This document shows, one piece after another, positions 1 to 64,000 of a stretch of 64,000 nucleotides of DNA. The translations under genes were made by a program, and so were the position numbers. Origin of the DNA: Flavobacterium sp. CF136 (GTDB lineage: Bacteria; Bacteroidota; Bacteroidia; Flavobacteriales; Flavobacteriaceae); contig NZ_AKJZ01000032.1 in NCBI RefSeq assembly GCF_000282055.1, positions 1 through 64,000 of the forward strand, given 5' to 3'. The stretch's first letter is position 1. Each line of letters starts with the position of its first letter. The notes beneath the pieces were generated by a model. It searched no databases and was not told where the DNA came from. It was given only the letters and a program-made list of their open reading frames with translations.

Positions 1-86
1 AGTCCATTCGGCTTCGCTCAGGATAAACTTAGTTGAAGGCTTGTCAATTGGAAAGGGCTTCAACTCCGCTCAACCTGACACTATCT
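1..86. repeat. Dispersed inverted-repeat element, copy 1
   Basis: The stretch GGCTTCGCTCAGGATAAACTT recurs almost unchanged near 56440. The far end of this copy, read on the minus strand (AGTGTCAGGTTGAGCGGAG), matches the start of the second copy (AGTGTCAGGCAGAG). The two halves here face each other. It is extragenic and is cut by the window edge, so its true length is unknown. It looks like a REP or MITE-type flavobacterial repeat. Confidence 0.6.
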
Positions 87-130
87 TTAATTACACCAAA
101 CGTGTTAACATTATTTGTTTAATAATAAAT

Positions 131-162
131 AAAAAATGCCCTTTTCGAAAGGGCATTTTTTT
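131..162 (-). terminator. Intrinsic terminator after bcp
   Basis: A 9-bp stem ATGCCCTTT/AAAGGGCAT with a 3-base loop is flanked by A and T runs on the two sides, so it can work in both directions. It lies just past the bcp stop codon. Confidence 0.8.
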
Positions 163-174
163 GAACAATGATTT

Positions 175-627
175 TTATTTTAAAATTTGAGCAGCATGTT
201 CTTTCGTTTTAACCTGCGAAATAACCTCATCAATTATTCCTTTTTCGTCAATTACAAAAGTAGTTCTGTGGATTCCGTCGTATTCTCTTCCCATGAATTT
301 CTTTGGTCCCCAAACGCCAAATGCATTGATTACTGATTTGTCTTCGTCAGCCAATAACGGAAAAGGGAATTCGTATTTATCCTTGAATTTTTCCTGTGCT
401 TTTTGACTGTCGGCACTTACGCCCAAAAGTTCATAATTATTTGCTTTAAAACGTTCAAAATTATCTCTTAAATCACAAGCCTCAGCAGTACAACCAGGAG
501 TACTCGCTTTTGGGTAAAAGAAAACTACTAATTTTTTTCCGGCATAATCTGCCAGTTTATGTGTTTTTCCGTCCTGATCAGTTCCTGAAAAATTTGGGGC
601 TTTATCCCCTTTTTGTAATGTTGTCAT
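175..627 (-). CDS. bcp: Thioredoxin-dependent thiol peroxidase (Bcp/PrxQ peroxiredoxin)
   Basis: This 150-residue cytoplasmic peroxiredoxin reduces H2O2 and organic hydroperoxides with electrons from thioredoxin. The AhpC/TSA thioredoxin-like fold fills the whole protein. The motif TPGCTAEACDLRD carries the peroxidatic Cys46 and a resolving Cys51, five residues apart as in the PrxQ/BCP subfamily. The length equals the family norm and the ATG start gives the usual N-terminus. The gene stands alone, with a strong terminator at 131-162. No TAnnTTTG promoter is obvious upstream. The family assignment is secure; the physiological substrate is not readable from the sequence. Confidence 0.95.
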   Translation of the reverse strand: MTTLQKGDKAPNFSGTDQDGKTHKLADYAGKKLVVFFYPKASTPGCTAEACDLRDNFERFKANNYELLGVSADSQKAQEKFKDKYEFPFPLLADEDKSVINAFGVWGPKKFMGREYDGIHRTTFVIDEKGIIDEVISQVKTKEHAAQILK

Positions 628-689
628 ATTTTTATTTTAGATTGTTGACTTTAGATTTTAGATTTCTACCACTATCGTTAATTTGAAAA

Positions 690-850
690 TGGCAGGTGTT
701 TTGCCCCGGGTTGCAGTGAAAACCCCGGAGTTATGGGAGTTTACATTTTTTGCATTGGCAAAGCGACCAGCGGAAGCTCTTGCAAATGCTTAAAAATGTT
801 ACTGACAGAACGAGGAGTTGCAACGGAAAACCGGATTAGGCACATGATGA
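690..850. repeat. GC-rich structured intergenic element
   Basis: Between bcp and nth the base composition shifts to GC-rich. A long imperfect hairpin spans about 742-800: ACATTTTT and GCATTGGCAAAGC on the left pair with AGCTCTTGCAAATGC and AAAAATGT on the right. It is flanked by two imperfect direct repeats, GTTGCAGTGAAAACCCCGG near 719 and GTTGCAACGGAAAACCGG near 816. This looks like a dispersed repeat unit or a structured RNA rather than a gene; the family is not identified. Confidence 0.4.
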
Positions 851-886
851 AAATTATACTATTTTTACGTCATTAAAAATACGGAA

Positions 887-1537
887 ATGAATAAAGAAGC
901 ACGCGTACAATTTGTTATAAATACGTTAAAAGAACTCTACCCTACTATCCCTGTACCGCTTGACCACAAAGATCCTTATACATTATTGATAGCGGTTTTA
1001 CTTTCGGCACAATGTACGGATGTGCGTGTGAATCAAATTACGCCATTGCTTTTTGCAAAGGCTGATAATCCGTATGATATGATTAAAATGTCAGTAGAAG
1101 AGATCAAGGAAATTATCCGTCCCTGCGGATTATCACCAATGAAATCGAAAGGTATTCATGGTTTGTCACACATTTTGATTGACAAACATGACGGAAAAGT
1201 TCCACAGAGTTTTGAGGCTCTTGAAGAATTGCCTGCCGTTGGTCATAAAACAGCCAGCGTTGTTATGTCACAAGCTTTCGGAGTTCCTGCTTTCCCTGTT
1301 GATACGCATATCCATAGATTGATGTACAGATGGAATCTTTCGAACGGAAAAAATGTAGTGCAGACAGAAAAAGATGCTAAAAGATTATTTCCAAGAGATT
1401 TATGGAATGATTTGCATCTTCAGATTATTTGGTATGGACGTGAGTACTCACCTGCACGTGGCTGGAGTCTGGAAAAAGATATCATTACGAGAACTATTGG
1501 GAAAAAATCTATTATCGATGAGATGACTAAAGTTTAG
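887..1537 (+). CDS. nth: Endonuclease III (DNA glycosylase/AP lyase), cluster-less form
   Basis: This 216-residue base-excision repair enzyme should remove oxidised pyrimidines and cut abasic sites. The helix-hairpin-helix LPAVGHKTAS (about residues 115-124) supplies catalytic Lys121, and VDTHIHR supplies Asp139, matching E. coli Lys120 and Asp138. The C-terminus differs from E. coli Nth: the region that normally holds the C-X6-C-X2-C-X5-C ligands of the [4Fe-4S] cluster contains no cysteine at all (IIWYGREYSPARGW onward). The protein is therefore predicted to lack the cluster while keeping both catalytic residues. It is a single gene reading away from bcp, with no clear promoter or terminator. 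Confidence 0.92.
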   Translation: MNKEARVQFVINTLKELYPTIPVPLDHKDPYTLLIAVLLSAQCTDVRVNQITPLLFAKADNPYDMIKMSVEEIKEIIRPCGLSPMKSKGIHGLSHILIDKHDGKVPQSFEALEELPAVGHKTASVVMSQAFGVPAFPVDTHIHRLMYRWNLSNGKNVVQTEKDAKRLFPRDLWNDLHLQIIWYGREYSPARGWSLEKDIITRTIGKKSIIDEMTKV

Positions 1538-1636
1538 AATTCAGTTTTAGTCCATAAAGTTTTAAAAGTTGCTAAAATTCTCTTAGAACTCCAGCAACTT
1601 TTAAATCTAACAAATTTGAACTTTTGTACCTGACAG

Positions 1637-2698
1637 CTACATCCCCGCTTTTAAAGAATTATACTCATTTGTCATATCAAGAGCTCTGTAAACTCCTAAA
1701 AGTGTTTTCTTTACATCGATACTTTTAGGATCAATGACAAGTGCTTTTTTAAGATATGGAATTGCACTTCTGACGATATCATCTTTCTGGGCATTTAATT
1801 TATCATATTCCAGCATTTCTTTTTTGGAATTTCCTAAAGCATCCATCTTATCAACTAAGGTTTTTTTAGATTGTAACTTTATATAAGCAAGATTAATATA
1901 GGCATCTATAAAATTAGGATCTATTTCTAAAACATTATTATAAGCAATTTCAGATTTAGCTAAATCATCTTTTTCAAGATAAGCATACGCTAAATGCCTT
2001 GCAATATCAAACTTTTTAGAAGGAACAAACTCATTTCTAGGTTTTTCGTAAAGTCCTGCCTGAATAAACGATTCTCTTGCTTTTGGTGAAATAAAAGCAT
2101 CTTCTTCTTTTGTTTTTATGTTAGTAGCGTAATAAATAGTACCTTTTCCTGAATACTTAATTTTTTTTAGTTCTTCCAAATATCGAATTGCCAAATCGTA
2201 ATCTTTTGCATTCATATATGAAGCTGCAGCATTAAAGAGGTTCAGTGTATCTTTTTTATCAAACAAATAAACTTTATAGCTCTTTTCTCCGCTTTCCTTG
2301 AAATTACCTGCTTTAAAATCACTCATGGCACCATTAACAAGCTTAGATTTCATATCTTTTAATGCCAAAGTAGCTTTTACGGAAAATTTATATTTACCGG
2401 ATTCGTTTTCATATAAAACTACATCCTGATAAGACTCGGAGGCGAGCGTAAAATTATTAGCTGCATCTATATTTTTGATAGCTAAATCCTTTAATACATT
2501 TCCTTTCAAAAAGTAAAATTCTGATTTCTCTTCATCCGGTGCATTAAGAATAAGATATTCTGTCTTTTTTAAAATCCCTATTGCCTCTTCAGGTTTTCCT
2601 TTTTCAAAAAGAGTCTGGGCGTCTTTTATTTGACTCTTTTGAGAATATACTCCAACATTTATCAATACTATTGATAACATTATAAATTTTATTTTCAT
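1637..2698 (-). CDS. Secreted TPR-repeat protein
   Basis: This 353-residue protein has a cleavable signal peptide (MKIKFIMLSIVLINVGVYSQ) and is probably periplasmic. Residues 22-60 and about 160-280 read as helical tetratricopeptide repeats; the clearest pair is around YNNVLEIDPNFIDAYINLAY, and another lies near the C-terminus (LKKALVIDPKSIDVKK). TPR domains mediate protein-protein contacts, so an assembly or scaffold role is likely, but no enzyme motif is visible and the partner is unknown. It is a monocistronic leftward gene with a long AT-rich leader region. Homologues with this layout are common in Flavobacteriia. Confidence 0.8.
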   Translation of the reverse strand: MKIKFIMLSIVLINVGVYSQKSQIKDAQTLFEKGKPEEAIGILKKTEYLILNAPDEEKSEFYFLKGNVLKDLAIKNIDAANNFTLASESYQDVVLYENESGKYKFSVKATLALKDMKSKLVNGAMSDFKAGNFKESGEKSYKVYLFDKKDTLNLFNAAASYMNAKDYDLAIRYLEELKKIKYSGKGTIYYATNIKTKEEDAFISPKARESFIQAGLYEKPRNEFVPSKKFDIARHLAYAYLEKDDLAKSEIAYNNVLEIDPNFIDAYINLAYIKLQSKKTLVDKMDALGNSKKEMLEYDKLNAQKDDIVRSAIPYLKKALVIDPKSIDVKKTLLGVYRALDMTNEYNSLKAGM

Positions 2699-3273
2699 GT
2701 TTAGATTAGTTTGATTGTTAAAATAGATTTTTGGTTTTTTATTTTATGTGCATTCTCTTAGCAGAAATACAAAGACTTAAAAGTAATTTTCAATATTTTT
2801 TTAATGAAAAATCTTTCTATGTCTTATAACTTTTTTAATAAAATTGCACCATACTTTCAAATCTTTTTAGATTTAAAAGCTCATCAAACTGAATAATTAA
2901 TTAGTGTAGTTTTTTATCATATTAAATAATTTTTATGGGGTTAAACGCATCTCTCCTTCTTGACATTGTAAATAAAAAAAGCTTTTTAACAGTATTTAAA
3001 TTATAAATGTTTTTTTACTTATTATTTTTTACAAACTATTTATTTTTTATCTAAAATAAAATTAAAAATTGAATACACAAATAAAAAAGAAGCAATTTTT
3101 TATCTAAATCGTTATATTAAAATAAAATAAATATTAACTTACAAATATTGCAATTTTACAACATTATCGACTACAGAATTATTATGCCAACATATAAATA
3201 AATCCTTAAACTTAAAATCCAATATTTTTTAAATCAGAATATTAAGGCATTATTTTTAAGTTTTTAAACAAAA
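2699..3273. other. AT-rich intergenic region with no recognisable gene
   Basis: About 575 bases of extremely AT-rich DNA lie between the TPR gene and the terminator of the sigma-factor unit. It contains two direct copies of TTTTTTATCTAAA (near 3045 and 3097) and no ORF with coding character. It may hold the promoter of the TPR gene, but no TAnnTTTG match with a correctly spaced TTTG was found. Confidence 0.5.
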
Positions 3274-3316
3274 AAAACTCACTATCAGTATTTTACATAC
3301 GAATAGTGAGTTTTTA
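3274..3316 (-). terminator. Terminator of the sigma-factor operon
   Basis: The inverted repeat AAAACTCACTAT / ATAGTGAGTTTT has a loop of about 17 bases and a T-run on the minus strand. It lies downstream of the leftward sigma factor and its 47-residue companion ORF. Confidence 0.75.
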
Positions 3317-3373
3317 CCAAAACGACCATTTGGTTTTCTTTGAAATAAACATCCGACAAAAGTAGTGGGCTGT

Positions 3374-3517
3374 TTAATTAGCTATAATCTCAAAACTTTT
3401 ATTATCAATTTTCACAACTGTTAAAGCTTGTGAGTAACTTAATAAAAAAGAAACGACTTCTTTTTTAGGTTTTAGATTTTTAGAAGCTAATGCTTTTTTA
3501 GAGTAAATTTTCGCCAT
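3374..3517 (-). CDS. Small ORF downstream of the sigma factor (47 aa)
   Basis: A basic 47-residue ORF starting MAKIYSKKALASKNLKPKKE lies 50 bases after the sigma-factor stop and just before a clear terminator, so the two genes very likely share a transcript. The frame also opens at an upstream ATG (3556). The start at 3517 is preferred because the residues before it look non-coding, while MAKIYSKKAL reads like a real N-terminus. The second half (EVVSFLLSYSQALTVVKIDN) is an amphipathic helix-like segment. No domain is recognised. A role linked to the sigma factor is inference from position only. Confidence 0.6.
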   Translation of the reverse strand: MAKIYSKKALASKNLKPKKEVVSFLLSYSQALTVVKIDNKSFEIIAN

Positions 3518-3567
3518 ACTATGAAAATGTTTTATTATAGTATAACGAGCTAACATTCAAAATAGTA

Positions 3568-4152
3568 TTAGTTGGTTAAAATAATTTGATGTTTGTCAAT
3601 AATTTTTCTCAAATTCATCAAAGCATAGCGCATTCTGCCTAATGCAGTATTAATACTAACCCCTGTAAGTTCTGAAATTTCCTTGAAACTCATATCCTGA
3701 TACATACGCATCACCAAAACTTCTTTTTGATCATTAGGAAGTTCTTCAATTAATTTTTTAAGATCAACTTCAACCTGATCTACAATCATTTTACCTTCGA
3801 TAGTCAGGGAATCATCAGACATAATCGAAAAAATCGAAAATTCTTCTGTTTCTCTGTACATTGGCATTTTTTTGGTTTTACGAAAATGATCCACAATCAG
3901 ATTGTGAGAAATACGCATAACCCAAGGTAAAAATTTGCCTTCTTCATTATAAGAATTATTTTTTAAAGTCTTGATTACTTTAATAAAGGTATCCTGAAAA
4001 ATATCATTTGAAATGTCTCTGTCTGCAATTTTTGAATATATAAATCCGTATATTTTAGACTCATGTCTTTTTATTAATGTCGACAAAGCTTTTTCGTTGC
4101 CTTCGACATAATTTTTAACCAATAGAGAGTCTGGAATATGTAAATCAGCCAT
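3568..4152 (-). CDS. ECF-type RNA polymerase sigma factor
   Basis: This 194-residue sigma-70 family protein has region 2 at about residues 22-92 (DIFQDTFIKVIKTL, WVMRISHNLIVDHFRK) and region 4 at about 130-185, with a helix-turn-helix MSFKEISELTGVSINTALGRMRYAL. Regions 1 and 3 are absent, so it is an ECF sigma factor. No anti-sigma or FecR-like gene adjoins it; instead a 47-residue ORF follows. This suggests it is not a classical SusC-linked or FecI-type sigma but one of the stand-alone flavobacterial ones, which would direct polymerase to its own promoter set. Regulon unknown. Confidence 0.9.
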   Translation of the reverse strand: MADLHIPDSLLVKNYVEGNEKALSTLIKRHESKIYGFIYSKIADRDISNDIFQDTFIKVIKTLKNNSYNEEGKFLPWVMRISHNLIVDHFRKTKKMPMYRETEEFSIFSIMSDDSLTIEGKMIVDQVEVDLKKLIEELPNDQKEVLVMRMYQDMSFKEISELTGVSINTALGRMRYALMNLRKIIDKHQIILTN

Positions 4153-4399
4153 AATACTTACTTTTTTAGTTTTTGTTTAAATCTGGGTAATTTTTCTAAA
4201 AAGTAATTTTATTGTATAGGCTTTTCTTTTTTTTTTAGGTTATGTTAAAAACGTCTCCAAATTTAACAAATAATTATTTTAAAATGCAAATGAATAGGAA
4301 ACAATTAATAATAAAATAGCAAATAATTTAAATTAAAATTAACCTTTGGTTAAAAAGTGCTTAAAAACATCAAATAATTAAAATGTTTTAACAATTAAA
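4153..4399. other. AT-rich intergenic region upstream of the sigma factor
   Basis: No ORF, RNA or repeat is recognisable between the sigma-factor start and the terminator of the polysaccharide locus. It should hold the sigma-factor promoter, but no good TTTG/TAnnTTTG pair is visible, which would fit control by an alternative sigma factor. Confidence 0.4.
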
Positions 4400-4456
4400 A
4401 AACAAACACAACTCATTATAAACCATTCATTACAAATAAGTTGTGTTTGTTTTTTT
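4400..4456 (-). terminator. Terminator of the beta-glucan utilisation operon
   Basis: A strong stem AACAAACACAACT / AGTTGTGTTTGTT with a loop of about 27 bases is followed by T-runs on both strands. It lies 18 bases after the last gene of the leftward susCD operon. Confidence 0.8.
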
Positions 4457-4473
4457 AATACTATTTGTAGTAT

Positions 4474-5232
4474 TTATTGATAAGCACGAATATAGTCAAT
4501 ATAAAATTTTTGAGGTAAAATAGTATCATCAACATCCGGACCTCCAAAATTCCCTCCTATTGCTAAATTTACAATAATATAAAAAGGTTTATCGAACGGC
4601 CACGTATCTTCATTTTTAACGATAGGATCAAAAGTATAAACCAAAGCAGTATCTACGAAAAAGTCAATTTTTTCTTTACTCCACTCAATTGCATATACAT
4701 GAAAACCTTCTTCTATAGCAGGAAATGCAGTTTTTTTTGTGTTGATGGAGTTTCCATGGCTATCCTGAGTATGCAGGGTTGTATAAACCATATGTGGATC
4801 TCTGCCTATATATTCCAGAATATCTATTTCTCCTGTTTTTGGCCATTTCACCTCATCTATATTGGCTCCCAACATCCAAAATGCAGGCCATAAGCCATGT
4901 CCAACAGGCAGTTTGGCCCTGGCTTCAATTCGTCCGTACAAAAATTCCTTTTTACCTTTTGTTGTAATTTTTGTTGAAGTATATTTTTCGCCTTCTTTTC
5001 TGCCTTCGATAATTAAATTACCGTCTTTAATCCTATGATTATTTTTAGTATAAAGCTGTCTTTCATTATTTCCCCAACCACAAAGATTTGGGCAGCCATC
5101 ACCTAGTTCGAAATTCCAGACAGATTCGTTTAAGTTCTTTTTACTAAAATTTTCTTCCCAAATGAGTTTTCTTTTTGTTTGTTGTCCCAGACAAAAACTG
5201 CTTATCATAAATAGTAATACTACTTTTTTCAT
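4474..5232 (-). CDS. Secreted GH16 beta-glucanase (laminarinase-like)
   Basis: This 252-residue endo-beta-glucanase has a signal peptide (cleavage near residue 16) followed directly by a single GH16 beta-jelly-roll domain. The signature GEIDILEYIG gives nucleophile Glu135, Asp137 and acid/base Glu140; the three-residue spacer with an extra residue (EIDILE) is the laminarinase/lichenase form. Trp residues of the glucan cleft (LWPAFWMLGA) are present. There is no lipobox (LFMISSFCLGQ has a Cys, but in a poor context), so it is probably periplasmic or secreted, unlike the neighbouring GH16 lipoprotein. It is the last gene of the locus and is expected to shorten oligosaccharides made outside the cell. 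Confidence 0.92.
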   Translation of the reverse strand: MKKVVLLFMISSFCLGQQTKRKLIWEENFSKKNLNESVWNFELGDGCPNLCGWGNNERQLYTKNNHRIKDGNLIIEGRKEGEKYTSTKITTKGKKEFLYGRIEARAKLPVGHGLWPAFWMLGANIDEVKWPKTGEIDILEYIGRDPHMVYTTLHTQDSHGNSINTKKTAFPAIEEGFHVYAIEWSKEKIDFFVDTALVYTFDPIVKNEDTWPFDKPFYIIVNLAIGGNFGGPDVDDTILPQKFYIDYIRAYQ

Positions 5233-5318
5233 GCTAATTTTTTTTTTAAAATTTCTAAAATTAAGAAGGTCAGCCTGAAACTGACCTTCTCATTTCATTC
5301 TTATTAATTAATTTATAT

Positions 5319-6974
5319 TTATTGATAAACTCTCACATAATCAATCTCCATAGAAGATTGTGTAAAAGCAGGATCAATGTTGCCACCGAAAGTACCTCCC
5401 ATCGCTACATTCAAAATCAGGAAAAAGCTTTTATTGAAAGGCAAAGAAGCATCATTAGGAACAGAATGAATTAATTGATCATCTACATAAATTTTTACTG
5501 ATGACGGACTCCAAATCGTTTTATACACATGGAATTCTGTTGAAACATTTGCAATTGTTTTAGAACCTGAATTACCATTCCCTCCTGAATGCCCGGGGTA
5601 ATGAAGTGTACCCAGAATAACATTCTGATTATTGCCAACGTGCTCCATAATATCAATCTCTCCGCAGGCAGGCCATGCATTTGTTGCATAATTTTGTCCT
5701 AACATCCAAATTGCCGGCCAGGTTCCGCCACCTATTGGCAATTTTGCACGTACCTCAACTTTTCCGTAAGTAAATGCATATTTACCATCAGATTTTAATC
5801 TTGCCGAAGAATAATCAGAACCTCCTGAGGCTTCTTTTTTAGCAGTAATTTTTAAATTTCCTCCTTGTACAATTACATTTGCTGCGGCATTGGTATAGTT
5901 TTGTTTTTCATTATTGCCAAAACCTCCGTTTCCTAAATCATACCCCCATTTGGCAGCATCCGGCGCTCCATCTGTATTAAATTCATCCGACCATACTAAA
6001 TTTGTGTAATCTGTTACCGGATTCTGAACAGGCGGCGTTGTGGTAAAAGTATGGTACCAGGCTAATGCCGGATTCCCTCCCATTACGGCCCTGACTGTCA
6101 TTCTGTTTGCTGTAATCGATAAAATCTCATAAGAAGTCTGACCAATATAGTACCCCATAAATCCACCGTTGGAGAAATTCATAGTTGTCCCTCTTGTTTG
6201 CGTTGCATGATTTGGGTTTGACATGACTACAGATTCTGAAGGACTTAAAGAAACTGTTTTTACGCCACTTGCATCATAAGCCAAACATGCATCATCCGGA
6301 GAGCTGCCTCCTGCTACACTTGCAAAAGCAGCATTAAAGAACGTAGACCCGCCATTATCCAATTCAAATTTTAACTGCTCTCCATCAAGAGAGAAAGTCA
6401 GCACATTTTCATATAAGCAGCTGCTGGCTGGTGAACCTGCTTTCTCAAAAGCGGCAGCCTGATAATAATTTGCATAATAATTTTTAGTGGCATCACCATC
6501 ATTTTGACCGACACCCAAATGTCCGGGTTCTGAAGCTGACCAATACCATTTTTTAGAAGTTCCTCCTGTTAAAAACTGAACAGCCTCCGGATCACTGAAA
6601 TCACTTAAAACCTCTACTTCAATTGTAGCATTGGTCGCAATTCCTCCTTTTCCGTAAGCAATAGCTGTTACAGTATAAGTATTGACAGCTGTTTTGGTAA
6701 ATCGTTTATCGAATTTTCCGTTTGGGGAATTTTCCGAAGTTCCATCACTAAATACAAATTTGTATGAAATCGCATTATCTGCTTTCACTACAAGTTTTAC
6801 TGTTCCTGAACCATCGCCATAAGGAGTACTGGCAGTTTTTCCAACAATTTCAGCCGTAATCTGAATATTTGTCGGGGCAGTTATGTCTCCAAAAGTAAAA
6901 TCATCTTTTTGGCAGCTTGCCATCAAAAGAATCGTAAATAAGGATACTATCTTTATAATTATTTTTTTGTTCAT
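5319..6974 (-). CDS. Surface GH16 lipoprotein with N-terminal PKD-like domain
   Basis: This 551-residue lipoprotein has lipobox LLMASC with acylated Cys21, followed by QKDD, acidic residues that favour export to the cell surface in Bacteroidota. Residues about 35-125 form an immunoglobulin/PKD-like domain. Residues about 130-315 form a domain of the type often seen between PKD and GH16 modules. Residues 325-551 are a GH16 catalytic domain with CGEIDIMEHVG (Glu439, Asp441, Glu444). It should make the first endo-cuts in a beta-1,3-glucan at the outer surface. It follows the SGBP gene by 11 bases, so the two are cotranscribed. Confidence 0.92.
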   Translation of the reverse strand: MNKKIIIKIVSLFTILLMASCQKDDFTFGDITAPTNIQITAEIVGKTASTPYGDGSGTVKLVVKADNAISYKFVFSDGTSENSPNGKFDKRFTKTAVNTYTVTAIAYGKGGIATNATIEVEVLSDFSDPEAVQFLTGGTSKKWYWSASEPGHLGVGQNDGDATKNYYANYYQAAAFEKAGSPASSCLYENVLTFSLDGEQLKFELDNGGSTFFNAAFASVAGGSSPDDACLAYDASGVKTVSLSPSESVVMSNPNHATQTRGTTMNFSNGGFMGYYIGQTSYEILSITANRMTVRAVMGGNPALAWYHTFTTTPPVQNPVTDYTNLVWSDEFNTDGAPDAAKWGYDLGNGGFGNNEKQNYTNAAANVIVQGGNLKITAKKEASGGSDYSSARLKSDGKYAFTYGKVEVRAKLPIGGGTWPAIWMLGQNYATNAWPACGEIDIMEHVGNNQNVILGTLHYPGHSGGNGNSGSKTIANVSTEFHVYKTIWSPSSVKIYVDDQLIHSVPNDASLPFNKSFFLILNVAMGGTFGGNIDPAFTQSSMEIDYVRVYQ

Positions 6975-6985
6975 GATTTCTTTTT

Positions 6986-8611
6986 TTAATTGGATTGTTT
7001 AATATCATCAAAGTAATAGATTGCCCCTGCTCCCATTTGTCCAAAGTCCGGGAATAAAATTACTCTGTCATATTTATTAGCAGTACTAAAACCGGCTGCA
7101 CTTGTAAGATCAAAAGTCAATACCTGCCAGGCATTAGCCACGGTTGTTGTCGCATGTACTTCTATAAAAACTGTTGGATTACCATTTCCATCTTTTGGAG
7201 ATGTTGATACTTCCATTTTGTATAAGATGTCAGCCCCAACTTTTGGGGACCAGGCATTTACTTTTACAGTTGTTCCTTTCGTATAATCAATTGTTTTTTC
7301 TAAATTCAGACTTGCTCCGGCCCAAACCTGTGCCCCTGAAGTTTTTTCGATTTTAACAACTTTATTAGACATATTAGCTCCGGATTTATCCGGATTTGTT
7401 ACAACTACAACCGGAATAGGTCCAAAACCTGCATCCCCAAAACCACTCCAGGTATAAGTTAAGGCAGCAGATTCAAAATCAAGAGGTAATTCAATTGACT
7501 GAGCCGGGGTTTTATAGAAATAGATATTATCGACAAAGACAGTCCCTCCGGCCCAAGGAGTTCCGACAAGCTTTAATTGAAAAATATCAGCAACCGTTAA
7601 TCCCTGACTGGTAAATGCCGAAATCGGAATGTCTATACTTGTCCATTGATTGGCTACAAGATCTTTTACGACAGGTTTTTCTCCATTAGTTTTACTGATC
7701 AGAGAAGTTTCAATTTTCTGTAAATCAGCAGTCCAAACATCCATATGAAGATATTCCATGCCAGAAACGTCTATTGTTACATTATCTGCCAATGCAATTC
7801 CCTGATAGCTTAATTTAATATAATTCAGCATTTTATCGCCATTCAAATCAAACTCTGTCCAACTGCTTCCTTGTCCGGCCTGACCCCAATCCGGGAAATA
7901 ATTAGTTCCTGCTACATTGGTATATTTAGATCCATAAATAGAAATTACATCTCCGGCCTGTCTGTTTGGTGGTGTCGGTGCTGATGCTGTTGGATTGAGA
8001 ACAAGTTTTGCCGTAACTTCTGTTGTATATTCGGTTGTTTTAATCGCGGCGCTTTTTGAAACTACACGAATGGTATAAACTCCTGCTTCTTTATAGGTAT
8101 ATGAAACCGGTTCTCCATTGTTTGCCGAAACAGGATCGGGTTTTCCGGCCTCTCCAAAATACACATCATAAAACAATGCAAAATCAGCAGTTGCAATAAC
8201 TGTTATTTTTTTGGATACTGATAAATCATTTGTAATAACTACTTCTAAATTTTCAGGGGCCCTAAAAGAAACTATAACTTCTTTGTCTGCCTCAGTTGTT
8301 TTTCCGTTGATACCCATCGCAATAATCTTCGTATGGTACACTCCTTCCGCATAAGTATGTGTAACAGTTGCACCCGGTGACAAATAATCGGATTCTGCAC
8401 TGCCGTCACCAAAATTAATTTTATACTGTGTTGCGCCTTCGCCTTTAGGCAAAAAAGTAACCTTTCCTGTATTATCCTGTGTAACAGTTGTCAGTGCTGA
8501 AATGTTGGCCGGTGGAGCTACATTATCCAAATCAATATCGAGGCCATCGTTTGAACAAGCTATCAGCATTGCCAAAACGAACAGATTTATAATAAAATAT
8601 ATTTTTTTCAT
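6986..8611 (-). CDS. Surface glycan-binding lipoprotein (SGBP) with PKD domains
   Basis: This 541-residue lipoprotein has lipobox MLIAC with Cys19 and a following SNDG. Two PKD-like domains sit at about residues 35-115 (INFGDGSAES, THTYAEGVYHTKIIA) and 120-205 (SYTYKEAGVYTIRVVS). Two beta-sandwich, carbohydrate-binding-like modules follow at about 215-370 and 380-541, both ending in similar IYFYDDI-type strands (VDNIYFYK, IYYFDDIK). There are no catalytic residues. Its place directly after susD, where SusE/F-type proteins are found, points to glucan capture for the SusCD pore. Binding specificity is inferred from the adjacent GH16 genes. Confidence 0.85.
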   Translation of the reverse strand: MKKIYFIINLFVLAMLIACSNDGLDIDLDNVAPPANISALTTVTQDNTGKVTFLPKGEGATQYKINFGDGSAESDYLSPGATVTHTYAEGVYHTKIIAMGINGKTTEADKEVIVSFRAPENLEVVITNDLSVSKKITVIATADFALFYDVYFGEAGKPDPVSANNGEPVSYTYKEAGVYTIRVVSKSAAIKTTEYTTEVTAKLVLNPTASAPTPPNRQAGDVISIYGSKYTNVAGTNYFPDWGQAGQGSSWTEFDLNGDKMLNYIKLSYQGIALADNVTIDVSGMEYLHMDVWTADLQKIETSLISKTNGEKPVVKDLVANQWTSIDIPISAFTSQGLTVADIFQLKLVGTPWAGGTVFVDNIYFYKTPAQSIELPLDFESAALTYTWSGFGDAGFGPIPVVVVTNPDKSGANMSNKVVKIEKTSGAQVWAGASLNLEKTIDYTKGTTVKVNAWSPKVGADILYKMEVSTSPKDGNGNPTVFIEVHATTTVANAWQVLTFDLTSAAGFSTANKYDRVILFPDFGQMGAGAIYYFDDIKQSN

Positions 8612-8622
8612 AATTGATGTTT

Positions 8623-10122
8623 TTAATATCCTGGATTTTGTTGCCAGTTTCCGTTAGCAAATTGAATTTCTTCGATTGGAAGTGGAAATAATTCGTTTTT
8701 ATTGGCTTTAAAACCAGGTATTGTTCCTACTGCTTTTCCTGTTCTCACCAAATCAAAGAAACGATGTCCTTCACCAAAAAGCTCTAATCTTCTTTCGGCT
8801 AAAATAAAATCAGTAAGTGCCGCTCCGGAAGCTGAAATATCATGATTATTGTCTCCAAAAGCACGTCTTCTGACCTGATTGAGATATCCTCTCGCCTTAC
8901 CATCATCAATCCCTCCTCTATTATAAGCTTCTGCTGCCATTAGAAGTACATCAGCATAACGTATCGCTCTGTAATTATTTGGGTTTGTTAAATTCAAATC
9001 GCCCTGAGCATTGCTGCTTCTTTTTCTTGGTAAATATTTTCGGTTAAAGAAGCCTGTGTCTTCATTTCCTTTTCCAAATTTAATTCCATTACCATTGTCA
9101 TAATTTGCATTAGCCAAAGCCCATGCATTAATATCCAAAATGGCTACATCCTTACGTTTATCACCAACTTCAAAAGCATCGGCACTTTCCTGGGTTGGAA
9201 TATTAAAACTGAAACCGGATGTAAACTGAGGCCCGTCATAATTACGTATTCCGCTGAAACCTACGGCAACGTTTCCTTCACTACATTGCAGGCATCCAAA
9301 TCCAGCACCTTCAACATCTGTATATTGTACTTCAAAAACTGATTCTGTTCCGTTTTCTCCATCCAATTCAAATAATGCATTATAATCTGTTTGTAAAGAA
9401 TATGGTGAGGTACTTATTAAACTCTCAAATGTTGCAGCAGCTTGTGTAAATTTATTTTGATACAAATATGCTTTTCCTAATAATGCCTGAGCGGCACCTT
9501 TTGTAACTCTTCCTTTTTGTGCGGCAGTGGGAGATAAATTTTCTGCCGCAAAAATTAAATCAGCTTCAATAGAAGTATAAACCTCTTCGACTGATGAGCG
9601 CGGAATTGTTTTTTCGTCTCCAATTTTAAATCTGGCATCGCCTTTCATCGGAATACCACCAAACCATTTTACTAATTCAAATTGGTAGTAAGCCCTAAGA
9701 AAACGTGTTTCGGCTATAAGTTGTGTTTTTCCTTCAAAATCGGTTTTATTTTGAAATTCAAGAATATAATTGGCTCTTTGAACTCCGGCAAACATCCAGT
9801 TCCAGATATCTCTCAGATTACTGTTTACCGGAGTATGAATCATATCGTCTATTTGCTGAAAACCAATAACGTCTGTAGGGCTTTCTCCTCCGCAAAGTGT
9901 ATTATCTGAAGCTATTTCGCCCAACAAAACATTTACATAAGAAGATTGAAGCAAGTCGTAAGCTGCAATCAAAGCATTATCATAATCTGTTTTAGAATTA
10001 AAATAGTTCTCGGAGTCGATAGAGTATGCCGGAGCAGGGTCAACAAATTCATCCGAACAAGAAGTCGTTACGATCGAAAGGAATGTTATTGCTGCTAAAG
10101 TTGTAAAAATATATTTTTTCAT
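8623..10122 (-). CDS. susD: SusD/RagB-family nutrient-uptake lipoprotein
   Basis: This 499-residue outer-membrane lipoprotein has lipobox VTTSC at Cys22. The N-terminal SusD-like region (DSENYFNSKTDYDNALIAAY, about residues 36-55) and the C-terminal RagB/SusD signature (YRAIRYADVLLMAAEAYNR, then FDLVRTGKA and FPLPIEEI) are intact. TPR-like helices lie in between. SusD proteins form a lid over the SusC barrel and bind the incoming oligosaccharide. The gene starts 11 bases after susC ends and is followed by the SGBP at 11 bases, so susC-susD-SGBP-GH16-GH16 is one tight operon. Confidence 0.97.
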   Translation of the reverse strand: MKKYIFTTLAAITFLSIVTTSCSDEFVDPAPAYSIDSENYFNSKTDYDNALIAAYDLLQSSYVNVLLGEIASDNTLCGGESPTDVIGFQQIDDMIHTPVNSNLRDIWNWMFAGVQRANYILEFQNKTDFEGKTQLIAETRFLRAYYQFELVKWFGGIPMKGDARFKIGDEKTIPRSSVEEVYTSIEADLIFAAENLSPTAAQKGRVTKGAAQALLGKAYLYQNKFTQAAATFESLISTSPYSLQTDYNALFELDGENGTESVFEVQYTDVEGAGFGCLQCSEGNVAVGFSGIRNYDGPQFTSGFSFNIPTQESADAFEVGDKRKDVAILDINAWALANANYDNGNGIKFGKGNEDTGFFNRKYLPRKRSSNAQGDLNLTNPNNYRAIRYADVLLMAAEAYNRGGIDDGKARGYLNQVRRRAFGDNNHDISASGAALTDFILAERRLELFGEGHRFFDLVRTGKAVGTIPGFKANKNELFPLPIEEIQFANGNWQQNPGY

Positions 10123-10133
10123 TTTAATTGAAA

Positions 10134-13100
10134 TTAAAAATTAATGTTTAAGCCCAATAAATAGGTTCTTGGCACTGGATAGAATCCATAATCAATTCCT
10201 CCTCCAATTGGGGCTCCATTTGAAGCTCCCGGATCAAAACCTTTGTATTTTGTAAAGGTGTACAGATTATTTACACCTGCATAAAGTCTTAATTTCGAGA
10301 TTCCTGCTTTCTGAGATACATTGGAGTTTAATGTATAGCCTAATTGTACATTCTGAATTCTTATATACGAAGCATCTTCTATAAAGTACTCTGAGAAAAC
10401 ATTGTTTGCAGTTGCACCGGTTGTTACTCTTGGTGTAGAATTACTTGTTCCTTCTCCCGTCCATCTGTCTAAAACATAATTTAAGCGATTAGCATCTGAA
10501 AGTGTTCTTTCGTAGTTACGAACCATATCGTTCCCAACAGAGGCAAAGGTGAAAACAGCAAAATCCAGATTTTTATAATTCATTTGTAAATTGAATCCCA
10601 TTGTCGCATCCGGAATTGGGTCTCCAATATTTGTTTTATCCTTAGTATCAATTACACCATCGCCATTTACATCTACGTAACGAATATCGCCCGGTGCAGC
10701 ATTTGCCCCTAAAGCTAATTGAGAAGGATGTGCATCAATTTCGGTTTGGTTTTGAAAAATCCCCTCAGTTTTATATCCATAAAAATATCCGATTGGTTTT
10801 CCAACTTCCATACGTGAAGGCGCAGGCTGTCCTACTCCAAAAGCACCTCCTTCAATAAAACCTGTTCCGTTATTTACTTCCAGCACTTCATTTTTAAGAA
10901 AAGTCACATTGTAACCTGCACTCATTGAAAATGAATCAGAGAATTTTTCTTTATAATCGATTGAGAATTCAAATCCGGAATTTCTAACTGTCCCGGCATT
11001 CAAAGTAGGAGAACTTGCTCCCGGTGCTCCTGTACCGTTAATTCCTGAAACCGGAATATTTGGGATTAATAAATCTTTTCTGGTATCAATAAAATAATCT
11101 GCTACAAGAGCTATTTTATTGTTTAATAATTTTATATCCAAACCAACATCAAACTTCCTTGCTTCTTCCCATTTTAAGTCGGGATTTGGAACTTGTCCTG
11201 TTGCTGTTCCATTAGCCAGAGTGCCATCAAAAACATAAGTCGCTTCACCGGTAAGAAGTCCGATATAACCATAATTCGGAATCTGGTCATTTCCTAAAGT
11301 ACCGTAACTGGCTCTCAATTTTAAGAAATTCAGAAATTTAGGTTCTCCAAAGAAACCTTCATCAGAAACAACCCAGCCTCCTGTAAAAGAAGGAAAATAA
11401 CCTACCTTGTTTCCTGGTCCGAATTTAGTCGAAGCATCACGCCTGATCATTGCAGAAAACAAATATTTCCCTTTGTAATCGTATTGTAATCTTCCAAAAT
11501 ACGAAAGCCTTCTCTGGTCATAAACATACGAGCTGTTTGTGAGCGTTTCCGAAATGCCTTTAGTTAAGGAGATATCTGCAAAATCCCATGAGTTATTGGG
11601 AACATCAAAACCAGTTGCGAAAAGTCCGTTGCCCCATTCTTTAAAGATTGTTGTACCAACAGTTCCTGTAATGTTATGATTTTCAGCAATTTTTGTATTG
11701 TATGTTCCAAAAAGATCAAATGAATAGTTATTATCATTTACAGCTCCCTGAGTAACAGAGCTTCTTTGCACATCAAATACTTTTCCGCCGTAGCTAATTT
11801 GTTTTGCAAATGTTTTTGATTCACTGTTTGATGTATTAAAACCAATTGCACCTGACAATGTAAATCCTTTGAAAATTTTATAATCCAATCCAAAATTCCC
11901 GTTTAATTTTTTATAATTATAATCATTATACGTATTTGCGATTTGTGCTAACGGGTTTATAATTTCTGTGCCTAATCCTGTAGTACCTGGCACTAAAGTA
12001 AAATCGCCATTTGCATTGTAGGGACTAAGTGTTGCAGGAACATTCAAAGCATTAAACAAAACAGATCCAAGGCCATTTTCATTCAATGTGTTTCTTGTGA
12101 AATACGTATAAATAACATTCGTTTTTAATTTAAATTTATCGCTTAAATCAGCTCCAAATCCAATTCTGGCCGTATTTCTCAGGAAGCCTGATTTACCTCC
12201 GCCAACAATTCCTTCCTGATCTAAATGTGAACCGCTTATAGAATAGGTAATTTTTTCTGAACCTCCTGAAATAGTTAAATCATTATTAATAATGGGAACC
12301 CCTTTCATGAAAACTTCATCCTGCCAATCAGTACCTTTTCCTAATCCGCTAACATTTGGATAAGGAAGTGCTTTACCGCCGTTAGCATAACTTTCATTTA
12401 ATAAAAGTGCATATTCTGTAGCGTTTAGAGTTGGCAGCTTTCTGGAGGTTTCCTGAAAACCTGTATAACTGTTAAAAGAAACTCTTGTTTTTGAATTCTT
12501 TTTCCCCATTTTGGTAGTAACCAAAATAATTCCGTTTGCTCCAATTGTACCATAAATAGCGGCTTGAGCATCTTTTAAAACAGTAATAGTCTCAATATCA
12601 TTCGGACTTAATAAACCTAAATCTCCCACATAACCATCAATGATTACTGTTGGCCTATTTTCTCCGTTGGTAGCAATACCACGTATGCGAATATCCAGCG
12701 GAGCACCCGGAGCACCGGATTGAGTAGTTACATTTACACCGGAAATAGTACCCTGTAATGCCTGCTCAATTCTTGCCGGTTTTAAAACATCCAGTGTTTT
12801 GCTGTCAAGAACTGCTACGGCACCTGTAACTTCTCTCTTTTTTTGGCTTCCGTAACCAATCACAACAACTTCATCCAATGATTTGGTATCATCGCTCATT
12901 TTTACAGTAATCTTGTTGCCGGAAACTGCAACTTCCTGTGTTCTAAAGCCAATGTAACTTAAAACAATTGTAGTTCCTTTTGGAACTCCGGATAGTTTAA
13001 AAGATCCATCAAAATCTGTGGTTGTACTTTGCGATGAACTTTTAACCTTAACATTCACTCCGGGCAATGATAAGCCTGAAGCATCGAGTACTGTTCCTGT

Positions 13101-13172
13101 TACATCAATGTTCTGCGAAAATGCAAAAGATGTAAACAGTAACAATACCATTAGTAATAATTTAGATTTCAT
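10134..13172 (-). CDS. susC: SusC/RagA-family TonB-linked outer-membrane transporter
   Basis: This 1012-residue TonB-dependent oligosaccharide pore has a signal peptide (residues 1-19) and a carboxypeptidase-regulatory-like domain at about 22-95. The SusC signature DEVVVIGYG at 100-108, which includes the TonB-box region, is followed by a plug domain at about 112-220 (RIRGIATNGENRPTVIIDG, IETITVLKDAQAAIYGTIGANGII). A 22-strand barrel ends in LLGLNINF with the terminal aromatic residue needed for outer-membrane insertion. It opens the beta-glucan operon. Upstream (13173-13412) lie a possible promoter and a strong inverted repeat, likely the site of control. Confidence 0.97.
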   Translation of the reverse strand: MKSKLLLMVLLLFTSFAFSQNIDVTGTVLDASGLSLPGVNVKVKSSSQSTTTDFDGSFKLSGVPKGTTIVLSYIGFRTQEVAVSGNKITVKMSDDTKSLDEVVVIGYGSQKKREVTGAVAVLDSKTLDVLKPARIEQALQGTISGVNVTTQSGAPGAPLDIRIRGIATNGENRPTVIIDGYVGDLGLLSPNDIETITVLKDAQAAIYGTIGANGIILVTTKMGKKNSKTRVSFNSYTGFQETSRKLPTLNATEYALLLNESYANGGKALPYPNVSGLGKGTDWQDEVFMKGVPIINNDLTISGGSEKITYSISGSHLDQEGIVGGGKSGFLRNTARIGFGADLSDKFKLKTNVIYTYFTRNTLNENGLGSVLFNALNVPATLSPYNANGDFTLVPGTTGLGTEIINPLAQIANTYNDYNYKKLNGNFGLDYKIFKGFTLSGAIGFNTSNSESKTFAKQISYGGKVFDVQRSSVTQGAVNDNNYSFDLFGTYNTKIAENHNITGTVGTTIFKEWGNGLFATGFDVPNNSWDFADISLTKGISETLTNSSYVYDQRRLSYFGRLQYDYKGKYLFSAMIRRDASTKFGPGNKVGYFPSFTGGWVVSDEGFFGEPKFLNFLKLRASYGTLGNDQIPNYGYIGLLTGEATYVFDGTLANGTATGQVPNPDLKWEEARKFDVGLDIKLLNNKIALVADYFIDTRKDLLIPNIPVSGINGTGAPGASSPTLNAGTVRNSGFEFSIDYKEKFSDSFSMSAGYNVTFLKNEVLEVNNGTGFIEGGAFGVGQPAPSRMEVGKPIGYFYGYKTEGIFQNQTEIDAHPSQLALGANAAPGDIRYVDVNGDGVIDTKDKTNIGDPIPDATMGFNLQMNYKNLDFAVFTFASVGNDMVRNYERTLSDANRLNYVLDRWTGEGTSNSTPRVTTGATANNVFSEYFIEDASYIRIQNVQLGYTLNSNVSQKAGISKLRLYAGVNNLYTFTKYKGFDPGASNGAPIGGGIDYGFYPVPRTYLLGLNINF

Positions 13173-13195
13173 AATTAGTTAGTTTTTATTGATGC

Positions 13196-13230
13196 TAAAT
13201 TTATCTTATCCTTTTAAGAATAAATCAAAA
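13196..13230 (-). promoter_or_regulatory. Possible susC promoter
   Basis: Reading on the minus strand, TTTG is followed after 22 bases by TAAATTTA, one base off the Bacteroidota -7 consensus TAnnTTTG. Transcription would start a short distance before the susC ATG. It is a weak match, given because it is the best in the region. Confidence 0.3.
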
Positions 13231-13331
13231 TTAACCTCAACAAAAAACATACATCATAAAAAAACACAACTTAATTTTAATATATCACAAAATACTCTCT
13301 GTTTTATAACCAATAGAGAATGTTAATTTTG

Positions 13332-13369
13332 TTAACGTTTTAAGTGTTAAAAACACAATAAAACGTTAA
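13332..13369. promoter_or_regulatory. Inverted repeat between sensor gene and susC, candidate operator
   Basis: Left arm TTAACGTTTTAAGTGTT (13332-13348) and right arm AACACAATAAAACGTTAA (13352-13369) pair over TTAACGTTTTA and GTGTT. No T-run follows on the minus strand, so it is a poor terminator. It sits about 160-200 bases before the susC start codon, where an activator of the locus would bind. Confidence 0.45.
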
Positions 13370-13412
13370 TGTTGTGGTAATGTATAGGTGTTTTGAGATG
13401 ATTTATATTCTA

Positions 13413-16214
13413 CTATACAGCCAGAATATATTCTACTAAACCAATTTCGTGCTGCAAATCCATTTTTTTGCGTAAACGATACCTTTTTATCTCAACACTT
13501 CGGACAGAAATATTGAATAGCGGAGCGATTTCTTTTGAGGAAAGATTTAATCGCAAATAGGCACAAAGCCTTAAATCGTTTGGAGTTAAGAGAGGATGAA
13601 GTTGCTTGATTCTTTTAAGAAAATCTTTATCGGCACTATCAAAAGCTTCTTTAAAGATTTTCCATGAATCTTCTTCTGTAATGTTATTGTTTATGGTTCT
13701 GATAACTGATTTAATATTTTTATTATCATCCTGGGTTGTTTTCTTTAAATCTTCTTTTATAAAAGCCAAAAGCTCGTTTTTACTGTTTAAACTCATTGTC
13801 GAAACTGCCAGCTCCCTGTTTTTATTATCTACATCCTGCGACAATTGCTCATTTCTTAGTTTCATAAGCTGCTGTTCATTTTCAAGCTCCTTAATTTCTA
13901 ATAAAAGATTATTTTCTTCAATCAATTTCTCTTTTTGCTTCTGATAAAAATTACGATATGCCTTGTTTATAAAATATGCCAGCACAAGCATCATAAGGAA
14001 ATAAATAAAACAGGCCAGGTTTGTCAGGTACCATGGTTTTAAAACAACAAATGTATAGACAGCTGTATTTTGCAAAATGGTATTAGCAAATTTTGCCCTT
14101 ACTTTGAATGTATATTTCCCCGGTGATAAATTTTTAAAATTCACAGAAGATTTCGTACTCCACTCACTCCAGTCGTTCTGAAACCCTTCTAAAAGATATT
14201 GATATTCAGTGTTGATATATTTATTGTATTCCGGAACTGTATAATTTAAAGTGATATTATTTTCATTTGATTTAAAACGCCCTTCCTGATTTAATATAAC
14301 ATCTTTTAAGGTTTGGTTTTGCTTATTTATTGAAATTTCCGAAATAGAAACTGTATAGTTTTTAAAACTTAAATCATCAATATCAAGAATATAATATCCG
14401 TCTGTAGTTCCGATTAAATAGGTTGATTTTGAAATTTGAGTAATATTCTCAAAACCCAGCATCGAATTGGTCAATGAAGACGGAATCGGAATCACATTTT
14501 GTTTCAGTTGGTTGCTAAGTTTACTTGCAGAAAAATAATGGATATAATTTTTAGAAAAAAGCCATATTTTATTAGAATCATCTACAATTAACTTACCCGA
14601 AGTATATTCATCTTTCTCGAAAATAGAGCTTAGTAACTTATCTTTTTCAAATTGTTTTGTTTTCGGGTTTAGTTTAAAAATCCCTTCTTTGTAAGCGTAA
14701 TAAATCGAATTATTAAATTTTGTCAGACTCGCATTCTTTCCTTTTTTTGGAGAAGAATAAGCATAGAAATCTTTTGCTTTTAAAAGACTTTTATCCAGTT
14801 GAAATCTAAAAATACCTTTGTATTCATGACTAACATACACATCTAAATTATTGGCAATTTCAAAATAACGTGCAGAATAATCAAAACCCTGTATTTTATT
14901 TTTAAACTTCCATTGATTATTTACTTTTTCTAAAACCGAAATTCCGTAATAATTCCCCTGAATCAATTGATTTTTTGTATTTGGAACAGGTTCAAACTTC
15001 CAGCTTCCTGAACCTGAAAAAATACTTCTTGCCGATGCATTATCTACAATAAAAGTTCCCGAATCATGACCGCAAAAAAGCGTATTATCATAAGCAAATA
15101 AAGACCAAACCTGTCCTTTTGTTCCGCTTATAAATTGAAATTCACCATTACTCTGATACTTTTTACAAAATAATCCCTGATTCGTTCCTACATACAACAT
15201 TCCATTATACACAATAGAAGCATATACAGTTCCTAAAACTCCTGTATCGTCAGTAAAACTATGTACAGGCGTCTGCAGATTGATGCAATTGATCCCGTTA
15301 TCAAGACCAACCCACACATTTTGATCTTTATCTTCAAACAAAGACAAAACTGTATTATTGCTCAAGCCTTTACTTTGTGAAATATGGTATCTAAGTTTTC
15401 CTGTACCTGACAAAATAAAAACACCATTAGAAACTGTTCCTAATGCATAACTCCCATCCTGAAGGTGCTGGCTGCTATAGACAAAACCCGATTTTAATTC
15501 TGAATCAACATCAGTTTTAAAAGGTGATAAAGATGTCCCTGTCAGCTTGTAAAATCCATCTATTTGAGTCTGAATCAATAAACCATCGTCGAGAGTGAAA
15601 ACATTTACAATCGTATATTTTTTTAAAATAGGATTATCCGAAATCAGTTTGCCCTTTCCGCCTTCAATTTCAAAAAGTCCTTCATTTATAGTCTGATAAT
15701 AAATAGAAGTTTTAGTACTAAACGATTTTACAACACCATTTTTAGGCAAAATAATTTTAAACGTTTTCGTTTTTGTATCATAAATATAAATCCTGTTTAA
15801 CGACTGAAACAAGATCCATTGATCATACTTTAGAATATTCCAAAACTGTTCATCGTCAAGTATTTTATTTTTAATGGAGTCACTAAGAGACGTATATTTA
15901 AGTTTTCCGTTTGATTGTCTTGTCCAGTAACCAAAATTCATGTAGCAGCCTGTGTAAATCTTATCATCAATTACTTTCACAGATCGCATTATTGTTTCAT
16001 TAGGAGTCGGATACAATTGCCAATTTGTACCATTATATTCCAAAAGCCCTTCATTATTAGCAAAATATAAATAATTCCGTCCATCCTGAGATATCATCCA
16101 GCTCTGGTTTCCTGCACCATAAACAGTTGATGGATATTTTACAATTGGCGGAAGTTCCTGAGAAAACAGGCTAAAATTCACCAAAATAAACAGTATATAC
16201 AATTTTGATTTCAA
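13413..16214 (-). CDS. Membrane-anchored beta-propeller sensor with LuxR-type HTH, regulator of the glucan locus
   Basis: This 933-residue one-protein sensor-regulator has a signal peptide at 1-18 and two-component-regulator-type propeller repeats through about residue 640 (for example NTVLSLFEDKDQNVWVGLDN). A Y_Y_Y domain at about 655-725 precedes a transmembrane helix at about 730-751. Next come a coiled coil at about 757-830 and a C-terminal GerE/LuxR helix-turn-helix at about 870-930 (LSSKEIAPLFNISVRSVEIKRYRLRKK). No histidine kinase or receiver is present, so signal and DNA binding are joined across the inner membrane. The start codon is TTG (16214); no in-frame ATG precedes it, and the signal peptide requires it. 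It is codirectional with susC, 240 bases upstream. Confidence 0.88.
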   Translation of the reverse strand: MKSKLYILFILVNFSLFSQELPPIVKYPSTVYGAGNQSWMISQDGRNYLYFANNEGLLEYNGTNWQLYPTPNETIMRSVKVIDDKIYTGCYMNFGYWTRQSNGKLKYTSLSDSIKNKILDDEQFWNILKYDQWILFQSLNRIYIYDTKTKTFKIILPKNGVVKSFSTKTSIYYQTINEGLFEIEGGKGKLISDNPILKKYTIVNVFTLDDGLLIQTQIDGFYKLTGTSLSPFKTDVDSELKSGFVYSSQHLQDGSYALGTVSNGVFILSGTGKLRYHISQSKGLSNNTVLSLFEDKDQNVWVGLDNGINCINLQTPVHSFTDDTGVLGTVYASIVYNGMLYVGTNQGLFCKKYQSNGEFQFISGTKGQVWSLFAYDNTLFCGHDSGTFIVDNASARSIFSGSGSWKFEPVPNTKNQLIQGNYYGISVLEKVNNQWKFKNKIQGFDYSARYFEIANNLDVYVSHEYKGIFRFQLDKSLLKAKDFYAYSSPKKGKNASLTKFNNSIYYAYKEGIFKLNPKTKQFEKDKLLSSIFEKDEYTSGKLIVDDSNKIWLFSKNYIHYFSASKLSNQLKQNVIPIPSSLTNSMLGFENITQISKSTYLIGTTDGYYILDIDDLSFKNYTVSISEISINKQNQTLKDVILNQEGRFKSNENNITLNYTVPEYNKYINTEYQYLLEGFQNDWSEWSTKSSVNFKNLSPGKYTFKVRAKFANTILQNTAVYTFVVLKPWYLTNLACFIYFLMMLVLAYFINKAYRNFYQKQKEKLIEENNLLLEIKELENEQQLMKLRNEQLSQDVDNKNRELAVSTMSLNSKNELLAFIKEDLKKTTQDDNKNIKSVIRTINNNITEEDSWKIFKEAFDSADKDFLKRIKQLHPLLTPNDLRLCAYLRLNLSSKEIAPLFNISVRSVEIKRYRLRKKMDLQHEIGLVEYILAV

Positions 16215-16383
16215 ATTGGTTGTGGTATTAATTTATTACAAAAACAGTTCTAAAATAGCTTATTTTATGTTGAAATAACAAGTTTTTATCAAAAAAAACA
16301 GCAATCCAAAAAACATGGCAATTTTGGAACAATTAGTTAAAATTTGGAACAATCTCCTTAACGAAACTAAATTCAAAATTGAT

Positions 16384-16391
16384 TACTTTTG
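16384..16391 (+). promoter_or_regulatory. Likely -7 element of the uvrA promoter
   Basis: TACTTTTG matches TAnnTTTG exactly. No TTTG lies at the ideal 19-base distance upstream. If used, transcription starts near 16397. That is downstream of the possible TTG start at 16379 and supports the ATG at 16409. Confidence 0.4.
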
Positions 16392-16408
16392 TAGAAATTG
16401 ACTTTTTT

Positions 16409-19207
16409 ATGCAAATTGATCTTTCTACACTCGACCCAAAACATAATATTATCATTAAAGGCGCGCAGGTACATAATTTAAAAAATGTAGATGTTGCTAT
16501 TCCCAGAAATAAACTTGTCGTAATTACAGGGCTTTCAGGATCAGGAAAATCGAGCCTGGCATTTGATACTTTATATGCTGAAGGACAGCGTCGTTATGTT
16601 GAAAGTTTATCATCATATGCACGTCAGTTTTTAGGACGTCTGGACAAACCTAAAGTCGAATACATCAAAGGAATTGCGCCTGCAATTGCGATTGAGCAAA
16701 AAGTAAATACGACCAATGCCCGTTCGACAGTTGGAACTTCGACTGAGATTTATGATTACATGAAACTTTTATATGCCAGAATTGGTCGTACTTATTCGCC
16801 CATTTCCGGTCAGGAAGTCAAAAAAAATACCGTTACCGATGTTGTTTCAGATGTAAAAACTCTTGAGCTTGATAGCAAATGGCTTCTTTTATCCCCTATT
16901 CATCTCGAAGAGGGCCGTCAGCTCGAAGACAAACTAAAAGTACTTTTACAGCAAGGTTTTGCCCGTATTCTCGTTAATAACGAAATGATTCGTTTGGATG
17001 AATTTGCTGGTGCAAACCTTCATCAGTTAGACAATAAAGATATACTGCTTATCATTGACAGAATCGTAGTCAAAGAAGAGGAAGAATTCTATAACCGTTT
17101 GGCCGATGCTGTACAAACTGCTTTTTTTGAAGGAAAAGGGATTTGTTACTTGCAGGAATTAAATTCGGATAAAAGATTTTCATATTCCAATAATTTTGAA
17201 TTGGACGGCATTACATTTTTAGAGCCAAACGTTCATTTATTCAGTTTTAATAATCCTTATGGAGCCTGCCCTGTTTGTGAAGGCTACGGAAACATTATTG
17301 GAATTGATGCAGATCTGGTTATTCCGAATACTTCTTTATCAATTTTTGAAAGTGCTATTTATCCCTGGAGAGGAGAAAGCATGAGCTGGTACAAAGATGA
17401 GTTGGTAAAACATGCTTACAAGTTTGATTTCCCTATTCATAAACCTTTTTTTGAACTTACTGAAGATCAAAAAGACTTAGTATGGAAAGGAAATCAATAT
17501 TTTCAGGGTTTGAATGATTTCTTTAAAGAACTCGAAGAAAAAAATTATAAAATTCAGAATCGTGTGATGTTGTCCCGTTATCGTGGGAAAACAAAATGTT
17601 ACGCCTGCCGCGGAAAACGCTTGCGTGAAGAAGCATCGTATGTAAAAATTAATGGTAAAACGGTTTCTGATTTGGTTGATTTACCGATTAAACATTTGGT
17701 TACTTTTTTCAAAAACATAGATTTAAACGTCTATGAACAGCAAATTGCAAAGCGTTTAATGATAGAAATCAACAATCGTTTGTCATTTTTGACTGAAGTT
17801 GGTTTAGATTATCTAACCTTAAACAGAAATTCAGCAACACTTTCAGGAGGAGAATCGCAGCGTATAAACCTTGCAACTTCTTTAGGAAGCAGTTTAGTAG
17901 GATCGATGTATATTCTGGATGAGCCAAGTATTGGTTTACATCCAAAAGATTCTGAACGATTGATAAAGGTTTTGCTTTCACTTCGTGATTTGGGCAATAC
18001 TGTTATCGTTGTAGAACATGACGAGGATATTATGAAAGCCGCCGATATGATTATCGATATTGGACCGGAAGCCGGTACTTTTGGAGGACATCTTGTTGCG
18101 CAGGGAACTTATGATGAAATCTTAAAATCAGAGTCTTTAACAGCGAAATATCTAAATGGTGATTTAGAAATCTCTGTTCCGAAAAAGAGAAGAAAATTCA
18201 AAAATCATATTGAAATTATTGGTGCCCGGGAAAACAACTTAAAAAATATTAATGTTACTTTTCCTTTAGATGTCTTAACTGTGGTAACAGGAGTTTCAGG
18301 AAGTGGAAAAAGTACGCTGATTAAAAAGATTTTGTTTCCGGCAATGCAAAAAAAGCTGGAAAGTGCATCCGAAAAAGCAGGTCAGTTTAGCGAAATAAAC
18401 GGTTCTTTTTCTCAAATAAAACATATCGAATATGTGGATCAAAACCCGATTGGAAGAAGTTCGAGATCAAATCCTGTAACTTATATTAAAGCTTACGATG
18501 ATATTCGTGATTTGTATGCAAAAGAAAAATTATCTAAAGTAAGAGGTTATCAGGCCAAACATTTTTCTTTTAATGTTGACGGAGGACGTTGCGAAACCTG
18601 TAAAGGAGAAGGCTCTATAAATGTTGAGATGGTTTTTATGGCCGATGTTTCATTGCCATGCGAAACCTGTGGCGGAAAACGCTTTAAGAAAGAAGTTTTA
18701 GAAATCGCTTTTGATAACAAAAATATCAACGATATCCTGACTATGACTATTGATGATGCTATTGCTTTTTTCGAAAAAAACAAACAGGCAAAAATTACTC
18801 AAAAACTGCAGCCGCTTCAGGATGTAGGTTTAGGATATGTACAATTAGGGCAATCTTCTTCTACCCTTTCCGGAGGTGAAGCGCAACGTATTAAACTTGC
18901 TTCATTTTTAGTAAAAGGCGCTACAAAAGATAAAGCGTTATTTGTATTTGATGAACCTACTACGGGTTTACATTTTCATGACATCAAAAAATTATTGGCT
19001 TCGTTTGATGCTTTGATAGAAAAAGGACATTCAATAATAGTAATCGAACACAATCTTGATCTTATAAAATGTGCCGACTGGATTATTGATTTAGGCCCTG
19101 AAGGCGGAGAAAACGGAGGGCATTTATTAGCTGTGGGAACTCCTGAGGAAATTGTGAAAGTGAAAAAATCCGTTACAGGAATTTATTTAAAAGAAAAACT
19201 TAACTAA
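16409..19207 (+). CDS. uvrA: UvrA-family excinuclease ABC subunit A, variant first zinc module
   Basis: This 932-residue ATPase is the damage-recognition subunit of nucleotide excision repair. It has two ABC modules: Walker A GLSGSGKS at 41-48 and again GVSGSGKST, signatures [13 protein letters not shown] and [13 protein letters not shown], and Walker [11 protein letters not shown] and [10 protein letters not shown]. The C-terminal zinc finger is complete (CETCKGEG ... CETCGGKR). In the first ATPase the N-terminal zinc module is incomplete: CPVCEGYG is present, but the CxxC that should precede the [10 protein letters not shown] block is missing. A stop-free frame extends 10 codons upstream to a TTG, but the ATG is preferred. 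It may be the second UvrA paralogue that many Bacteroidota carry. Confidence 0.93.
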
Positions 19208-19214
19208 AATAAAT

Positions 19215-19279
19215 TAGCCACGAACTACTTCTTTTTTACTTAATAATTGTAATAAGAAATAATTCGTGGCTATTTTTTT
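19215..19279. terminator. Terminator built from a GCCACGAA inverted repeat
   Basis: TAGCCACGAA (19215-19224) pairs with TTCGTGGCTA (19263-19272), followed by seven T. It serves uvrA on the plus strand and lies between convergent genes. The stem sequence is shared with the longer repeat at 42259-42392. Confidence 0.7.
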
Positions 19280-19292
19280 AATCCTTTAATTG

Positions 19293-19598
19293 CTAAGCAA
19301 CTAAACATCTTTCTTCAAAAGGAATACCATCTTCATCTATAGCTACTAAAATCTTTTTTTGTTTTGTTGATTCAATGGTAAGATACAACCATGCAACCGA
19401 CCATAAACCTAATGTTAAACAAAAAATTATGAAATTGAATCCATGATTTACAGTTTTCCCTCCTTTTGAAAGTACAGCAAAAAGCATTTTGTCGTTACGT
19501 TCCTCAAGTACAAATCCATTATGAACCTTCTTAGAAATCATATTAGAAAATACTTGTAAACTTTCTTCTGTATTGAACTGAGTGCTTTTCATAATCAT
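19293..19598 (-). CDS. Hypothetical protein with one or two membrane segments
   Basis: This 101-residue protein has no recognised family. Residues 1-50 are polar (QVFSNMISKKVHNGFVLEERNDKMLFAVLSKGG). Residues about 55-78 form a hydrophobic stretch (FIIFCLTLGLWSVAWLYLTI), followed by a charged tail ending DGIPFEERCLVA. Two ATG codons are possible (19598 and 19592). Coding-like codon use, a clean stop just inside the uvrA terminator and a lone position suggest a real small membrane protein. The N-terminal part resembles short domains fused to single helices in other Bacteroidota membrane proteins, but I cannot name it. Confidence 0.6.
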   Translation of the reverse strand: MIMKSTQFNTEESLQVFSNMISKKVHNGFVLEERNDKMLFAVLSKGGKTVNHGFNFIIFCLTLGLWSVAWLYLTIESTKQKKILVAIDEDGIPFEERCLVA

Positions 19599-19899
19599 TA
19601 ATTTAAATTAATCAGGCTTTACTTTGAGTATTTGGTTTTACAAAAATACAAAAACTCATTGCCTCAAACAATACCAACTTTTAGTGATTTATAAGTGATT
19701 TTTCAGCATAAAAGAGGATTCTATAATAATTTGAAAACATAAAGTTCGTTTTTACCCCATAAATTGCAAAATAAACAACTCCCTATTTATAATATTAGTA
19801 ATTACTTATCAACGGGTTATAATTCTCTTTATTATTAAAAAACTAATAAATTTTATTTTTATTTAAAATTCACTTTCTGTTTTTTCCAATGAAATCATA
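19599..19899. other. AT-rich intergenic region, nothing recognised
   Basis: About 300 bases lie between the flippase stop codon and the 101-residue ORF. No ORF, stable hairpin or repeat stands out. The end of the leftward polysaccharide operon probably lies here, but no classical terminator is seen. Confidence 0.4.
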
Positions 19900-21369
19900 C
19901 TAAATTTTAATTCCTATTTTCTTCAAAAGTGAATCAATAACATTATTAATATCCGGTGAAATTTTAAACTTATAATTCAGGTATACATATAGAATTGTTA
20001 CTAAAATTGACTTTAAAGCAATACTAATAAGTTGGTAAAAAGGAAATTCCCAGAAGTAAAATAACAAAAACAAGGCAAAGGTTAGTAAAATAGAATGTAT
20101 GGTTTGGTTTGTAAATGGATATAGATGAAGTTTCTTAACCACAAATTGCAATTTAGCCAAACTATATAAGGTAATCGACAATAAAGTAGCAAAGGCCGAA
20201 CCGAAAATTCCCCAAATAGGAATAAAAATCATGTTTAAAACAAAGGTTAAAAACACTAAAAGCAATCCTAAATATAAGACCATTCGGTAGTATTTGGTAT
20301 TAAAAATAATGGCATTATTATTCCCTAAAATCAAATCAAAATATTTAGACAAACCAATCATAAATACAACCGGGATTCCGCCGCTGTATTCTTTAGGAAC
20401 CAGTTCATATAACTGGCTGATATTTACAAAAATACAAAGCATTACAAAACCACCTACAAACTGCAGATTTATTGAGGTTTTCTTGTATAATGTATTCAGT
20501 TCGTCATGTTTGTTATCGTGCATTAATTTAGCTGTAATAGGATATACAATCTGATGCATCGCACGACTCGGAACTGAGATTACCAAAGCAATATAAGTGG
20601 CAACAGAATAATAAGCAATATTCTCAATTTTCATATACTGGTTTAGCATCAATTTATCACCGTCTAAAAGTAAATTGGCAACACTTCCTGACAGAATAAT
20701 AAAAAAAGTGTATTCCATTACGCTTTTTACATTCTCCGGAATTGTGATCTGAAAATTAGGCCGTTTGATATAAAAGGCATAAAACATGGTAATTAAAAAG
20801 GCAATGAAATAAATTACTGCAGTTATGTAAACAAACTGGACTAAACTTATCCAATGAAAATACAAACCCACCAATGCAAAAGAGGAGAACAACCTAAGTC
20901 CCACTTCCTTTATAAAATTCCCAAAAACCGAATGCATATGTACTCGCGCCCAGGCATAAAAAATTTCGAAATAGGCCATACAAATTCCTATAAACGGAAT
21001 TAAAAGCATAAATTCTTTTACAACAGGATTTTCTTTAGACACAAAAGCTGTAATATCATCGAAGAAAAAGATTCCGATAATTCCCAACGGAATGCACATC
21101 AATATCGGAAATAACGCCGTGAACGATAAGAATTGCTCTCTTTCTTCTTCAGTTTTGTACTGCGAATAAAATTTGACCAGTGTATTCTGCATTCCAATAG
21201 CAAACAAAGGCATGATTACATTTGCTGCAGACAGAATATAATTGGTTAATGCATAATAAGTTGCTCCCAAAAAAACAGGATACAAATAAAGTGTGTTTAT
21301 AGCTCCAATTCCGAAGCCGAAATATGTAATAATAGTGTTTTTGAAAGACTGATTTAAGACAATACCCAT
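19900..21369 (-). CDS. Polysaccharide flippase (Wzx/MATE-like oligosaccharide exporter)
   Basis: This 489-residue inner-membrane protein has about 12-14 hydrophobic helices spread over its whole length. The N-terminus (FKNTIITYFGFGIGAINTLY) and repeated helix pattern are those of the polysaccharide biosynthesis/MOP exporter superfamily. Such proteins flip undecaprenyl-linked sugar units across the inner membrane. It is the last gene of a leftward operon that also encodes a GT4 glycosyltransferase 38 bases upstream and a YfhO-like protein. That context supports a role in a surface polysaccharide or glycoprotein glycan. The transported sugar is unknown. Confidence 0.85.
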   Translation of the reverse strand: MGIVLNQSFKNTIITYFGFGIGAINTLYLYPVFLGATYYALTNYILSAANVIMPLFAIGMQNTLVKFYSQYKTEEEREQFLSFTALFPILMCIPLGIIGIFFFDDITAFVSKENPVVKEFMLLIPFIGICMAYFEIFYAWARVHMHSVFGNFIKEVGLRLFSSFALVGLYFHWISLVQFVYITAVIYFIAFLITMFYAFYIKRPNFQITIPENVKSVMEYTFFIILSGSVANLLLDGDKLMLNQYMKIENIAYYSVATYIALVISVPSRAMHQIVYPITAKLMHDNKHDELNTLYKKTSINLQFVGGFVMLCIFVNISQLYELVPKEYSGGIPVVFMIGLSKYFDLILGNNNAIIFNTKYYRMVLYLGLLLVFLTFVLNMIFIPIWGIFGSAFATLLSITLYSLAKLQFVVKKLHLYPFTNQTIHSILLTFALFLLFYFWEFPFYQLISIALKSILVTILYVYLNYKFKISPDINNVIDSLLKKIGIKI

Positions 21370-21407
21370 TTTTGGAATTCTGAATTTAGATTTTAATTTT
21401 TTGCAAG

Positions 21408-22697
21408 CTATGATTCATTAATCAATTGCACTAATTGTTTGGTGAGGTTTTTTCTGGAATATTGTTGTAAACCAATGCCATTAGCTTGTAATTTTCCTTC
21501 CAAAAATTGATTATAAAAGTCCAAAATTACACTTTTTAGCTTCGCTTTTTCAGAATAATCAAAAAATACTCCTGTATTTGTCTGCGTGATGATATCGGCA
21601 AAGTCAGAACCCTGCGGACCTATCGCAATAATTGGACGATTTGACACCATATATTCAAATAATTTCCCCGGGATAATACTTTTAGTATCTTCAGAATTAA
21701 TCTCTATCAAAAGTAAAACCTGTGATTTTTTTTGATGCGCAATTGCTTCATGATGCGAAACATATCCTAAAAGATTCAGATAATCATTTAGATTAAATTT
21801 AGCAATAGAATCAAGCACTTCCTGACTTACTGCACCAATTAATTTAATTTCCAAATGCGATTTAAAATCTGGAAATTCATTCAATAATTCAACTAAACAT
21901 TCCCATAAAAACTGAGGATTCCTGTCTGATAAAAACGATCCGATATGTGCTAAAGTAAATTTGGTATCTAAAGTCTGCTTCTCTACATTCTCAATATCAT
22001 AACCGTTTGTGATTACCGAAATTGGTTTATTGGTTATGGCCTGAAACTCCGTTTTGGTAGTTTTGCTCGTCACAATAATCGTATCAGCTGTATTAAGTAC
22101 TTTATGTTCTAATTTTTTATGTTTTTTTGCTGCATAACCCGATAATCGCAAAGCTTTGTGATAACCGATCGTAGTCCAGGGGTCACGGAAATCAGCAAAC
22201 CACTTTACATTTAACTTTTGTTTTAATTCTAAACCAATTAAATGCAGACTGTGGGGTGGTCCAGACGTAACAATAATATCAATATTATTTTCTTTAATGT
22301 ATTTTTCCAAATAAGAAACTGAAGGTTTTACCCAAAAGACACGTGCATCCGGAATAAATAAATTTCCTCTGACCCAAAGAAAAGTTTTATCTAAAAAAGT
22401 CTGTTTTTTTTGATGTGGAAAAATTCCGGAACTGATTTTCTTTGTTTTATTTTTTGAAAAAACCGAAGCCAATTGATAAGGCTCCCAAATTTTATTTTTA
22501 AGAACAATTACCTTATCAGATATTTCACTAACCAAACCTTCATCAATAATTGGATAAGTTGGATTTTCAGGAACATAAACAATTGGCTGAATATCAAATT
22601 CAGGCAAATATTTTACAAATTTAAGCCAACGCTGTACACCCGGACCTCCAGCTGGTGGAAAATAGTAAGTAATTATTAAAATTTTTTTTGATTTCAA
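21408..22697 (-). CDS. Glycosyltransferase family 4
   Basis: This 429-residue GT-B glycosyltransferase has the N-terminal acceptor-domain motif PPAGGPGVQRW (residues 14-24), typical of flavobacterial GT4 enzymes. The C-terminal nucleotide-sugar half holds LAHIGSFLSDRNPQ, LNLLGYVSH and IPGKLFEYMVSNRPI, with the donor-binding Glu in the last. It has no signal peptide and probably works at the cytoplasmic face of the membrane, adding a sugar to a lipid-linked glycan. The reading frame begins with TTG at 22697; no ATG lies between it and the preceding gene, and the KKILIITYYFPP strand needs this start. Donor and acceptor are unknown. Confidence 0.88.
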   Translation of the reverse strand: MKSKKILIITYYFPPAGGPGVQRWLKFVKYLPEFDIQPIVYVPENPTYPIIDEGLVSEISDKVIVLKNKIWEPYQLASVFSKNKTKKISSGIFPHQKKQTFLDKTFLWVRGNLFIPDARVFWVKPSVSYLEKYIKENNIDIIVTSGPPHSLHLIGLELKQKLNVKWFADFRDPWTTIGYHKALRLSGYAAKKHKKLEHKVLNTADTIIVTSKTTKTEFQAITNKPISVITNGYDIENVEKQTLDTKFTLAHIGSFLSDRNPQFLWECLVELLNEFPDFKSHLEIKLIGAVSQEVLDSIAKFNLNDYLNLLGYVSHHEAIAHQKKSQVLLLIEINSEDTKSIIPGKLFEYMVSNRPIIAIGPQGSDFADIITQTNTGVFFDYSEKAKLKSVILDFYNQFLEGKLQANGIGLQQYSRKNLTKQLVQLINES

Positions 22698-22728
22698 GTT
22701 TAAGAATTTAAGCCAGGTATATTTTTTT

Positions 22729-23193
22729 TTATTCTTTTTTGTCGTTAAGTTTATTCAATTCTTCAATATCCAGTTGATCTTTTAGTCTGTTACAAGCCTT
22801 TTTCGTTTTAATCAAACTGGTATAATCTAAAAAATAAACAGGTACTTCCTGCAAAATTACAATCGTTGCATTTTGAAATAAATTCTCGAAGTTTTCATTC
22901 TCTAAACCTTTAACCGAAGTCATCACATCTAATCTTAAATCATAAGAAATCGTAAAATCTGTAAAACCTGCAACAAATTGCATTGTTTCAATTTGAGGAA
23001 AATCACCAATTCCAATTGAAGCAAAAGACAATCGCAGATTTTTTCTATTTTCTAAAGTATCTTCTATTAGAATATCAATGTCCCCGGTATTTCGAATGTA
23101 ACCATAAATATTTACTGCTAAACCACCGATAGTTAAATAACGAACATTATTTTCGTTGAATACTTTCCAAATATTTAAAATTTCTTGAAGCAT
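22729..23193 (-). CDS. Minimal nucleotidyltransferase, second gene of a toxin-antitoxin-like pair
   Basis: This 154-residue protein has a Pol-beta-type nucleotidyltransferase core: GG at residues 23-24, DID at 38-40 and the third carboxylate Asp89 (LRLDVM). The C-terminal KTKKACNRLKDQLDIEEL helix is typical of stand-alone nucleotidyltransferases of the AbiEii/DUF6036-like group. Its ATG overlaps by one base the stop of a 54-residue ORF (TAATG), so translation is coupled. Related enzymes add nucleotides to tRNA or proteins, often as toxins; the substrate here is unknown. The pair interrupts an otherwise polysaccharide-related operon. Confidence 0.8.
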   Translation of the reverse strand: MLQEILNIWKVFNENNVRYLTIGGLAVNIYGYIRNTGDIDILIEDTLENRKNLRLSFASIGIGDFPQIETMQFVAGFTDFTISYDLRLDVMTSVKGLENENFENLFQNATIVILQEVPVYFLDYTSLIKTKKACNRLKDQLDIEELNKLNDKKE

Positions 23194-23357
23194 TATTTTT
23201 TCTGAATAATTCTAGGAGACGTTTTTAAGGCATAAGAAAGTTCAACCAATGCCATAAAACGCTCTATTCTTTCAGAATACAACTTTTGTAAATCAGAAGT
23301 TATAGATTTTGATTCTTTATTTTGAATCGTACTTTTATTTATGCCTTTTGGTTTCAT
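23193..23357 (-). CDS. 54-residue ORF coupled to the nucleotidyltransferase
   Basis: This short ORF opens with ATG at 23357 (MKPKGINKSTIQNK...) and ends with a TAA that shares its last base with the ATG of the nucleotidyltransferase. It is basic at the N-terminus. Its second half (LQKLYSERIERFMALVELSY) reads as one long amphipathic helix. It lies 40 bases after the YfhO gene. The tight coupling to a nucleotidyltransferase, and its size, are what one expects of an antitoxin or accessory subunit. No known domain is recognised, so the role is inference. Confidence 0.7.
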   Translation of the reverse strand: MKPKGINKSTIQNKESKSITSDLQKLYSERIERFMALVELSYALKTSPRIIQKK

Positions 23358-23397
23358 ATTCAAATATACGATTTAAAAAAACATAGTATCTTTTCCT

Positions 23398-25830
23398 TTA
23401 TTTACTATTTTCTTGCTTCTTTCTTTCAAAATAAATTCCACCAATCAATAAAAGAAGCATTCCAATTGAACTTGCTAATGTAATTGTACTTCCGGTTTTT
23501 ACAATCTGAGGTTCAAACTTAAACTCAACGGTATGTTTTCCGCCTGGAATTTCCATTGCTCTCAACACATAATCTACAGGGAAATGATCTGTTAATTTAC
23601 CATCAATGTAAGCATTCCAACCATCTTTATAATATATTTCAGAGAATACTGCCAAACCATCTCTTCCATTATCAGATTGATATTTAATGTAATTTGGTTT
23701 ATACTCGACAACTTTAATAGTTCCAGTTGTGTCCCAGTTTTTCTTTAAACGGGCATTTTTAAATTTACCTTCATACTCATGAACATTAAATACAGCAACA
23801 TTTTTAGTATCAATATGGTCTAAAGCTTTCATGACATCGTCTGGTTTATTTACAAGTTTTACTGTACTCACAAACCATGCATTTCCGTTAGCTTCAGGAT
23901 TAGCAACAGGAAATTCTTTTCCTTCTTTATCTGTTTGAATTACATACTTAACATTCAACATATTAAGAACTTCAATATTTCCTTTTTGAATTTGATAATC
24001 CATTAATTGCTGCATTCTGCGTGGTCGTACAGCACTGTAACCTCCAATTGTTTTATGAAAATAAGAAGATCTTCCCTGTAGTTGTCCCTGAACGTCAAAT
24101 ACACGATAAATTGATTTATCTTCCAGAATTTTCGCATCTATAGGCGTTTCCTGAAATGGAGCTGCAATTTGAACCGGGCTTACAAAATCTTTAGCCGAAA
24201 CATATCTTTTATCCACAAAAAACAAATCAAAAATCATCAAAATGCCAACAATAATTAAAGTTGTATTCTGTGAAAACTTGTTTTTAATAAACAACCATAA
24301 AATTCCAAATGTAACCACAATAAAAAATCCCGAGCGCAATAAATCAGCAGAATACAAACTCATTCTATCATCTTTTAAAGCATCAACAAAAGCTGGTCCG
24401 TATGTTTGCATATAATTACTATCGCTCATTCCTGTAAAGTGGAACATTCCTTTAGCAAGCACTAAAATAGCTAATACCCCAACCCCAAAAACTCCAGTTT
24501 GTATTAAGGCTTTTTGTTGTAGTTTTGGTTCGTCTTTAGCTTTAAAAAACGATTGTAAGCCCATAACAGCTAAAACAGGAATACACAATTCAAGAATAAC
24601 CTGTATCGAAGAAACTGCTCTAAATTTATCGTACATTGGAACATACTCAATAAAGAAATTCGTTAAAACGGAAAAATTTTTACCCCAAGATAGCATCAAA
24701 GTAAACAATGCTCCTGCAAGAAATACATATTTTATTTTTCTTTCATCAATAAACAAAGCTAAAACAGCCAAAAAGAAAACCACAACTCCTATATAAGCAG
24801 GAGCTGAAACTATTGGCTGATCTCCCCAATAAGTTGGCATTCCCGAAACAAAGTCTTGTGCTTGATCAGAAGGGACTCCCTGCTCAATCATAAACGAATA
24901 CATACGACTATCTGTACCTACATTTTCATGACTTGAACCTCCAAAAATTCTGGGTGCGATTAAATTCAAGCTTTCTGCAATTCCGTAACTGTATTCGGTT
25001 ATATAATCAGTTGTCATTGCGGCCGTTGTTTCATTTTTAGATCCATCAGGATTAAAAGTCAATTCGCTTTTATCACGAATACTATATTTAGCATATTCAC
25101 TAGTCGCTAATAAATTTCCAGCGTTGGCTCCAATAGCAAAAATACCTGCTATCGTCAAAGTACCAATCGAAATGAAAAGCGGCTTATATTCTTTGTCTTT
25201 AATAAAATTGAAAGCAAAATAACCTGAAAGTATCAATAAGAAAATCAGTAAGTAATACGTCATCTGAAAGTGATTTGCATTAATTTCTAACGCAACCGCA
25301 AACATGGTGAGCAAACCTCCCCAAATATATTTTTTCTGAAAAACCAGTATAAATCCTGCAATAACAAGTGGCATATAAGCAATTGCATGTGCTTTTGCAT
25401 TATGACCAACTCCGAGAATAATAATAAGATACGTTGAGAATCCAAACGCAATTGCTCCGATAAATGCTTTTAAAGGATCCGTCTTCAAAACCAATAACAG
25501 CCCGTAAAATCCTAAGAAGTATAAAAATAAGTAATCCGCAGGGCGAGGTAAAAAACGTAAAACATCATCTATTTTTCCCACATAATCATTTGGATAATTA
25601 GCCCCAAGCTGGTAAGTAGGCATACCGCCAAAAGCAGAATTCGTCCAATATGGTTCTGAATGTTCTGCTGCCCTAAAATCATTTTGCTCTTTTGCCATAC
25701 CGGTATATTGGGCAATATCCGACTGAAAAATTTGTTTTCCTTGTAAAACAGGATAAAAATAAATTAAAGAAACGAGAATAAAACCCAGGATAACAAGGGC
25801 ATGCGGGTAGAATTTATTTATTATTTTCAA
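23398..25830 (-). CDS. YfhO-family polytopic membrane protein (GT-C-like)
   Basis: This 810-residue inner-membrane protein has a first helix at about residues 9-29 and about a dozen more up to residue 560. A large periplasmic region (about 570-770, including YYKDGWNAYIDGK) and a last helix near 785-800 follow. The layout and the motifs SDIAQYTGMAKEQ and RAVSSIQVILEL fit the YfhO family, some members of which take part in lipid-linked glycosylation of cell-wall polymers. The start codon is TTG (25830); the next Met is residue 45, beyond the first helix, so a later start is unlikely. It is first or second gene of the glycan operon. Confidence 0.85.
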   Translation of the reverse strand: MKIINKFYPHALVILGFILVSLIYFYPVLQGKQIFQSDIAQYTGMAKEQNDFRAAEHSEPYWTNSAFGGMPTYQLGANYPNDYVGKIDDVLRFLPRPADYLFLYFLGFYGLLLVLKTDPLKAFIGAIAFGFSTYLIIILGVGHNAKAHAIAYMPLVIAGFILVFQKKYIWGGLLTMFAVALEINANHFQMTYYLLIFLLILSGYFAFNFIKDKEYKPLFISIGTLTIAGIFAIGANAGNLLATSEYAKYSIRDKSELTFNPDGSKNETTAAMTTDYITEYSYGIAESLNLIAPRIFGGSSHENVGTDSRMYSFMIEQGVPSDQAQDFVSGMPTYWGDQPIVSAPAYIGVVVFFLAVLALFIDERKIKYVFLAGALFTLMLSWGKNFSVLTNFFIEYVPMYDKFRAVSSIQVILELCIPVLAVMGLQSFFKAKDEPKLQQKALIQTGVFGVGVLAILVLAKGMFHFTGMSDSNYMQTYGPAFVDALKDDRMSLYSADLLRSGFFIVVTFGILWLFIKNKFSQNTTLIIVGILMIFDLFFVDKRYVSAKDFVSPVQIAAPFQETPIDAKILEDKSIYRVFDVQGQLQGRSSYFHKTIGGYSAVRPRRMQQLMDYQIQKGNIEVLNMLNVKYVIQTDKEGKEFPVANPEANGNAWFVSTVKLVNKPDDVMKALDHIDTKNVAVFNVHEYEGKFKNARLKKNWDTTGTIKVVEYKPNYIKYQSDNGRDGLAVFSEIYYKDGWNAYIDGKLTDHFPVDYVLRAMEIPGGKHTVEFKFEPQIVKTGSTITLASSIGMLLLLIGGIYFERKKQENSK

Positions 25831-25877
25831 TTTTGGCAGGTTTGGTTAAGGGATAATTAATTATTTTGATTACAAAC

Positions 25878-26168
25878 TTAATCTATTTCTTCGTAATCAA
25901 CATAATCTCCAACTTTTTTGGTTTCGCGAGGATTTTTTACATTCGCTGTATCGATGATTATCTCATCATTATTATTACGATTGTTCTGCCATGTATTACC
26001 CTGGCTATATTGTTGTTGTCTCTGAAAATTTTCTCCCGCTTTTTCAACTGCTTTTTTTACCAAAACCGGCAAAAAGATTCTTGCTAAAAATTTAAAAATA
26101 TAATAAAAAGCTATCATAAAAACAATGGCTCTCATTAAACCTGAAAAAGATGCTTCTTGCATAATCAT
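25878..26168 (-). CDS. DUF4834-like small membrane protein
   Basis: This 96-residue protein has one N-terminal hydrophobic segment (LMRAIVFMIAFYYIFKFLARIFLP, about residues 11-34), a Gln/Asn-rich middle and a conserved-looking acidic C-terminus KKVGDYVDYEEID. The composition and C-terminal motif match DUF4834, a Bacteroidota family of unknown function usually found next to yfhO-like genes, as here (47 bases upstream). Two ATG codons are possible (26168 and 26162). It probably heads the leftward glycan operon. Confidence 0.75.
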   Translation of the reverse strand: MIMQEASFSGLMRAIVFMIAFYYIFKFLARIFLPVLVKKAVEKAGENFQRQQQYSQGNTWQNNRNNNDEIIIDTANVKNPRETKKVGDYVDYEEID

Positions 26169-26286
26169 ATAATTTTTTTCAAAATTAATAAATCCATTGT
26201 TTAAAATTAAAATATCAATCTTAAATAAATAATAAAATATAGTACATTTGAAATGCGTTATTACTTTTTAATCAAAAAATACGTAT

Positions 26287-27318
26287 ATGTTAAAAATTAA
26301 AAACTTTTTTATACTAGGTTTATTTTTATTTCCAAAATTCTTTTTTGCTCAATACACAGATGTTATTAACTCTAATCGCCCAGGCGAAACTATGTCTGCA
26401 TTCTCTGTTGGAAAATCCGTGATTCAGGCTGAAGTTGGTTTTTATGGAATCAATGAAAAGCATGATACACAAAATTATGACGCCTCAGGTTTTGGTAGTG
26501 ATTTCACACTTCGATGGGGCCTTTTCCTTGAACAGCTGGAATTTATCGCAGATATTCAATATCAAAATGAAAAGTTTACTACCCCGGCAACCAGTTTTAA
26601 GAAAAATGACTTTAGACAAACAGTTTTAGGAGCAAAATATTTAATTTATGATCCGTTTAAGAACCATAAAGGAGATGTTAATATTTACAGTTATGATGCA
26701 AATAAAAAATTTAGCTGGCGTCAATTAATTCCTGCTGTTTCAATATTTGCCGGAGCTAATTTTGTTTTTAAGGACAATCCTTATGCATATGGTTCAAATA
26801 CACTCAATTTTTATTCAACCAAATCAGGTATTTCTCCAAAAATAATGTTGATTACTCAAAACCATTTTGGCCCCAAATGGGTATTAGTATCTAACATCAT
26901 TGCAGATTATATAGGTACTGATAATTCTGGATATGGATACATTTTAACTTTAACAAGAGGTTTCAATAGTAAATGGTCTGGTTTTGTAGAAAATCAGGGA
27001 TACAAAAGCGATCTATATAGTGATGCAATTTTTAGAGGCGGCGCAGCTTATTTATTGTCAAGAAACGTGCAAATTGATGCTTCTATAAGCAAAAATTTAA
27101 AAAACACACCTTCATTACTTTACGGAGGAATTGGTTTTTCAATACGTTATGATGATAAACATAAAGAAGAGCTAACAAGACTTGGTAAAGTAAAAAAGCC
27201 TAAAAAGAAAAATAAAAAAGACAAAATCACCAAAGAAGAACCAGTAGATCAAGATAAAATAAAACAAGAAGAAGACTATCAGGAAAAAGAACGTAAAAGA
27301 AAAGCAAAATATGAATAG
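26287..27318 (+). CDS. Outer-membrane protein of the phenol-degradation transporter (MetA-pathway) type
   Basis: This 343-residue protein has a signal peptide (to about residue 21) followed by NRPGETMSAFSVGKSVIQAEVG, the start typical of the 'putative MetA-pathway of phenol degradation' outer-membrane family. Alternating polar/aromatic beta-strands form a barrel to about residue 295. A long lysine-rich tail (KKPKKKNKKDK, then acidic-basic repeats to the end) is unusual for an outer-membrane protein and may be periplasmic. A TACATTTG -7 box at 26243-26250 fits a start about 30 bases before the ATG. Substrate unknown; the family name does not imply phenol metabolism here. Confidence 0.75.
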   Translation: MLKIKNFFILGLFLFPKFFFAQYTDVINSNRPGETMSAFSVGKSVIQAEVGFYGINEKHDTQNYDASGFGSDFTLRWGLFLEQLEFIADIQYQNEKFTTPATSFKKNDFRQTVLGAKYLIYDPFKNHKGDVNIYSYDANKKFSWRQLIPAVSIFAGANFVFKDNPYAYGSNTLNFYSTKSGISPKIMLITQNHFGPKWVLVSNIIADYIGTDNSGYGYILTLTRGFNSKWSGFVENQGYKSDLYSDAIFRGGAAYLLSRNVQIDASISKNLKNTPSLLYGGIGFSIRYDDKHKEELTRLGKVKKPKKKNKKDKITKEEPVDQDKIKQEEDYQEKERKRKAKYE

Positions 27319-27378
27319 CTTTCTTTAGAATACTTTTAATCTCTTAATCTGAGAATTTTAAAATAAACAACAAGCTTA

Positions 27379-28506
27379 ATGATTACAATTAAAGAAGCCA
27401 AAACGAAAAGAGAACTAACAGATTATATCAAATTTCCTTTCTCTTTATATAAAGACAATCCATATTGGGTACCTCCTATTATTGCTGATGAATTAGAATC
27501 ATTTGATAAAACAAAAAACCCTGCTTTTGAAAATGCAGAAGCCTATTTTTATCTGGCGTACAAAAACAACGAAATTGTTGGACGTATTACTGCTATTATT
27601 AATTGGTCAGAAGTAAATGATCAACATAAAAAGAAAGTCCGTTTTGGCTGGTTCGATGTTATTGATGATATCGAAGTCACTAAAGCCCTTCTGGAAAAAG
27701 TCTATGAACTGGGAAAACAAAACAATCTGGAATATACGGAAGGCCCAATGGGATTTTCAAATTTAGATAAAGTTGGAGTTTTAACTGAGGGGTTTGACCA
27801 AATTGGCACCATGATTACATGGTATAACAATCCTTATTATGTAACTCATTTTGAACAATTAGGATTCCGAATAGAGAAAGAATATATTGAAAGTATTTTT
27901 CCGTTTTCGAATGTAAAACCAGATTTTTTTCTGAAAGCACAAGAATTAATCAAAAAAAGATATGGATTAAGAGCCTTGACATTTACAAAGACAAAAGACA
28001 TTATGCCTCATGTTGACAAGATGTTTGATCTTTTTAATGAATCATACGAAAAGTTAGCTTCGTTTGTAGCCATTTCAGATATTCAGAAAGAATACTTTAA
28101 AAAGAAATATATAAGTTTTATTAATCCGGAATACATCAAATTTGTAGTTGACAAAGACGATAACTTAGTGGCTTTTAGCATTGTAATGCCAAGTTTTTCA
28201 GAAGCTTTGCAAAAGGCAAAAGGTAAATTATTTCCGTTTGGATTTATTCATCTTCTAAAAGCAAGAAAAAAAAGTAAAGATGTTGTTTTTTACCTTATCG
28301 GAGTGCATCCTGATTACCAAAACAAAGGCGTTACAGCAATTATTTTTGATGAATATTTTAAAACTTTTTCAGAGAAAGGAATCCAAAACTGTATTAGAAC
28401 ACCTGAATTAGCTGAAAATACCGCAATTCATTTATTATGGAAAAACTTTGATCCTAAAGTTCATTGCCAGCGAAAAACATTCCGAAAAGAGTTATCGGAA
28501 GCATAA
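27379..28506 (+). CDS. GNAT-fold N-acetyltransferase-like protein
   Basis: This 375-residue cytoplasmic protein has an N-terminal half starting ITIKEAKTKRELTDYIKFPF, with AYKNNEIVGRITAIIN as the beta strands of a GNAT fold. A second acetyltransferase-like half holds FYLIGVHPDYQNKGVTAIIFDEYF, resembling the acetyl-CoA-binding motif A (Q/R-x-x-G-x-G/A). This two-part architecture is widespread in Bacteroidota, where it is annotated only as N-acetyltransferase. The substrate is unknown. It lies 60 bases after the outer-membrane protein gene and shares a bidirectional terminator with yidC. Confidence 0.75.
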   Translation: MITIKEAKTKRELTDYIKFPFSLYKDNPYWVPPIIADELESFDKTKNPAFENAEAYFYLAYKNNEIVGRITAIINWSEVNDQHKKKVRFGWFDVIDDIEVTKALLEKVYELGKQNNLEYTEGPMGFSNLDKVGVLTEGFDQIGTMITWYNNPYYVTHFEQLGFRIEKEYIESIFPFSNVKPDFFLKAQELIKKRYGLRALTFTKTKDIMPHVDKMFDLFNESYEKLASFVAISDIQKEYFKKKYISFINPEYIKFVVDKDDNLVAFSIVMPSFSEALQKAKGKLFPFGFIHLLKARKKSKDVVFYLIGVHPDYQNKGVTAIIFDEYFKTFSEKGIQNCIRTPELAENTAIHLLWKNFDPKVHCQRKTFRKELSEA

Positions 28507-28515
28507 CCATAAACT

Positions 28516-28555
28516 AAAAAAGGGTCGAAATTAACACTAATTTCGACCCTTTTTA
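28516..28555. terminator. Bidirectional terminator between convergent genes
   Basis: A perfect stem AAAAAGGGTCGAAATTA / TAATTTCGACCCTTTTT with a 4-base loop (acac) lies between the GNAT gene and yidC. A and T tracts on both sides let it serve both strands. Confidence 0.9.
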
Positions 28556-28571
28556 ATCTTATCAAGAAAAT

Positions 28572-30476
28572 TTATTTCTTTTTATTTTGTTTTTTAGCAG
28601 CTTCTTGCTGTTCCATTACTTCCTGAAGACGTTGCTGAAACTTACCTTGTTTTTTAGGCTCTTTCAATTTATTCTCCTGAATCTGAGCATGGATTTTATC
28701 TGTATCAACGATATAGTTTTTAATCACAAACATAATTCCGATAGTAATTAAGTTAGAGATAAAGTTATACAAACTCAAACCTGCACCATAACTATTGAAG
28801 AAAATCAACATCATTAATGGCGAAACATAAATCATGATTTTCATCATTTTTGCCATATCCGGCATGCCTTCCTGTTGAGGAGCTGCCATTTGCTGATCTC
28901 CGGATGTCATTTTCATGTAGAAGAAAATCGCAATTGCGGCCAAAATTGGAAACAAACTAATATGATCTCCATATAAAGGAATATGAAATGGTAGTTTTAT
29001 CACTGAGTCAAAAGAAGATAGATCATTTGCCCAAAGGAAACTTTTCTGTCTTAATTCAAATGCAGATGGAAAGAACTGGAATGATGCATACATAAACGGA
29101 AGCTGAATCAATGCCGGAATACATCCTGCCATTGGGTTGACCCCTGCTTTGTTGTACAACTTCATTGTCTCCTGTTGTTTCTTCATTGGGTCTTTTTTGA
29201 ATTTTTCTCCCAACTCTGTAATCTCCGGGCGCAAAACTTTCATTTTAGCCTGAGACAGGAATGACTTATAGGTAATTGGCGACATTGCCAATTTAATGAT
29301 AATAGTAAAGATGATAATTGCAATTCCGTAAGCAATAAATGAGCTTAAGAACCCAAATAAAGGAATGAAAATCCATCTATTAATCCATCCAAAAATTCCC
29401 CAGCCTAATGGGATAATTTTCTCGAAATTTTTATCGTATGATTTTAAAACCTTATAATCTGATGGTCCAAAATACCAATTCATTTTATAATTAACTTCTC
29501 CATTAGAAAAGGCTAAAGGAATTGATGCTTTAAATTGTTTTGTAAAAACAGTATCGATTTTTTCGTCTTTGACTAAATTCTCAGAAACCAAATGTGCTTT
29601 TTCAAAGGAAGTATTAGTTTGTAAAATTGCTGCAAAAAAATGTTGTTTATACGCAATATAATCAACCTTTTCAGGAGTTTCTTCTTTTATTGAACCTTGC
29701 CCTACATAGCTTTCTTTTCCTTCTTCATAGCTATAATAAATTTCGGCATAACGGTTTTCATAAGAAATACTTTTTTCGTTTCTATAAGTTTTTAAATCCC
29801 ACTGTAAATCTAATGGTTTAGAAGAATTTAAAACTTTATTCAATCCTTGAGAACGAACATCAAAACCAACTAAATAATCGTTAGGTTTTAATACATATTT
29901 ATATTCTAAAAATTCATTAGCTCCAGCTTTCAAACGCATTGTCAAAACTTGATCTGCACCAGTTTTAGTCAGTGTTGGTTCAAAGAACAAATCTTTAGAA
30001 TTTAAAGTTCTGTTATCAGTCGTTTGCAGTTGAATATTCAAATTAGAGTTATTGTCTTTAATCAGCTCAACTAATTGTTTTGAACCTTTTTCAAATCTCT
30101 CAAATTCTTTAAGAGTTGCTTCAACGATATAACCACCTTTATTAGCGATTTTTAGTTTAATCTTTTCGTTTTCGATAGTTGTAAAAGATTCTTTTGCAGA
30201 AGGAAGTGTTGCAGAGTAAGCAAACCCACCTAAAGTTTTTTGTAATTGTGCTAACTGAACAGTATCACCAGGAGTTACTGCAGTTACTGGCAAAACAACT
30301 GTTTTTGTCTTATCAGTTTTAGATTGCGCTTCCTGTTTAGCTACTAATTCTTTCTTGGCTTTTTCAGCGGCAATCTCTTTATCAGAAGGTTGATTTTGGT
30401 ACATAATCCAAATCAAAATTCCAAATATCAATACAAAACCAATGATTGAATTCAGGTCAAATTTTTTTTCTTCCAT
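28572..30476 (-). CDS. yidC: Membrane protein insertase YidC
   Basis: This 634-residue insertase places proteins in the inner membrane, alone or with SecYEG. The first transmembrane helix is at about residues 11-26. A large periplasmic P1 beta-domain spans about 75-350, and the conserved five-helix core follows (WGIFGWINRWIFIPLFGFL, SPITYKSFLSQAKMKVLRPE, NPMAGCIPALIQLPFMYASF), then FILAAIAIFFYM-like helices and a basic C-terminal tail for ribosome contact (KKQGKFQQRLQEVMEQQEAAKKQNKKK begins near residue 608). The length is typical for Bacteroidota. It is 81 bases downstream of pyrG on the same strand, so the two are likely cotranscribed. Confidence 0.97.
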   Translation of the reverse strand: MEEKKFDLNSIIGFVLIFGILIWIMYQNQPSDKEIAAEKAKKELVAKQEAQSKTDKTKTVVLPVTAVTPGDTVQLAQLQKTLGGFAYSATLPSAKESFTTIENEKIKLKIANKGGYIVEATLKEFERFEKGSKQLVELIKDNNSNLNIQLQTTDNRTLNSKDLFFEPTLTKTGADQVLTMRLKAGANEFLEYKYVLKPNDYLVGFDVRSQGLNKVLNSSKPLDLQWDLKTYRNEKSISYENRYAEIYYSYEEGKESYVGQGSIKEETPEKVDYIAYKQHFFAAILQTNTSFEKAHLVSENLVKDEKIDTVFTKQFKASIPLAFSNGEVNYKMNWYFGPSDYKVLKSYDKNFEKIIPLGWGIFGWINRWIFIPLFGFLSSFIAYGIAIIIFTIIIKLAMSPITYKSFLSQAKMKVLRPEITELGEKFKKDPMKKQQETMKLYNKAGVNPMAGCIPALIQLPFMYASFQFFPSAFELRQKSFLWANDLSSFDSVIKLPFHIPLYGDHISLFPILAAIAIFFYMKMTSGDQQMAAPQQEGMPDMAKMMKIMIYVSPLMMLIFFNSYGAGLSLYNFISNLITIGIMFVIKNYIVDTDKIHAQIQENKLKEPKKQGKFQQRLQEVMEQQEAAKKQNKKK

Positions 30477-30557
30477 TATAATTTTAAAAAGTCATTCGTT
30501 ACAAGGTTATTAGTTATGAGTTTCACTCAAAAGTTACATCCTTTTAGAATATTAATA

Positions 30558-32243
<1,686 letters not shown>

Positions 32244-32344
32244 TTAGAGAATGAGATAATTTGCAAATTTTTAAATAGAACGATTACATGTTTCCGTAAT
32301 CGATAATTTTAACTTTTAATTAGAGATTTTTTTGAATATTCCCA

Positions 32345-32578
32345 TTAATTAGGTTTTGGATATTGCTTTTTAATATTTCGGATTAATTCTTCTAACCCAT
32401 TTAGTTTTAGCTCATAGATAAGTTGCAATTGTTGTCCTAATTCTCCTTTTGGAAAACCTTTGTTATGATACCAAACCACATAATATTCAGGCAAATCAAT
32501 TAGAAAACGTCCTTCATATTTTCCGAAAGGCATTTTAGTGTGGGCTAATTTTATGAGAAGTTTTTTGTCTTGTTCCAT
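32345..32578 (-). CDS. DUF3820-family small protein
   Basis: This 77-residue cytoplasmic protein has the core MPFGKYEGRFLIDLPEYYVVWY followed by LKLNGLEELIRNIK, which matches DUF3820, a family found across Bacteroidota and Proteobacteria. The fold is compact and the biochemical role unknown; the FGKYEG...LIDLPEYY pattern also appears in nucleic-acid-associated domains. It stands between pyrG and the OsmC terminator, on the same strand, so it has its own transcript or is read into pyrG. Confidence 0.85.
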   Translation of the reverse strand: MEQDKKLLIKLAHTKMPFGKYEGRFLIDLPEYYVVWYHNKGFPKGELGQQLQLIYELKLNGLEELIRNIKKQYPKPN

Positions 32579-32582
32579 TTTA

Positions 32583-32630
32583 AAAGAGAAGAAGCAAGAA
32601 AAAAAACCAATAAGATTTCTTTCTTGCTTC
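32583..32630 (-). terminator. Terminator after the OsmC gene
   Basis: Perfect 11-bp arms GAAGCAAGAAA (32591-32601) and TTTCTTGCTTC (32620-32630) are followed on the minus strand by a T-rich tail. It closes the LysM-LysM/PBP-OsmC unit. Confidence 0.8.
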
Positions 32631-32653
32631 CTTAAATTCTATAAATCTGTTTT

Positions 32654-33055
32654 TTATTTCCAGTTAAAAGTAATTCGTTTTTCGATTTCTGAGTTTAAAC
32701 TCAAAAACACCGGGCAAGTCATTGCTGCGCGCTCCAGTATCGTTTTACTTTTTTCGTCTGCTTCGCCTTTCATTTCAAAAGCAATTTCTATTGCTCCAAT
32801 TCTTCTTGGCTCAGCATTCATTATTTTTGTTACCTCAGCAGTTGAATCATTTAAATTTATATCCATATCACGGGCTTTAATTCCCATAATAGTCATCATG
32901 CAGCTTGCCAAAGCATTAGCAACAGTATCCGTTGGGGAAAAAGCCTCTCCTTTTCCGTTGTTGTCTAGTGGTGCATCCGAAATAATTTCACTTCCGGATT
33001 GTACATGTATTGATTTTGTTCTTAAATCTCCTAAATAGGTTACTTTTGATGTCAT
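32654..33055 (-). CDS. OsmC/Ohr-family protein
   Basis: This 133-residue cytoplasmic thiol protein has the two active-site cysteines of the OsmC fold: Cys52 in ANALASCMMTIMG and Cys114 in AAMTCPVFLSLN. Such proteins reduce organic hydroperoxides or act on other electrophiles. Length and motif spacing fit the YhfA/OsmC branch more than Ohr. Its start codon shares one base with the stop codon of the preceding LysM/PBP gene (TAATG), which implies translational coupling between a cytoplasmic thiol protein and an envelope protein. The reason for this link is unclear. Confidence 0.88.
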   Translation of the reverse strand: MTSKVTYLGDLRTKSIHVQSGSEIISDAPLDNNGKGEAFSPTDTVANALASCMMTIMGIKARDMDINLNDSTAEVTKIMNAEPRRIGAIEIAFEMKGEADEKSKTILERAAMTCPVFLSLNSEIEKRITFNWK

Positions 33056-35172
33056 TAATTTGCTACTTTTAAAGTTAAGTCTGAATCGTAATATAAAATG
33101 TAAACACCTTTGTTAGCGTGTCCTCCATCTTCTTTTTTATAATATTGAAATTTATTATCAACTTGTTCTGTTGTCATTAAATCTGCTGTTTCCTGATATG
33201 TTTTTCCCTGAACCAAACGCATCATCGTATCAAAAGTCACATCAAATCCTCTGGTAGCATATGTATTAGGATTCACTTTGTTTTTCAATCGATATTCTTT
33301 TTCAAAAATCAAAACCGGCTGTTCATCACTTTCTCTTGTCACAGAAGGATACATTAATTTTAATTTTACTAAATTTTCAAAATTAATTTCATCAGTATCC
33401 AATGTACTGTTAGGTTCCAAAATTACTAATTGAATCTGACATGTTTTTTGTGCGTCAATCAAAGCCTTAATAATTGTTTTAACCATTGCTGTATTACCGG
33501 TTTCCATTACGACATAATTCATTCGGTTTGGCAATAATAAACTTTTTAAATTCGCAACGTCCAAACCTCCTGTTTCCGTCAAAGCAGCAAAAACAACACC
33601 TTTTTGATTTTGTTTGATATAACTTATAACCGATTCTTTTTTCTTATCAACAACAGCAACGATATTTCCGTTTTTAGAACGCATGTAATCAAAAACCGAA
33701 TTTCTGACAACGTCATTAGTTGGTATCGACTGATATAAATTATCTATTGGATTGGCAGAATCTTTTGATAATGGTGAAATTACCGGTACATTATATAAAC
33801 GTAATGTATTTGCAGCTGCTTCGGCATTATTTTGATAAAATGGTCCGATAACGGCATCTGCATCCTGCAATTTATTTTGAGAAATCAAACTGGAGATATT
33901 CGATGTTGTTTTAGTTTCCTGAGAATCGTAAATCGAAATATCAATTGGTAATTTTAAGGTTTTCGCCGAATCGATTGCCATTAAAGCCCCTGAATAAAAA
34001 TCAAGAGTCATGTTCAAAAATTTATCATTTTTTATTCGGTTAGCAGAACTCACTGTGTCGTTTTGCATTTTAGCTAAATTAAAAGGCAATAATAAAACTA
34101 TTTTTTTACGCTCATTCTGTCCTTTCTTTTTAGTCAGCTCAACCACTTCAGGATCTACTTCTACCGTCTCTGATTTTACTGTTCCTACAATTTTTATCCC
34201 TCTCGGTTTGTCAGCAGGTTTATCTTCTGTTTTTTCTGAGGCTTTTTCTACAGGTTTCTCCGGAGATTTTTCAACTGGCTGTTGTTGTGCAATAATTGGA
34301 ATTGGCGCCACAAATCCTGCCGGTACTTTTAAAACCATTCCTTCTTTTACTCCTTCAGAAAGTGTCGGATTTAATTCCGTTAATTCTTCCTGAGTGATAT
34401 GAAATGTTTTTGATAAACTATAAAAAGTCTCTTTTGGTTTTACCTGATACTCCATATAAGTTGTCACTTTTCTTGGAGTTTCAACTGATTTTTTAGCTTC
34501 AGCCGGTTTAGCTGTACTTTCAGCAATTGGGGCAGTCACTTCTGTTTTTGGAGCTGTTCCTTTAATCGTTACCCGATATCCAACAGGTAAACTAGCCACA
34601 ATATCCGGATTACGCTTTTCTAAATCCTCAATAGTAGTTTTGTATTGTTTTGCAATCGAATATTTAGTTTCTTTCGCCTGAACATCGTGATATAAATATT
34701 TTTCCTGGGCTTTTTCCTTAATTGTTTTAGCCGCTGTTATTGTTTTTGGCGCTGCACCTTTTGCCGGAATTACTAATTTCTGACCAATCTGAACTCCATC
34801 TTTTTCAAGAAAGGGATTTGCTGCTTTTAAAGCCTCATCAGAAACACCGTATTTTTTTTCAATACTGTAAAAAGTCTCTTTGGGCTGTACTTCATGTATC
34901 ACTTCTTTTGTACGTGCAGTCGATTTTACTTTCGCAACTTCTGTTTTAGCTTTCACATCTTTAGTTGGAATCAATAAAACAGTATTGGGCTTCAAAGCGG
35001 TTCTCGCATCAGGATTTAATTTGTAAATATCATAAGGTGTAACCTTAAATTTCTGTGCGATCTGGTTAACAGTCTCTCCGTTTGAAACCGTATATTTAAC
35101 TACCTTTTCCTGTGAAAAAGCAGTACAGGTAATAAAAAAAACAAGAGAAAAAATGGTGAAGAAATATTTCAT
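33055..35172 (-). CDS. Four-LysM protein with C-terminal type I periplasmic-binding (LpoA-like) domain
   Basis: This 705-residue exported protein has a signal peptide to about residue 20 (MKYFFTIFSLVFFITCTAFS). LysM peptidoglycan-binding domains sit at about 22-68, 90-137, 160-205 and 240-285, each in the form VxxxET.xxIAxxY. A Pro/Lys/Glu-rich linker leads to a type I periplasmic-binding fold at about 360-700 (KIVLLLPFNL, DADAVIGPFYQNNAEAAANTL, VPVISPLSKDSANP). That fold is shared with ABC substrate-binding proteins and with LpoA, the activator of PBP1A. Joined to LysM domains it suggests a cell-wall regulator. The ATG at 35172 is preferred over an earlier frame opening at 35190. Confidence 0.82.
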   Translation of the reverse strand: MKYFFTIFSLVFFITCTAFSQEKVVKYTVSNGETVNQIAQKFKVTPYDIYKLNPDARTALKPNTVLLIPTKDVKAKTEVAKVKSTARTKEVIHEVQPKETFYSIEKKYGVSDEALKAANPFLEKDGVQIGQKLVIPAKGAAPKTITAAKTIKEKAQEKYLYHDVQAKETKYSIAKQYKTTIEDLEKRNPDIVASLPVGYRVTIKGTAPKTEVTAPIAESTAKPAEAKKSVETPRKVTTYMEYQVKPKETFYSLSKTFHITQEELTELNPTLSEGVKEGMVLKVPAGFVAPIPIIAQQQPVEKSPEKPVEKASEKTEDKPADKPRGIKIVGTVKSETVEVDPEVVELTKKKGQNERKKIVLLLPFNLAKMQNDTVSSANRIKNDKFLNMTLDFYSGALMAIDSAKTLKLPIDISIYDSQETKTTSNISSLISQNKLQDADAVIGPFYQNNAEAAANTLRLYNVPVISPLSKDSANPIDNLYQSIPTNDVVRNSVFDYMRSKNGNIVAVVDKKKESVISYIKQNQKGVVFAALTETGGLDVANLKSLLLPNRMNYVVMETGNTAMVKTIIKALIDAQKTCQIQLVILEPNSTLDTDEINFENLVKLKLMYPSVTRESDEQPVLIFEKEYRLKNKVNPNTYATRGFDVTFDTMMRLVQGKTYQETADLMTTEQVDNKFQYYKKEDGGHANKGVYILYYDSDLTLKVAN

Positions 35173-35267
35173 AATAGATATTAAAAACAATTATTCTTTA
35201 ATGCGAACAAGATACTAATTTATGTTTAAAACAAAAATCAGTCCAATAGTTAATTCTTTGGTAATTA

Positions 35268-37178
35268 TTACCTGAGGTCAATTTCCGCTTTAGCGATAAT
35301 GATATTTTTATATAACTCATCTTCTTCCTTTTTCTTGCATTGATATAAAACTTCTTCCATATTATTGTATTTATTCGAATAAACATAGTAAGAAAGACTA
35401 TTAATATTAAAGAAGAAACTAGCATTAAAATCGCCCGAATCAATCAGTTTCATAATTAATTTATCTCTTGGTACTGCATCGGTAAATGTACCTAAAACCA
35501 AGTAATAGCCATTTGAAACTTCTTTAAGATTATCAAAAACTTCAATCTTTATATTCTTTTCATTTTTAAACGGATTTTCTTTCAATTCCTGCTTCATTTC
35601 TTCTACTGAAATGGATTTTGAAACTTCAGGCGAATCTGTTTTATTTTGATTTTTTATAGCTTCATCCTGATATTTCTTCAACTTCATCAAAGCCACTTTA
35701 TCATCAAATTTCCTGGCTTCCATACTATAATAGGAAGCTTTGCTGATGTGTCGTTTTATTTCAATTGTTTTCTGAATATCCAGTGAATCAATTTTGGCAA
35801 TTAAAAGTTGATTTTGTGCATCGCCCTGTTCCTGCTCTATTTTATAACGTTTAATCTCCTCTAATGAAAGTCTTTGCTGCAATGAAGTAACATTATTATT
35901 TTTTTCGCTTTCGCGGATTTTCTTTTTATATTCCTGGTTTTCCTCAAGGGCAATTCGTTCCACTTTGTTCATTAAACCTGCGTAAACTTTTCGGTTTTCA
36001 GCTAATTCTTTCTTTAATTGAGAAGACAAATCGCTTGTTTTACTAATACTTTCATATGATTGTTTCTCCAGACGTTTTGATTCATTTATATTCAAAACAT
36101 CCATTCTTTTCAATTCTATTAAATCATTATTCATTGTATTAACCAACGAATCTAATTTAGCCATTAAAATATCCTGAACATTTTTATTAGTTTCTAAAAC
36201 CAAACGTAATTTTTCAACTGAATTATCTTTCGAACCGTTCAAATCATTCAGGTTAACTTTTAAATCATTAATTTTTATAATCTTCTGATTCATTTCTTTC
36301 TGAACAACAAGCCGGTCTTTTAAATCTTCTAATTCAACAGTTTTAGCTTTTGTTTTTTCAACAACTACTTGCTTTTCGGCCAAAGCCAGCATCAATTCTT
36401 CACTTTCGTTTGTTGGTTTAATTTCCTTGGCATTGATGGCTAATTTATTTCCAACAACTAATCCGTTTACAATTTCGGGGTTTTGAGATTCTAACTGGTC
36501 AATTGAAATTCCGTATTTTTTAGCAATCGAAAATTTAGTTTCTTTGGCTTCGACCACATGAAAAACAGTTTCCTGGTTAATCACGCGAACTCTTCCGTCT
36601 AAAGTTTTTCTTTTGTTTGGAATTGCAATTGTCTGGCCAATTTGCAATCCGTTTTGAAGTAAATCTTTATTTAGATTTTCTAAATCCTGAACCGATACAT
36701 TATATTGTCTGGCAATACTAAATAACGATTCCTTGGCAACTACCTGATGAGTCACTTTTGAAGAAGCATTAATTTCAGTTTTTGAAAGATTTGCAGAATT
36801 CTGCGGAATAATTAATTCCTGACCTATTTGAAGTCCGCCGGCAAGAATTTCGGAATTTGCATTTTGAAGAGCTTCAACCGAAACATTATATTGCTTAGAC
36901 AAACCATAAAGTGTTTCTTTTGCACCAACTATATGAGTTATTTGCTGGTTTTGCTTTCCTGCAGAATGAACAGGAATCTTAATAATCTGATTGTCTTTGA
37001 TTCCGCTTTGAGATTCGGGGTTGAATTTGTAAATTTCATCGACTGAAACCTTATATTTTTGGGCGATAAAATAGGCTGTTTCTCCTTTTTGAATTTTGTG
37101 CTCAATAAATGAATCTTGCGCAGTTATTTTGTTAAAAAACAAAATAAACACAAGTGAAATCGTTAAAAGTTCTCTCAT
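35268..37178 (-). CDS. Four-LysM, coiled-coil protein with C-terminal SPOR-like domain
   Basis: This 636-residue exported protein has a signal peptide to about residue 20 (ITAQ cleavage). LysM domains lie at about 24-70, 81-125, 139-186 and 205-250, each with the KETxxxIAxxYxVSxxxLxxxN pattern. A long charged helical region with coiled-coil character (about 260-530) follows. The final segment (GYYLVLGTFTDAVPRDKLIMKL ... SYYVYSNKYNNMEEVLYQCKK) resembles a SPOR peptidoglycan-binding domain. It should sit in the periplasm bound to peptidoglycan. It is the first gene of a leftward unit with the LysM/PBP and OsmC genes, just after the guaA terminator. Confidence 0.8.
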   Translation of the reverse strand: MRELLTISLVFILFFNKITAQDSFIEHKIQKGETAYFIAQKYKVSVDEIYKFNPESQSGIKDNQIIKIPVHSAGKQNQQITHIVGAKETLYGLSKQYNVSVEALQNANSEILAGGLQIGQELIIPQNSANLSKTEINASSKVTHQVVAKESLFSIARQYNVSVQDLENLNKDLLQNGLQIGQTIAIPNKRKTLDGRVRVINQETVFHVVEAKETKFSIAKKYGISIDQLESQNPEIVNGLVVGNKLAINAKEIKPTNESEELMLALAEKQVVVEKTKAKTVELEDLKDRLVVQKEMNQKIIKINDLKVNLNDLNGSKDNSVEKLRLVLETNKNVQDILMAKLDSLVNTMNNDLIELKRMDVLNINESKRLEKQSYESISKTSDLSSQLKKELAENRKVYAGLMNKVERIALEENQEYKKKIRESEKNNNVTSLQQRLSLEEIKRYKIEQEQGDAQNQLLIAKIDSLDIQKTIEIKRHISKASYYSMEARKFDDKVALMKLKKYQDEAIKNQNKTDSPEVSKSISVEEMKQELKENPFKNEKNIKIEVFDNLKEVSNGYYLVLGTFTDAVPRDKLIMKLIDSGDFNASFFFNINSLSYYVYSNKYNNMEEVLYQCKKKEEDELYKNIIIAKAEIDLR

Positions 37179-37189
37179 AAATAGTAGGT

Positions 37190-37225
37190 ATAAAAAATTA
37201 AGGCATTACAAATGTAACGCCTTAA
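37190..37225 (-). terminator. guaA terminator
   Basis: The stem TTAAGGCATTACA / TGTAACGCCTTAA with a 2-base loop and one mismatch has a T-run on the minus side. It lies in the 61 bases between guaA and the LysM gene. Confidence 0.8.
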
Positions 37226-37239
37226 TTTGAAAAAAAATA

Positions 37240-38769
37240 CTATTCCCACTCAATTGTTGCAGGTGGTTTTGAACTTATATCGTAAACCACACGATTTACG
37301 CCTTTTACTTTATTAATAATATCATTTGACACTTTCATTAAGAAGTCATAAGGTAAATGAACCCAATCAGCAGTCATACCGTCGGTAGATTCTACAGCTC
37401 TAAGTGCTACTACTTTTTCGTATGTACGCTCATCGCCCATTACACCAACAGAGTTTACAGGAAGCAAAATTGCTCCGGCCTGCCAAACTTTATCATACAA
37501 TCCCCAGGATTTTAATCCTTCAATAAATACCGAATCAACATCTTGTAAAATCTGAACTTTCTCAGGAGTAATATCCCCTAAAATTCTGATGGATAATCCT
37601 GGTCCCGGAAAAGGGTGTCTTCCTAATAATTCAGGGTCTATTCCTAAAGTAGCTCCAACTCTTCTTACTTCGTCTTTGAAAAGCATTCTAAGCGGTTCTA
37701 CAATTTTTAATTTCATATAATCCGGCAATCCACCCACATTATGATGAGATTTAATTGTTGCCGATGGCCCTTTTACAGAAACCGACTCGATTACGTCAGG
37801 GTAAATTGTTCCCTGAGCAAGCCATTTTACATCTTCGATCAAGTGTGATTCATCATCAAAAACTTCAATAAATACACGTCCAATCGTTTTACGTTTGGTT
37901 TCAGGATCACTGATTCCGGCTAATTCACCCAGAAAACGATCTCCGGCGTCTACTCCTTTTACGTTCAATCCCATTCCTTTGTATTGATCTAACACATTTT
38001 GGAATTCATTTTTACGAAGCAAACCGTTATTTACGAAAATGCAGTATAAGTTTTTACCAATTGCCTGGTGCAATAAAACTGCTGCTACAGTAGAATCTAC
38101 TCCGCCGGAAAGTCCTAAAACTACTTTATCATTACCTAATTTCTCTTTTAATTCTCCCACCATTTCTTCTACGAAAGCATTTGGTGTAAAGTTTTGAGGA
38201 ACTTCTGCAATATTTACTAAAAAGTTTTCCAGCATTTTTGATCCATCAGTAGAATGGAAAACTTCCGGGTGATATTGAATAGCATAAGTGGTTTCGCCTT
38301 CAATTTTGTAAGCTGCATATTCTACGTCATGTGTGCTGGCTAATTTCACCGCATTTGTTGGCAAAGCTTTAATACTATCACTGTGGCTCATCCAAACCTG
38401 GCTGTTTTCTGAAACTCCTTTAAAGAAAACTTCATTCTCTTTAATATAAGATAAATTAGCCCTGCCATATTCTCTGGTGTTCGAAGCGGCTACTTCACCT
38501 CCACTAAAATGAGCTAAATATTGTGCTCCGTAACAAACTGCCAACATTGGAAGCTTGCCCCGAATTTGAGATAAATCAGGATGTGGAGCGTCTTCTGCAC
38601 GAACAGAAAATGGGCTTCCTCCTAAAATTACGGCTTTATAAGGTGATAAATCACTAGGAAAGTGATTGTAAGGGAAAATTTCGCAGAATATATTTAATTC
38701 GCGAACTCTACGCGCAATAAGCTGTGTATATTGCGATCCGAAATCTAAAATAAGTACGTTGTGTTGCAT
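37240..38769 (-). CDS. guaA: GMP synthase (glutamine-hydrolysing)
   Basis: This 509-residue enzyme converts XMP to GMP using ATP and glutamine. The N-terminal class I amidotransferase has nucleophile Cys79 ([10 protein letters not shown]) with His167 and Glu169 (IQYHPEVFH). The ATP-pyrophosphatase has the P-loop LSGGVDST at 220-227, followed by the GMP synthase dimerisation domain. The start is ATG 38769; two codons earlier is a TTG that is less likely. A TATTTTTG sequence at 38780-38773 abuts the ATG: if it is a -7 box, the mRNA would be leaderless, but no matching -33 box is seen. Confidence 0.97.
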
Positions 38770-38845
38770 GCGCAAAAATACTTTTTATATTCGAATTTGA
38801 AAAATTGATTTTTGATTTTTTTTTCTTTAAAGATTCTATGATTCT

Positions 38846-38901
38846 AAGTCGCTAAGGTTCTGAGTTTTTTGATCCATAAAAATAAAAAGACTTAGTGACT
38901 T
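38846..38901. repeat. Inverted pair of an AAGTCRCTAAG unit
   Basis: AAGTCGCTAAG at 38846-38856 and its near-complement CTTAGTGACTT at 38891-38901 face each other. GGTTC/GAACC lies beside each. The surrounding intergenic DNA is otherwise simple and AT-rich. It looks like a dispersed flavobacterial repeat and could also form a hairpin. Confidence 0.45.
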
Positions 38902-38987
38902 TGAACCTGCATTAAAAATCAGGAATATTTTAATACATTTAGAAAATACTATAAAAAGAAATATTATTACTGATTAATCAATATGCC

Positions 38988-39443
38988 ATGAAAAAAATAA
39001 TCCAAAAAATATTGTTACACCTTACAATTATTCTTATTGTGACAATCTTTCCTGTTATTGTATATGAATTTATGGCAGATCATCAATATAATGATTTTGA
39101 ATTTATTGGCGGAATATCTTATTTTATTTATGCTTTTTATCTCATCCTTAAAATTAAAAACCGCCGGGCAAAAATTATTCTTTTAGGGATTTTTTGTGCA
39201 TTGTTAGCTTTCTTTACTGGAATAATTTTCATTGACATCAATGTATACATACTTCTTACATTACTAATAATAAACTTACTGTTTCAGACTTTTTTATTAA
39301 TTAAGAATCCAAAATCTAAAAATCGGGCAGTATGGATAGCCTATTTAATTAATTTTGCAATTACTGTAATGCTGTCGGTCTTTTTTTCTTTTATTTTGTT
39401 TCTTGCAATAGCTGCAAGCGCAATGCCTTCTAATCATTATTAA
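38988..39443 (+). CDS. Hypothetical four-helix membrane protein
   Basis: This 151-residue protein has four evenly spaced hydrophobic segments: about residues 9-29, 41-56 (weaker), 64-84 and 85-104, and one near 118-145. Short basic loops (KIKNRRAK, KNPKSKNR) suggest cytoplasmic turns by the positive-inside rule. No family, signal peptide or catalytic motif is recognised. It is an isolated rightward gene between two leftward ones, so it is probably transcribed alone. Confidence 0.65.
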   Translation: MKKIIQKILLHLTIILIVTIFPVIVYEFMADHQYNDFEFIGGISYFIYAFYLILKIKNRRAKIILLGIFCALLAFFTGIIFIDINVYILLTLLIINLLFQTFLLIKNPKSKNRAVWIAYLINFAITVMLSVFFSFILFLAIAASAMPSNHY

Positions 39444-39483
39444 ATTAGAAAATAAACAGAACCAAAATATTTCTTGAGATTTT

Positions 39484-40197
39484 TTATTCTTTCGTAACGA
39501 CAATCGAAGCTTTAAAACCAGCAGCAAGATTATTCCAATAATCGTTGGTAATTAATACCCCTTTGTCATCAAAAACCTGAATTTCGGCGGTATTACCTCC
39601 TAAAGATCCTATATTCAATGCTTCAAAATCTAACTTATTAAAACCGTCAGAGAGTATAATTTTTACCTGTTTAAAATTTACATCCAGGAATAACTGATCC
39701 TGAATTATTTTGTCATTTGAGGAAACCCTGACTAAATCACCATCGATTGCCCCAAAATCCCTAAACTTTACAATAAAATAGGCTGATTTAGTTTTAAAAT
39801 CACCTAATGAAATATTTTTCTTGACTAATTCCCCCCTTCCTTCTTTTAATCCCTCAGCTTTTAAGGCTTTGTCCAGATCTTTTTCCATTTTTGCCACATA
39901 ACGATCTCCTGGATTGGCGAAATCATTCTCTGTAGACATAGTAAACGTACTTTTTTGTTCCCCTATTTGAAATTTGGATTTTGGAGTAATGCTGGTATTA
40001 TCAAATACATTCGGCGTTTTAATATTTGGCATATCTGTTTTATCCGCCTGAGGGTCTTTGATTTCCGGAAGTGGTGTTTTTTTAGGTTTTGCACTAAACT
40101 TTGGGGCAGGAATAGACTTAAAACCAGAATTAAATTCGGTTTGGGCAGAAACTGTTAAAACAGTAAAAAACAATATGAAAAATAAAATATGCTTCAT
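39484..40197 (-). CDS. Secreted hypothetical protein
   Basis: This 237-residue protein has a signal peptide (MKHILFFILFFTVLTVSAQ). The frame opens 15 codons earlier, but ATG 40197 gives the signal peptide at the N-terminus. After cleavage comes a Pro/Lys-rich, probably disordered region (about residues 25-90), then a region with DRYVAKMEKDLDKALKAEG. A C-terminal beta-rich domain (about 130-237) contains NIGSLGGNTAEIQVFDDKGVLIT and VVTKE. The C-terminal domain looks conserved, but I do not know its family. It is a single gene, periplasmic or secreted. Confidence 0.7.
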   Translation of the reverse strand: MKHILFFILFFTVLTVSAQTEFNSGFKSIPAPKFSAKPKKTPLPEIKDPQADKTDMPNIKTPNVFDNTSITPKSKFQIGEQKSTFTMSTENDFANPGDRYVAKMEKDLDKALKAEGLKEGRGELVKKNISLGDFKTKSAYFIVKFRDFGAIDGDLVRVSSNDKIIQDQLFLDVNFKQVKIILSDGFNKLDFEALNIGSLGGNTAEIQVFDDKGVLITNDYWNNLAAGFKASIVVTKE

Positions 40198-40492
40198 TGA
40201 AAAAGTATTATCGAATCGGCTTTTAAATTTTATAAATAACATAACATCGCAAAAATAGCATAATTTAATTAGGCTCTACAACTTTAAGAGTTTTATAACA
40301 ATATATTAGGCTATTTTTTGGAATCAAAAAACCTGCCAAAAAAATGAGCCTAAATTAAAACCATTTACCCGACTAAAGAATCTTTAAACTTCCTTTTAAA
40401 ATATTATCTTAAAAGAAACCACATCATTTTGATAATTAGCAACTTATTCATAACTTCAATATTTTAACCCACTTTTACAAAATTTCAAAAAA

Positions 40493-41407
40493 ATGGATTA
40501 TATCGACTACTATAAAACATTGGAAATTACAAAATCTGCGACTGAAGCCGAAATAAAAAAAGCATATCGAAAATTAGCCCGGAAATATCATCCGGATTTA
40601 AATCCGAATGATAAAGAAGCGGAGAAAAAATTCAAAGAAATAAACGAAGCTAATGAAGTTTTGGGTAATCCGGAAAATCGTAAAAAATACGATAAATACG
40701 GAAAAGACTGGAAGCATGCTGATGAATTTGAAAAAGCGGGCTATAATCCGAATCAACAGCAACGGTCGGGACAACAAAGCGGTCGGGGTTTTTCAGATTT
40801 TTCCAGTGGTGATTTCTCAGAAAGTGATTTTTCTGATTTTTTCAATTCGATGTACGGTTCGGCAAGAAGCAGCAGAAGCCAATCAAAATACAGAGGACAG
40901 GATTTTAATGCTGAACTTGAACTGGATTTGGTATCTGCTTATACTACACACAAGCAGAACCTAACCGTAAATGGTAAAAATATCCGAATTACGATTCCTG
41001 CGGGTGTAGAAAACGGGCAGATTATAAAAATTCCCGGACATGGCGGTCCTGGTGTAAACGGTGGTCCGAATGGCGATTTATACATTACTTTCTTAATTGC
41101 AAATAATCCGGATTTTAAAAGAGAGGGCAATAATTTGTACGCTGAAATTAATCTTGATTTGTATACCGCAATTTTAGGCGGAGAAATTTATATAAACACT
41201 TTTGACGGAAAAGTAAAAATTAAGGTACCACCGGAAACACAGACCGGAACTAAAGTAAAATTAAAAGGAAAAGGTTTTCCTGTATACAAAAAAGAGAATC
41301 AATTTGGAGATTTATACGTTACTTATACTTTAAAAATTCCAACAAAATTATCAGTAAAAGAAAAAGAATTATTCGAAGAATTAGCTAAAATCAGAAATCA
41401 TGAGTAA
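40493..41407 (+). CDS. cbpA: CbpA-type J-domain co-chaperone
   Basis: This 304-residue DnaJ-like protein has a J domain at residues 1-68 with His33-Pro34-Asp35 (KYHPDLNP). A Gly/Ser/Phe-rich linker spans about 85-130. Two C-terminal substrate-binding beta-barrel domains span about 140-300 (FNAELELDL, IPAGVENGQIIKIPGHGG, GDLYITFLI, GDLYVTYTLKIP). The cysteine-rich zinc region of true DnaJ is absent, so it is the CbpA class. It stimulates DnaK ATPase and delivers clients. It overlaps by 8 bases the next gene, its modulator CbpM. Confidence 0.93.
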   Translation: MDYIDYYKTLEITKSATEAEIKKAYRKLARKYHPDLNPNDKEAEKKFKEINEANEVLGNPENRKKYDKYGKDWKHADEFEKAGYNPNQQQRSGQQSGRGFSDFSSGDFSESDFSDFFNSMYGSARSSRSQSKYRGQDFNAELELDLVSAYTTHKQNLTVNGKNIRITIPAGVENGQIIKIPGHGGPGVNGGPNGDLYITFLIANNPDFKREGNNLYAEINLDLYTAILGGEIYINTFDGKVKIKVPPETQTGTKVKLKGKGFPVYKKENQFGDLYVTYTLKIPTKLSVKEKELFEELAKIRNHE

Positions 41408-41711
41408 TAAAAATTTAATTCAGATAAGAGAATTTTGTTTGTATCACGAAATTGAAAATACCTTTATAACTGAACTGCATAATTATGGTTTGATTAAAAT
41501 TATTATTCAGGAAGAAGATGAGTATTTAGAACCTGAGCAATTGCCTGCTGTAGAAAAAATGATTCGCCTGCATTATGATCTTAAAATCAATCTGGAAGGA
41601 ATTGACGCTATTGCTCATTTATTAAACAGAATTGAACTTTTACAGCAGAATCTTATCGCTTCTCAAAACAAATTGCGTCTTTATGAAGAAAAAACAGAGG
41701 AACTGAATTGA
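41400..41711 (+). CDS. cbpM: Chaperone modulator CbpM
   Basis: This 103-residue MerR-HTH-like protein (IQIREFCLYHEIENTFITELHNYGLI) with a C-terminal coiled region (LLNRIELLQQNLIASQNKLRLYEEKTEE) matches CbpM, which binds the J domain of CbpA and blocks its action. The 8-base overlap with cbpA shows translational coupling and fixes the start. Length matches the family. Confidence 0.9.
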   Translation: MSNKNLIQIREFCLYHEIENTFITELHNYGLIKIIIQEEDEYLEPEQLPAVEKMIRLHYDLKINLEGIDAIAHLLNRIELLQQNLIASQNKLRLYEEKTEELN

Positions 41712-41867
41712 AATATGTACTTTCAAAATATCACAAAAAAGAATGATTTACAACATGATTTCAAACAAATTTACCTCTTTATGATTTGTATATTTTATAA
41801 ATTGCAGCAAATTAATTAACCCGAATTTTTTTTAGATTTATAAAAATAAATTCACAAAATATAAAAA

Positions 41868-42254
41868 ATGAAAAGAGAAAACATCTTAACAGGATCACCA
41901 TGGGAAGACAAAATGGGATATTGCCGTGCTGTACGAATTGGCAATATTATTGAGGTTTCTGGTACTGTGGCTATTGTTGATGGCGAAAAGGTAAAGGCCG
42001 ATGATGCTTATGCACAAACTTATAACATTTTAGAACGTATAGAAAAAGTACTGGAGGATTTAAACGTTGGAATGAAAGACGTAATCAGAACACGCATTTT
42101 TACTACTGACATCACTACTTTTGAAGAGGTTGCCAGAGCACATGCAGCCTTTTTTAAAGATGTAAAACCAACAACCGGTTTTTATGAAATCAGCAAATTA
42201 GTTGCTCCTGAATATTTAGTTGAAATTGAATTCACTGCCGTAGTACAGGAATAG
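41868..42254 (+). CDS. RidA/YjgF-family protein without the canonical arginine
   Basis: This 128-residue protein has the trimeric RidA fold (SGTVAIVDGE, AYAQTYNILERIEKVL, VIRTRIFTTDITTFEEVARAH, YLVEIEFTAVV). In RidA proper the imine substrate is gripped by an Arg in a PxRxxVEV motif. Here the corresponding segment is PTTGFYEISKLV, with Thr103 instead. It therefore belongs to a Rid subgroup not expected to deaminate 2-aminoacrylate, and its real substrate is unknown. It is a lone gene, followed by a long inverted repeat. Confidence 0.88.
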   Translation: MKRENILTGSPWEDKMGYCRAVRIGNIIEVSGTVAIVDGEKVKADDAYAQTYNILERIEKVLEDLNVGMKDVIRTRIFTTDITTFEEVARAHAAFFKDVKPTTGFYEISKLVAPEYLVEIEFTAVVQE

Positions 42255-42258
42255 TTTC

Positions 42259-42392
42259 TTTGCCACGAATTTCACAAATTATCTCTAATTATTTATTTTC
42301 AACAGATTAAAAATTAAGAGAATTCCCTCGAATTAAAAATTTTATAGTCAAGCCTTTTAAAATTCGTTTTTATTAGTGAAATTCGTGGCAAA
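42259..42392. repeat. 134-bp inverted-repeat element with GCCACGAATTTCAC ends
   Basis: TTTGCCACGAATTTCAC (42259-42275) and GTGAAATTCGTGGCAAA (42376-42392) are perfect 17-base inverted repeats around about 100 AT-rich bases. There is no coding capacity inside. The core GCCACGAA also forms the terminator stem at 19215-19272. The form is MITE-like. It fills the intergenic space just before the CLC gene. Confidence 0.7.
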
Positions 42393-42401
42393 CTTATTTA
42401 A

Positions 42402-43634
42402 ATGAATTTTCAAAAACCTAAGGAAATACTGCTGACAATATTCAAATGGATTCTCATTTGTATTTTGACAGGGACTTTATCCGGATCTGCATCAGCATTT
42501 TTTTTAGTTTCTTTAGAATGGGTTACACAATTCAGGATTAACCATGACTGGATTATCTGGCTTTTGCCAATTGGTGGATTTCTTGTTGGTTTGAGTTATT
42601 ATTATTGGGGAGAATCTGTTGTAAAAGGCAATAACTTATTACTTGAAGAATACGAAAATCCGAAGAAAGTAATTCCGTTTAAAATGGCTCCTTTAGTTCT
42701 TTCAGGAACCTTACTCACACATTTATTTGGAGGTTCTGCCGGACGTGAAGGTACAGCCGTACAAATGGGGGGCGTAATTGCCGATCAATTCACAAAAATT
42801 TTCAATCTAGATAATTCCGAACGAAAAATTTTAATTATCCTCGGAATCAGTGCCGGTTTTGCATCCGTTTTTGGTACCCCTTTAGCTGGAGCTATTTTTG
42901 CTTTGGAAGTTTTGTATTTTAGTAAAATCAATTTCAAAAGTATTGTTTTATCTTTTCTAACCGCTTATGCAGCTTATTTTACAGTAGAATTCTGGCAGGT
43001 TAAACATACGCATTACAACATTCCTGACGTTCCTGAAATCAATCTGACAAACTTATTTTATACCATAATAATCAGTATTTTATTTGGTCTTGCTGCTTTA
43101 TTATTTTCCAGAAGCACACATTTTTGGAGTTCTCTTTTTTCAAACATTAAATATCCGCCATTACGTCCTTTTATTGGAGGGATTATTTTAGCCATTGCCA
43201 TTGCAGGTTTTGGACTTACAAAATTTTCGGGATTAGGTGTTCCGGTAATTGTAGATTCGTTTTCAAATACCAATCCCTGGTATGACTTTCTGCTTAAAAT
43301 TTTATTTACCGGATTTACTTTAGGAGCTGGTTTTAAAGGTGGTGAAGTAACACCTCTATTTTTTGTCGGAGCAACTTTAGGAAGCGCTTTATCAGTGATA
43401 GTTCCAATGCCAATTGCACTTTTGGCCGGAATGGGTTTTGTTGCCGTATTTTCCGGCGCAACACACACTCCTGTCGCCTGCACTATTATGGGAATGGAAT
43501 TATTTGGAATAACACCAGGGCTTTTTATCGCAATTGCTTGTAGTATTGCTTATTTTTCTTCAGGTTCTGTAGGTATTTATAAGTCTCAGATTGTAAAGGG
43601 TGCGAAATATAAATTGTATCAGAAATGGCTTTAA
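42402..43634 (+). CDS. CLC-type antiporter with fluoride-specific (CLC-F) motifs
   Basis: This 410-residue inner-membrane CLC protein has about ten helices. The gating glutamate is Glu116 in GSAGREGTAVQ. Two motifs of chloride CLCs are replaced: the GSGIP loop is VKGNNLLLEE (residues 74-83), and the GxFxP loop is KGGEVTPLFF (312-321). These forms, with GREGT, are those I know from the bacterial CLC-F branch, which exports fluoride in exchange for protons. I therefore prefer a fluoride/proton antiporter over a chloride channel. No fluoride riboswitch is visible upstream; the 147-base gap is a repeat element. Confidence 0.85.
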   Translation: MNFQKPKEILLTIFKWILICILTGTLSGSASAFFLVSLEWVTQFRINHDWIIWLLPIGGFLVGLSYYYWGESVVKGNNLLLEEYENPKKVIPFKMAPLVLSGTLLTHLFGGSAGREGTAVQMGGVIADQFTKIFNLDNSERKILIILGISAGFASVFGTPLAGAIFALEVLYFSKINFKSIVLSFLTAYAAYFTVEFWQVKHTHYNIPDVPEINLTNLFYTIIISILFGLAALLFSRSTHFWSSLFSNIKYPPLRPFIGGIILAIAIAGFGLTKFSGLGVPVIVDSFSNTNPWYDFLLKILFTGFTLGAGFKGGEVTPLFFVGATLGSALSVIVPMPIALLAGMGFVAVFSGATHTPVACTIMGMELFGITPGLFIAIACSIAYFSSGSVGIYKSQIVKGAKYKLYQKWL

Positions 43635-43667
43635 GTTAGTCACAGTCACAGTTTTTGGTCACAATCT

Positions 43668-43700
43668 GAACTGAAAACTGCAACCGAAAACTGACAACTA
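43668..43700. repeat. Short imperfect tandem repeat
   Basis: AACTGAAAACTG is followed directly by CAACCGAAAACTG and then ACAACT, after a preceding run AGTCACAGTCACAG. These short AACTGAAAACTG-like tandem units are intergenic and of unknown role. Confidence 0.4.
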
Positions 43701-43765
43701 ATAAAAGTGTGTTAATCTCTAAAATGATTTCAACTTTACATTAAAAAAATGTAAATTCGCACACT

Positions 43766-44770
43766 ATGAAAATACAAGATATTCAGGCGATACAATTATT
43801 ACTCGCAGCCCCAAAGAAAATCGCTATAATTCCACATAGAGGTCCTGATGGTGATGCTATGGGTTCTACGTTGGGTTTATACCACTTTTTATTAAAAAAT
43901 AATCATCAGCCAACAGTAATTGCCCCTAATGATTTTCCTGATTTTTTAGCATGGATGCCAGGTTCTGAATCTGTAAAAATATTTGAAAAAGATACTGAGA
44001 ACTGCACTAAAATATTAGAGGAAGCTGAAATAATATTCACACTTGATTTTAATGCTTTACATCGTACAGGAGAAATGGAGCATACTTTAGCCAAACTAAA
44101 AGCGCCATTTATTATGATTGATCATCATCAAAAACCTGATGATTATGCAGCCTATACGTACTCAGACACTTCGTTTGGATCGACTTGCGAAATGGTGTAT
44201 AACTTTATATCGTTTTTAGATAAAAAAGGAGATTTAGACAAAACAATTGCAACCTGCCTTTATACCGGAATATTGACAGATTCAGGATCCTTTCGTTTTC
44301 CAAAAACAACAGGAAATACGCATCGTATCGTTGCGAAATTGATTGATTTAGGTGCGGAAAACACAGAAATTCCGGTTTTATTATTTGATAATAGTTCCTA
44401 CAGTCGTTTGCAATTATTAGGTCGTGCGTTGCAGAATATGAAAGTTTTTGAAGAGCATAAAACATCGTATACTTCGCTTACACAAGACGAGTTGGATTCA
44501 TTTAATTACGTAAAAGGTGATACTGAAGGAATTGTAAATTATGGATTAAGCATAAAAGGTATTGTTTTTACTGCTATTTTTATTGAAAATAAAGACGAGA
44601 AAATCATCAAAATATCATTCCGTTCACAAGGCGGGTTTGATGTCAATCAATTTGCCAGAGATCATTTTAACGGTGGAGGCCATAGCAATGCTGCAGGTGG
44701 AAAATCGGAAACTTCAATGGAAGAAACTCTGAAAAAATTTGAAGATTTAGTAACTAAACTAAAAATATAA
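43766..44770 (+). CDS. nrnA: DHH-family nanoRNase/pAp phosphatase
   Basis: This 334-residue phosphoesterase degrades 2-5 nt RNA and dephosphorylates 3'-phosphoadenosine 5'-phosphate. Metal-binding motifs of the DHH domain are present: PHRGPDGDAMGST (about residues 23-35), LDFNALHR (about 93) and the DHH triad in MIDHHQKPDD (about 115). A C-terminal DHHA1 domain has GGGHSNAAGG. The length is normal. It lies 8 bases before gldI, on the same strand, so nrnA-gldI-foldases may be one operon. Confidence 0.93.
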   Translation: MKIQDIQAIQLLLAAPKKIAIIPHRGPDGDAMGSTLGLYHFLLKNNHQPTVIAPNDFPDFLAWMPGSESVKIFEKDTENCTKILEEAEIIFTLDFNALHRTGEMEHTLAKLKAPFIMIDHHQKPDDYAAYTYSDTSFGSTCEMVYNFISFLDKKGDLDKTIATCLYTGILTDSGSFRFPKTTGNTHRIVAKLIDLGAENTEIPVLLFDNSSYSRLQLLGRALQNMKVFEEHKTSYTSLTQDELDSFNYVKGDTEGIVNYGLSIKGIVFTAIFIENKDEKIIKISFRSQGGFDVNQFARDHFNGGGHSNAAGGKSETSMEETLKKFEDLVTKLKI

Positions 44771-44777
44771 CCAAACA

Positions 44778-45419
44778 ATGAATTACTTAAAAATAAGCAT
44801 TTACACGTTACTCTTTGCTGTTTTATTGGTAAGCTGTAAACATCATGAAGAAGCCAGAAGACCTATTTCAAGGGCGTCAGGCACTTTTATGAAAAAATCA
44901 GCTGACAGAAATAAAAAATTAGTAGCCAGCGAAGAAGATGTTATTAAAAAAATAATCAAAAGCAATCCGAAAATAAAATATTTCGCAACAAGAAAAGGAT
45001 ACTGGCTTTATTATGAAGAAAAAAACACAACCGATCTTTCAACACCTAAAAAAGGAGACATTGCTTATTACAGTTTAGAAGTTAAAGACATAGATGGTAA
45101 GATTATTTATTCAGAAGCAGAACTTGGTCCACAAACCTATCATGTTGACAAACAAGATATCATGATGGGATTGCGTGATGGTATCAAATTAATGCATAAA
45201 AATGAAATTGTAACCTTCTTATTCCCTTCGCATATCGCTTATGGATATCACGGAGACAATAAAAAAATTGGCACTAATGAATCCTTAATCTGTACTGTTA
45301 CACTTCGAAATTTTGTACCCGAAGAAGCTCCTAAAACACCGGAAACAGCCACACAAACCCTAAAACCAACAGTGCCAAAAGCAGCAGTTGAAACTAAAAA
45401 AGACACTTTAACCCCGTAA
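44778..45419 (+). CDS. gldI: GldI, gliding-motility FKBP-type peptidyl-prolyl isomerase lipoprotein
   Basis: This 213-residue lipoprotein has lipobox VLLVSC at Cys20. An FKBP domain spans about residues 80-180 (GDIAYYSLEVKDIDGKIIYSE, VDKQDIMMGLRDGIKLMHKNEIVTFLFPSHIAYGYHG), with a Pro/Thr-rich tail. Sequence and context match GldI of Flavobacterium, an outer-membrane-associated foldase needed for gliding and for the type IX secretion machinery. It is followed by two more foldases in the same direction (16 and 45 bases), so this is a periplasmic folding cluster. Confidence 0.93.
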   Translation: MNYLKISIYTLLFAVLLVSCKHHEEARRPISRASGTFMKKSADRNKKLVASEEDVIKKIIKSNPKIKYFATRKGYWLYYEEKNTTDLSTPKKGDIAYYSLEVKDIDGKIIYSEAELGPQTYHVDKQDIMMGLRDGIKLMHKNEIVTFLFPSHIAYGYHGDNKKIGTNESLICTVTLRNFVPEEAPKTPETATQTLKPTVPKAAVETKKDTLTP

Positions 45420-45435
45420 AAACAACATTAAAAAA

Positions 45436-46506
45436 ATGAAAAAAAGTATTTTATTATTACTATTAGCCATCTCATTTTATTCTTGCAAAGACGAGCACAG
45501 CAATTTGCCTGATGGTTTATATGCCGAAATTGAAACCAATAAAGGAAATATCATCGTTGAATTAGATTATAAAAAAGCTCCGGTCACCGTAGCCAATTTT
45601 GTAACCTTAGCCGAAGGTAAAAATGAATTTGTAACCGATGAAAACCTTAAAAGCAAGCCTTTTTTTGATGGATTAAAATTTCACAGAGTTATTGAAGACT
45701 TCATGATTCAGACAGGCGATCCGTTAGGAACGGGTTCAGGAGATACCGGATATAAATTTAAAGATGAAATTACCGATTTAAAATTTGACAAAGGCGGCGT
45801 TTTAGCAATGGCAAATAATGGTCCAGGTACAAACAGCAGCCAATTTTTTATTACCCATGTTGAAACTCCGTGGTTAGACGGAAAACATACTATTTTTGGT
45901 CATGTGGTAGAAAAAGGAATGGAAGTTGTAAATAAAGTTAAACAAGATGATCAGCTAATTTCTATAAAAATTATCAGAAATGGTGAAGCAGCTAAAAAGT
46001 TTGATGCTGTTAAAGTATTTCATGATTATTTTTCAGAAATAGCTAAAGAAAAAAGCAAATACGCAGGAGTTCAAAAAGAAAAAGTGGCTTATTATGCGTC
46101 TTTAAAATCAAAAGTTACAAAAACTGCTACCGGACTAGAATATATAATTACTGAAAAAGGAACTGGTAAAAAACCTGCAACAGGAACTCAAATATACATT
46201 CACTACGCAGGATTTTTAGAAGACGGAACTTTATTTGACACTAGTATTGCTGATGTTGCACAAGCTTTTGGAAAATTTGATCCAGCAAGGGCCGAAGCAA
46301 AAGGATATCAGCCTATTCCGTTTCAGGCAGGTCGTAAAGACGGTATGATCCCGGGATTTATTGAAGGAATCGAACAACTTTCTTTTGGAGATAAAGCAGT
46401 TCTTTTTATTCCGTCACATTTAGCATACGGACAAACGGGTGCAGGAAATGTTATTCCGCCAAATGCCAATATTATTTTCGAAATTCAATTATTAGAAAAG
46501 CCGTAA
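45436..46506 (+). CDS. Lipoprotein cyclophilin-FKBP fusion peptidyl-prolyl isomerase
   Basis: This 356-residue lipoprotein has lipobox FYSC at Cys17. A cyclophilin domain spans about residues 28-185 (FHRVIEDFMIQTGDP, GPGTNSSQFFITHVETPWLDGKHTIFG), and an FKBP domain spans about 235-355 (IYIHYAGFLEDGTLFDTS, GMIPGFIEGIEQL, LAYGQTG.GNVIPPNA). Both active-site cores look intact, so one chain has two prolyl-isomerase activities. Directly after gldI, it should act in the periplasm or at the inner face of the outer membrane. It is a paralogue of the next gene. Confidence 0.92.
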   Translation: MKKSILLLLLAISFYSCKDEHSNLPDGLYAEIETNKGNIIVELDYKKAPVTVANFVTLAEGKNEFVTDENLKSKPFFDGLKFHRVIEDFMIQTGDPLGTGSGDTGYKFKDEITDLKFDKGGVLAMANNGPGTNSSQFFITHVETPWLDGKHTIFGHVVEKGMEVVNKVKQDDQLISIKIIRNGEAAKKFDAVKVFHDYFSEIAKEKSKYAGVQKEKVAYYASLKSKVTKTATGLEYIITEKGTGKKPATGTQIYIHYAGFLEDGTLFDTSIADVAQAFGKFDPARAEAKGYQPIPFQAGRKDGMIPGFIEGIEQLSFGDKAVLFIPSHLAYGQTGAGNVIPPNANIIFEIQLLEKP

Positions 46507-46551
46507 TAACACCATTTTTAAACAATTATCATAGACATAAATCGAAATACA

Positions 46552-47676
46552 ATGAAGTTTAAATTTCTATTTTTATTTTGCCTGGCAACAATGTTTACCA
46601 TTCAGGCACAAACAACTAAGAAACCTGTTGTAAAATCAAATAAAACAACAAAAGCAACTCCAAAATCAAATCCTGGCGAAGGAATTTTTGCTACAATTTC
46701 TACCACTAAAGGCGATATTGTTTTGTCTTTAGAATATGTAAAAGCGCCTGTAACCGTAGCTAACTTTATTTCTTTGGCAGAAGGTAAAAATCCTAATGTA
46801 AAAGTGGAGAAACTGAAAGGAAAACCATTTTATGACGGATTAAAGTTTCACAGGGTTATCAATGACTTTATGATTCAGGGTGGTGATCCCGAAGGAAATG
46901 GTTCTGGAGGTCCGGGGTTTTCATTCAAAGATGAATTTACAGAAGATTTAAAATTTGAAAAAGGCGGAGTTTTGGCAATGGCCAATTCAGGCCCTGCCAC
47001 TAATGGGAGCCAGTTTTTTATCACACATAAAGAAACACCATGGTTAAATGGAAAACATACTATTTTTGGCCATGTAGTTTCCGGAATGGACAATGTAAAC
47101 AAAATTGTTCAGGATGATATCATGACAAAAATTACTATTACACGCAAAGGTTCTGCTGCCAAAAAATTTGATGCTGTAAAAGTTATAAACGAAGATGCTA
47201 AAAAAGAACTGTCTAAAAAAGCAGAAAGTCAAAAAGTAATTGCCGCAAAAGCTGCTTATTTCGCTGATGCTAAAGCCAGTGCTACAACAACTGAGTCAGG
47301 TTTAAAATATAAAATAACACAAAAAGGTTCAGATGTAAAACCGGCAGAAGGAACTACTTTCTATTTTCATTACGCAGGTTACTTTGAAGATGGAACTCTT
47401 TTTGACAGCAGTATTGCTGAAGTTGCAAAAGCATACGGTAAATACGATGCAAACAGAGATGCTCAAAAAGGATATCAGCCTTTTCCATTTGTTGCAGGTA
47501 AAAAAGACGGCATGATTCCTGGTTTCTTAGAAGCTTTAGGCATGATGTCTGACGGAGAAAAAGCGGTATTTTTTCTTCCTGCAAATTTAGCATATGGCGA
47601 AAAAGGTGCCGGAGGAGTAATTCCGCCAAATGCAACTTTAGTTTTTGAAATTGAAACATACAGCAAAAAACAATAA
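46552..47676 (+). CDS. Periplasmic cyclophilin-FKBP fusion peptidyl-prolyl isomerase
   Basis: This 374-residue soluble paralogue of the preceding protein has a signal peptide (FLFCLATMFTIQAQ, cleaved near residue 20) but no usable lipobox. A Thr/Lys-rich spacer follows, then a cyclophilin domain at about 42-205 (FHRVINDFMIQGGDP, NGSQFFITHKETPWLNGKHTIFG) and an FKBP domain at about 250-372 (GMIPGFLEALGMMSDGEKAVFFLPANLAYGEKGAGG). The domain order and the AxAYGKYDANRD-like insertion are the same as in its neighbour, so the pair arose by tandem duplication, followed by a change from membrane-anchored to soluble form. Confidence 0.92.
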   Translation: MKFKFLFLFCLATMFTIQAQTTKKPVVKSNKTTKATPKSNPGEGIFATISTTKGDIVLSLEYVKAPVTVANFISLAEGKNPNVKVEKLKGKPFYDGLKFHRVINDFMIQGGDPEGNGSGGPGFSFKDEFTEDLKFEKGGVLAMANSGPATNGSQFFITHKETPWLNGKHTIFGHVVSGMDNVNKIVQDDIMTKITITRKGSAAKKFDAVKVINEDAKKELSKKAESQKVIAAKAAYFADAKASATTTESGLKYKITQKGSDVKPAEGTTFYFHYAGYFEDGTLFDSSIAEVAKAYGKYDANRDAQKGYQPFPFVAGKKDGMIPGFLEALGMMSDGEKAVFFLPANLAYGEKGAGGVIPPNATLVFEIETYSKKQ

Positions 47677-47720
47677 GAAAATTTTTAGATAAGCATTAGC
47701 TTAAACATAAAAGCTTAACA

Positions 47721-47752
47721 AAAAAACTCCATTAGATAATGGAGTTTTTTTG
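47721..47752. terminator. Terminator with ACTCCATTA stem, copy 1
   Basis: ACTCCATTA/TAATGGAGT with a 2-base loop and A and T tracts lies between the rightward foldase gene and the leftward PepSY-like gene, and can serve both. The same stem occurs twice more in this window. Confidence 0.9.
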
Positions 47753-47756
47753 TTTT

Positions 47757-48191
47757 TTAATCTTTTTCGCCTTTTAAAAATTTGCCGTCTTTCGTAAATT
47801 CCAAATCAATTTTATTTGTTAAATCAACATCGAGATCTTTGTGTCCGTAATCAATATGTGTGATTTTTTCATTCGGATAATTTTTTGCCACATAATCTTT
47901 AATTGATTTAGGAATATACTCCGTCGGAATCGGTTTGTTGTTTCCGTCAACCTCCCTATATGATCCGTCTTTCCAAAATTCTACTTCTGTGCCATCTTTA
48001 AGTTTGACTTCATAACCTTTTTCACCATGTTCAGCATCTTTTTTAACGATGTCTACGGATGTATGGCTAAAATATTTTTTTATAAAGTCTTGTGATGTTT
48101 TTGGTAATTCTTTAAATTCTATTTTCTTTTGAGCATTCGCCGATATTACAAAACCGAGTAATAAAACGACAATTGTGATTATCTTTTTCAT
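47757..48191 (-). CDS. Periplasmic PepSY-like domain protein
   Basis: This 144-residue protein has a signal peptide (LLGFVISANAQ, cleaved after residue 20). Two copies of a PepSY-like motif follow: LPKTSQDFIKKYFSHTSVDIVKKD ... GYEVKLKDGTEVEFWKDGSYREVDG, then IPKSIKDYVAKNYPNEKITHIDYG ... DLTNKIDLEFTKDGKFLKGE. This is the PepSY-like (DUF2874-type) arrangement common in Bacteroidota. Such domains are thought to bind or modulate partner proteins; no enzyme activity is expected. It is monocistronic. Confidence 0.85.
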   Translation of the reverse strand: MKKIITIVVLLLGFVISANAQKKIEFKELPKTSQDFIKKYFSHTSVDIVKKDAEHGEKGYEVKLKDGTEVEFWKDGSYREVDGNNKPIPTEYIPKSIKDYVAKNYPNEKITHIDYGHKDLDVDLTNKIDLEFTKDGKFLKGEKD

Positions 48192-48314
48192 GATTCGTGA
48201 ATTTTGCGTTATTAATATTACTAATTTACAATAACTTAAAACACCTTCAAATCAATTTAAGAAACCTTTAGTTTTTTCACAAGTACTATCACCTTTATTT
48301 TCAATAACTTATAT

Positions 48315-49100
48315 CTACCAGGGACTTTCTTCGCTTTCGTCTTCAATATCATTGCTGAAAAATTTTCCTGTTGGCCCATTTTCATCAGTTAAAGTATGTT
48401 TAATTATAAAACCAGCTGCACTTTCTACAGTTCCGGGACCGCTAAAATGATTGAAATCTGTTGCAGTATAGCCCGGATCGATTGCATTTACTTTAAATGG
48501 CAGATCTCTCAGTTCATAAGCTAATGTAATGGTAAATGCATTTAAAGCCGCTTTCGACGGAACATAACAAACTCCTTTTATAGCATGGTATTTCCAATTT
48601 GGGTCGCTGTGTAAAGTAAGCGAACCAAGTCCCGAAGTAATATTGCTAATTCTTGGACTATCCGATTTTTTAAGCAGTTCCAGAAATACCTGAGTAACTC
48701 TTATGACTCCAAAAAAATTAGTGTCAAATGTTTTCTGAATATCTTCTATTGAAGTTATTGAAGGTTCTTGTGGCAAAACGCCAAGTACACCCGCATTGTT
48801 AATCAGAATATCCAACTTGCCCTGTTCGTTTTCTATAATGTTTTTGGCAGCTAAAATGCTATCAGGATTATTAACATCAATTTGAATCGCTTTAATGTTA
48901 TTAAGCCCTTTTTTGTTTAATTCTTTTACAGCTTCCTCCCCTTTTTCGAGGTCACGGCTTCCTAAATAAACAAACAATCCTTTTTCTGAAAGCTGTTTAG
49001 CTGTTTCTAAACCGATGCTTCTGTTTGCTCCTGTAATTAGTACTGATTTGTTCATCCCTTTTTTATTGCTTTCTTTCTGTTCGTGATTCTTAGAATTCAT
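48315..49100 (-). CDS. Short-chain dehydrogenase/reductase
   Basis: This 261-residue NAD(P)-dependent oxidoreductase has TGANRSIG cofactor loop near the N-terminus, NNAG in LINNAGVLG, Ser in ISNITSG and the catalytic Tyr-x-x-x-Lys as YVPSK. The family range covers many small carbonyls, so the substrate cannot be read. An open frame reaches 49157. ATG 49100 is favoured, and ATG 49055 (MNKSVLITGANRS) is also possible, because a regulator palindrome at 49157-49172 lies at the first candidate. It follows a Crp-family regulator on the same strand. Confidence 0.88.
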   Translation of the reverse strand: MNSKNHEQKESNKKGMNKSVLITGANRSIGLETAKQLSEKGLFVYLGSRDLEKGEEAVKELNKKGLNNIKAIQIDVNNPDSILAAKNIIENEQGKLDILINNAGVLGVLPQEPSITSIEDIQKTFDTNFFGVIRVTQVFLELLKKSDSPRISNITSGLGSLTLHSDPNWKYHAIKGVCYVPSKAALNAFTITLAYELRDLPFKVNAIDPGYTATDFNHFSGPGTVESAAGFIIKHTLTDENGPTGKFFSNDIEDESEESPW

Positions 49101-49156
49101 TTTTTTTTCTTTTAAAATTATTGAGTACAAAGTTGCATCGATAAAAAACGAAATCA

Positions 49157-49172
49157 TTTGCCATATGACAAA
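49157..49172 (-). promoter_or_regulatory. Palindromic operator, site 2 (before the SDR)
   Basis: TTTGCCATATGACAAA fits TTTGYCATNTGRCAAA, the same palindrome seen at 49784-49799 before the Crp-family gene. It lies just after that gene's stop codon, 57 bases before the chosen SDR start. Confidence 0.65.
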
Positions 49173-49180
49173 AAGCGATT

Positions 49181-49750
49181 TTAGCGTATATTTTTTCTAA
49201 TTCGACTTAAAGAAGACTGTGTAATTCCTAAATAAGAAGCTAAATATGAAAGCGGAATTCTATTGATAACCTTAGGATATTTTTCCATAAAAGACAAATA
49301 ACGTGTCGTAGCATCTTCTGAAACCAAAGGACTCCTTCTGGCTACTTTCTGAATCAATGCTCTGGAGATAATTTTATGTACAATAGTATCCCAGCCCACA
49401 ATGGTCTGCAGAAGTTCTTCCCAATCGGGTTTAGAAAACACAATAAGTTTACAATTTGTGACAGCCTGCACATATGCCGAAGAACAAATGCTATTCTCAA
49501 AACTTTCTAAATCTACTACAAGATTATTTTCTTCGATGAAATATTTAGTGATTTCTTCTCCTTTGTTATCATAGTAACAAACCCGCATGATTCCATCTAA
49601 AATGAAACCTACCTGTACAGCAATTTTTCCTGCTTCAGAAAAATATTCGTCTTTACGAAGCTCTAATTCCGTTGCTTTCTTTGAGATTAACTCGATCTGC
49701 TGCTGATTTAAATTGCCAAACTGCAAAATATATTCTACCAATTCTTTCAT
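49181..49750 (-). CDS. Crp/Fnr-family transcriptional regulator
   Basis: This 189-residue regulator has an N-terminal cyclic-nucleotide-binding-like beta-roll (about residues 20-115; YFSEAGKIAVQVGFILDGIMRVCYYDNKGEEITKYF, where the typical cAMP-binding RxxL/S residues are not obvious). A helical linker leads to a short winged-helix end (IPLSYLASYLGITQSSLSRIRKNI). There are no FNR-type cysteines. It is divergent from a TonB-dependent receptor and precedes an SDR gene. An identical-type palindrome lies in its own upstream region and before the SDR, which suggests autoregulation and control of the SDR. Signal unknown. Confidence 0.88.
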   Translation of the reverse strand: MKELVEYILQFGNLNQQQIELISKKATELELRKDEYFSEAGKIAVQVGFILDGIMRVCYYDNKGEEITKYFIEENNLVVDLESFENSICSSAYVQAVTNCKLIVFSKPDWEELLQTIVGWDTIVHKIISRALIQKVARRSPLVSEDATTRYLSFMEKYPKVINRIPLSYLASYLGITQSSLSRIRKNIR

Positions 49751-49783
49751 GATGGCAAGTTAGGAATATCTTTTTATTGAAGA

Positions 49784-49799
49784 TTTGTCATTTGGCAAA
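49784..49799. promoter_or_regulatory. Palindromic operator, site 1 (before the Crp-family gene)
   Basis: TTTGTCATTTGGCAAA is a near-perfect palindrome of the form TTTGYCATNTGRCAAA. It sits 34 bases before the regulator start, in the divergent region shared with the TonB-dependent receptor. It matches site 2 at 49157-49172. Confidence 0.65.
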
Positions 49800-49926
49800 A
49801 AATGTTATTAGGCGACAATAAAATATATACATTTCACTATACAATCATAAACATTTATAGTTCAACATCTTAATAAAAAAATATAACAATCTCGTCAAAA
49901 ATATCACACTATTTTAATTTATTTTT

Positions 49927-49952
49927 ATTTATTCTAAATAAATATATATTTG
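49927..49952 (+). promoter_or_regulatory. -7 box with overlapping AT palindrome before the siderophore receptor
   Basis: TATATTTG (49945-49952) matches TAnnTTTG, giving a short leader to the ATG at 49974. Directly before it is ATTTATT-cta-AATAAAT (49927-49943), a palindrome that could be a Fur-type site. Being AT-rich, it may also be chance. Confidence 0.4.
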
Positions 49953-49973
49953 CAGAAATTTTAGAAATCAAAA

Positions 49974-52418
49974 ATGAAATCACTTTACATCCTGGTATTT
50001 GTACTCTTTGTTAATTTTATTCGGGCCCAAAATACCGAAATCAAAGGAAAAATAACATCCGAAAATAACATCGAAAGCTTTAGTGCCTCGGTAACAATAA
50101 AGAACACTGGTGAAAAAACTACCACAGACGACAAGGGAAATTTTGAATTTTATAATATAAAACCCGGCAAATACACCCTTTTAATCACTTCTTTAGGACA
50201 TACTTCACAAACAAGAGAAATAGAATTGCAGGAAGATTCAAAAATAAATCTTTCCATTGTAATGGAGGAAAACATTAATCAACTGCAAACTGTAGAAATT
50301 ACCGGAAGAAAAGAGAAGTCATATAAAAATACTAAATCCTTTATTGGAGCAAAAACAGAAATCGCATTAAAAGATTTACCACAAGCAGTTTCTTATGCAA
50401 CTAAAGAATTAATAGCCGACCAAGGTGCCATTCGTGTTGGAGAAGTTGTAAAAAACTTTAGCGGGGTGAGTCAGTTTACTTTTTATGACGATATTTCTAT
50501 TAGAGGTTTCCGAATAAATGGTCAAAGCAATACGCAGTTACTTAACGGATTGCGAACTTCTACCGGTTTCTGGAAACAGCCTCTGGCTAATTATCTGGAA
50601 AGGGTTGAAGTTTTAAAAGGTCCATCATCTGCTCTGTTTGGTAATGCTTCTCCGGGCGGAGTTGTAAACAGGGTAACTAAAAAGCCACTTGATAAAGCAG
50701 CAAACAGCGTTAGTTTTTCTACCGGCAGCTTTAATACACTTAGGGCATTAGCGGATTTTACCGGACCATTAAACAAAGAAAAAACACTTTTATACCGTCT
50801 TAATCTTGGTTATGAAAATGCCAATTCTTTTAGAGATTTACAATTTGATAAAAACACTGTGATTGCTCCTTCCCTGTCATTTTTACCAAATGACAAAACA
50901 CGTGTTAATCTGGATTTGATTTATACCAGCTCTAAAAGTGTTTTGGATCGTGGCCAGTCTACTTATGAAAATGATTTATATTCTACTAAAACAAGCCAGT
51001 CACTCAATTCGACAAATGATTATCTAAATGAAGAAACATACATTTTAACAACATCATTAAATCACCAGTTTACTGATAAATTAAGCTTTTCCAGTTCCTA
51101 TATCAGAACAGGTTACAGTGAAGATTTATTAGAACATCGCGGCGCTAATAAATATGCAGTAGATGGCAATGGAGCAACTATTCCAACACAGATTGAGATG
51201 CAGGTTTTTATGCGAAAAAGAAAACGCTATATTGATAACATAGCCAGTTTTATGAATTATAAAGCAGAAACCGGAGCGCTTACTCATAATTTAATTTTAG
51301 GTTATGATTACGCACAAGAACAAGTTCCTGCCGGAGGATCTCAATTACAGGCAAGAGGATACAGAAATGCCAGTAATACCGGAGCGATTGCTACGTACAA
51401 TCCAAATAATAAAAGTGCTTATTTATTAGATTCAAAAGGAAATCCGGTTCCCAATGTGGCACATTTTGATTTGGCTAACCCTTCTTCATCGCAGCAATTA
51501 AAAGATATAAGCAAATATTTTTACACAACTGTACCATTCGACCAGTCTTATTATTCAACTTACGGCGTTTATTTGCAAGATCATATCAAATGGGGACCAT
51601 TGCAGGCATTAATTGGTTTTCGTTATGACGAATATATAGACAGAACAAATTATGAAAAACCAAACGAAGAAAAAGTAAAACAACACTCTTTTCTTCCTCG
51701 TGTAGGTCTTACGTATACCTTAAATCCTAATATCAATCTTTATAGTACCTATGTAAAAGGATACAATCCACAAACAGCATCGGTTATTGCAAATCCAAAT
51801 GCGGGAGGTCCTTTTAATCCTTTAGAAAATAATATGATCGAAGTGGGTGGAAAATCATCCTGGTTTAATGATAACTTATTTGTTACCCTGGCACTTTATA
51901 AAATTGAACAAAAAAATACATTATATACTGCCAATGATGCAACTAATCCGGATTTAATGAGAGCTGTAGGTAAAGAAAACTCGAAAGGTATCGAAGTAGA
52001 TATTACTGGTAATATTTTACCTCAATGGAGTATTTCGGCTGCATATTCTTATAATGAATCTCATATTACCGACAGTCCTATAGTCGAAGAGGTAGGAAGG
52101 CAAAAACCAAATACTCCCAATAATCAAGGTAATCTTTGGACCAGATATAATTTTACAAATGGAACTTTGAAAGATTTTGGAATTGCCTTTGGAGCTAACT
52201 ATGTTACCACAAGGACTATGAGTCAGACCAACACACAAACTTTACCGGGTTATGCTGTTACAAATGCAACTTTGTATTATACTATTAACAAATTCAAACT
52301 TCAGTTAAATGCCAACAATCTTGCCAATAAAACCTACTGGGTTGGTGGTTATGACTATATACGATTATTCCCCGGAGCGCCAAGAAACTGGATGCTGACT
52401 CTTGGGTATTCATTTTGA
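49974..52418 (+). CDS. TonB-dependent siderophore receptor
   Basis: This 814-residue outer-membrane receptor has a signal peptide at 1-18 and a carboxypeptidase-regulatory-like domain at about 21-95 (ITSLGHTSQTREIEL). The plug domain at about 120-240 holds VKNFSGVSQFTFYDDISIRGF, YLERVEVLKGPSSALFGNASPGGVVNRVTKKP. The beta-barrel ends in WMLTLGYSF with the C-terminal aromatic. The plug motifs are those of the FhuE/FpvA siderophore class, so ferric-siderophore uptake is likely. It lies divergent to the Crp-family regulator and ends at a terminator. Confidence 0.93.
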   Translation: MKSLYILVFVLFVNFIRAQNTEIKGKITSENNIESFSASVTIKNTGEKTTTDDKGNFEFYNIKPGKYTLLITSLGHTSQTREIELQEDSKINLSIVMEENINQLQTVEITGRKEKSYKNTKSFIGAKTEIALKDLPQAVSYATKELIADQGAIRVGEVVKNFSGVSQFTFYDDISIRGFRINGQSNTQLLNGLRTSTGFWKQPLANYLERVEVLKGPSSALFGNASPGGVVNRVTKKPLDKAANSVSFSTGSFNTLRALADFTGPLNKEKTLLYRLNLGYENANSFRDLQFDKNTVIAPSLSFLPNDKTRVNLDLIYTSSKSVLDRGQSTYENDLYSTKTSQSLNSTNDYLNEETYILTTSLNHQFTDKLSFSSSYIRTGYSEDLLEHRGANKYAVDGNGATIPTQIEMQVFMRKRKRYIDNIASFMNYKAETGALTHNLILGYDYAQEQVPAGGSQLQARGYRNASNTGAIATYNPNNKSAYLLDSKGNPVPNVAHFDLANPSSSQQLKDISKYFYTTVPFDQSYYSTYGVYLQDHIKWGPLQALIGFRYDEYIDRTNYEKPNEEKVKQHSFLPRVGLTYTLNPNINLYSTYVKGYNPQTASVIANPNAGGPFNPLENNMIEVGGKSSWFNDNLFVTLALYKIEQKNTLYTANDATNPDLMRAVGKENSKGIEVDITGNILPQWSISAAYSYNESHITDSPIVEEVGRQKPNTPNNQGNLWTRYNFTNGTLKDFGIAFGANYVTTRTMSQTNTQTLPGYAVTNATLYYTINKFKLQLNANNLANKTYWVGGYDYIRLFPGAPRNWMLTLGYSF

Positions 52419-52476
52419 TTTAGATTCTTTATTATATCATGTACAACTATTTTATGAATAGAAAAAACTAAAGTAT

Positions 52477-52507
52477 AAAAAAACTCCATTATAATGGAGT
52501 TTTTTTT
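52477..52507. terminator. Terminator with ACTCCATTA stem, copy 2
   Basis: ACTCCA-TTATAA-TGGAGT with A and T runs lies 65 bases after the siderophore-receptor stop codon. Confidence 0.85.
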
Positions 52508-52552
52508 GTGGTCCTTATGACCTTGTTTACGAACATTTTATATTTGATTTGA

Positions 52553-52672
52553 AGAAAATTTCAACGAGCTACATCTTATAGCTACACAAGACTTGGCCGT
52601 ATTGACGATACAACCGGACTTTCTGCAGCACTCGGCAACGGAAGTGTTAGTATAACTTTTGAATTGAAGTAA
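52553..52672 (+). pseudogene. Possible remnant of a protein C-terminus
   Basis: After a TGA, 39 sense codons run to a TAA and read with good protein character: [20 protein letters not shown] followed by [10 protein letters not shown]. There is no start codon and nothing upstream continues the frame. Base composition is higher in GC than nearby intergenic DNA. It looks like the tail of a lost gene. The rest of 52419-52757 shows only the terminator at 52477-52507. Confidence 0.3.
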
Positions 52673-52757
52673 ATAAAGCAGGCCCCAAGAAAACAGCCGT
52701 CTTGAGAAAATTCAACCTGATTTATTGTAAAAGCTCACGAAACAACTTCTTGTTTTA

Positions 52758-53960
52758 TTATCGAATTATTTTTAGATATGCCCTATAGACATTGTCCATA
52801 ATAGAAGTTCGCATATAAAATACGTTTTCGTCTTTTTCTTTTAAATCAAATTGAATTAAACCTGCATCACAATAATAATATAATAAATTATCATCATCAG
52901 GAAATTCAAGATTTGAAATAGGCAATGTTGTTAAATTTGCTTCGAATGCTATTTCGCCATTATTTATGTCTAATTGAAAAAGTCTTCCCTTACGGGTATA
53001 TCCCCAAACGTTATCACTTTCCTCTTGGATGTATTCGACATTGTCATCTTTAAAGTCAGTTTTCCATAGCTGAGTTCCTGTTTTTGAATCAACAGCATAT
53101 ACAGAAGAAACTGTTGCACCTTGAGCTGCAAAATATATTTTTTTGTCTTTGCAAAAAATACGCTCCTTGATATTATATTGATTTTCATCAAATTTAAATT
53201 GCCATAAAACATCTGGTTTATCAGGGCTTAAGGCAAAAAGCACATTTTTTCCATTTGCTATAAATACATTTTCACCATCCGTTACAGGCTTTCCGTATAT
53301 AGGTTCTTCAAAGCTTTTTTGGTAAAAAACTTTTCCTGTATTTGCTTCAAAACTGTAGAAATTGGAGCCACTTTGGGTAAAAACTTTGTTGTCAAAAAAG
53401 AGAACAGGAATATCATTATTTACTGAATCCAGCTTGTATTTCCATATTAAACTGCCATCTTTTATATCAAGAGCATAAATGTTACTATTTTGAGTTGTTA
53501 TATACAGTTTTCCATCATTTATGGTTGGAATTTGATTTTTTAATATAATTTGATCTTTAACATTACCTAACCTTGATTTCCAAAAAACAGCACCGGTTTG
53601 GTTATCAATTGCGAAAATTTCACCGTTAATAAACGGAACGTATATAACTCCATCGTGTAGTGTCACTGCATTTGCGCACATTTCAGTATGGGAATCCGTA
53701 GCTTTTACGGTCCAGCCAGTTGTTTCAGTTTCTAAATCAAATGAGAAAAGGGAGCCATCATAATCATAAATTAGGATTGAAGCTTCATCTAATGGAACTT
53801 TTGTAAGTGGATTTATGACTTTATTAGAGACCATATCATTAAGCGGTAAAACTTCATTATTAGGAGAATTAGTTTTGCCAGGTTCTGACACGGTTGGCGT
53901 TTGCCCAAATATATTGATAACCGTAAATACAAATAAAAGAGTTATTAGTTTTTGTTTCAT
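52758..53960 (-). CDS. Exported PQQ-type beta-propeller protein
   Basis: This 400-residue protein has a signal peptide (ATG 53960; an open frame reaches a TTG at 54014, but the signal peptide starts here). The remainder is made of repeated blades with the PQQ-repeat pattern A-x-D-x-x-[ST]G-x-x-x-W, such as FAIDNQTGAVFWKSRLG, YALDIKDGSLIWKYKLD and YAVDSKTGTQLWKTDF. The family includes quinoprotein dehydrogenases and BamB; no PQQ-binding or calcium residues can be shown. It is probably a periplasmic scaffold. A TACATTTG -7 box (54036-54029) fits a 60-base leader. Confidence 0.85.
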   Translation of the reverse strand: MKQKLITLLFVFTVINIFGQTPTVSEPGKTNSPNNEVLPLNDMVSNKVINPLTKVPLDEASILIYDYDGSLFSFDLETETTGWTVKATDSHTEMCANAVTLHDGVIYVPFINGEIFAIDNQTGAVFWKSRLGNVKDQIILKNQIPTINDGKLYITTQNSNIYALDIKDGSLIWKYKLDSVNNDIPVLFFDNKVFTQSGSNFYSFEANTGKVFYQKSFEEPIYGKPVTDGENVFIANGKNVLFALSPDKPDVLWQFKFDENQYNIKERIFCKDKKIYFAAQGATVSSVYAVDSKTGTQLWKTDFKDDNVEYIQEESDNVWGYTRKGRLFQLDINNGEIAFEANLTTLPISNLEFPDDDNLLYYYCDAGLIQFDLKEKDENVFYMRTSIMDNVYRAYLKIIR

Positions 53961-54180
53961 TTTTAAAATTTGGGTTTTATACTTTGATTCCTTTTTTAGC
54001 AATAAAATTGCCAAAACAATATCTATGTCAAATGTAATAAAAAATTATTACAGCATTTTAGAAGCTATAAAGTCTTTGAATTCTGAATTTGTATTCAAAA
54101 CTGGGATAGACTGAAAATAAAAAAAGATCTGATTTATTGGCTGTAGCATTACATTCTTAAGATTCGAAAAGTATAAACAT

Positions 54181-54210
54181 AAAAAAACTCCATTATTTCT
54201 AATGGAGTTT
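54181..54210 (-). terminator. Terminator of tRNA-Val, ACTCCATTA stem, copy 3
   Basis: On the minus strand, ACTCCATTA / TAATGGAGT with a 4-base loop is followed by a T-run, 5 bases after the tRNA 3' end. Confidence 0.9.
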
Positions 54211-54214
54211 TCTG

Positions 54215-54289
54215 TGGGCGATGAGGGGTTCGAACCCCCGACCCCCTCGGTGTAAACGAGGTGCTCTGAACCAGCTGAGCTAATCGCCC
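54215..54289 (-). tRNA. tRNA-Val (anticodon TAC)
   Basis: The 75-base cloverleaf reads GGGCGAT acceptor (pairs with ATCGCCC), GCTC D-stem, anticodon stem CCTCG/CGAGG with loop TTTACAC giving anticodon TAC, and T-arm GGGGG-TTCGAAC-CCCTC. The discriminator base is A and the 3' CCA is not encoded. A perfect Bacteroidota promoter stands 17 bases upstream and a terminator 5 bases downstream. Confidence 0.97.
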
Positions 54290-54305
54290 TTTGTTTAAAG
54301 GTGTG

Positions 54306-54336
54306 CAAATATACAGCTAGAATTTGTATTTGCAAA
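54306..54336 (-). promoter_or_regulatory. tRNA-Val promoter
   Basis: On the minus strand TTTG (54336-54333) is followed after exactly 19 bases by TATATTTG (54313-54306). This is the full Bacteroidota -33/-7 consensus, ending 16 bases before the mature tRNA start. Confidence 0.85.
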
Positions 54337-54479
54337 CATAATTTAGAAAAAAGTGAAATATTTTTTACTGTTTTCGTTTATCAATCTATATTTCAGCTTC
54401 TTAAAAAACAAATAAAACTTGATATTTTCTTAGCATTTAGTTAAAAAACGAAATCCGGAAAGCTAATTTAGAATAATCT

Positions 54480-54510
54480 TTTGTATTCATTTGCTATAGT
54501 CATACATTTG
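54480..54510 (+). promoter_or_regulatory. Promoter of the ABC exporter gene
   Basis: TTTG (54480-54483), 19 bases, then TACATTTG (54503-54510): a full Bacteroidota consensus. Transcription would start near 54516. That leaves almost no leader for the ATG at 54521 and favours the ATG at 54533. Confidence 0.8.
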
Positions 54511-54532
54511 CATACCTTAAATGTATACTCAC

Positions 54533-56323
54533 ATGGCAAGATTTCAAGAAAATGATTTACCGAAAGCTAAATTAGACTCTAACTCACTTCAAAAAGCACT
54601 TCGAATTTTTAAATACGCTAAAAACCATAAATGGAAATTTTTCCTGGGTTTGGTTTTCTTATTATTAACCAGCGCCACTGCCCTCGCCTTTCCTAAATTG
54701 ATGGGAATGCTAGTAGATTGTGTTACAAATAAAGATCTTGATAAGGCTAACGAAATTGCTGTTGCTCTTATGGGAATTCTGGTTTTACAGGCAATATTCT
54801 CGTTTTTCAGAATTTCTCTTTTTGTAAATTTCACTGAAAATTCATTATCAAATATTCGTTTTGCATTATATGAGAACCTTGTTAAACTTCCAATGTCATT
54901 TTACTCTCAAAAACGTGTTGGTGAACTAAATAGCCGAATCAGCGCTGATATTTCGCAATTGCAAGATACTTTTACCACTACAATTGCCGAATTTTTACGC
55001 CAGTTTATATTGATTATTGGAGGTTTCGTAATTCTAGGAAGCATTAGTCCAAAATTAACTTTGATGATGCTGGCTATAGTTCCGGTTGTTGCTGTTGCAG
55101 CAGTAATTTTTGGAAGATTTATTCGTAAATACGGAAAAAAAACACAAGACAAAGTAGCCGAAAGCCAGGTAATTGTCGAAGAAACTTTGCAGGGTATCAG
55201 CAATGTAAAAGCCTTTGCCAACGAATGGTACGAAATTCAGCGTTATAAAAACAAAATTAAGGAAATTGTAAAAATTGCTATCAAAGGCGGTCAATACAGA
55301 GGTTATTTTGCTTCGTTTATTATTTTATGCCTTTTCGGATGCGTAGTTGCCGTTGTTTGGTACGGAATTACCTTAACTATAAAAGGCGAAGTTCAAGGCG
55401 TTGGAGATTTGATTTCGTTTGTACTTTATACAACCTTTATTGGCGCTTCTTTTGGAGGAATAGCCGAAATGTATGCCCAGATTCAAAAAGCGGTTGGAGC
55501 GACTGAACGCGTTTTTGAATTATTAGAGGAAACTCCCGAAGAAATTAATGCAAATCCAAAGACGACTTCTTTAGAAAAAATCAAAGGAAACGTTGCTTTT
55601 CAGAATGTTGCATTTAGTTATCCTTCCCGTAAGGAAGTTGAAGTTCTGAAAAATGTAAACTTTACAGCCGAATTCGGCCAAAAAATAGCTATTGTTGGTC
55701 CCAGTGGTGCCGGAAAATCGACTATTTCTTCGTTATTACTGCGTTTCTATGATATTACATCAGGTGAAATTCTGGTTGATGGAAAAAGTATTTATGATTA
55801 CGATTTAGAAAACCTTCGAGGAAACATGAGCATTGTTCCTCAGGATGTTATTTTATTTGGAGGAACAATCAGAGAAAATATCGCCTACGGAAAACCGGAC
55901 GCTTCTGATGAAGAAATAATGCTGGCTGCAAAACAAGCGAATGCATTAAATTTTGTTGAAGGATTCCCTGAAAAATTCGAAACTCTGGTTGGAGAACGCG
56001 GTGTAAAATTATCAGGCGGTCAACGTCAAAGAATTGCAATTGCAAGAGCATTGTTAAAAAACCCAAGCATATTGATTTTAGATGAAGCCACATCTTCTTT
56101 AGATAGTGAAAGTGAAAAACTGGTTCAGGAAGCTTTGGAGGTTTTAATGGAAGGAAGAACAAGCATTATTATTGCGCACCGTCTTTCGACAATTAGAAAC
56201 GCTGATAAAATTTTAGTCTTAGATAACGGAAAAATTACCGAAGAAGGAACCCATCAGGAATTAATAAATCTTGAAAATGGAATTTATAAGAACCTAAGCA
56301 ATCTTCAGTTCAGCAATTCATAG
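54533..56323 (+). CDS. MsbA-like ABC exporter (fused permease and ATPase)
   Basis: This 596-residue half-transporter forms a homodimer in the inner membrane. The permease domain (about residues 30-330) has six helices, starting near FFLGLVFLLLTSATALAFP. The ATPase domain (about 345-590) has Walker A GPSGAGKST near residue 390, Q-loop in VPQDVILFGGT, signature LSGGQRQRIAIARALL and Walker B ILILDEATSSLD with the catalytic Glu. The family includes MsbA and multidrug and lipid exporters; the cargo is not evident. ATG 54533 (MARFQEN) is chosen over 54521 because of the promoter at 54480-54510. Confidence 0.92.
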   Translation: MARFQENDLPKAKLDSNSLQKALRIFKYAKNHKWKFFLGLVFLLLTSATALAFPKLMGMLVDCVTNKDLDKANEIAVALMGILVLQAIFSFFRISLFVNFTENSLSNIRFALYENLVKLPMSFYSQKRVGELNSRISADISQLQDTFTTTIAEFLRQFILIIGGFVILGSISPKLTLMMLAIVPVVAVAAVIFGRFIRKYGKKTQDKVAESQVIVEETLQGISNVKAFANEWYEIQRYKNKIKEIVKIAIKGGQYRGYFASFIILCLFGCVVAVVWYGITLTIKGEVQGVGDLISFVLYTTFIGASFGGIAEMYAQIQKAVGATERVFELLEETPEEINANPKTTSLEKIKGNVAFQNVAFSYPSRKEVEVLKNVNFTAEFGQKIAIVGPSGAGKSTISSLLLRFYDITSGEILVDGKSIYDYDLENLRGNMSIVPQDVILFGGTIRENIAYGKPDASDEEIMLAAKQANALNFVEGFPEKFETLVGERGVKLSGGQRQRIAIARALLKNPSILILDEATSSLDSESEKLVQEALEVLMEGRTSIIIAHRLSTIRNADKILVLDNGKITEEGTHQELINLENGIYKNLSNLQFSNS

Positions 56324-56348
56324 CAAAACTGAAAATCAAAAACTTTAA

Positions 56349-56387
56349 ATGCAATAAAAGGAAAACGCTTTTATTGCATTTTTTTTT
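56349..56387 (+). terminator. Terminator after the ABC exporter gene
   Basis: The stem ATGCAATAAAAG / CTTTTATTGCAT with a 7-base loop is followed by nine T, 26 bases after the stop codon. Confidence 0.9.
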
Positions 56388-56416
56388 GAATTTTATTACC
56401 ATGTGTCTAAAAATAT

Positions 56417-56473
56417 AGTGTCAGGCAGAGTTCATTCGACTTCGCTCAGGATAAACTTAGTCGAAGCCCTTTT
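56417..56473. repeat. Dispersed inverted-repeat element, copy 2
   Basis: It contains AGTGTCAGGCAGAG, then TTCGACT (56435-56441) pairing with AGTCGAA (56459-56465) around TCGCTCAGGATAAACTT. This copy matches the element at 1-86. The rest of the 56.3-56.75 kb gap is AT-rich, with a TAAATTTG -7 box at 56696-56703 for the efflux operon and no gene. Confidence 0.6.
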
Positions 56474-56748
56474 CTTTATGAAATAAGAGTAGTTATCATT
56501 ACACTCATTGATTAATTATTTTTATCTTAAAGTCTCAAATTGCCTGTATCCTTTTTTTAATAAAAAAAACATTCTGATTAAACCTTTTTTTAAAATGAAA
56601 GTCCAAGCTTTTTTATATCGAAAGACGGGCTAAAAATAGTTGTACATACAAATGTTAAATAACTGCCAATATCTCAAGTTTTGGTTTCAAAAAACTAAAT
56701 TTGTATACTTACTAAACTCGAAATTATAAAACACATTTACCTTAATTT

Positions 56749-57810
56749 ATGAAAGTAAAAAACCTAATTTACGCCTTACTGATTATCGTACTAGGAGGAT
56801 TTATTACCTACAGAGTGATATCTAACAAAAGTAAAAATGACGAATCTAAAAAATCCGGCGATAAAGACACACCAACAACTGTAACCGGAATTATTGTTAA
56901 AACAACCACTTTTGATAATAATTTATCGCTATCAGGTTCTATTGAAGCAAATGAACAAATAGAAATCCACAGTGAAGTTTCAGGAATTGTAGAAGGGATT
57001 TACTTTACAGAAGGCAGTTATGTAAACAAAGGGCAGGTTCTTTTTAAGGTAAATGATATTGAACTGAAAGCTCAATTAAGACAAGCTTCCACCCAGGAAA
57101 ACCTGGCTGCTGAAAATCAAAGAAGAGCCAAATTATTACTTCAGAAAGAAGCTATCAGTCAGGAAGAATTTGATGTTGCAAATGCAGGTTTTGCTTCAGC
57201 GCAGGCCCAAAGCCAATTGATTAGGGCTCAAATTTCCAAAACATCTGTAAAAGCTCCTTTTTCAGGAAAAATCGGTCTGCGTTCTATCTCTCCGGGAACT
57301 TACATCACTCCTACAATTGTAGTTGCAAAATTGGTAAATACAGGCAAATTAAAAATCACATTTTCTATTCCTGAAAAATACGCAACACAAGTAAAATCAG
57401 GGTCAACGATAGATTTTACTGTTTCAGGATCAGATAAAGTGTATAACGCAAAAATATATGCGATAGAACCGGAAATTGCTGTTGCAACCCGAACTTTACA
57501 AATTCGTGCTATTGCAGACAATACTGATGGAAAACTTTTCCCGGGTACTTTCGCTGATGTAAAATTACCTTTAAACATTATCAAAGATGCAATAGTAGTA
57601 CCTTCAGAAGCTATTGTTCCTGTTCAAAACGGTAAAAAAGTTTATATAGCAAATATTGGCAAAGCCAAAGAAGTTATGGTGGATGCTACTACAAGAACCG
57701 ATGCTTCTATTTTGATTTTATCAGGATTAAAAGCTGGCGATACCTTAATTACCAGTGGCGTTATGTCATTAAAAAATGATGCTCCAATAAAAGTTAAAGT
57801 AAAAAAATAG
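56749..57810 (+). CDS. RND efflux periplasmic adaptor (membrane fusion protein)
   Basis: This 353-residue adaptor has an N-terminal membrane anchor (NLIYALLIIVLGGFITYRVI), then the lipoyl half-motif GSIEANEQIEIHSEVSGIVEGIYFTEGSYVNKGQ at about 62-100. Next come a short helical hairpin (AAENQRRAKLLLQKEAISQEEFDVANA), a second lipoyl half (VKAPFSGKIGLR), a beta-barrel and a membrane-proximal domain. It bridges the RND pump and the TolC channel. It begins an operon with the pump (86 bases) and TolC (76 bases). No TetR or MarR regulator adjoins it. Confidence 0.93.
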   Translation: MKVKNLIYALLIIVLGGFITYRVISNKSKNDESKKSGDKDTPTTVTGIIVKTTTFDNNLSLSGSIEANEQIEIHSEVSGIVEGIYFTEGSYVNKGQVLFKVNDIELKAQLRQASTQENLAAENQRRAKLLLQKEAISQEEFDVANAGFASAQAQSQLIRAQISKTSVKAPFSGKIGLRSISPGTYITPTIVVAKLVNTGKLKITFSIPEKYATQVKSGSTIDFTVSGSDKVYNAKIYAIEPEIAVATRTLQIRAIADNTDGKLFPGTFADVKLPLNIIKDAIVVPSEAIVPVQNGKKVYIANIGKAKEVMVDATTRTDASILILSGLKAGDTLITSGVMSLKNDAPIKVKVKK

Positions 57811-57896
57811 CAATTTTAAGTTATGAGTTTTGAATTTGGACAATGTATTCCACATTTTTATAATCTAAAATCTGAACTTTAAAATCACACATCATA

Positions 57897-60800
57897 ATGA
57901 GTTTATCAACTACAAGTATAAGAAGACCCGTTTTAACCATTGTACTGAATCTTTTGATTATTTTATTCGGTTTTATTGGTTATACCTTTTTGGGCGTTCG
58001 GGAATTCCCTTCAATTGATCCGGCACAGGTTTCTATCAGGACGAACTATACCGGAGCCAATTCTGACATCATTGAATCACAAATTACAGAACCTCTGGAG
58101 AAAGCCGTAAATGCTATCGACGGAATCAGAAACATAACTTCTTCCAGTAATCAGGGAAGCAGTAATATTACAATTGAGTTTAATTTAGATAAAAATTTAG
58201 AAGAAGCTGCGAATGATGTTCGTGATAAAGTTTCGCAGGCCATCAGAAGTTTACCTCAGGATATTGATGCACCACCGGTAGTTTCTAAAGCAGATGCCGA
58301 TAGTGATGCTATTATTTCGATGACTGTTCAGAGTGATTCGCGAAATTCCTTAGAATTAAGTGATTATGCCGAAAATGTAATTTCACAGCGATTAGAAACT
58401 ATTCCGGGTGTGAGCAGCGTTCAGATTTGGGGTCAAAAACGTTACGCTATGCGCCTATGGATTGATCCTGCAAAATTAGCTGCTTACGGTTGTACGGTTG
58501 CCGAGATCCGCGATGCTTTGAATGCACAAAATGTAGAATTACCTTCCGGAAAACTAACCGGAAACAATACCGAATTAACAGTAAAAACGGTTGGAAATCT
58601 TTCTAAACCGGAAGAGTTCAACAATATTATCATTCGTACAGACGGAGATAAAATCGTTCGTTTAAGTGATGTTGGAGGTGCTGAATTAGGTCCTGAAAAT
58701 ATTGAAACAAAATTAAGCCAATCGGGACTTCCGTTAATTGGTCTGGCGATTGTACCTATGCCGGGTGCAAATTACTTAGATATCTCAAAAGAATTTTACA
58801 AAAAATATGAAACTTTACAAAAAGACCTTCCAAAAGACATCAAATTAAATGTTGCTCTTGACAACACTATTTTCGTAAAAAAATCGGTACTTGAAGTTGC
58901 CGAAACTTTAGGGATTTCAATTATTCTTGTAATCATTATTATTTACTTATTCTTCAGGGACTGGGCAATTGCTTTTAGACCTTTAATTGATATTCCGGTT
59001 TCTCTAATTGCTACCTTTTTTATCATGTGGCTTTTCGGGTTTTCAATCAATGTATTAACCTTATTAGCCATTGTTTTGGCTACTGGTTTAGTGGTGGATG
59101 ACGGAATTGTAGTAACCGAAAACATCTTTAAAAAAGTCGAAGAGGGCATGTCGCCAATTGAAGCGGCAATTAAAGGTTCCAACGAAATTTTTTATGCCGT
59201 AATTTCTATTTCAATAACTCTTGCAGCTGTATTCCTGCCTGTTATTTTCCTGGAAGGCTTCGTGGGACGCCTCTTTAGGGAGTTTGGAGTAGTAATAGGG
59301 GCCGCTGTATTAGTTTCAGCCTTTGTTTCATTGACTTTAACTCCAATGCTGAATGCTTATTTAATGAAAGGCGGAGAGCAAAAAAAGTCGAAATTCTATA
59401 CTAAAACAGAACCTTTTTTCGAAAAATTAAATGGTGGTTATGCCGATGCTTTAAATCGTTTCATGGCAAAAAAATGGATCAGTTTCCCTATTTTGATTGT
59501 TTGTTTTGGGTTAATTTATTTGTTTTTTACTATACTCCCTAAAGAAACTGCCCCATATGACGATCGTAGTGCCGTAACTATGCGTATGGCAACTCCGGAG
59601 GGGTCTTCGTATGAGTATACAGATCGTTTCATGCAGGAAATTTCTAAACTAATTGACGATTCTATACCTGAGAAAAAGGTAAGTTTGGTTATTACTTCAC
59701 CCAGCTTTAATTCAGCTTCTGTAAATAGTGGTTTAGTCAGACTTGCATTAAAAGATGTTGATCAAAGAAAAGCATCTCAAAAAGATATTGCAGATAAATT
59801 AACTAAATGGACCAAAAAATATCCAAATGCCAAAACTTCTGTAACCCAACAACCTACCATTGCTGTAAACAGACGTGGAGGCTTACCGATACAGTATATT
59901 ATTCAGGCACCTACTTTTGAAAAATTAAGAGAAAAAATTCCTGTTTTTATGGATGAAGTTGGTAAAAGTGATGTTTTTTCTATTACTGATGTAAATTTAA
60001 AATTTAACAAACCTGAAATCAATGTAAGTATCGATCGTGCAAAAGCCGAAAGTTTGGGTATCTCTATTATGGATATTGCACAAACACTGCAACTTTCATT
60101 AAGTGGACAGCGTTTTGGATATTTTATCAAAAATGGAAAACAATATCAGGTTATTGGACAATTTGATCAAAAAGACCGCTCAAAACCATTGGACCTGACA
60201 TCGATGTTTGTAAAAAACAGTAAAGGAGAACTAATTCAGATGGACAATGTTGTTCATGTTGAAGAACAAAGTAATCCTCCGCAATTGTATCACAATAACC
60301 GTTATATGTCAGCTACGGTTTCGGCTGGTCTGGCGCCGGGAAAAAGTATCAACGATGGTATTCAGGCGATGGATCAGATAAAAGCTAAAGTTTTGGATGA
60401 AAGTTTCACTACCGATTTAAGTGGAGAATCCCGGGATTTTGTCGAAAGCAGTTCTAATACTTCTTTCGCATTCGGGCTTGCACTTTTATTAATATTTTTA
60501 ATTTTAGCTGCTCAATTTGAAAGTTTTATAGATCCTTTTATTATTATTCTGACTGTACCAATGGCGGTGGCAGGAGCTTTATTTTCATTATGGTTATTCA
60601 ATCAGACCTGGAATATTTTCAGTCAGATCGGAACTGTAATGCTTATTGGTCTGGTAACAAAAAACGGTATTTTGATTGTAGAATTCGCCAATCAGCTGCG
60701 AGAACAGGGGAAACCTAAATTAGAAGCTATTTTAGAAGCTTCGGAAGCCCGTTTACGGCCTATTTTAATGACGAGTTTAGCAATTGCATTAGGAGCTTTG

Positions 60801-60995
60801 CCAATTGCATTGTCACTGGGGGCAGCTTCTACCAGTCGAATCGGAATGGGAGTTGTGATTGTTGGAGGAACTATTTTTTCATTGGCATTAACACTTTTTG
60901 TAATTCCTGCAATTTATTTAATGTGGTCTAAAGCCCGAAAACATTATCCGGAATTTGACCATATCGAAGAATATGAAAAAGAAAGTAAATCGTAG
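57897..60995 (+). CDS. RND-family multidrug efflux pump (AcrB/MdtB-like)
   Basis: This 1032-residue inner-membrane pump shows the HAE-1 RND layout: helix 1 at about 11-30, porter domain to about 330, and a second set of helices after a repeat porter domain. Two aspartates in helix 4 (Asp401 and Asp402, GLVVDDGIVVTEN) carry the proton relay. The conserved end (GTVMLIGLVTKNGILIVEFANQLREQG, RPILMTSLAIALGALPIALSLGA) is intact. It exports hydrophobic compounds, powered by protons, with the adaptor before it and TolC after it. Substrates are unknown. Confidence 0.95.
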   Translation: MSLSTTSIRRPVLTIVLNLLIILFGFIGYTFLGVREFPSIDPAQVSIRTNYTGANSDIIESQITEPLEKAVNAIDGIRNITSSSNQGSSNITIEFNLDKNLEEAANDVRDKVSQAIRSLPQDIDAPPVVSKADADSDAIISMTVQSDSRNSLELSDYAENVISQRLETIPGVSSVQIWGQKRYAMRLWIDPAKLAAYGCTVAEIRDALNAQNVELPSGKLTGNNTELTVKTVGNLSKPEEFNNIIIRTDGDKIVRLSDVGGAELGPENIETKLSQSGLPLIGLAIVPMPGANYLDISKEFYKKYETLQKDLPKDIKLNVALDNTIFVKKSVLEVAETLGISIILVIIIIYLFFRDWAIAFRPLIDIPVSLIATFFIMWLFGFSINVLTLLAIVLATGLVVDDGIVVTENIFKKVEEGMSPIEAAIKGSNEIFYAVISISITLAAVFLPVIFLEGFVGRLFREFGVVIGAAVLVSAFVSLTLTPMLNAYLMKGGEQKKSKFYTKTEPFFEKLNGGYADALNRFMAKKWISFPILIVCFGLIYLFFTILPKETAPYDDRSAVTMRMATPEGSSYEYTDRFMQEISKLIDDSIPEKKVSLVITSPSFNSASVNSGLVRLALKDVDQRKASQKDIADKLTKWTKKYPNAKTSVTQQPTIAVNRRGGLPIQYIIQAPTFEKLREKIPVFMDEVGKSDVFSITDVNLKFNKPEINVSIDRAKAESLGISIMDIAQTLQLSLSGQRFGYFIKNGKQYQVIGQFDQKDRSKPLDLTSMFVKNSKGELIQMDNVVHVEEQSNPPQLYHNNRYMSATVSAGLAPGKSINDGIQAMDQIKAKVLDESFTTDLSGESRDFVESSSNTSFAFGLALLLIFLILAAQFESFIDPFIIILTVPMAVAGALFSLWLFNQTWNIFSQIGTVMLIGLVTKNGILIVEFANQLREQGKPKLEAILEASEARLRPILMTSLAIALGALPIALSLGAASTSRIGMGVVIVGGTIFSLALTLFVIPAIYLMWSKARKHYPEFDHIEEYEKESKS

Positions 60996-61071
60996 ATTCT
61001 AAATTTGAAATAATATTAAAAGCTGCGGGTTTCGTTTTAAAATGGTAATTCGCAGTCAATAATTCATAGTT

Positions 61072-62382
61072 ATGAAAACTAAAACAATATTAAAAAGCCT
61101 GATTTTATTTTTGTTTTGTATAGCAAAAAGTAATGCGCAAGAAATCCTCACTATTGAAGATGCCATGAAAATTGCATTAGAAAATAATTTTGAAATTAAA
61201 ATTGCCAAAAACAATTCAAAAATAAACGAAACCAATGTAACTGTCGGAAATTCCGGTATGTTACCAGTCGCTTCGGCTTCGATAGTCGATAACAACAGTA
61301 TTCAAAATTCATCTCAGACACGTCAGGACGGAACAACGACATCATTGAATAATGCAAAAAACAATAGTTTAAATTATGGTGTAAGTCTTGACTGGACGAT
61401 TTTTGACGGAATGAAGATGTTTGCGAAATTAGACCAATTAAAAGAACTTCAAAAATTAGGTGACACTGAGTTAAAAAGAACCATTTTAGAAAAAATCGGA
61501 CAAGTTAATTCCGCTTATTATGATTTGGTACAGCAACAACAGCAATTGGCTGCTTTAGATACAACAATTGTCATTTCAAATCAGAGATTAGATTTGGCAA
61601 AAAACCGTTTTACGATCGGAAAAGCTTCTAAATTAGAGGTTTTAAATGCTCAGGTCGATTTAAATTCAGATCAGGTAACTTTATTGCGCCAAAAAGAATC
61701 TTATGCCAATGCCAAAATTCTATTGAACCAATATCTTGCCCGTGATCCTAAAATTGACTTCAGAGTAACGGATGCAGTAACGGTTGATGATAAATTAATT
61801 CTTGCCGATTTATTGAATTTGGCACAAAAACAAAATCCTGACTTAGAAGAACAAATCATTAATAAACGAATTGCCGAGTTACAATTAAAGCAAGTAAAAG
61901 CCGGTCGTTATCCTACTGTACAATTAAATTCAGGTTACAATTTTGCTAAAAGTGAGTCAAGCCTGGGCTTTACCAGTCAGGCTTCTTCACATGGTTTAAG
62001 TTATGGTTTTAGCGCATCAATGAATATATTCGATGGATTCAATCAGCATCGAAATGAAAAAGTAGCCAAATTAGAGATTGAAAATTCTCAAATTGCAATC
62101 GATCAGCAAAATATGATTTTGAATACACAATTAAGTACTGCTTTTCAAACGTATTTAACCAATATTGAATTAATAGGCCTGGTAGATGATAATGTAGAAA
62201 TAGCTAAACAGAATTTGTCTATCACATTGGATAAATTTAGAATTGGAACAATCACCACCTTAGAATTCAGAACGGCTCAACTGAATTATGTCAATGCAAA
62301 AGTTAGTTACAGCAATGCTCAATATCAGGCAAAATTATCTGAAATTGCATTGAAAGAATTAGCCGGAAATATTAGTTTTTAG
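61072..62382 (+). CDS. TolC-family outer-membrane efflux channel
   Basis: This 436-residue protein has a signal peptide to about residue 22 (KSNAQ). The TolC duplicated helical barrel is seen in two repeats: ILTIEDAMKIALENNFEIKIAKNN at the start and DLLNLAQKQNPDLEEQIINKRIAELQLK in the middle, each followed by an outer-membrane strand region and long helices. Residues LAKNRFTIGKASKLEVLNAQVDL and LSITLDKFRIGTITTLEFRTAQLNYVNA are the family signatures. It completes the tripartite RND pump and sits 27 bases before the bestrophin gene. Confidence 0.93.
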   Translation: MKTKTILKSLILFLFCIAKSNAQEILTIEDAMKIALENNFEIKIAKNNSKINETNVTVGNSGMLPVASASIVDNNSIQNSSQTRQDGTTTSLNNAKNNSLNYGVSLDWTIFDGMKMFAKLDQLKELQKLGDTELKRTILEKIGQVNSAYYDLVQQQQQLAALDTTIVISNQRLDLAKNRFTIGKASKLEVLNAQVDLNSDQVTLLRQKESYANAKILLNQYLARDPKIDFRVTDAVTVDDKLILADLLNLAQKQNPDLEEQIINKRIAELQLKQVKAGRYPTVQLNSGYNFAKSESSLGFTSQASSHGLSYGFSASMNIFDGFNQHRNEKVAKLEIENSQIAIDQQNMILNTQLSTAFQTYLTNIELIGLVDDNVEIAKQNLSITLDKFRIGTITTLEFRTAQLNYVNAKVSYSNAQYQAKLSEIALKELAGNISF

Positions 62383-62409
62383 TTTAATTTTGTTTGAAAA
62401 TACATTTAA

Positions 62410-63273
62410 ATGATTTCATATAATACTAAAGACTGGTTCTCTTTTATTTTTCATTTTCACAAATCTGATACAGTAAGAAAATTATTTCCTGTCATGATTG
62501 GAATTGGTATCTACTCTGCATTTGTTGGATACTTTGAAGTAGTTTACCTGGGAATTGACGAAAATCATTACATTAAAAATATTCCAGTCATGCACGGAAT
62601 ATTAGGTTTCGTAATTTCCTTATTATTAGTTTTCAGGACCAATACTGCTTATGATCGTTGGTGGGAAGCACGTAAACTCTGGGGAGGATTGGTAAATAAT
62701 AGCCGGAATTTTGCCATAAAACTTTCAGGTATTCTAAAAGATGAAAATGACCGAAAGTTTTTTAGAAAATTTATCCCCGCATATGCCTCAACTCTATACA
62801 AACATTTAAACAATTCTGAAACTGCAAAACAGCTTTTTGATGATGTTGATTTAGAATTAGATCATCATAAACACAAGCCTAATCAGGTAAAAAGAATGAT
62901 GTCCCATAAAATAAATGACTTATATGAAGCAAAAAAAATAACCGGCGACCAGCTTATTATTTTAAATGCTGAATTAGTTGCTTTTACAGATATTTGCGGT
63001 GCTTGTGAACGCATAAAAAACACACCCATTCCCTACTCTTACAGTGCTTTTCTTAAAAAATTCATCTTTTTCTACACGATGACTTTACCATTTGGTTATT
63101 CTTTAAGCATAGGATATTATGTTGCTCCTGTTGTGGTTTTTATTTTCTATGTTTTGGCAAGTCTGGAATTAATTGCGGAAGAAATTGAAGACCCGTTTGG
63201 TGATGATGAAAATGATCTGCCAATCAGAAAGATTTCAGAAAACATTAAAAAACATGTGGAAGAATTGATTTAA
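62410..63273 (+). CDS. Bestrophin-family membrane channel
   Basis: This 287-residue membrane protein (UPF0187/bestrophin type) has the family motif FRTNTAYDRWWEARKLWGGLVNNSRN at about residues 76-101, helices at about 20-40, 57-76, 210-225 and 232-250, and the C-terminal EEIEDPFGDDENDLP, which resembles the acidic (E/D)DPFG stretch of the family. Bacterial bestrophins form pentameric cation channels. It may be cotranscribed with the RND operon. After its stop codon the same frame stays open for 61 codons (see findings). Confidence 0.9.
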   Translation: MISYNTKDWFSFIFHFHKSDTVRKLFPVMIGIGIYSAFVGYFEVVYLGIDENHYIKNIPVMHGILGFVISLLLVFRTNTAYDRWWEARKLWGGLVNNSRNFAIKLSGILKDENDRKFFRKFIPAYASTLYKHLNNSETAKQLFDDVDLELDHHKHKPNQVKRMMSHKINDLYEAKKITGDQLIILNAELVAFTDICGACERIKNTPIPYSYSAFLKKFIFFYTMTLPFGYSLSIGYYVAPVVVFIFYVLASLELIAEEIEDPFGDDENDLPIRKISENIKKHVEELI

Positions 63274-63455
63274 AAATTTCAACCTAATTTTTTTAAATGG
63301 ATTATTAAGTCGATTGCGATAACTTTTTTACTCATTTTTGTTCTTTACAATTCCGTTAAACGGTACTTTTTAAAGACAAAAAATAAAAAAATAGTTTCCA
63401 ACTCCCGCAATCAATCCTTATATTTACACCTTTATTCAAGAACAATAAAGTTAAC

Positions 63456-64000
63456 ATGAAAATATCTTACAACTGGTTAAAACAATTCATTAAAACAGAC
63501 TGGACATCTGAACAAACTTCCGAATTACTAACGGATTTAGGCCTGGAAGTTGAAGTTGTCGAAAAATACCAATCGATAAAAGGTGGTTTAGAAGGAGTTG
63601 TTGTAGGACACGTACTGACTTGCGAGAAACACCCTGATGCAGACAGATTAAAAATTACAACCTTAAACATTGGTTTAGAAGCTCCTATTCAGGTAGTTTG
63701 TGGCGCTGCAAATGTTGCAGCAGGACAAAAAGTTCCTGTAGCCACTATTGGAACAATTTTATATGATAAAGAAGGAGGAGAATTTACTATTAAAAAAGGT
63801 AAAATTCGTGGACAGGAAAGTCACGGAATGATTTGCGCAGAAGATGAATTAGGTCTTGGCTCAGGACATGACGGAATCATGGTTTTGGAGGATACTTTAA
63901 TCCCCGGAACACCTGCTTCAGAAGTTTTTAAGCTTGCAAATGATGAAGTTTTCGAAATTGGACTAACTCCAAATCGTGCAGACGCAATGAGCCATTTTGG
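63456..64000 (+). CDS. pheT: Phenylalanyl-tRNA synthetase beta subunit, 5' part
   Basis: The first 181 codons of a gene cut by the window end. The start MKISYNWLKQFI, then TDLGLEVEVVEKY, GHVLTCEKHPDADRLKITTL, QVVCGAANVAAGQKVPVATIG and KIRGQESHGMICAEDELGLG form the N-terminal tRNA-binding (EMAP/Myf-type) domain of PheT. The following FEIGLTPNRADAMSHFG starts the B3/B4 region. The alpha2beta2 enzyme charges tRNA-Phe. The ATG start overlaps the TGA that ends the frame running on from the bestrophin gene. Confidence 0.96.
   Translation, partial: MKISYNWLKQFIKTDWTSEQTSELLTDLGLEVEVVEKYQSIKGGLEGVVVGHVLTCEKHPDADRLKITTLNIGLEAPIQVVCGAANVAAGQKVPVATIGTILYDKEGGEFTIKKGKIRGQESHGMICAEDELGLGSGHDGIMVLEDTLIPGTPASEVFKLANDEVFEIGLTPNRADAMSHF

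Follow-up and report, generated by a model that had tools for sequence, protein, structure and literature searches.

A predicted CLC-F-type fluoride/proton antiporter of Flavobacterium encoded in a genomic slot that holds crcB in sister species

The DNA analysed here (the window) comprises the first 64,000 nucleotides of contig NZ_AKJZ01000032.1 of Flavobacterium sp. CF136. It contains an open reading frame with an ATG start codon, referred to below as clcF, whose product had been ascribed in the initial annotation to the fluoride-type branch of the CLC superfamily. The features of the locus, in coordinates of the window, are the following.

37240..38775, minus strand: guaA (GMP synthase), the left flank common to some clcF and crcB loci of the genus (Pfam)
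41868..42254, plus strand: RidA-family protein (PF01042), upstream of clcF (Pfam)
42255..42401, no strand: RidA-clcF intergenic region, containing an inverted repeat that recurs across the genome and no riboswitch above cut-off
42402..43634, plus strand: clcF, predicted CLC-F type fluoride/proton antiporter gene, 410 aa (open reading frame; match to CLC-Eca, 6d0j, 2.4e-58; motif alignment; tree)
42624..42641, plus strand: selectivity loop KGNNLL, residues 75-80, GSGIP in E. coli ClcA (alignment; signature in the available parts of PMC11139923 and PMC5100911)
42741..42755, plus strand: GREGT, residues 114-118, with the external gating Glu116 (alignment)
43338..43361, plus strand: GGEVTPLF, residues 313-320 (alignment; Glu315 and Thr317 align with CLC-Eca E318 and T320)
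43766..44770, plus strand: DHH/DHHA1 protein, right flank of the slot (Pfam; slot counts)
44778..45419, plus strand: FKBP-type peptidyl-prolyl isomerase, right flank of the slot (Pfam)

The DHH/DHHA1 protein is presumably NrnA-like and the isomerase, by our assumption, gldI-like; the place upstream of these two genes is called the DHH-gldI slot.

The clcF product matched the CLC superfamily model PF00654 with 245.4 bits (cut-off 24.8). Its best PDB matches were the CLC-F antiporter entries 6d0j, 6d0k and 6d0n (2.4e-58 to 2.3e-57), followed by a variant of E. coli ClcA (2e-10). In the alignment, the CLC-F-type loop GNNLL (residues 76-80) takes the place of GSGIP, GREGT with the external gating glutamate stands at 114-118, and GEVTP at 314-318 is joined by the C-terminal Tyr393; the same columns of ClcA read GSGIP, GREGP and GGIFAP, and the GSGIP and GxFxP loops typical of ClcA and ClcB were not found in the clcF product. 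The initial annotation had thus placed KGNNLL (75-80), Glu116 in GREGT and GGEVTPLF (313-320) correctly. The available part of a review gives the CLC-F signature as GNNLI/GMGLI, GREGT/V and GEVTP (PMC11139923). All four strings of the clcF product are identical to those listed for the F- proteins of Pirellula staleyi and Ralstonia pickettii (GNNLL, GREGT, GEVTP, Y) in a table of PMC5100911; in the accessible portion of that paper a role in fluoride resistance is shown for eight of the table's proteins, the text not saying which.

Superfamily, GREG gate, GEVTP and tyrosine are thus shared with the CLC-F antiporters, namely CLC-Eca of Enterococcus casseliflavus and the Asn-type proteins of P. 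staleyi, R. pickettii and Pseudomonas syringae, and for the Pirellula protein the review lists a transport rate (PMC11139923). Residues Glu116, Glu315, Thr317 and Asn77 correspond to CLC-Eca Glu118 (Glu-ex), Glu318 (Glu-in), Thr320 and Met79, so that CLC-Eca differs in having methionine where the clcF product has asparagine; the roles of E118, E318 and M79 are treated in the available section of PMC12035849. By analogy with CLC-Eca, we infer that the clcF product would export fluoride and exchange F- for H+, with Glu116 acting as a moving gate that would couple proton entry to fluoride exit. Among the 64 aligned rows, 59 were counted by us as CLC-F, CLC-Eca included; G76, GREG 114-117, GGEVTP 313-318 and Tyr393 are conserved in all 59 and Asn77 in 57, a conservation that in part reflects selection for likeness, relatives having been picked for the alignment. 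At the position of ClcA Glu203, valine stands both in the clcF product and in CLC-Eca.

In a tree of the 64 rows, the clcF product fell on the CLC-F side, and ClcA, ClcB and the two other CLCs of the genome split off at 99*. As the initial annotation had led us to expect, the protein groups with CLC-Eca, the only experimentally proven CLC-F included, and with riboswitch-linked CLC-Fs, apart from the chloride CLCs of the set. The exact place of CLC-Eca is unsure because of its long branch (program warning). The slot-encoded proteins included, i.e. the window protein and only 13 of the many others, formed one clade (14 rows, 100*). The genome's two other CLCs (L001 and L002, contigs C49 and C6) carry the chloride-type loops GGNFAP and GGVFAP; their gates read GLES and GIEV, not GREG. 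Just outside the CLC-F rows (99*) lay a CLC of 428 aa (L039), whose motifs GHGTE, GKEGPS and GGVVTPVF are intermediate between the chloride and the fluoride sets; its genome, G131, also carries crcB. Motifs, PDB matches and tree together support the CLC-F-type identity of the product of 42402-43634, an identity that is in itself known biology.

A scan of the genome for crcB (Fluc), a check already envisaged in the initial annotation, gave no match. No fluoride riboswitch scored over the cut-off of 34 bits, either in the window or across the genome, where the top score was 16.6 bits (150 of 364 candidates scored). Therefore, no fluoride exporter other than clcF is recognised in this genome, and the locus shows no feature that would couple the expression of clcF to fluoride. 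The window and genome scans agree with the earlier observation that a repeat, rather than a riboswitch, precedes the gene, and the repeat is real: its perfect 17-base arms lie at 42259-42275 and 42376-42392. The element GCCACGAATTTCAC (window 42259-42392) is one of 76 genomic matches with at most two mismatches to the pattern GCCACGAATTNCACNAATT (30 + 46; backwards-read control, 0 + 1), which often occur as facing pairs, and similar repeats occupy the same gap in many relatives. Given this genome-wide distribution there is no sign of special control, and clcF-specific control by the repeat was rejected. Expression of clcF may be constitutive or start from the RidA promoter. The gap between RidA and clcF measures 56 to 521 bases among 62 slot loci with RidA, and a crude pattern found both repeat arms in 20 of these 62.

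We compared riboswitch control in relatives using samples of the phylum (296 genomes) and of the genus (150 genomes); the scans of both used stricter filters, which lose weak matches, and absence therefore means none over the cut-off. The genus was assigned as Flavobacterium on the basis that 75 of the 80 named relatives retained carry this name. RF01734 exceeded the cut-off in 34 of the 296 phylum genomes. By comparison of coordinates, 17 clcF copies (43-61% identity) in 15 of these genomes start 50-118 bases downstream of a riboswitch, and the 15 belong to the 24 genomes outside the genus whose clcF reaches 42% identity or more. Within the genus a riboswitch was found in 21 of 150 genomes, every one of them 59-180 bases upstream of a clcF match; these riboswitch-linked genes have at most 65% identity to the window clcF, and none lies in the DHH-gldI slot. 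Thus clcF outside the slot is accompanied by a riboswitch in 21 of 25 genomes, whereas the slot clcFs have none over the cut-off. The four relatives outside the slot without a riboswitch over the cut-off (G572, G625, G660 and G672) have 37-42% identity, and in two of the four the first loop is changed. Two such divergent CLC-F relatives, L277 (G625) and L278 (G660), with 37-41% identity, retain GREGT and GEVTP, show altered first loops (GGNAVV and AGTKMV) and in the search listing are each interrupted by one in-frame stop. The idea that RidA-less slot clcFs have a degenerate riboswitch was rejected, as cmscan (E up to 5) gave no RF01734 match at seven of the nine such loci and at L003. According to the review, in the part available, about 30% of CLC-Fs are under riboswitch control (PMC11139923); such control is a frequent trait of CLC-Fs but does not define them. 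The presence of two kinds of clcF within one genus, with and without riboswitch, makes the loss of riboswitch control testable.

Across the 150 genomes of the genus, clcF (E up to 1e-40) was present in 93 and crcB in 57, and both occurred together in a single genome, against a chance expectation of 35. The sole double carrier, G650, is 79% complete; one genome, G668, has neither gene. In the phylum sample, 38 genomes carry a clcF that reaches 42% identity or more, and by our reading of the listings two of them (G298 and G344) also have crcB. CLC-F and Fluc are described in the accessible part of PMC11139923 as usually mutually exclusive, about 3% having both; there, Fluc is a fundamentally different protein, a passive channel as opposed to an antiporter. 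The job of CrcB/Fluc is presumed to be the same as that of clcF.

The two genes share more than a presumed function. In 71 of the 150 genus genomes clcF lies, as in the window, upstream of and on the same strand as the DHH gene, mostly followed by the gldI-like FKBP gene, and in 43 of the 150 this DHH-gldI slot is taken by crcB; in these 114 genomes the two genes never occur in the slot together. The distance to DHH is 32-789 bases (median 75) for crcB and 80-2541 bases (median 135) for clcF, the upper value stemming from G616, which was counted as slot and included in the flank tree with its DHH just over the 2500 limit. Outside the slot, crcB was found in 13 genomes, and at a contig end in one; clcF was found only outside the slot in 21 genomes, 17 of them with a riboswitch, and four further genomes have a riboswitch clcF in addition to an occupied slot. 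As crcB fills this slot in sister species, one position is served by either of two non-homologous exporters, each replacing the other.

Left flanks are shared as well. guaA adjoins clcF in L247 and L265 and crcB in L286, L294 and others; two small genes before guaA adjoin clcF in L246 and crcB in L293, L312 and L323; a third pair of matching flanks links L251 and L262 (clcF) with L297 (crcB), and a fourth L254 (clcF) with L305 (crcB). In the last pair, DNA identity on the left is 85% and, beyond about 0.5 kb found in L254 only, 89% as far as 85 bases ahead of clcF; on the right, the match resumes 75 bases past clcF with 89% identity, and the genes in between are unrelated. Both loci have the stretch TTTTATTACATTTGAAA, a candidate shared upstream element seen by eye in these two loci. 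A Flavo-1 RNA (RF01705, 82 bits) was noted about 2 kb upstream of RidA-less slot clcFs, at 1648-1727 of L262 and 7103-7182 of L251.

We consider the most probable reading, with a probability of about 0.93, to be that clcF encodes an Asn (GNN)-type CLC-F F-/H+ antiporter, the sole recognised fluoride exporter of this genome, in a slot where crcB substitutes in sister species. Of more interest than the identity of clcF is the slot that the two exporters share. Searches of the open-licence literature of PubMed Central listed no paper on this slot in Flavobacterium. A similar arrangement is known from Streptococcus, where, according to the available part of PMC11077948, Fluc or CLC-F occupies one genetic context across species; there the flanks are chorismate mutase and rplS, here the guaA side and DHH-gldI. 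Given this streptococcal precedent, the Flavobacterium slot adds a second phylum, not a new principle; it has been counted in 150 genomes and comprises at least three forced changes of occupant. DHH as a functional partner is not favoured, because the streptococcal flanks differ and because DHH (1e-6) was found near crcB in none of 12 loci from other genera of the family (L341-L352), within the stretch fetched.

The history of the slot was traced on a tree of 114 DHH proteins, from which L318 was omitted for its DHH piece of 42 aa. At least seven changes of occupant were required, three of them forced by starred branches, compared with 34.8 in shuffles; the occupant is thus strongly clustered, and most genomes therefore inherited it. 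A subset of 53 of the 114 rows (18 clcF, 35 crcB) gave six changes, and in the AU test on these rows, which leave out eight long-branch crcB rows and 53 of the 71 clcF rows, a single clade of clcF loci was rejected (p-AU 9.5e-5). Distances correlate with those of DHH with r = 0.88 for clcF and r = 0.92 for crcB. Outliers between clcF and DHH distances were rejected as proof of transfer, as none was decisive. Because the distances of both genes follow DHH, the occupants appear to be old residents that were, several times, either swapped or sorted from an old pair.

The second of these possibilities, that crcB and clcF were formerly neighbours in the slot and one of the two was lost in each lineage, would need no exchange between genomes, and the two correlations are what would be expected of two old residents. 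We nevertheless regard it as a tentative alternative, appreciably less probable than exchange. None of the 114 occupied slots holds both genes, the intergenic stretches of L254 and L305 show by eye no remnant of the other gene, and both genes would have had to persist at several deep nodes. Exchange of slot occupants between genomes is favoured over differential loss because no slot has both genes, and we infer that the swaps came about by recombination through the conserved flanks. Somewhat better than an even chance can be given to the broader proposal that the Flavobacterium exporter is an exchangeable cassette, the slot being refilled repeatedly by recombination with either of the two unrelated exporters, whereas the free-standing clcFs retain the fluoride riboswitch and those in the slot do without it. 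If true, this proposal and the streptococci would make a recurrent rule in two phyla, by which analogous genes are swapped like alleles. The slot amounts to an experiment of nature, with an antiporter in some lineages and a channel in others presumably serving one purpose at one site, and what governs a lineage's choice of exporter (proton cost, speed, membrane-potential dependence) could be asked in isogenic laboratory strains.

A RidA gene lies upstream of clcF, on the same strand, in 62 of the 71 slot clcF loci of the genus, with a gap below 80 bases in 17 of the 62; two of the nine RidA-less loci are cut by contig ends. The two genes could form a joint detoxification unit of fluoride export and removal of 2-aminoacrylate, which would arise from fluorinated amino acids. 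In line with this idea, RidA was absent (E 1e-30) from all 29 genus genomes examined that lack a slot clcF (20 with crcB only, seven with riboswitch clcF only, G650 and G668), the single control, G642, being positive. We consider such a unit improbable, however. At seven slot clcF loci the fetched sequence contains no RidA gene, RidA lies beside none of the fetched riboswitch-linked clcF loci of the genus, it is not named in the available text of a paper on fluoride operons (PMC5533749), and one inherited insertion in one clade accounts for the pattern. Upstream of RidA, window positions 40493-41711 hold a DnaJ-like gene (by sequence) and a gene for a MerR_2 (PF13591) protein; this pair is present in many relatives of at least 84% identity, absent below 80%, and also absent from L013, L090, L091, L099, L107 and L110.

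It is very improbable that the selectivity loops have drifted in what is otherwise a normal chloride channel or Cl-/H+ antiporter. All four matching NCBIfam models are chloride/ion-channel CLCs, and relatives are named as chloride channels in 34 of the 40 plasmid records listed, but the models score far under their cut-offs (best 97.7 vs 482), the motif set is retained in riboswitch-carrying relatives, the genome has two other CLCs with chloride-type loops, and the exclusion with crcB would be left unexplained. Judged from its sequence, the clcF product is most likely a fluoride exporter that standard annotation mislabels as a chloride channel, and it corrects a common label. The mislabelling anticipated in the initial annotation was indeed encountered as "voltage-gated chloride channel family protein" in those 34 of 40 plasmid records among the matches listed. 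The search for plasmid relatives (E up to 1e-15) returned 121 records, including Klebsiella, Citrobacter and Enterobacter, and both relatives checked (L409 and L410) carry the full fluoride motif set. In L410, the Comamonas plasmid NZ_CP101745.1, CLC-F and crcB adjoin each other together with two DUF190 genes, against the usual exclusion; the pair lies next to an arsenic cluster, and the plasmid is mobilizable.
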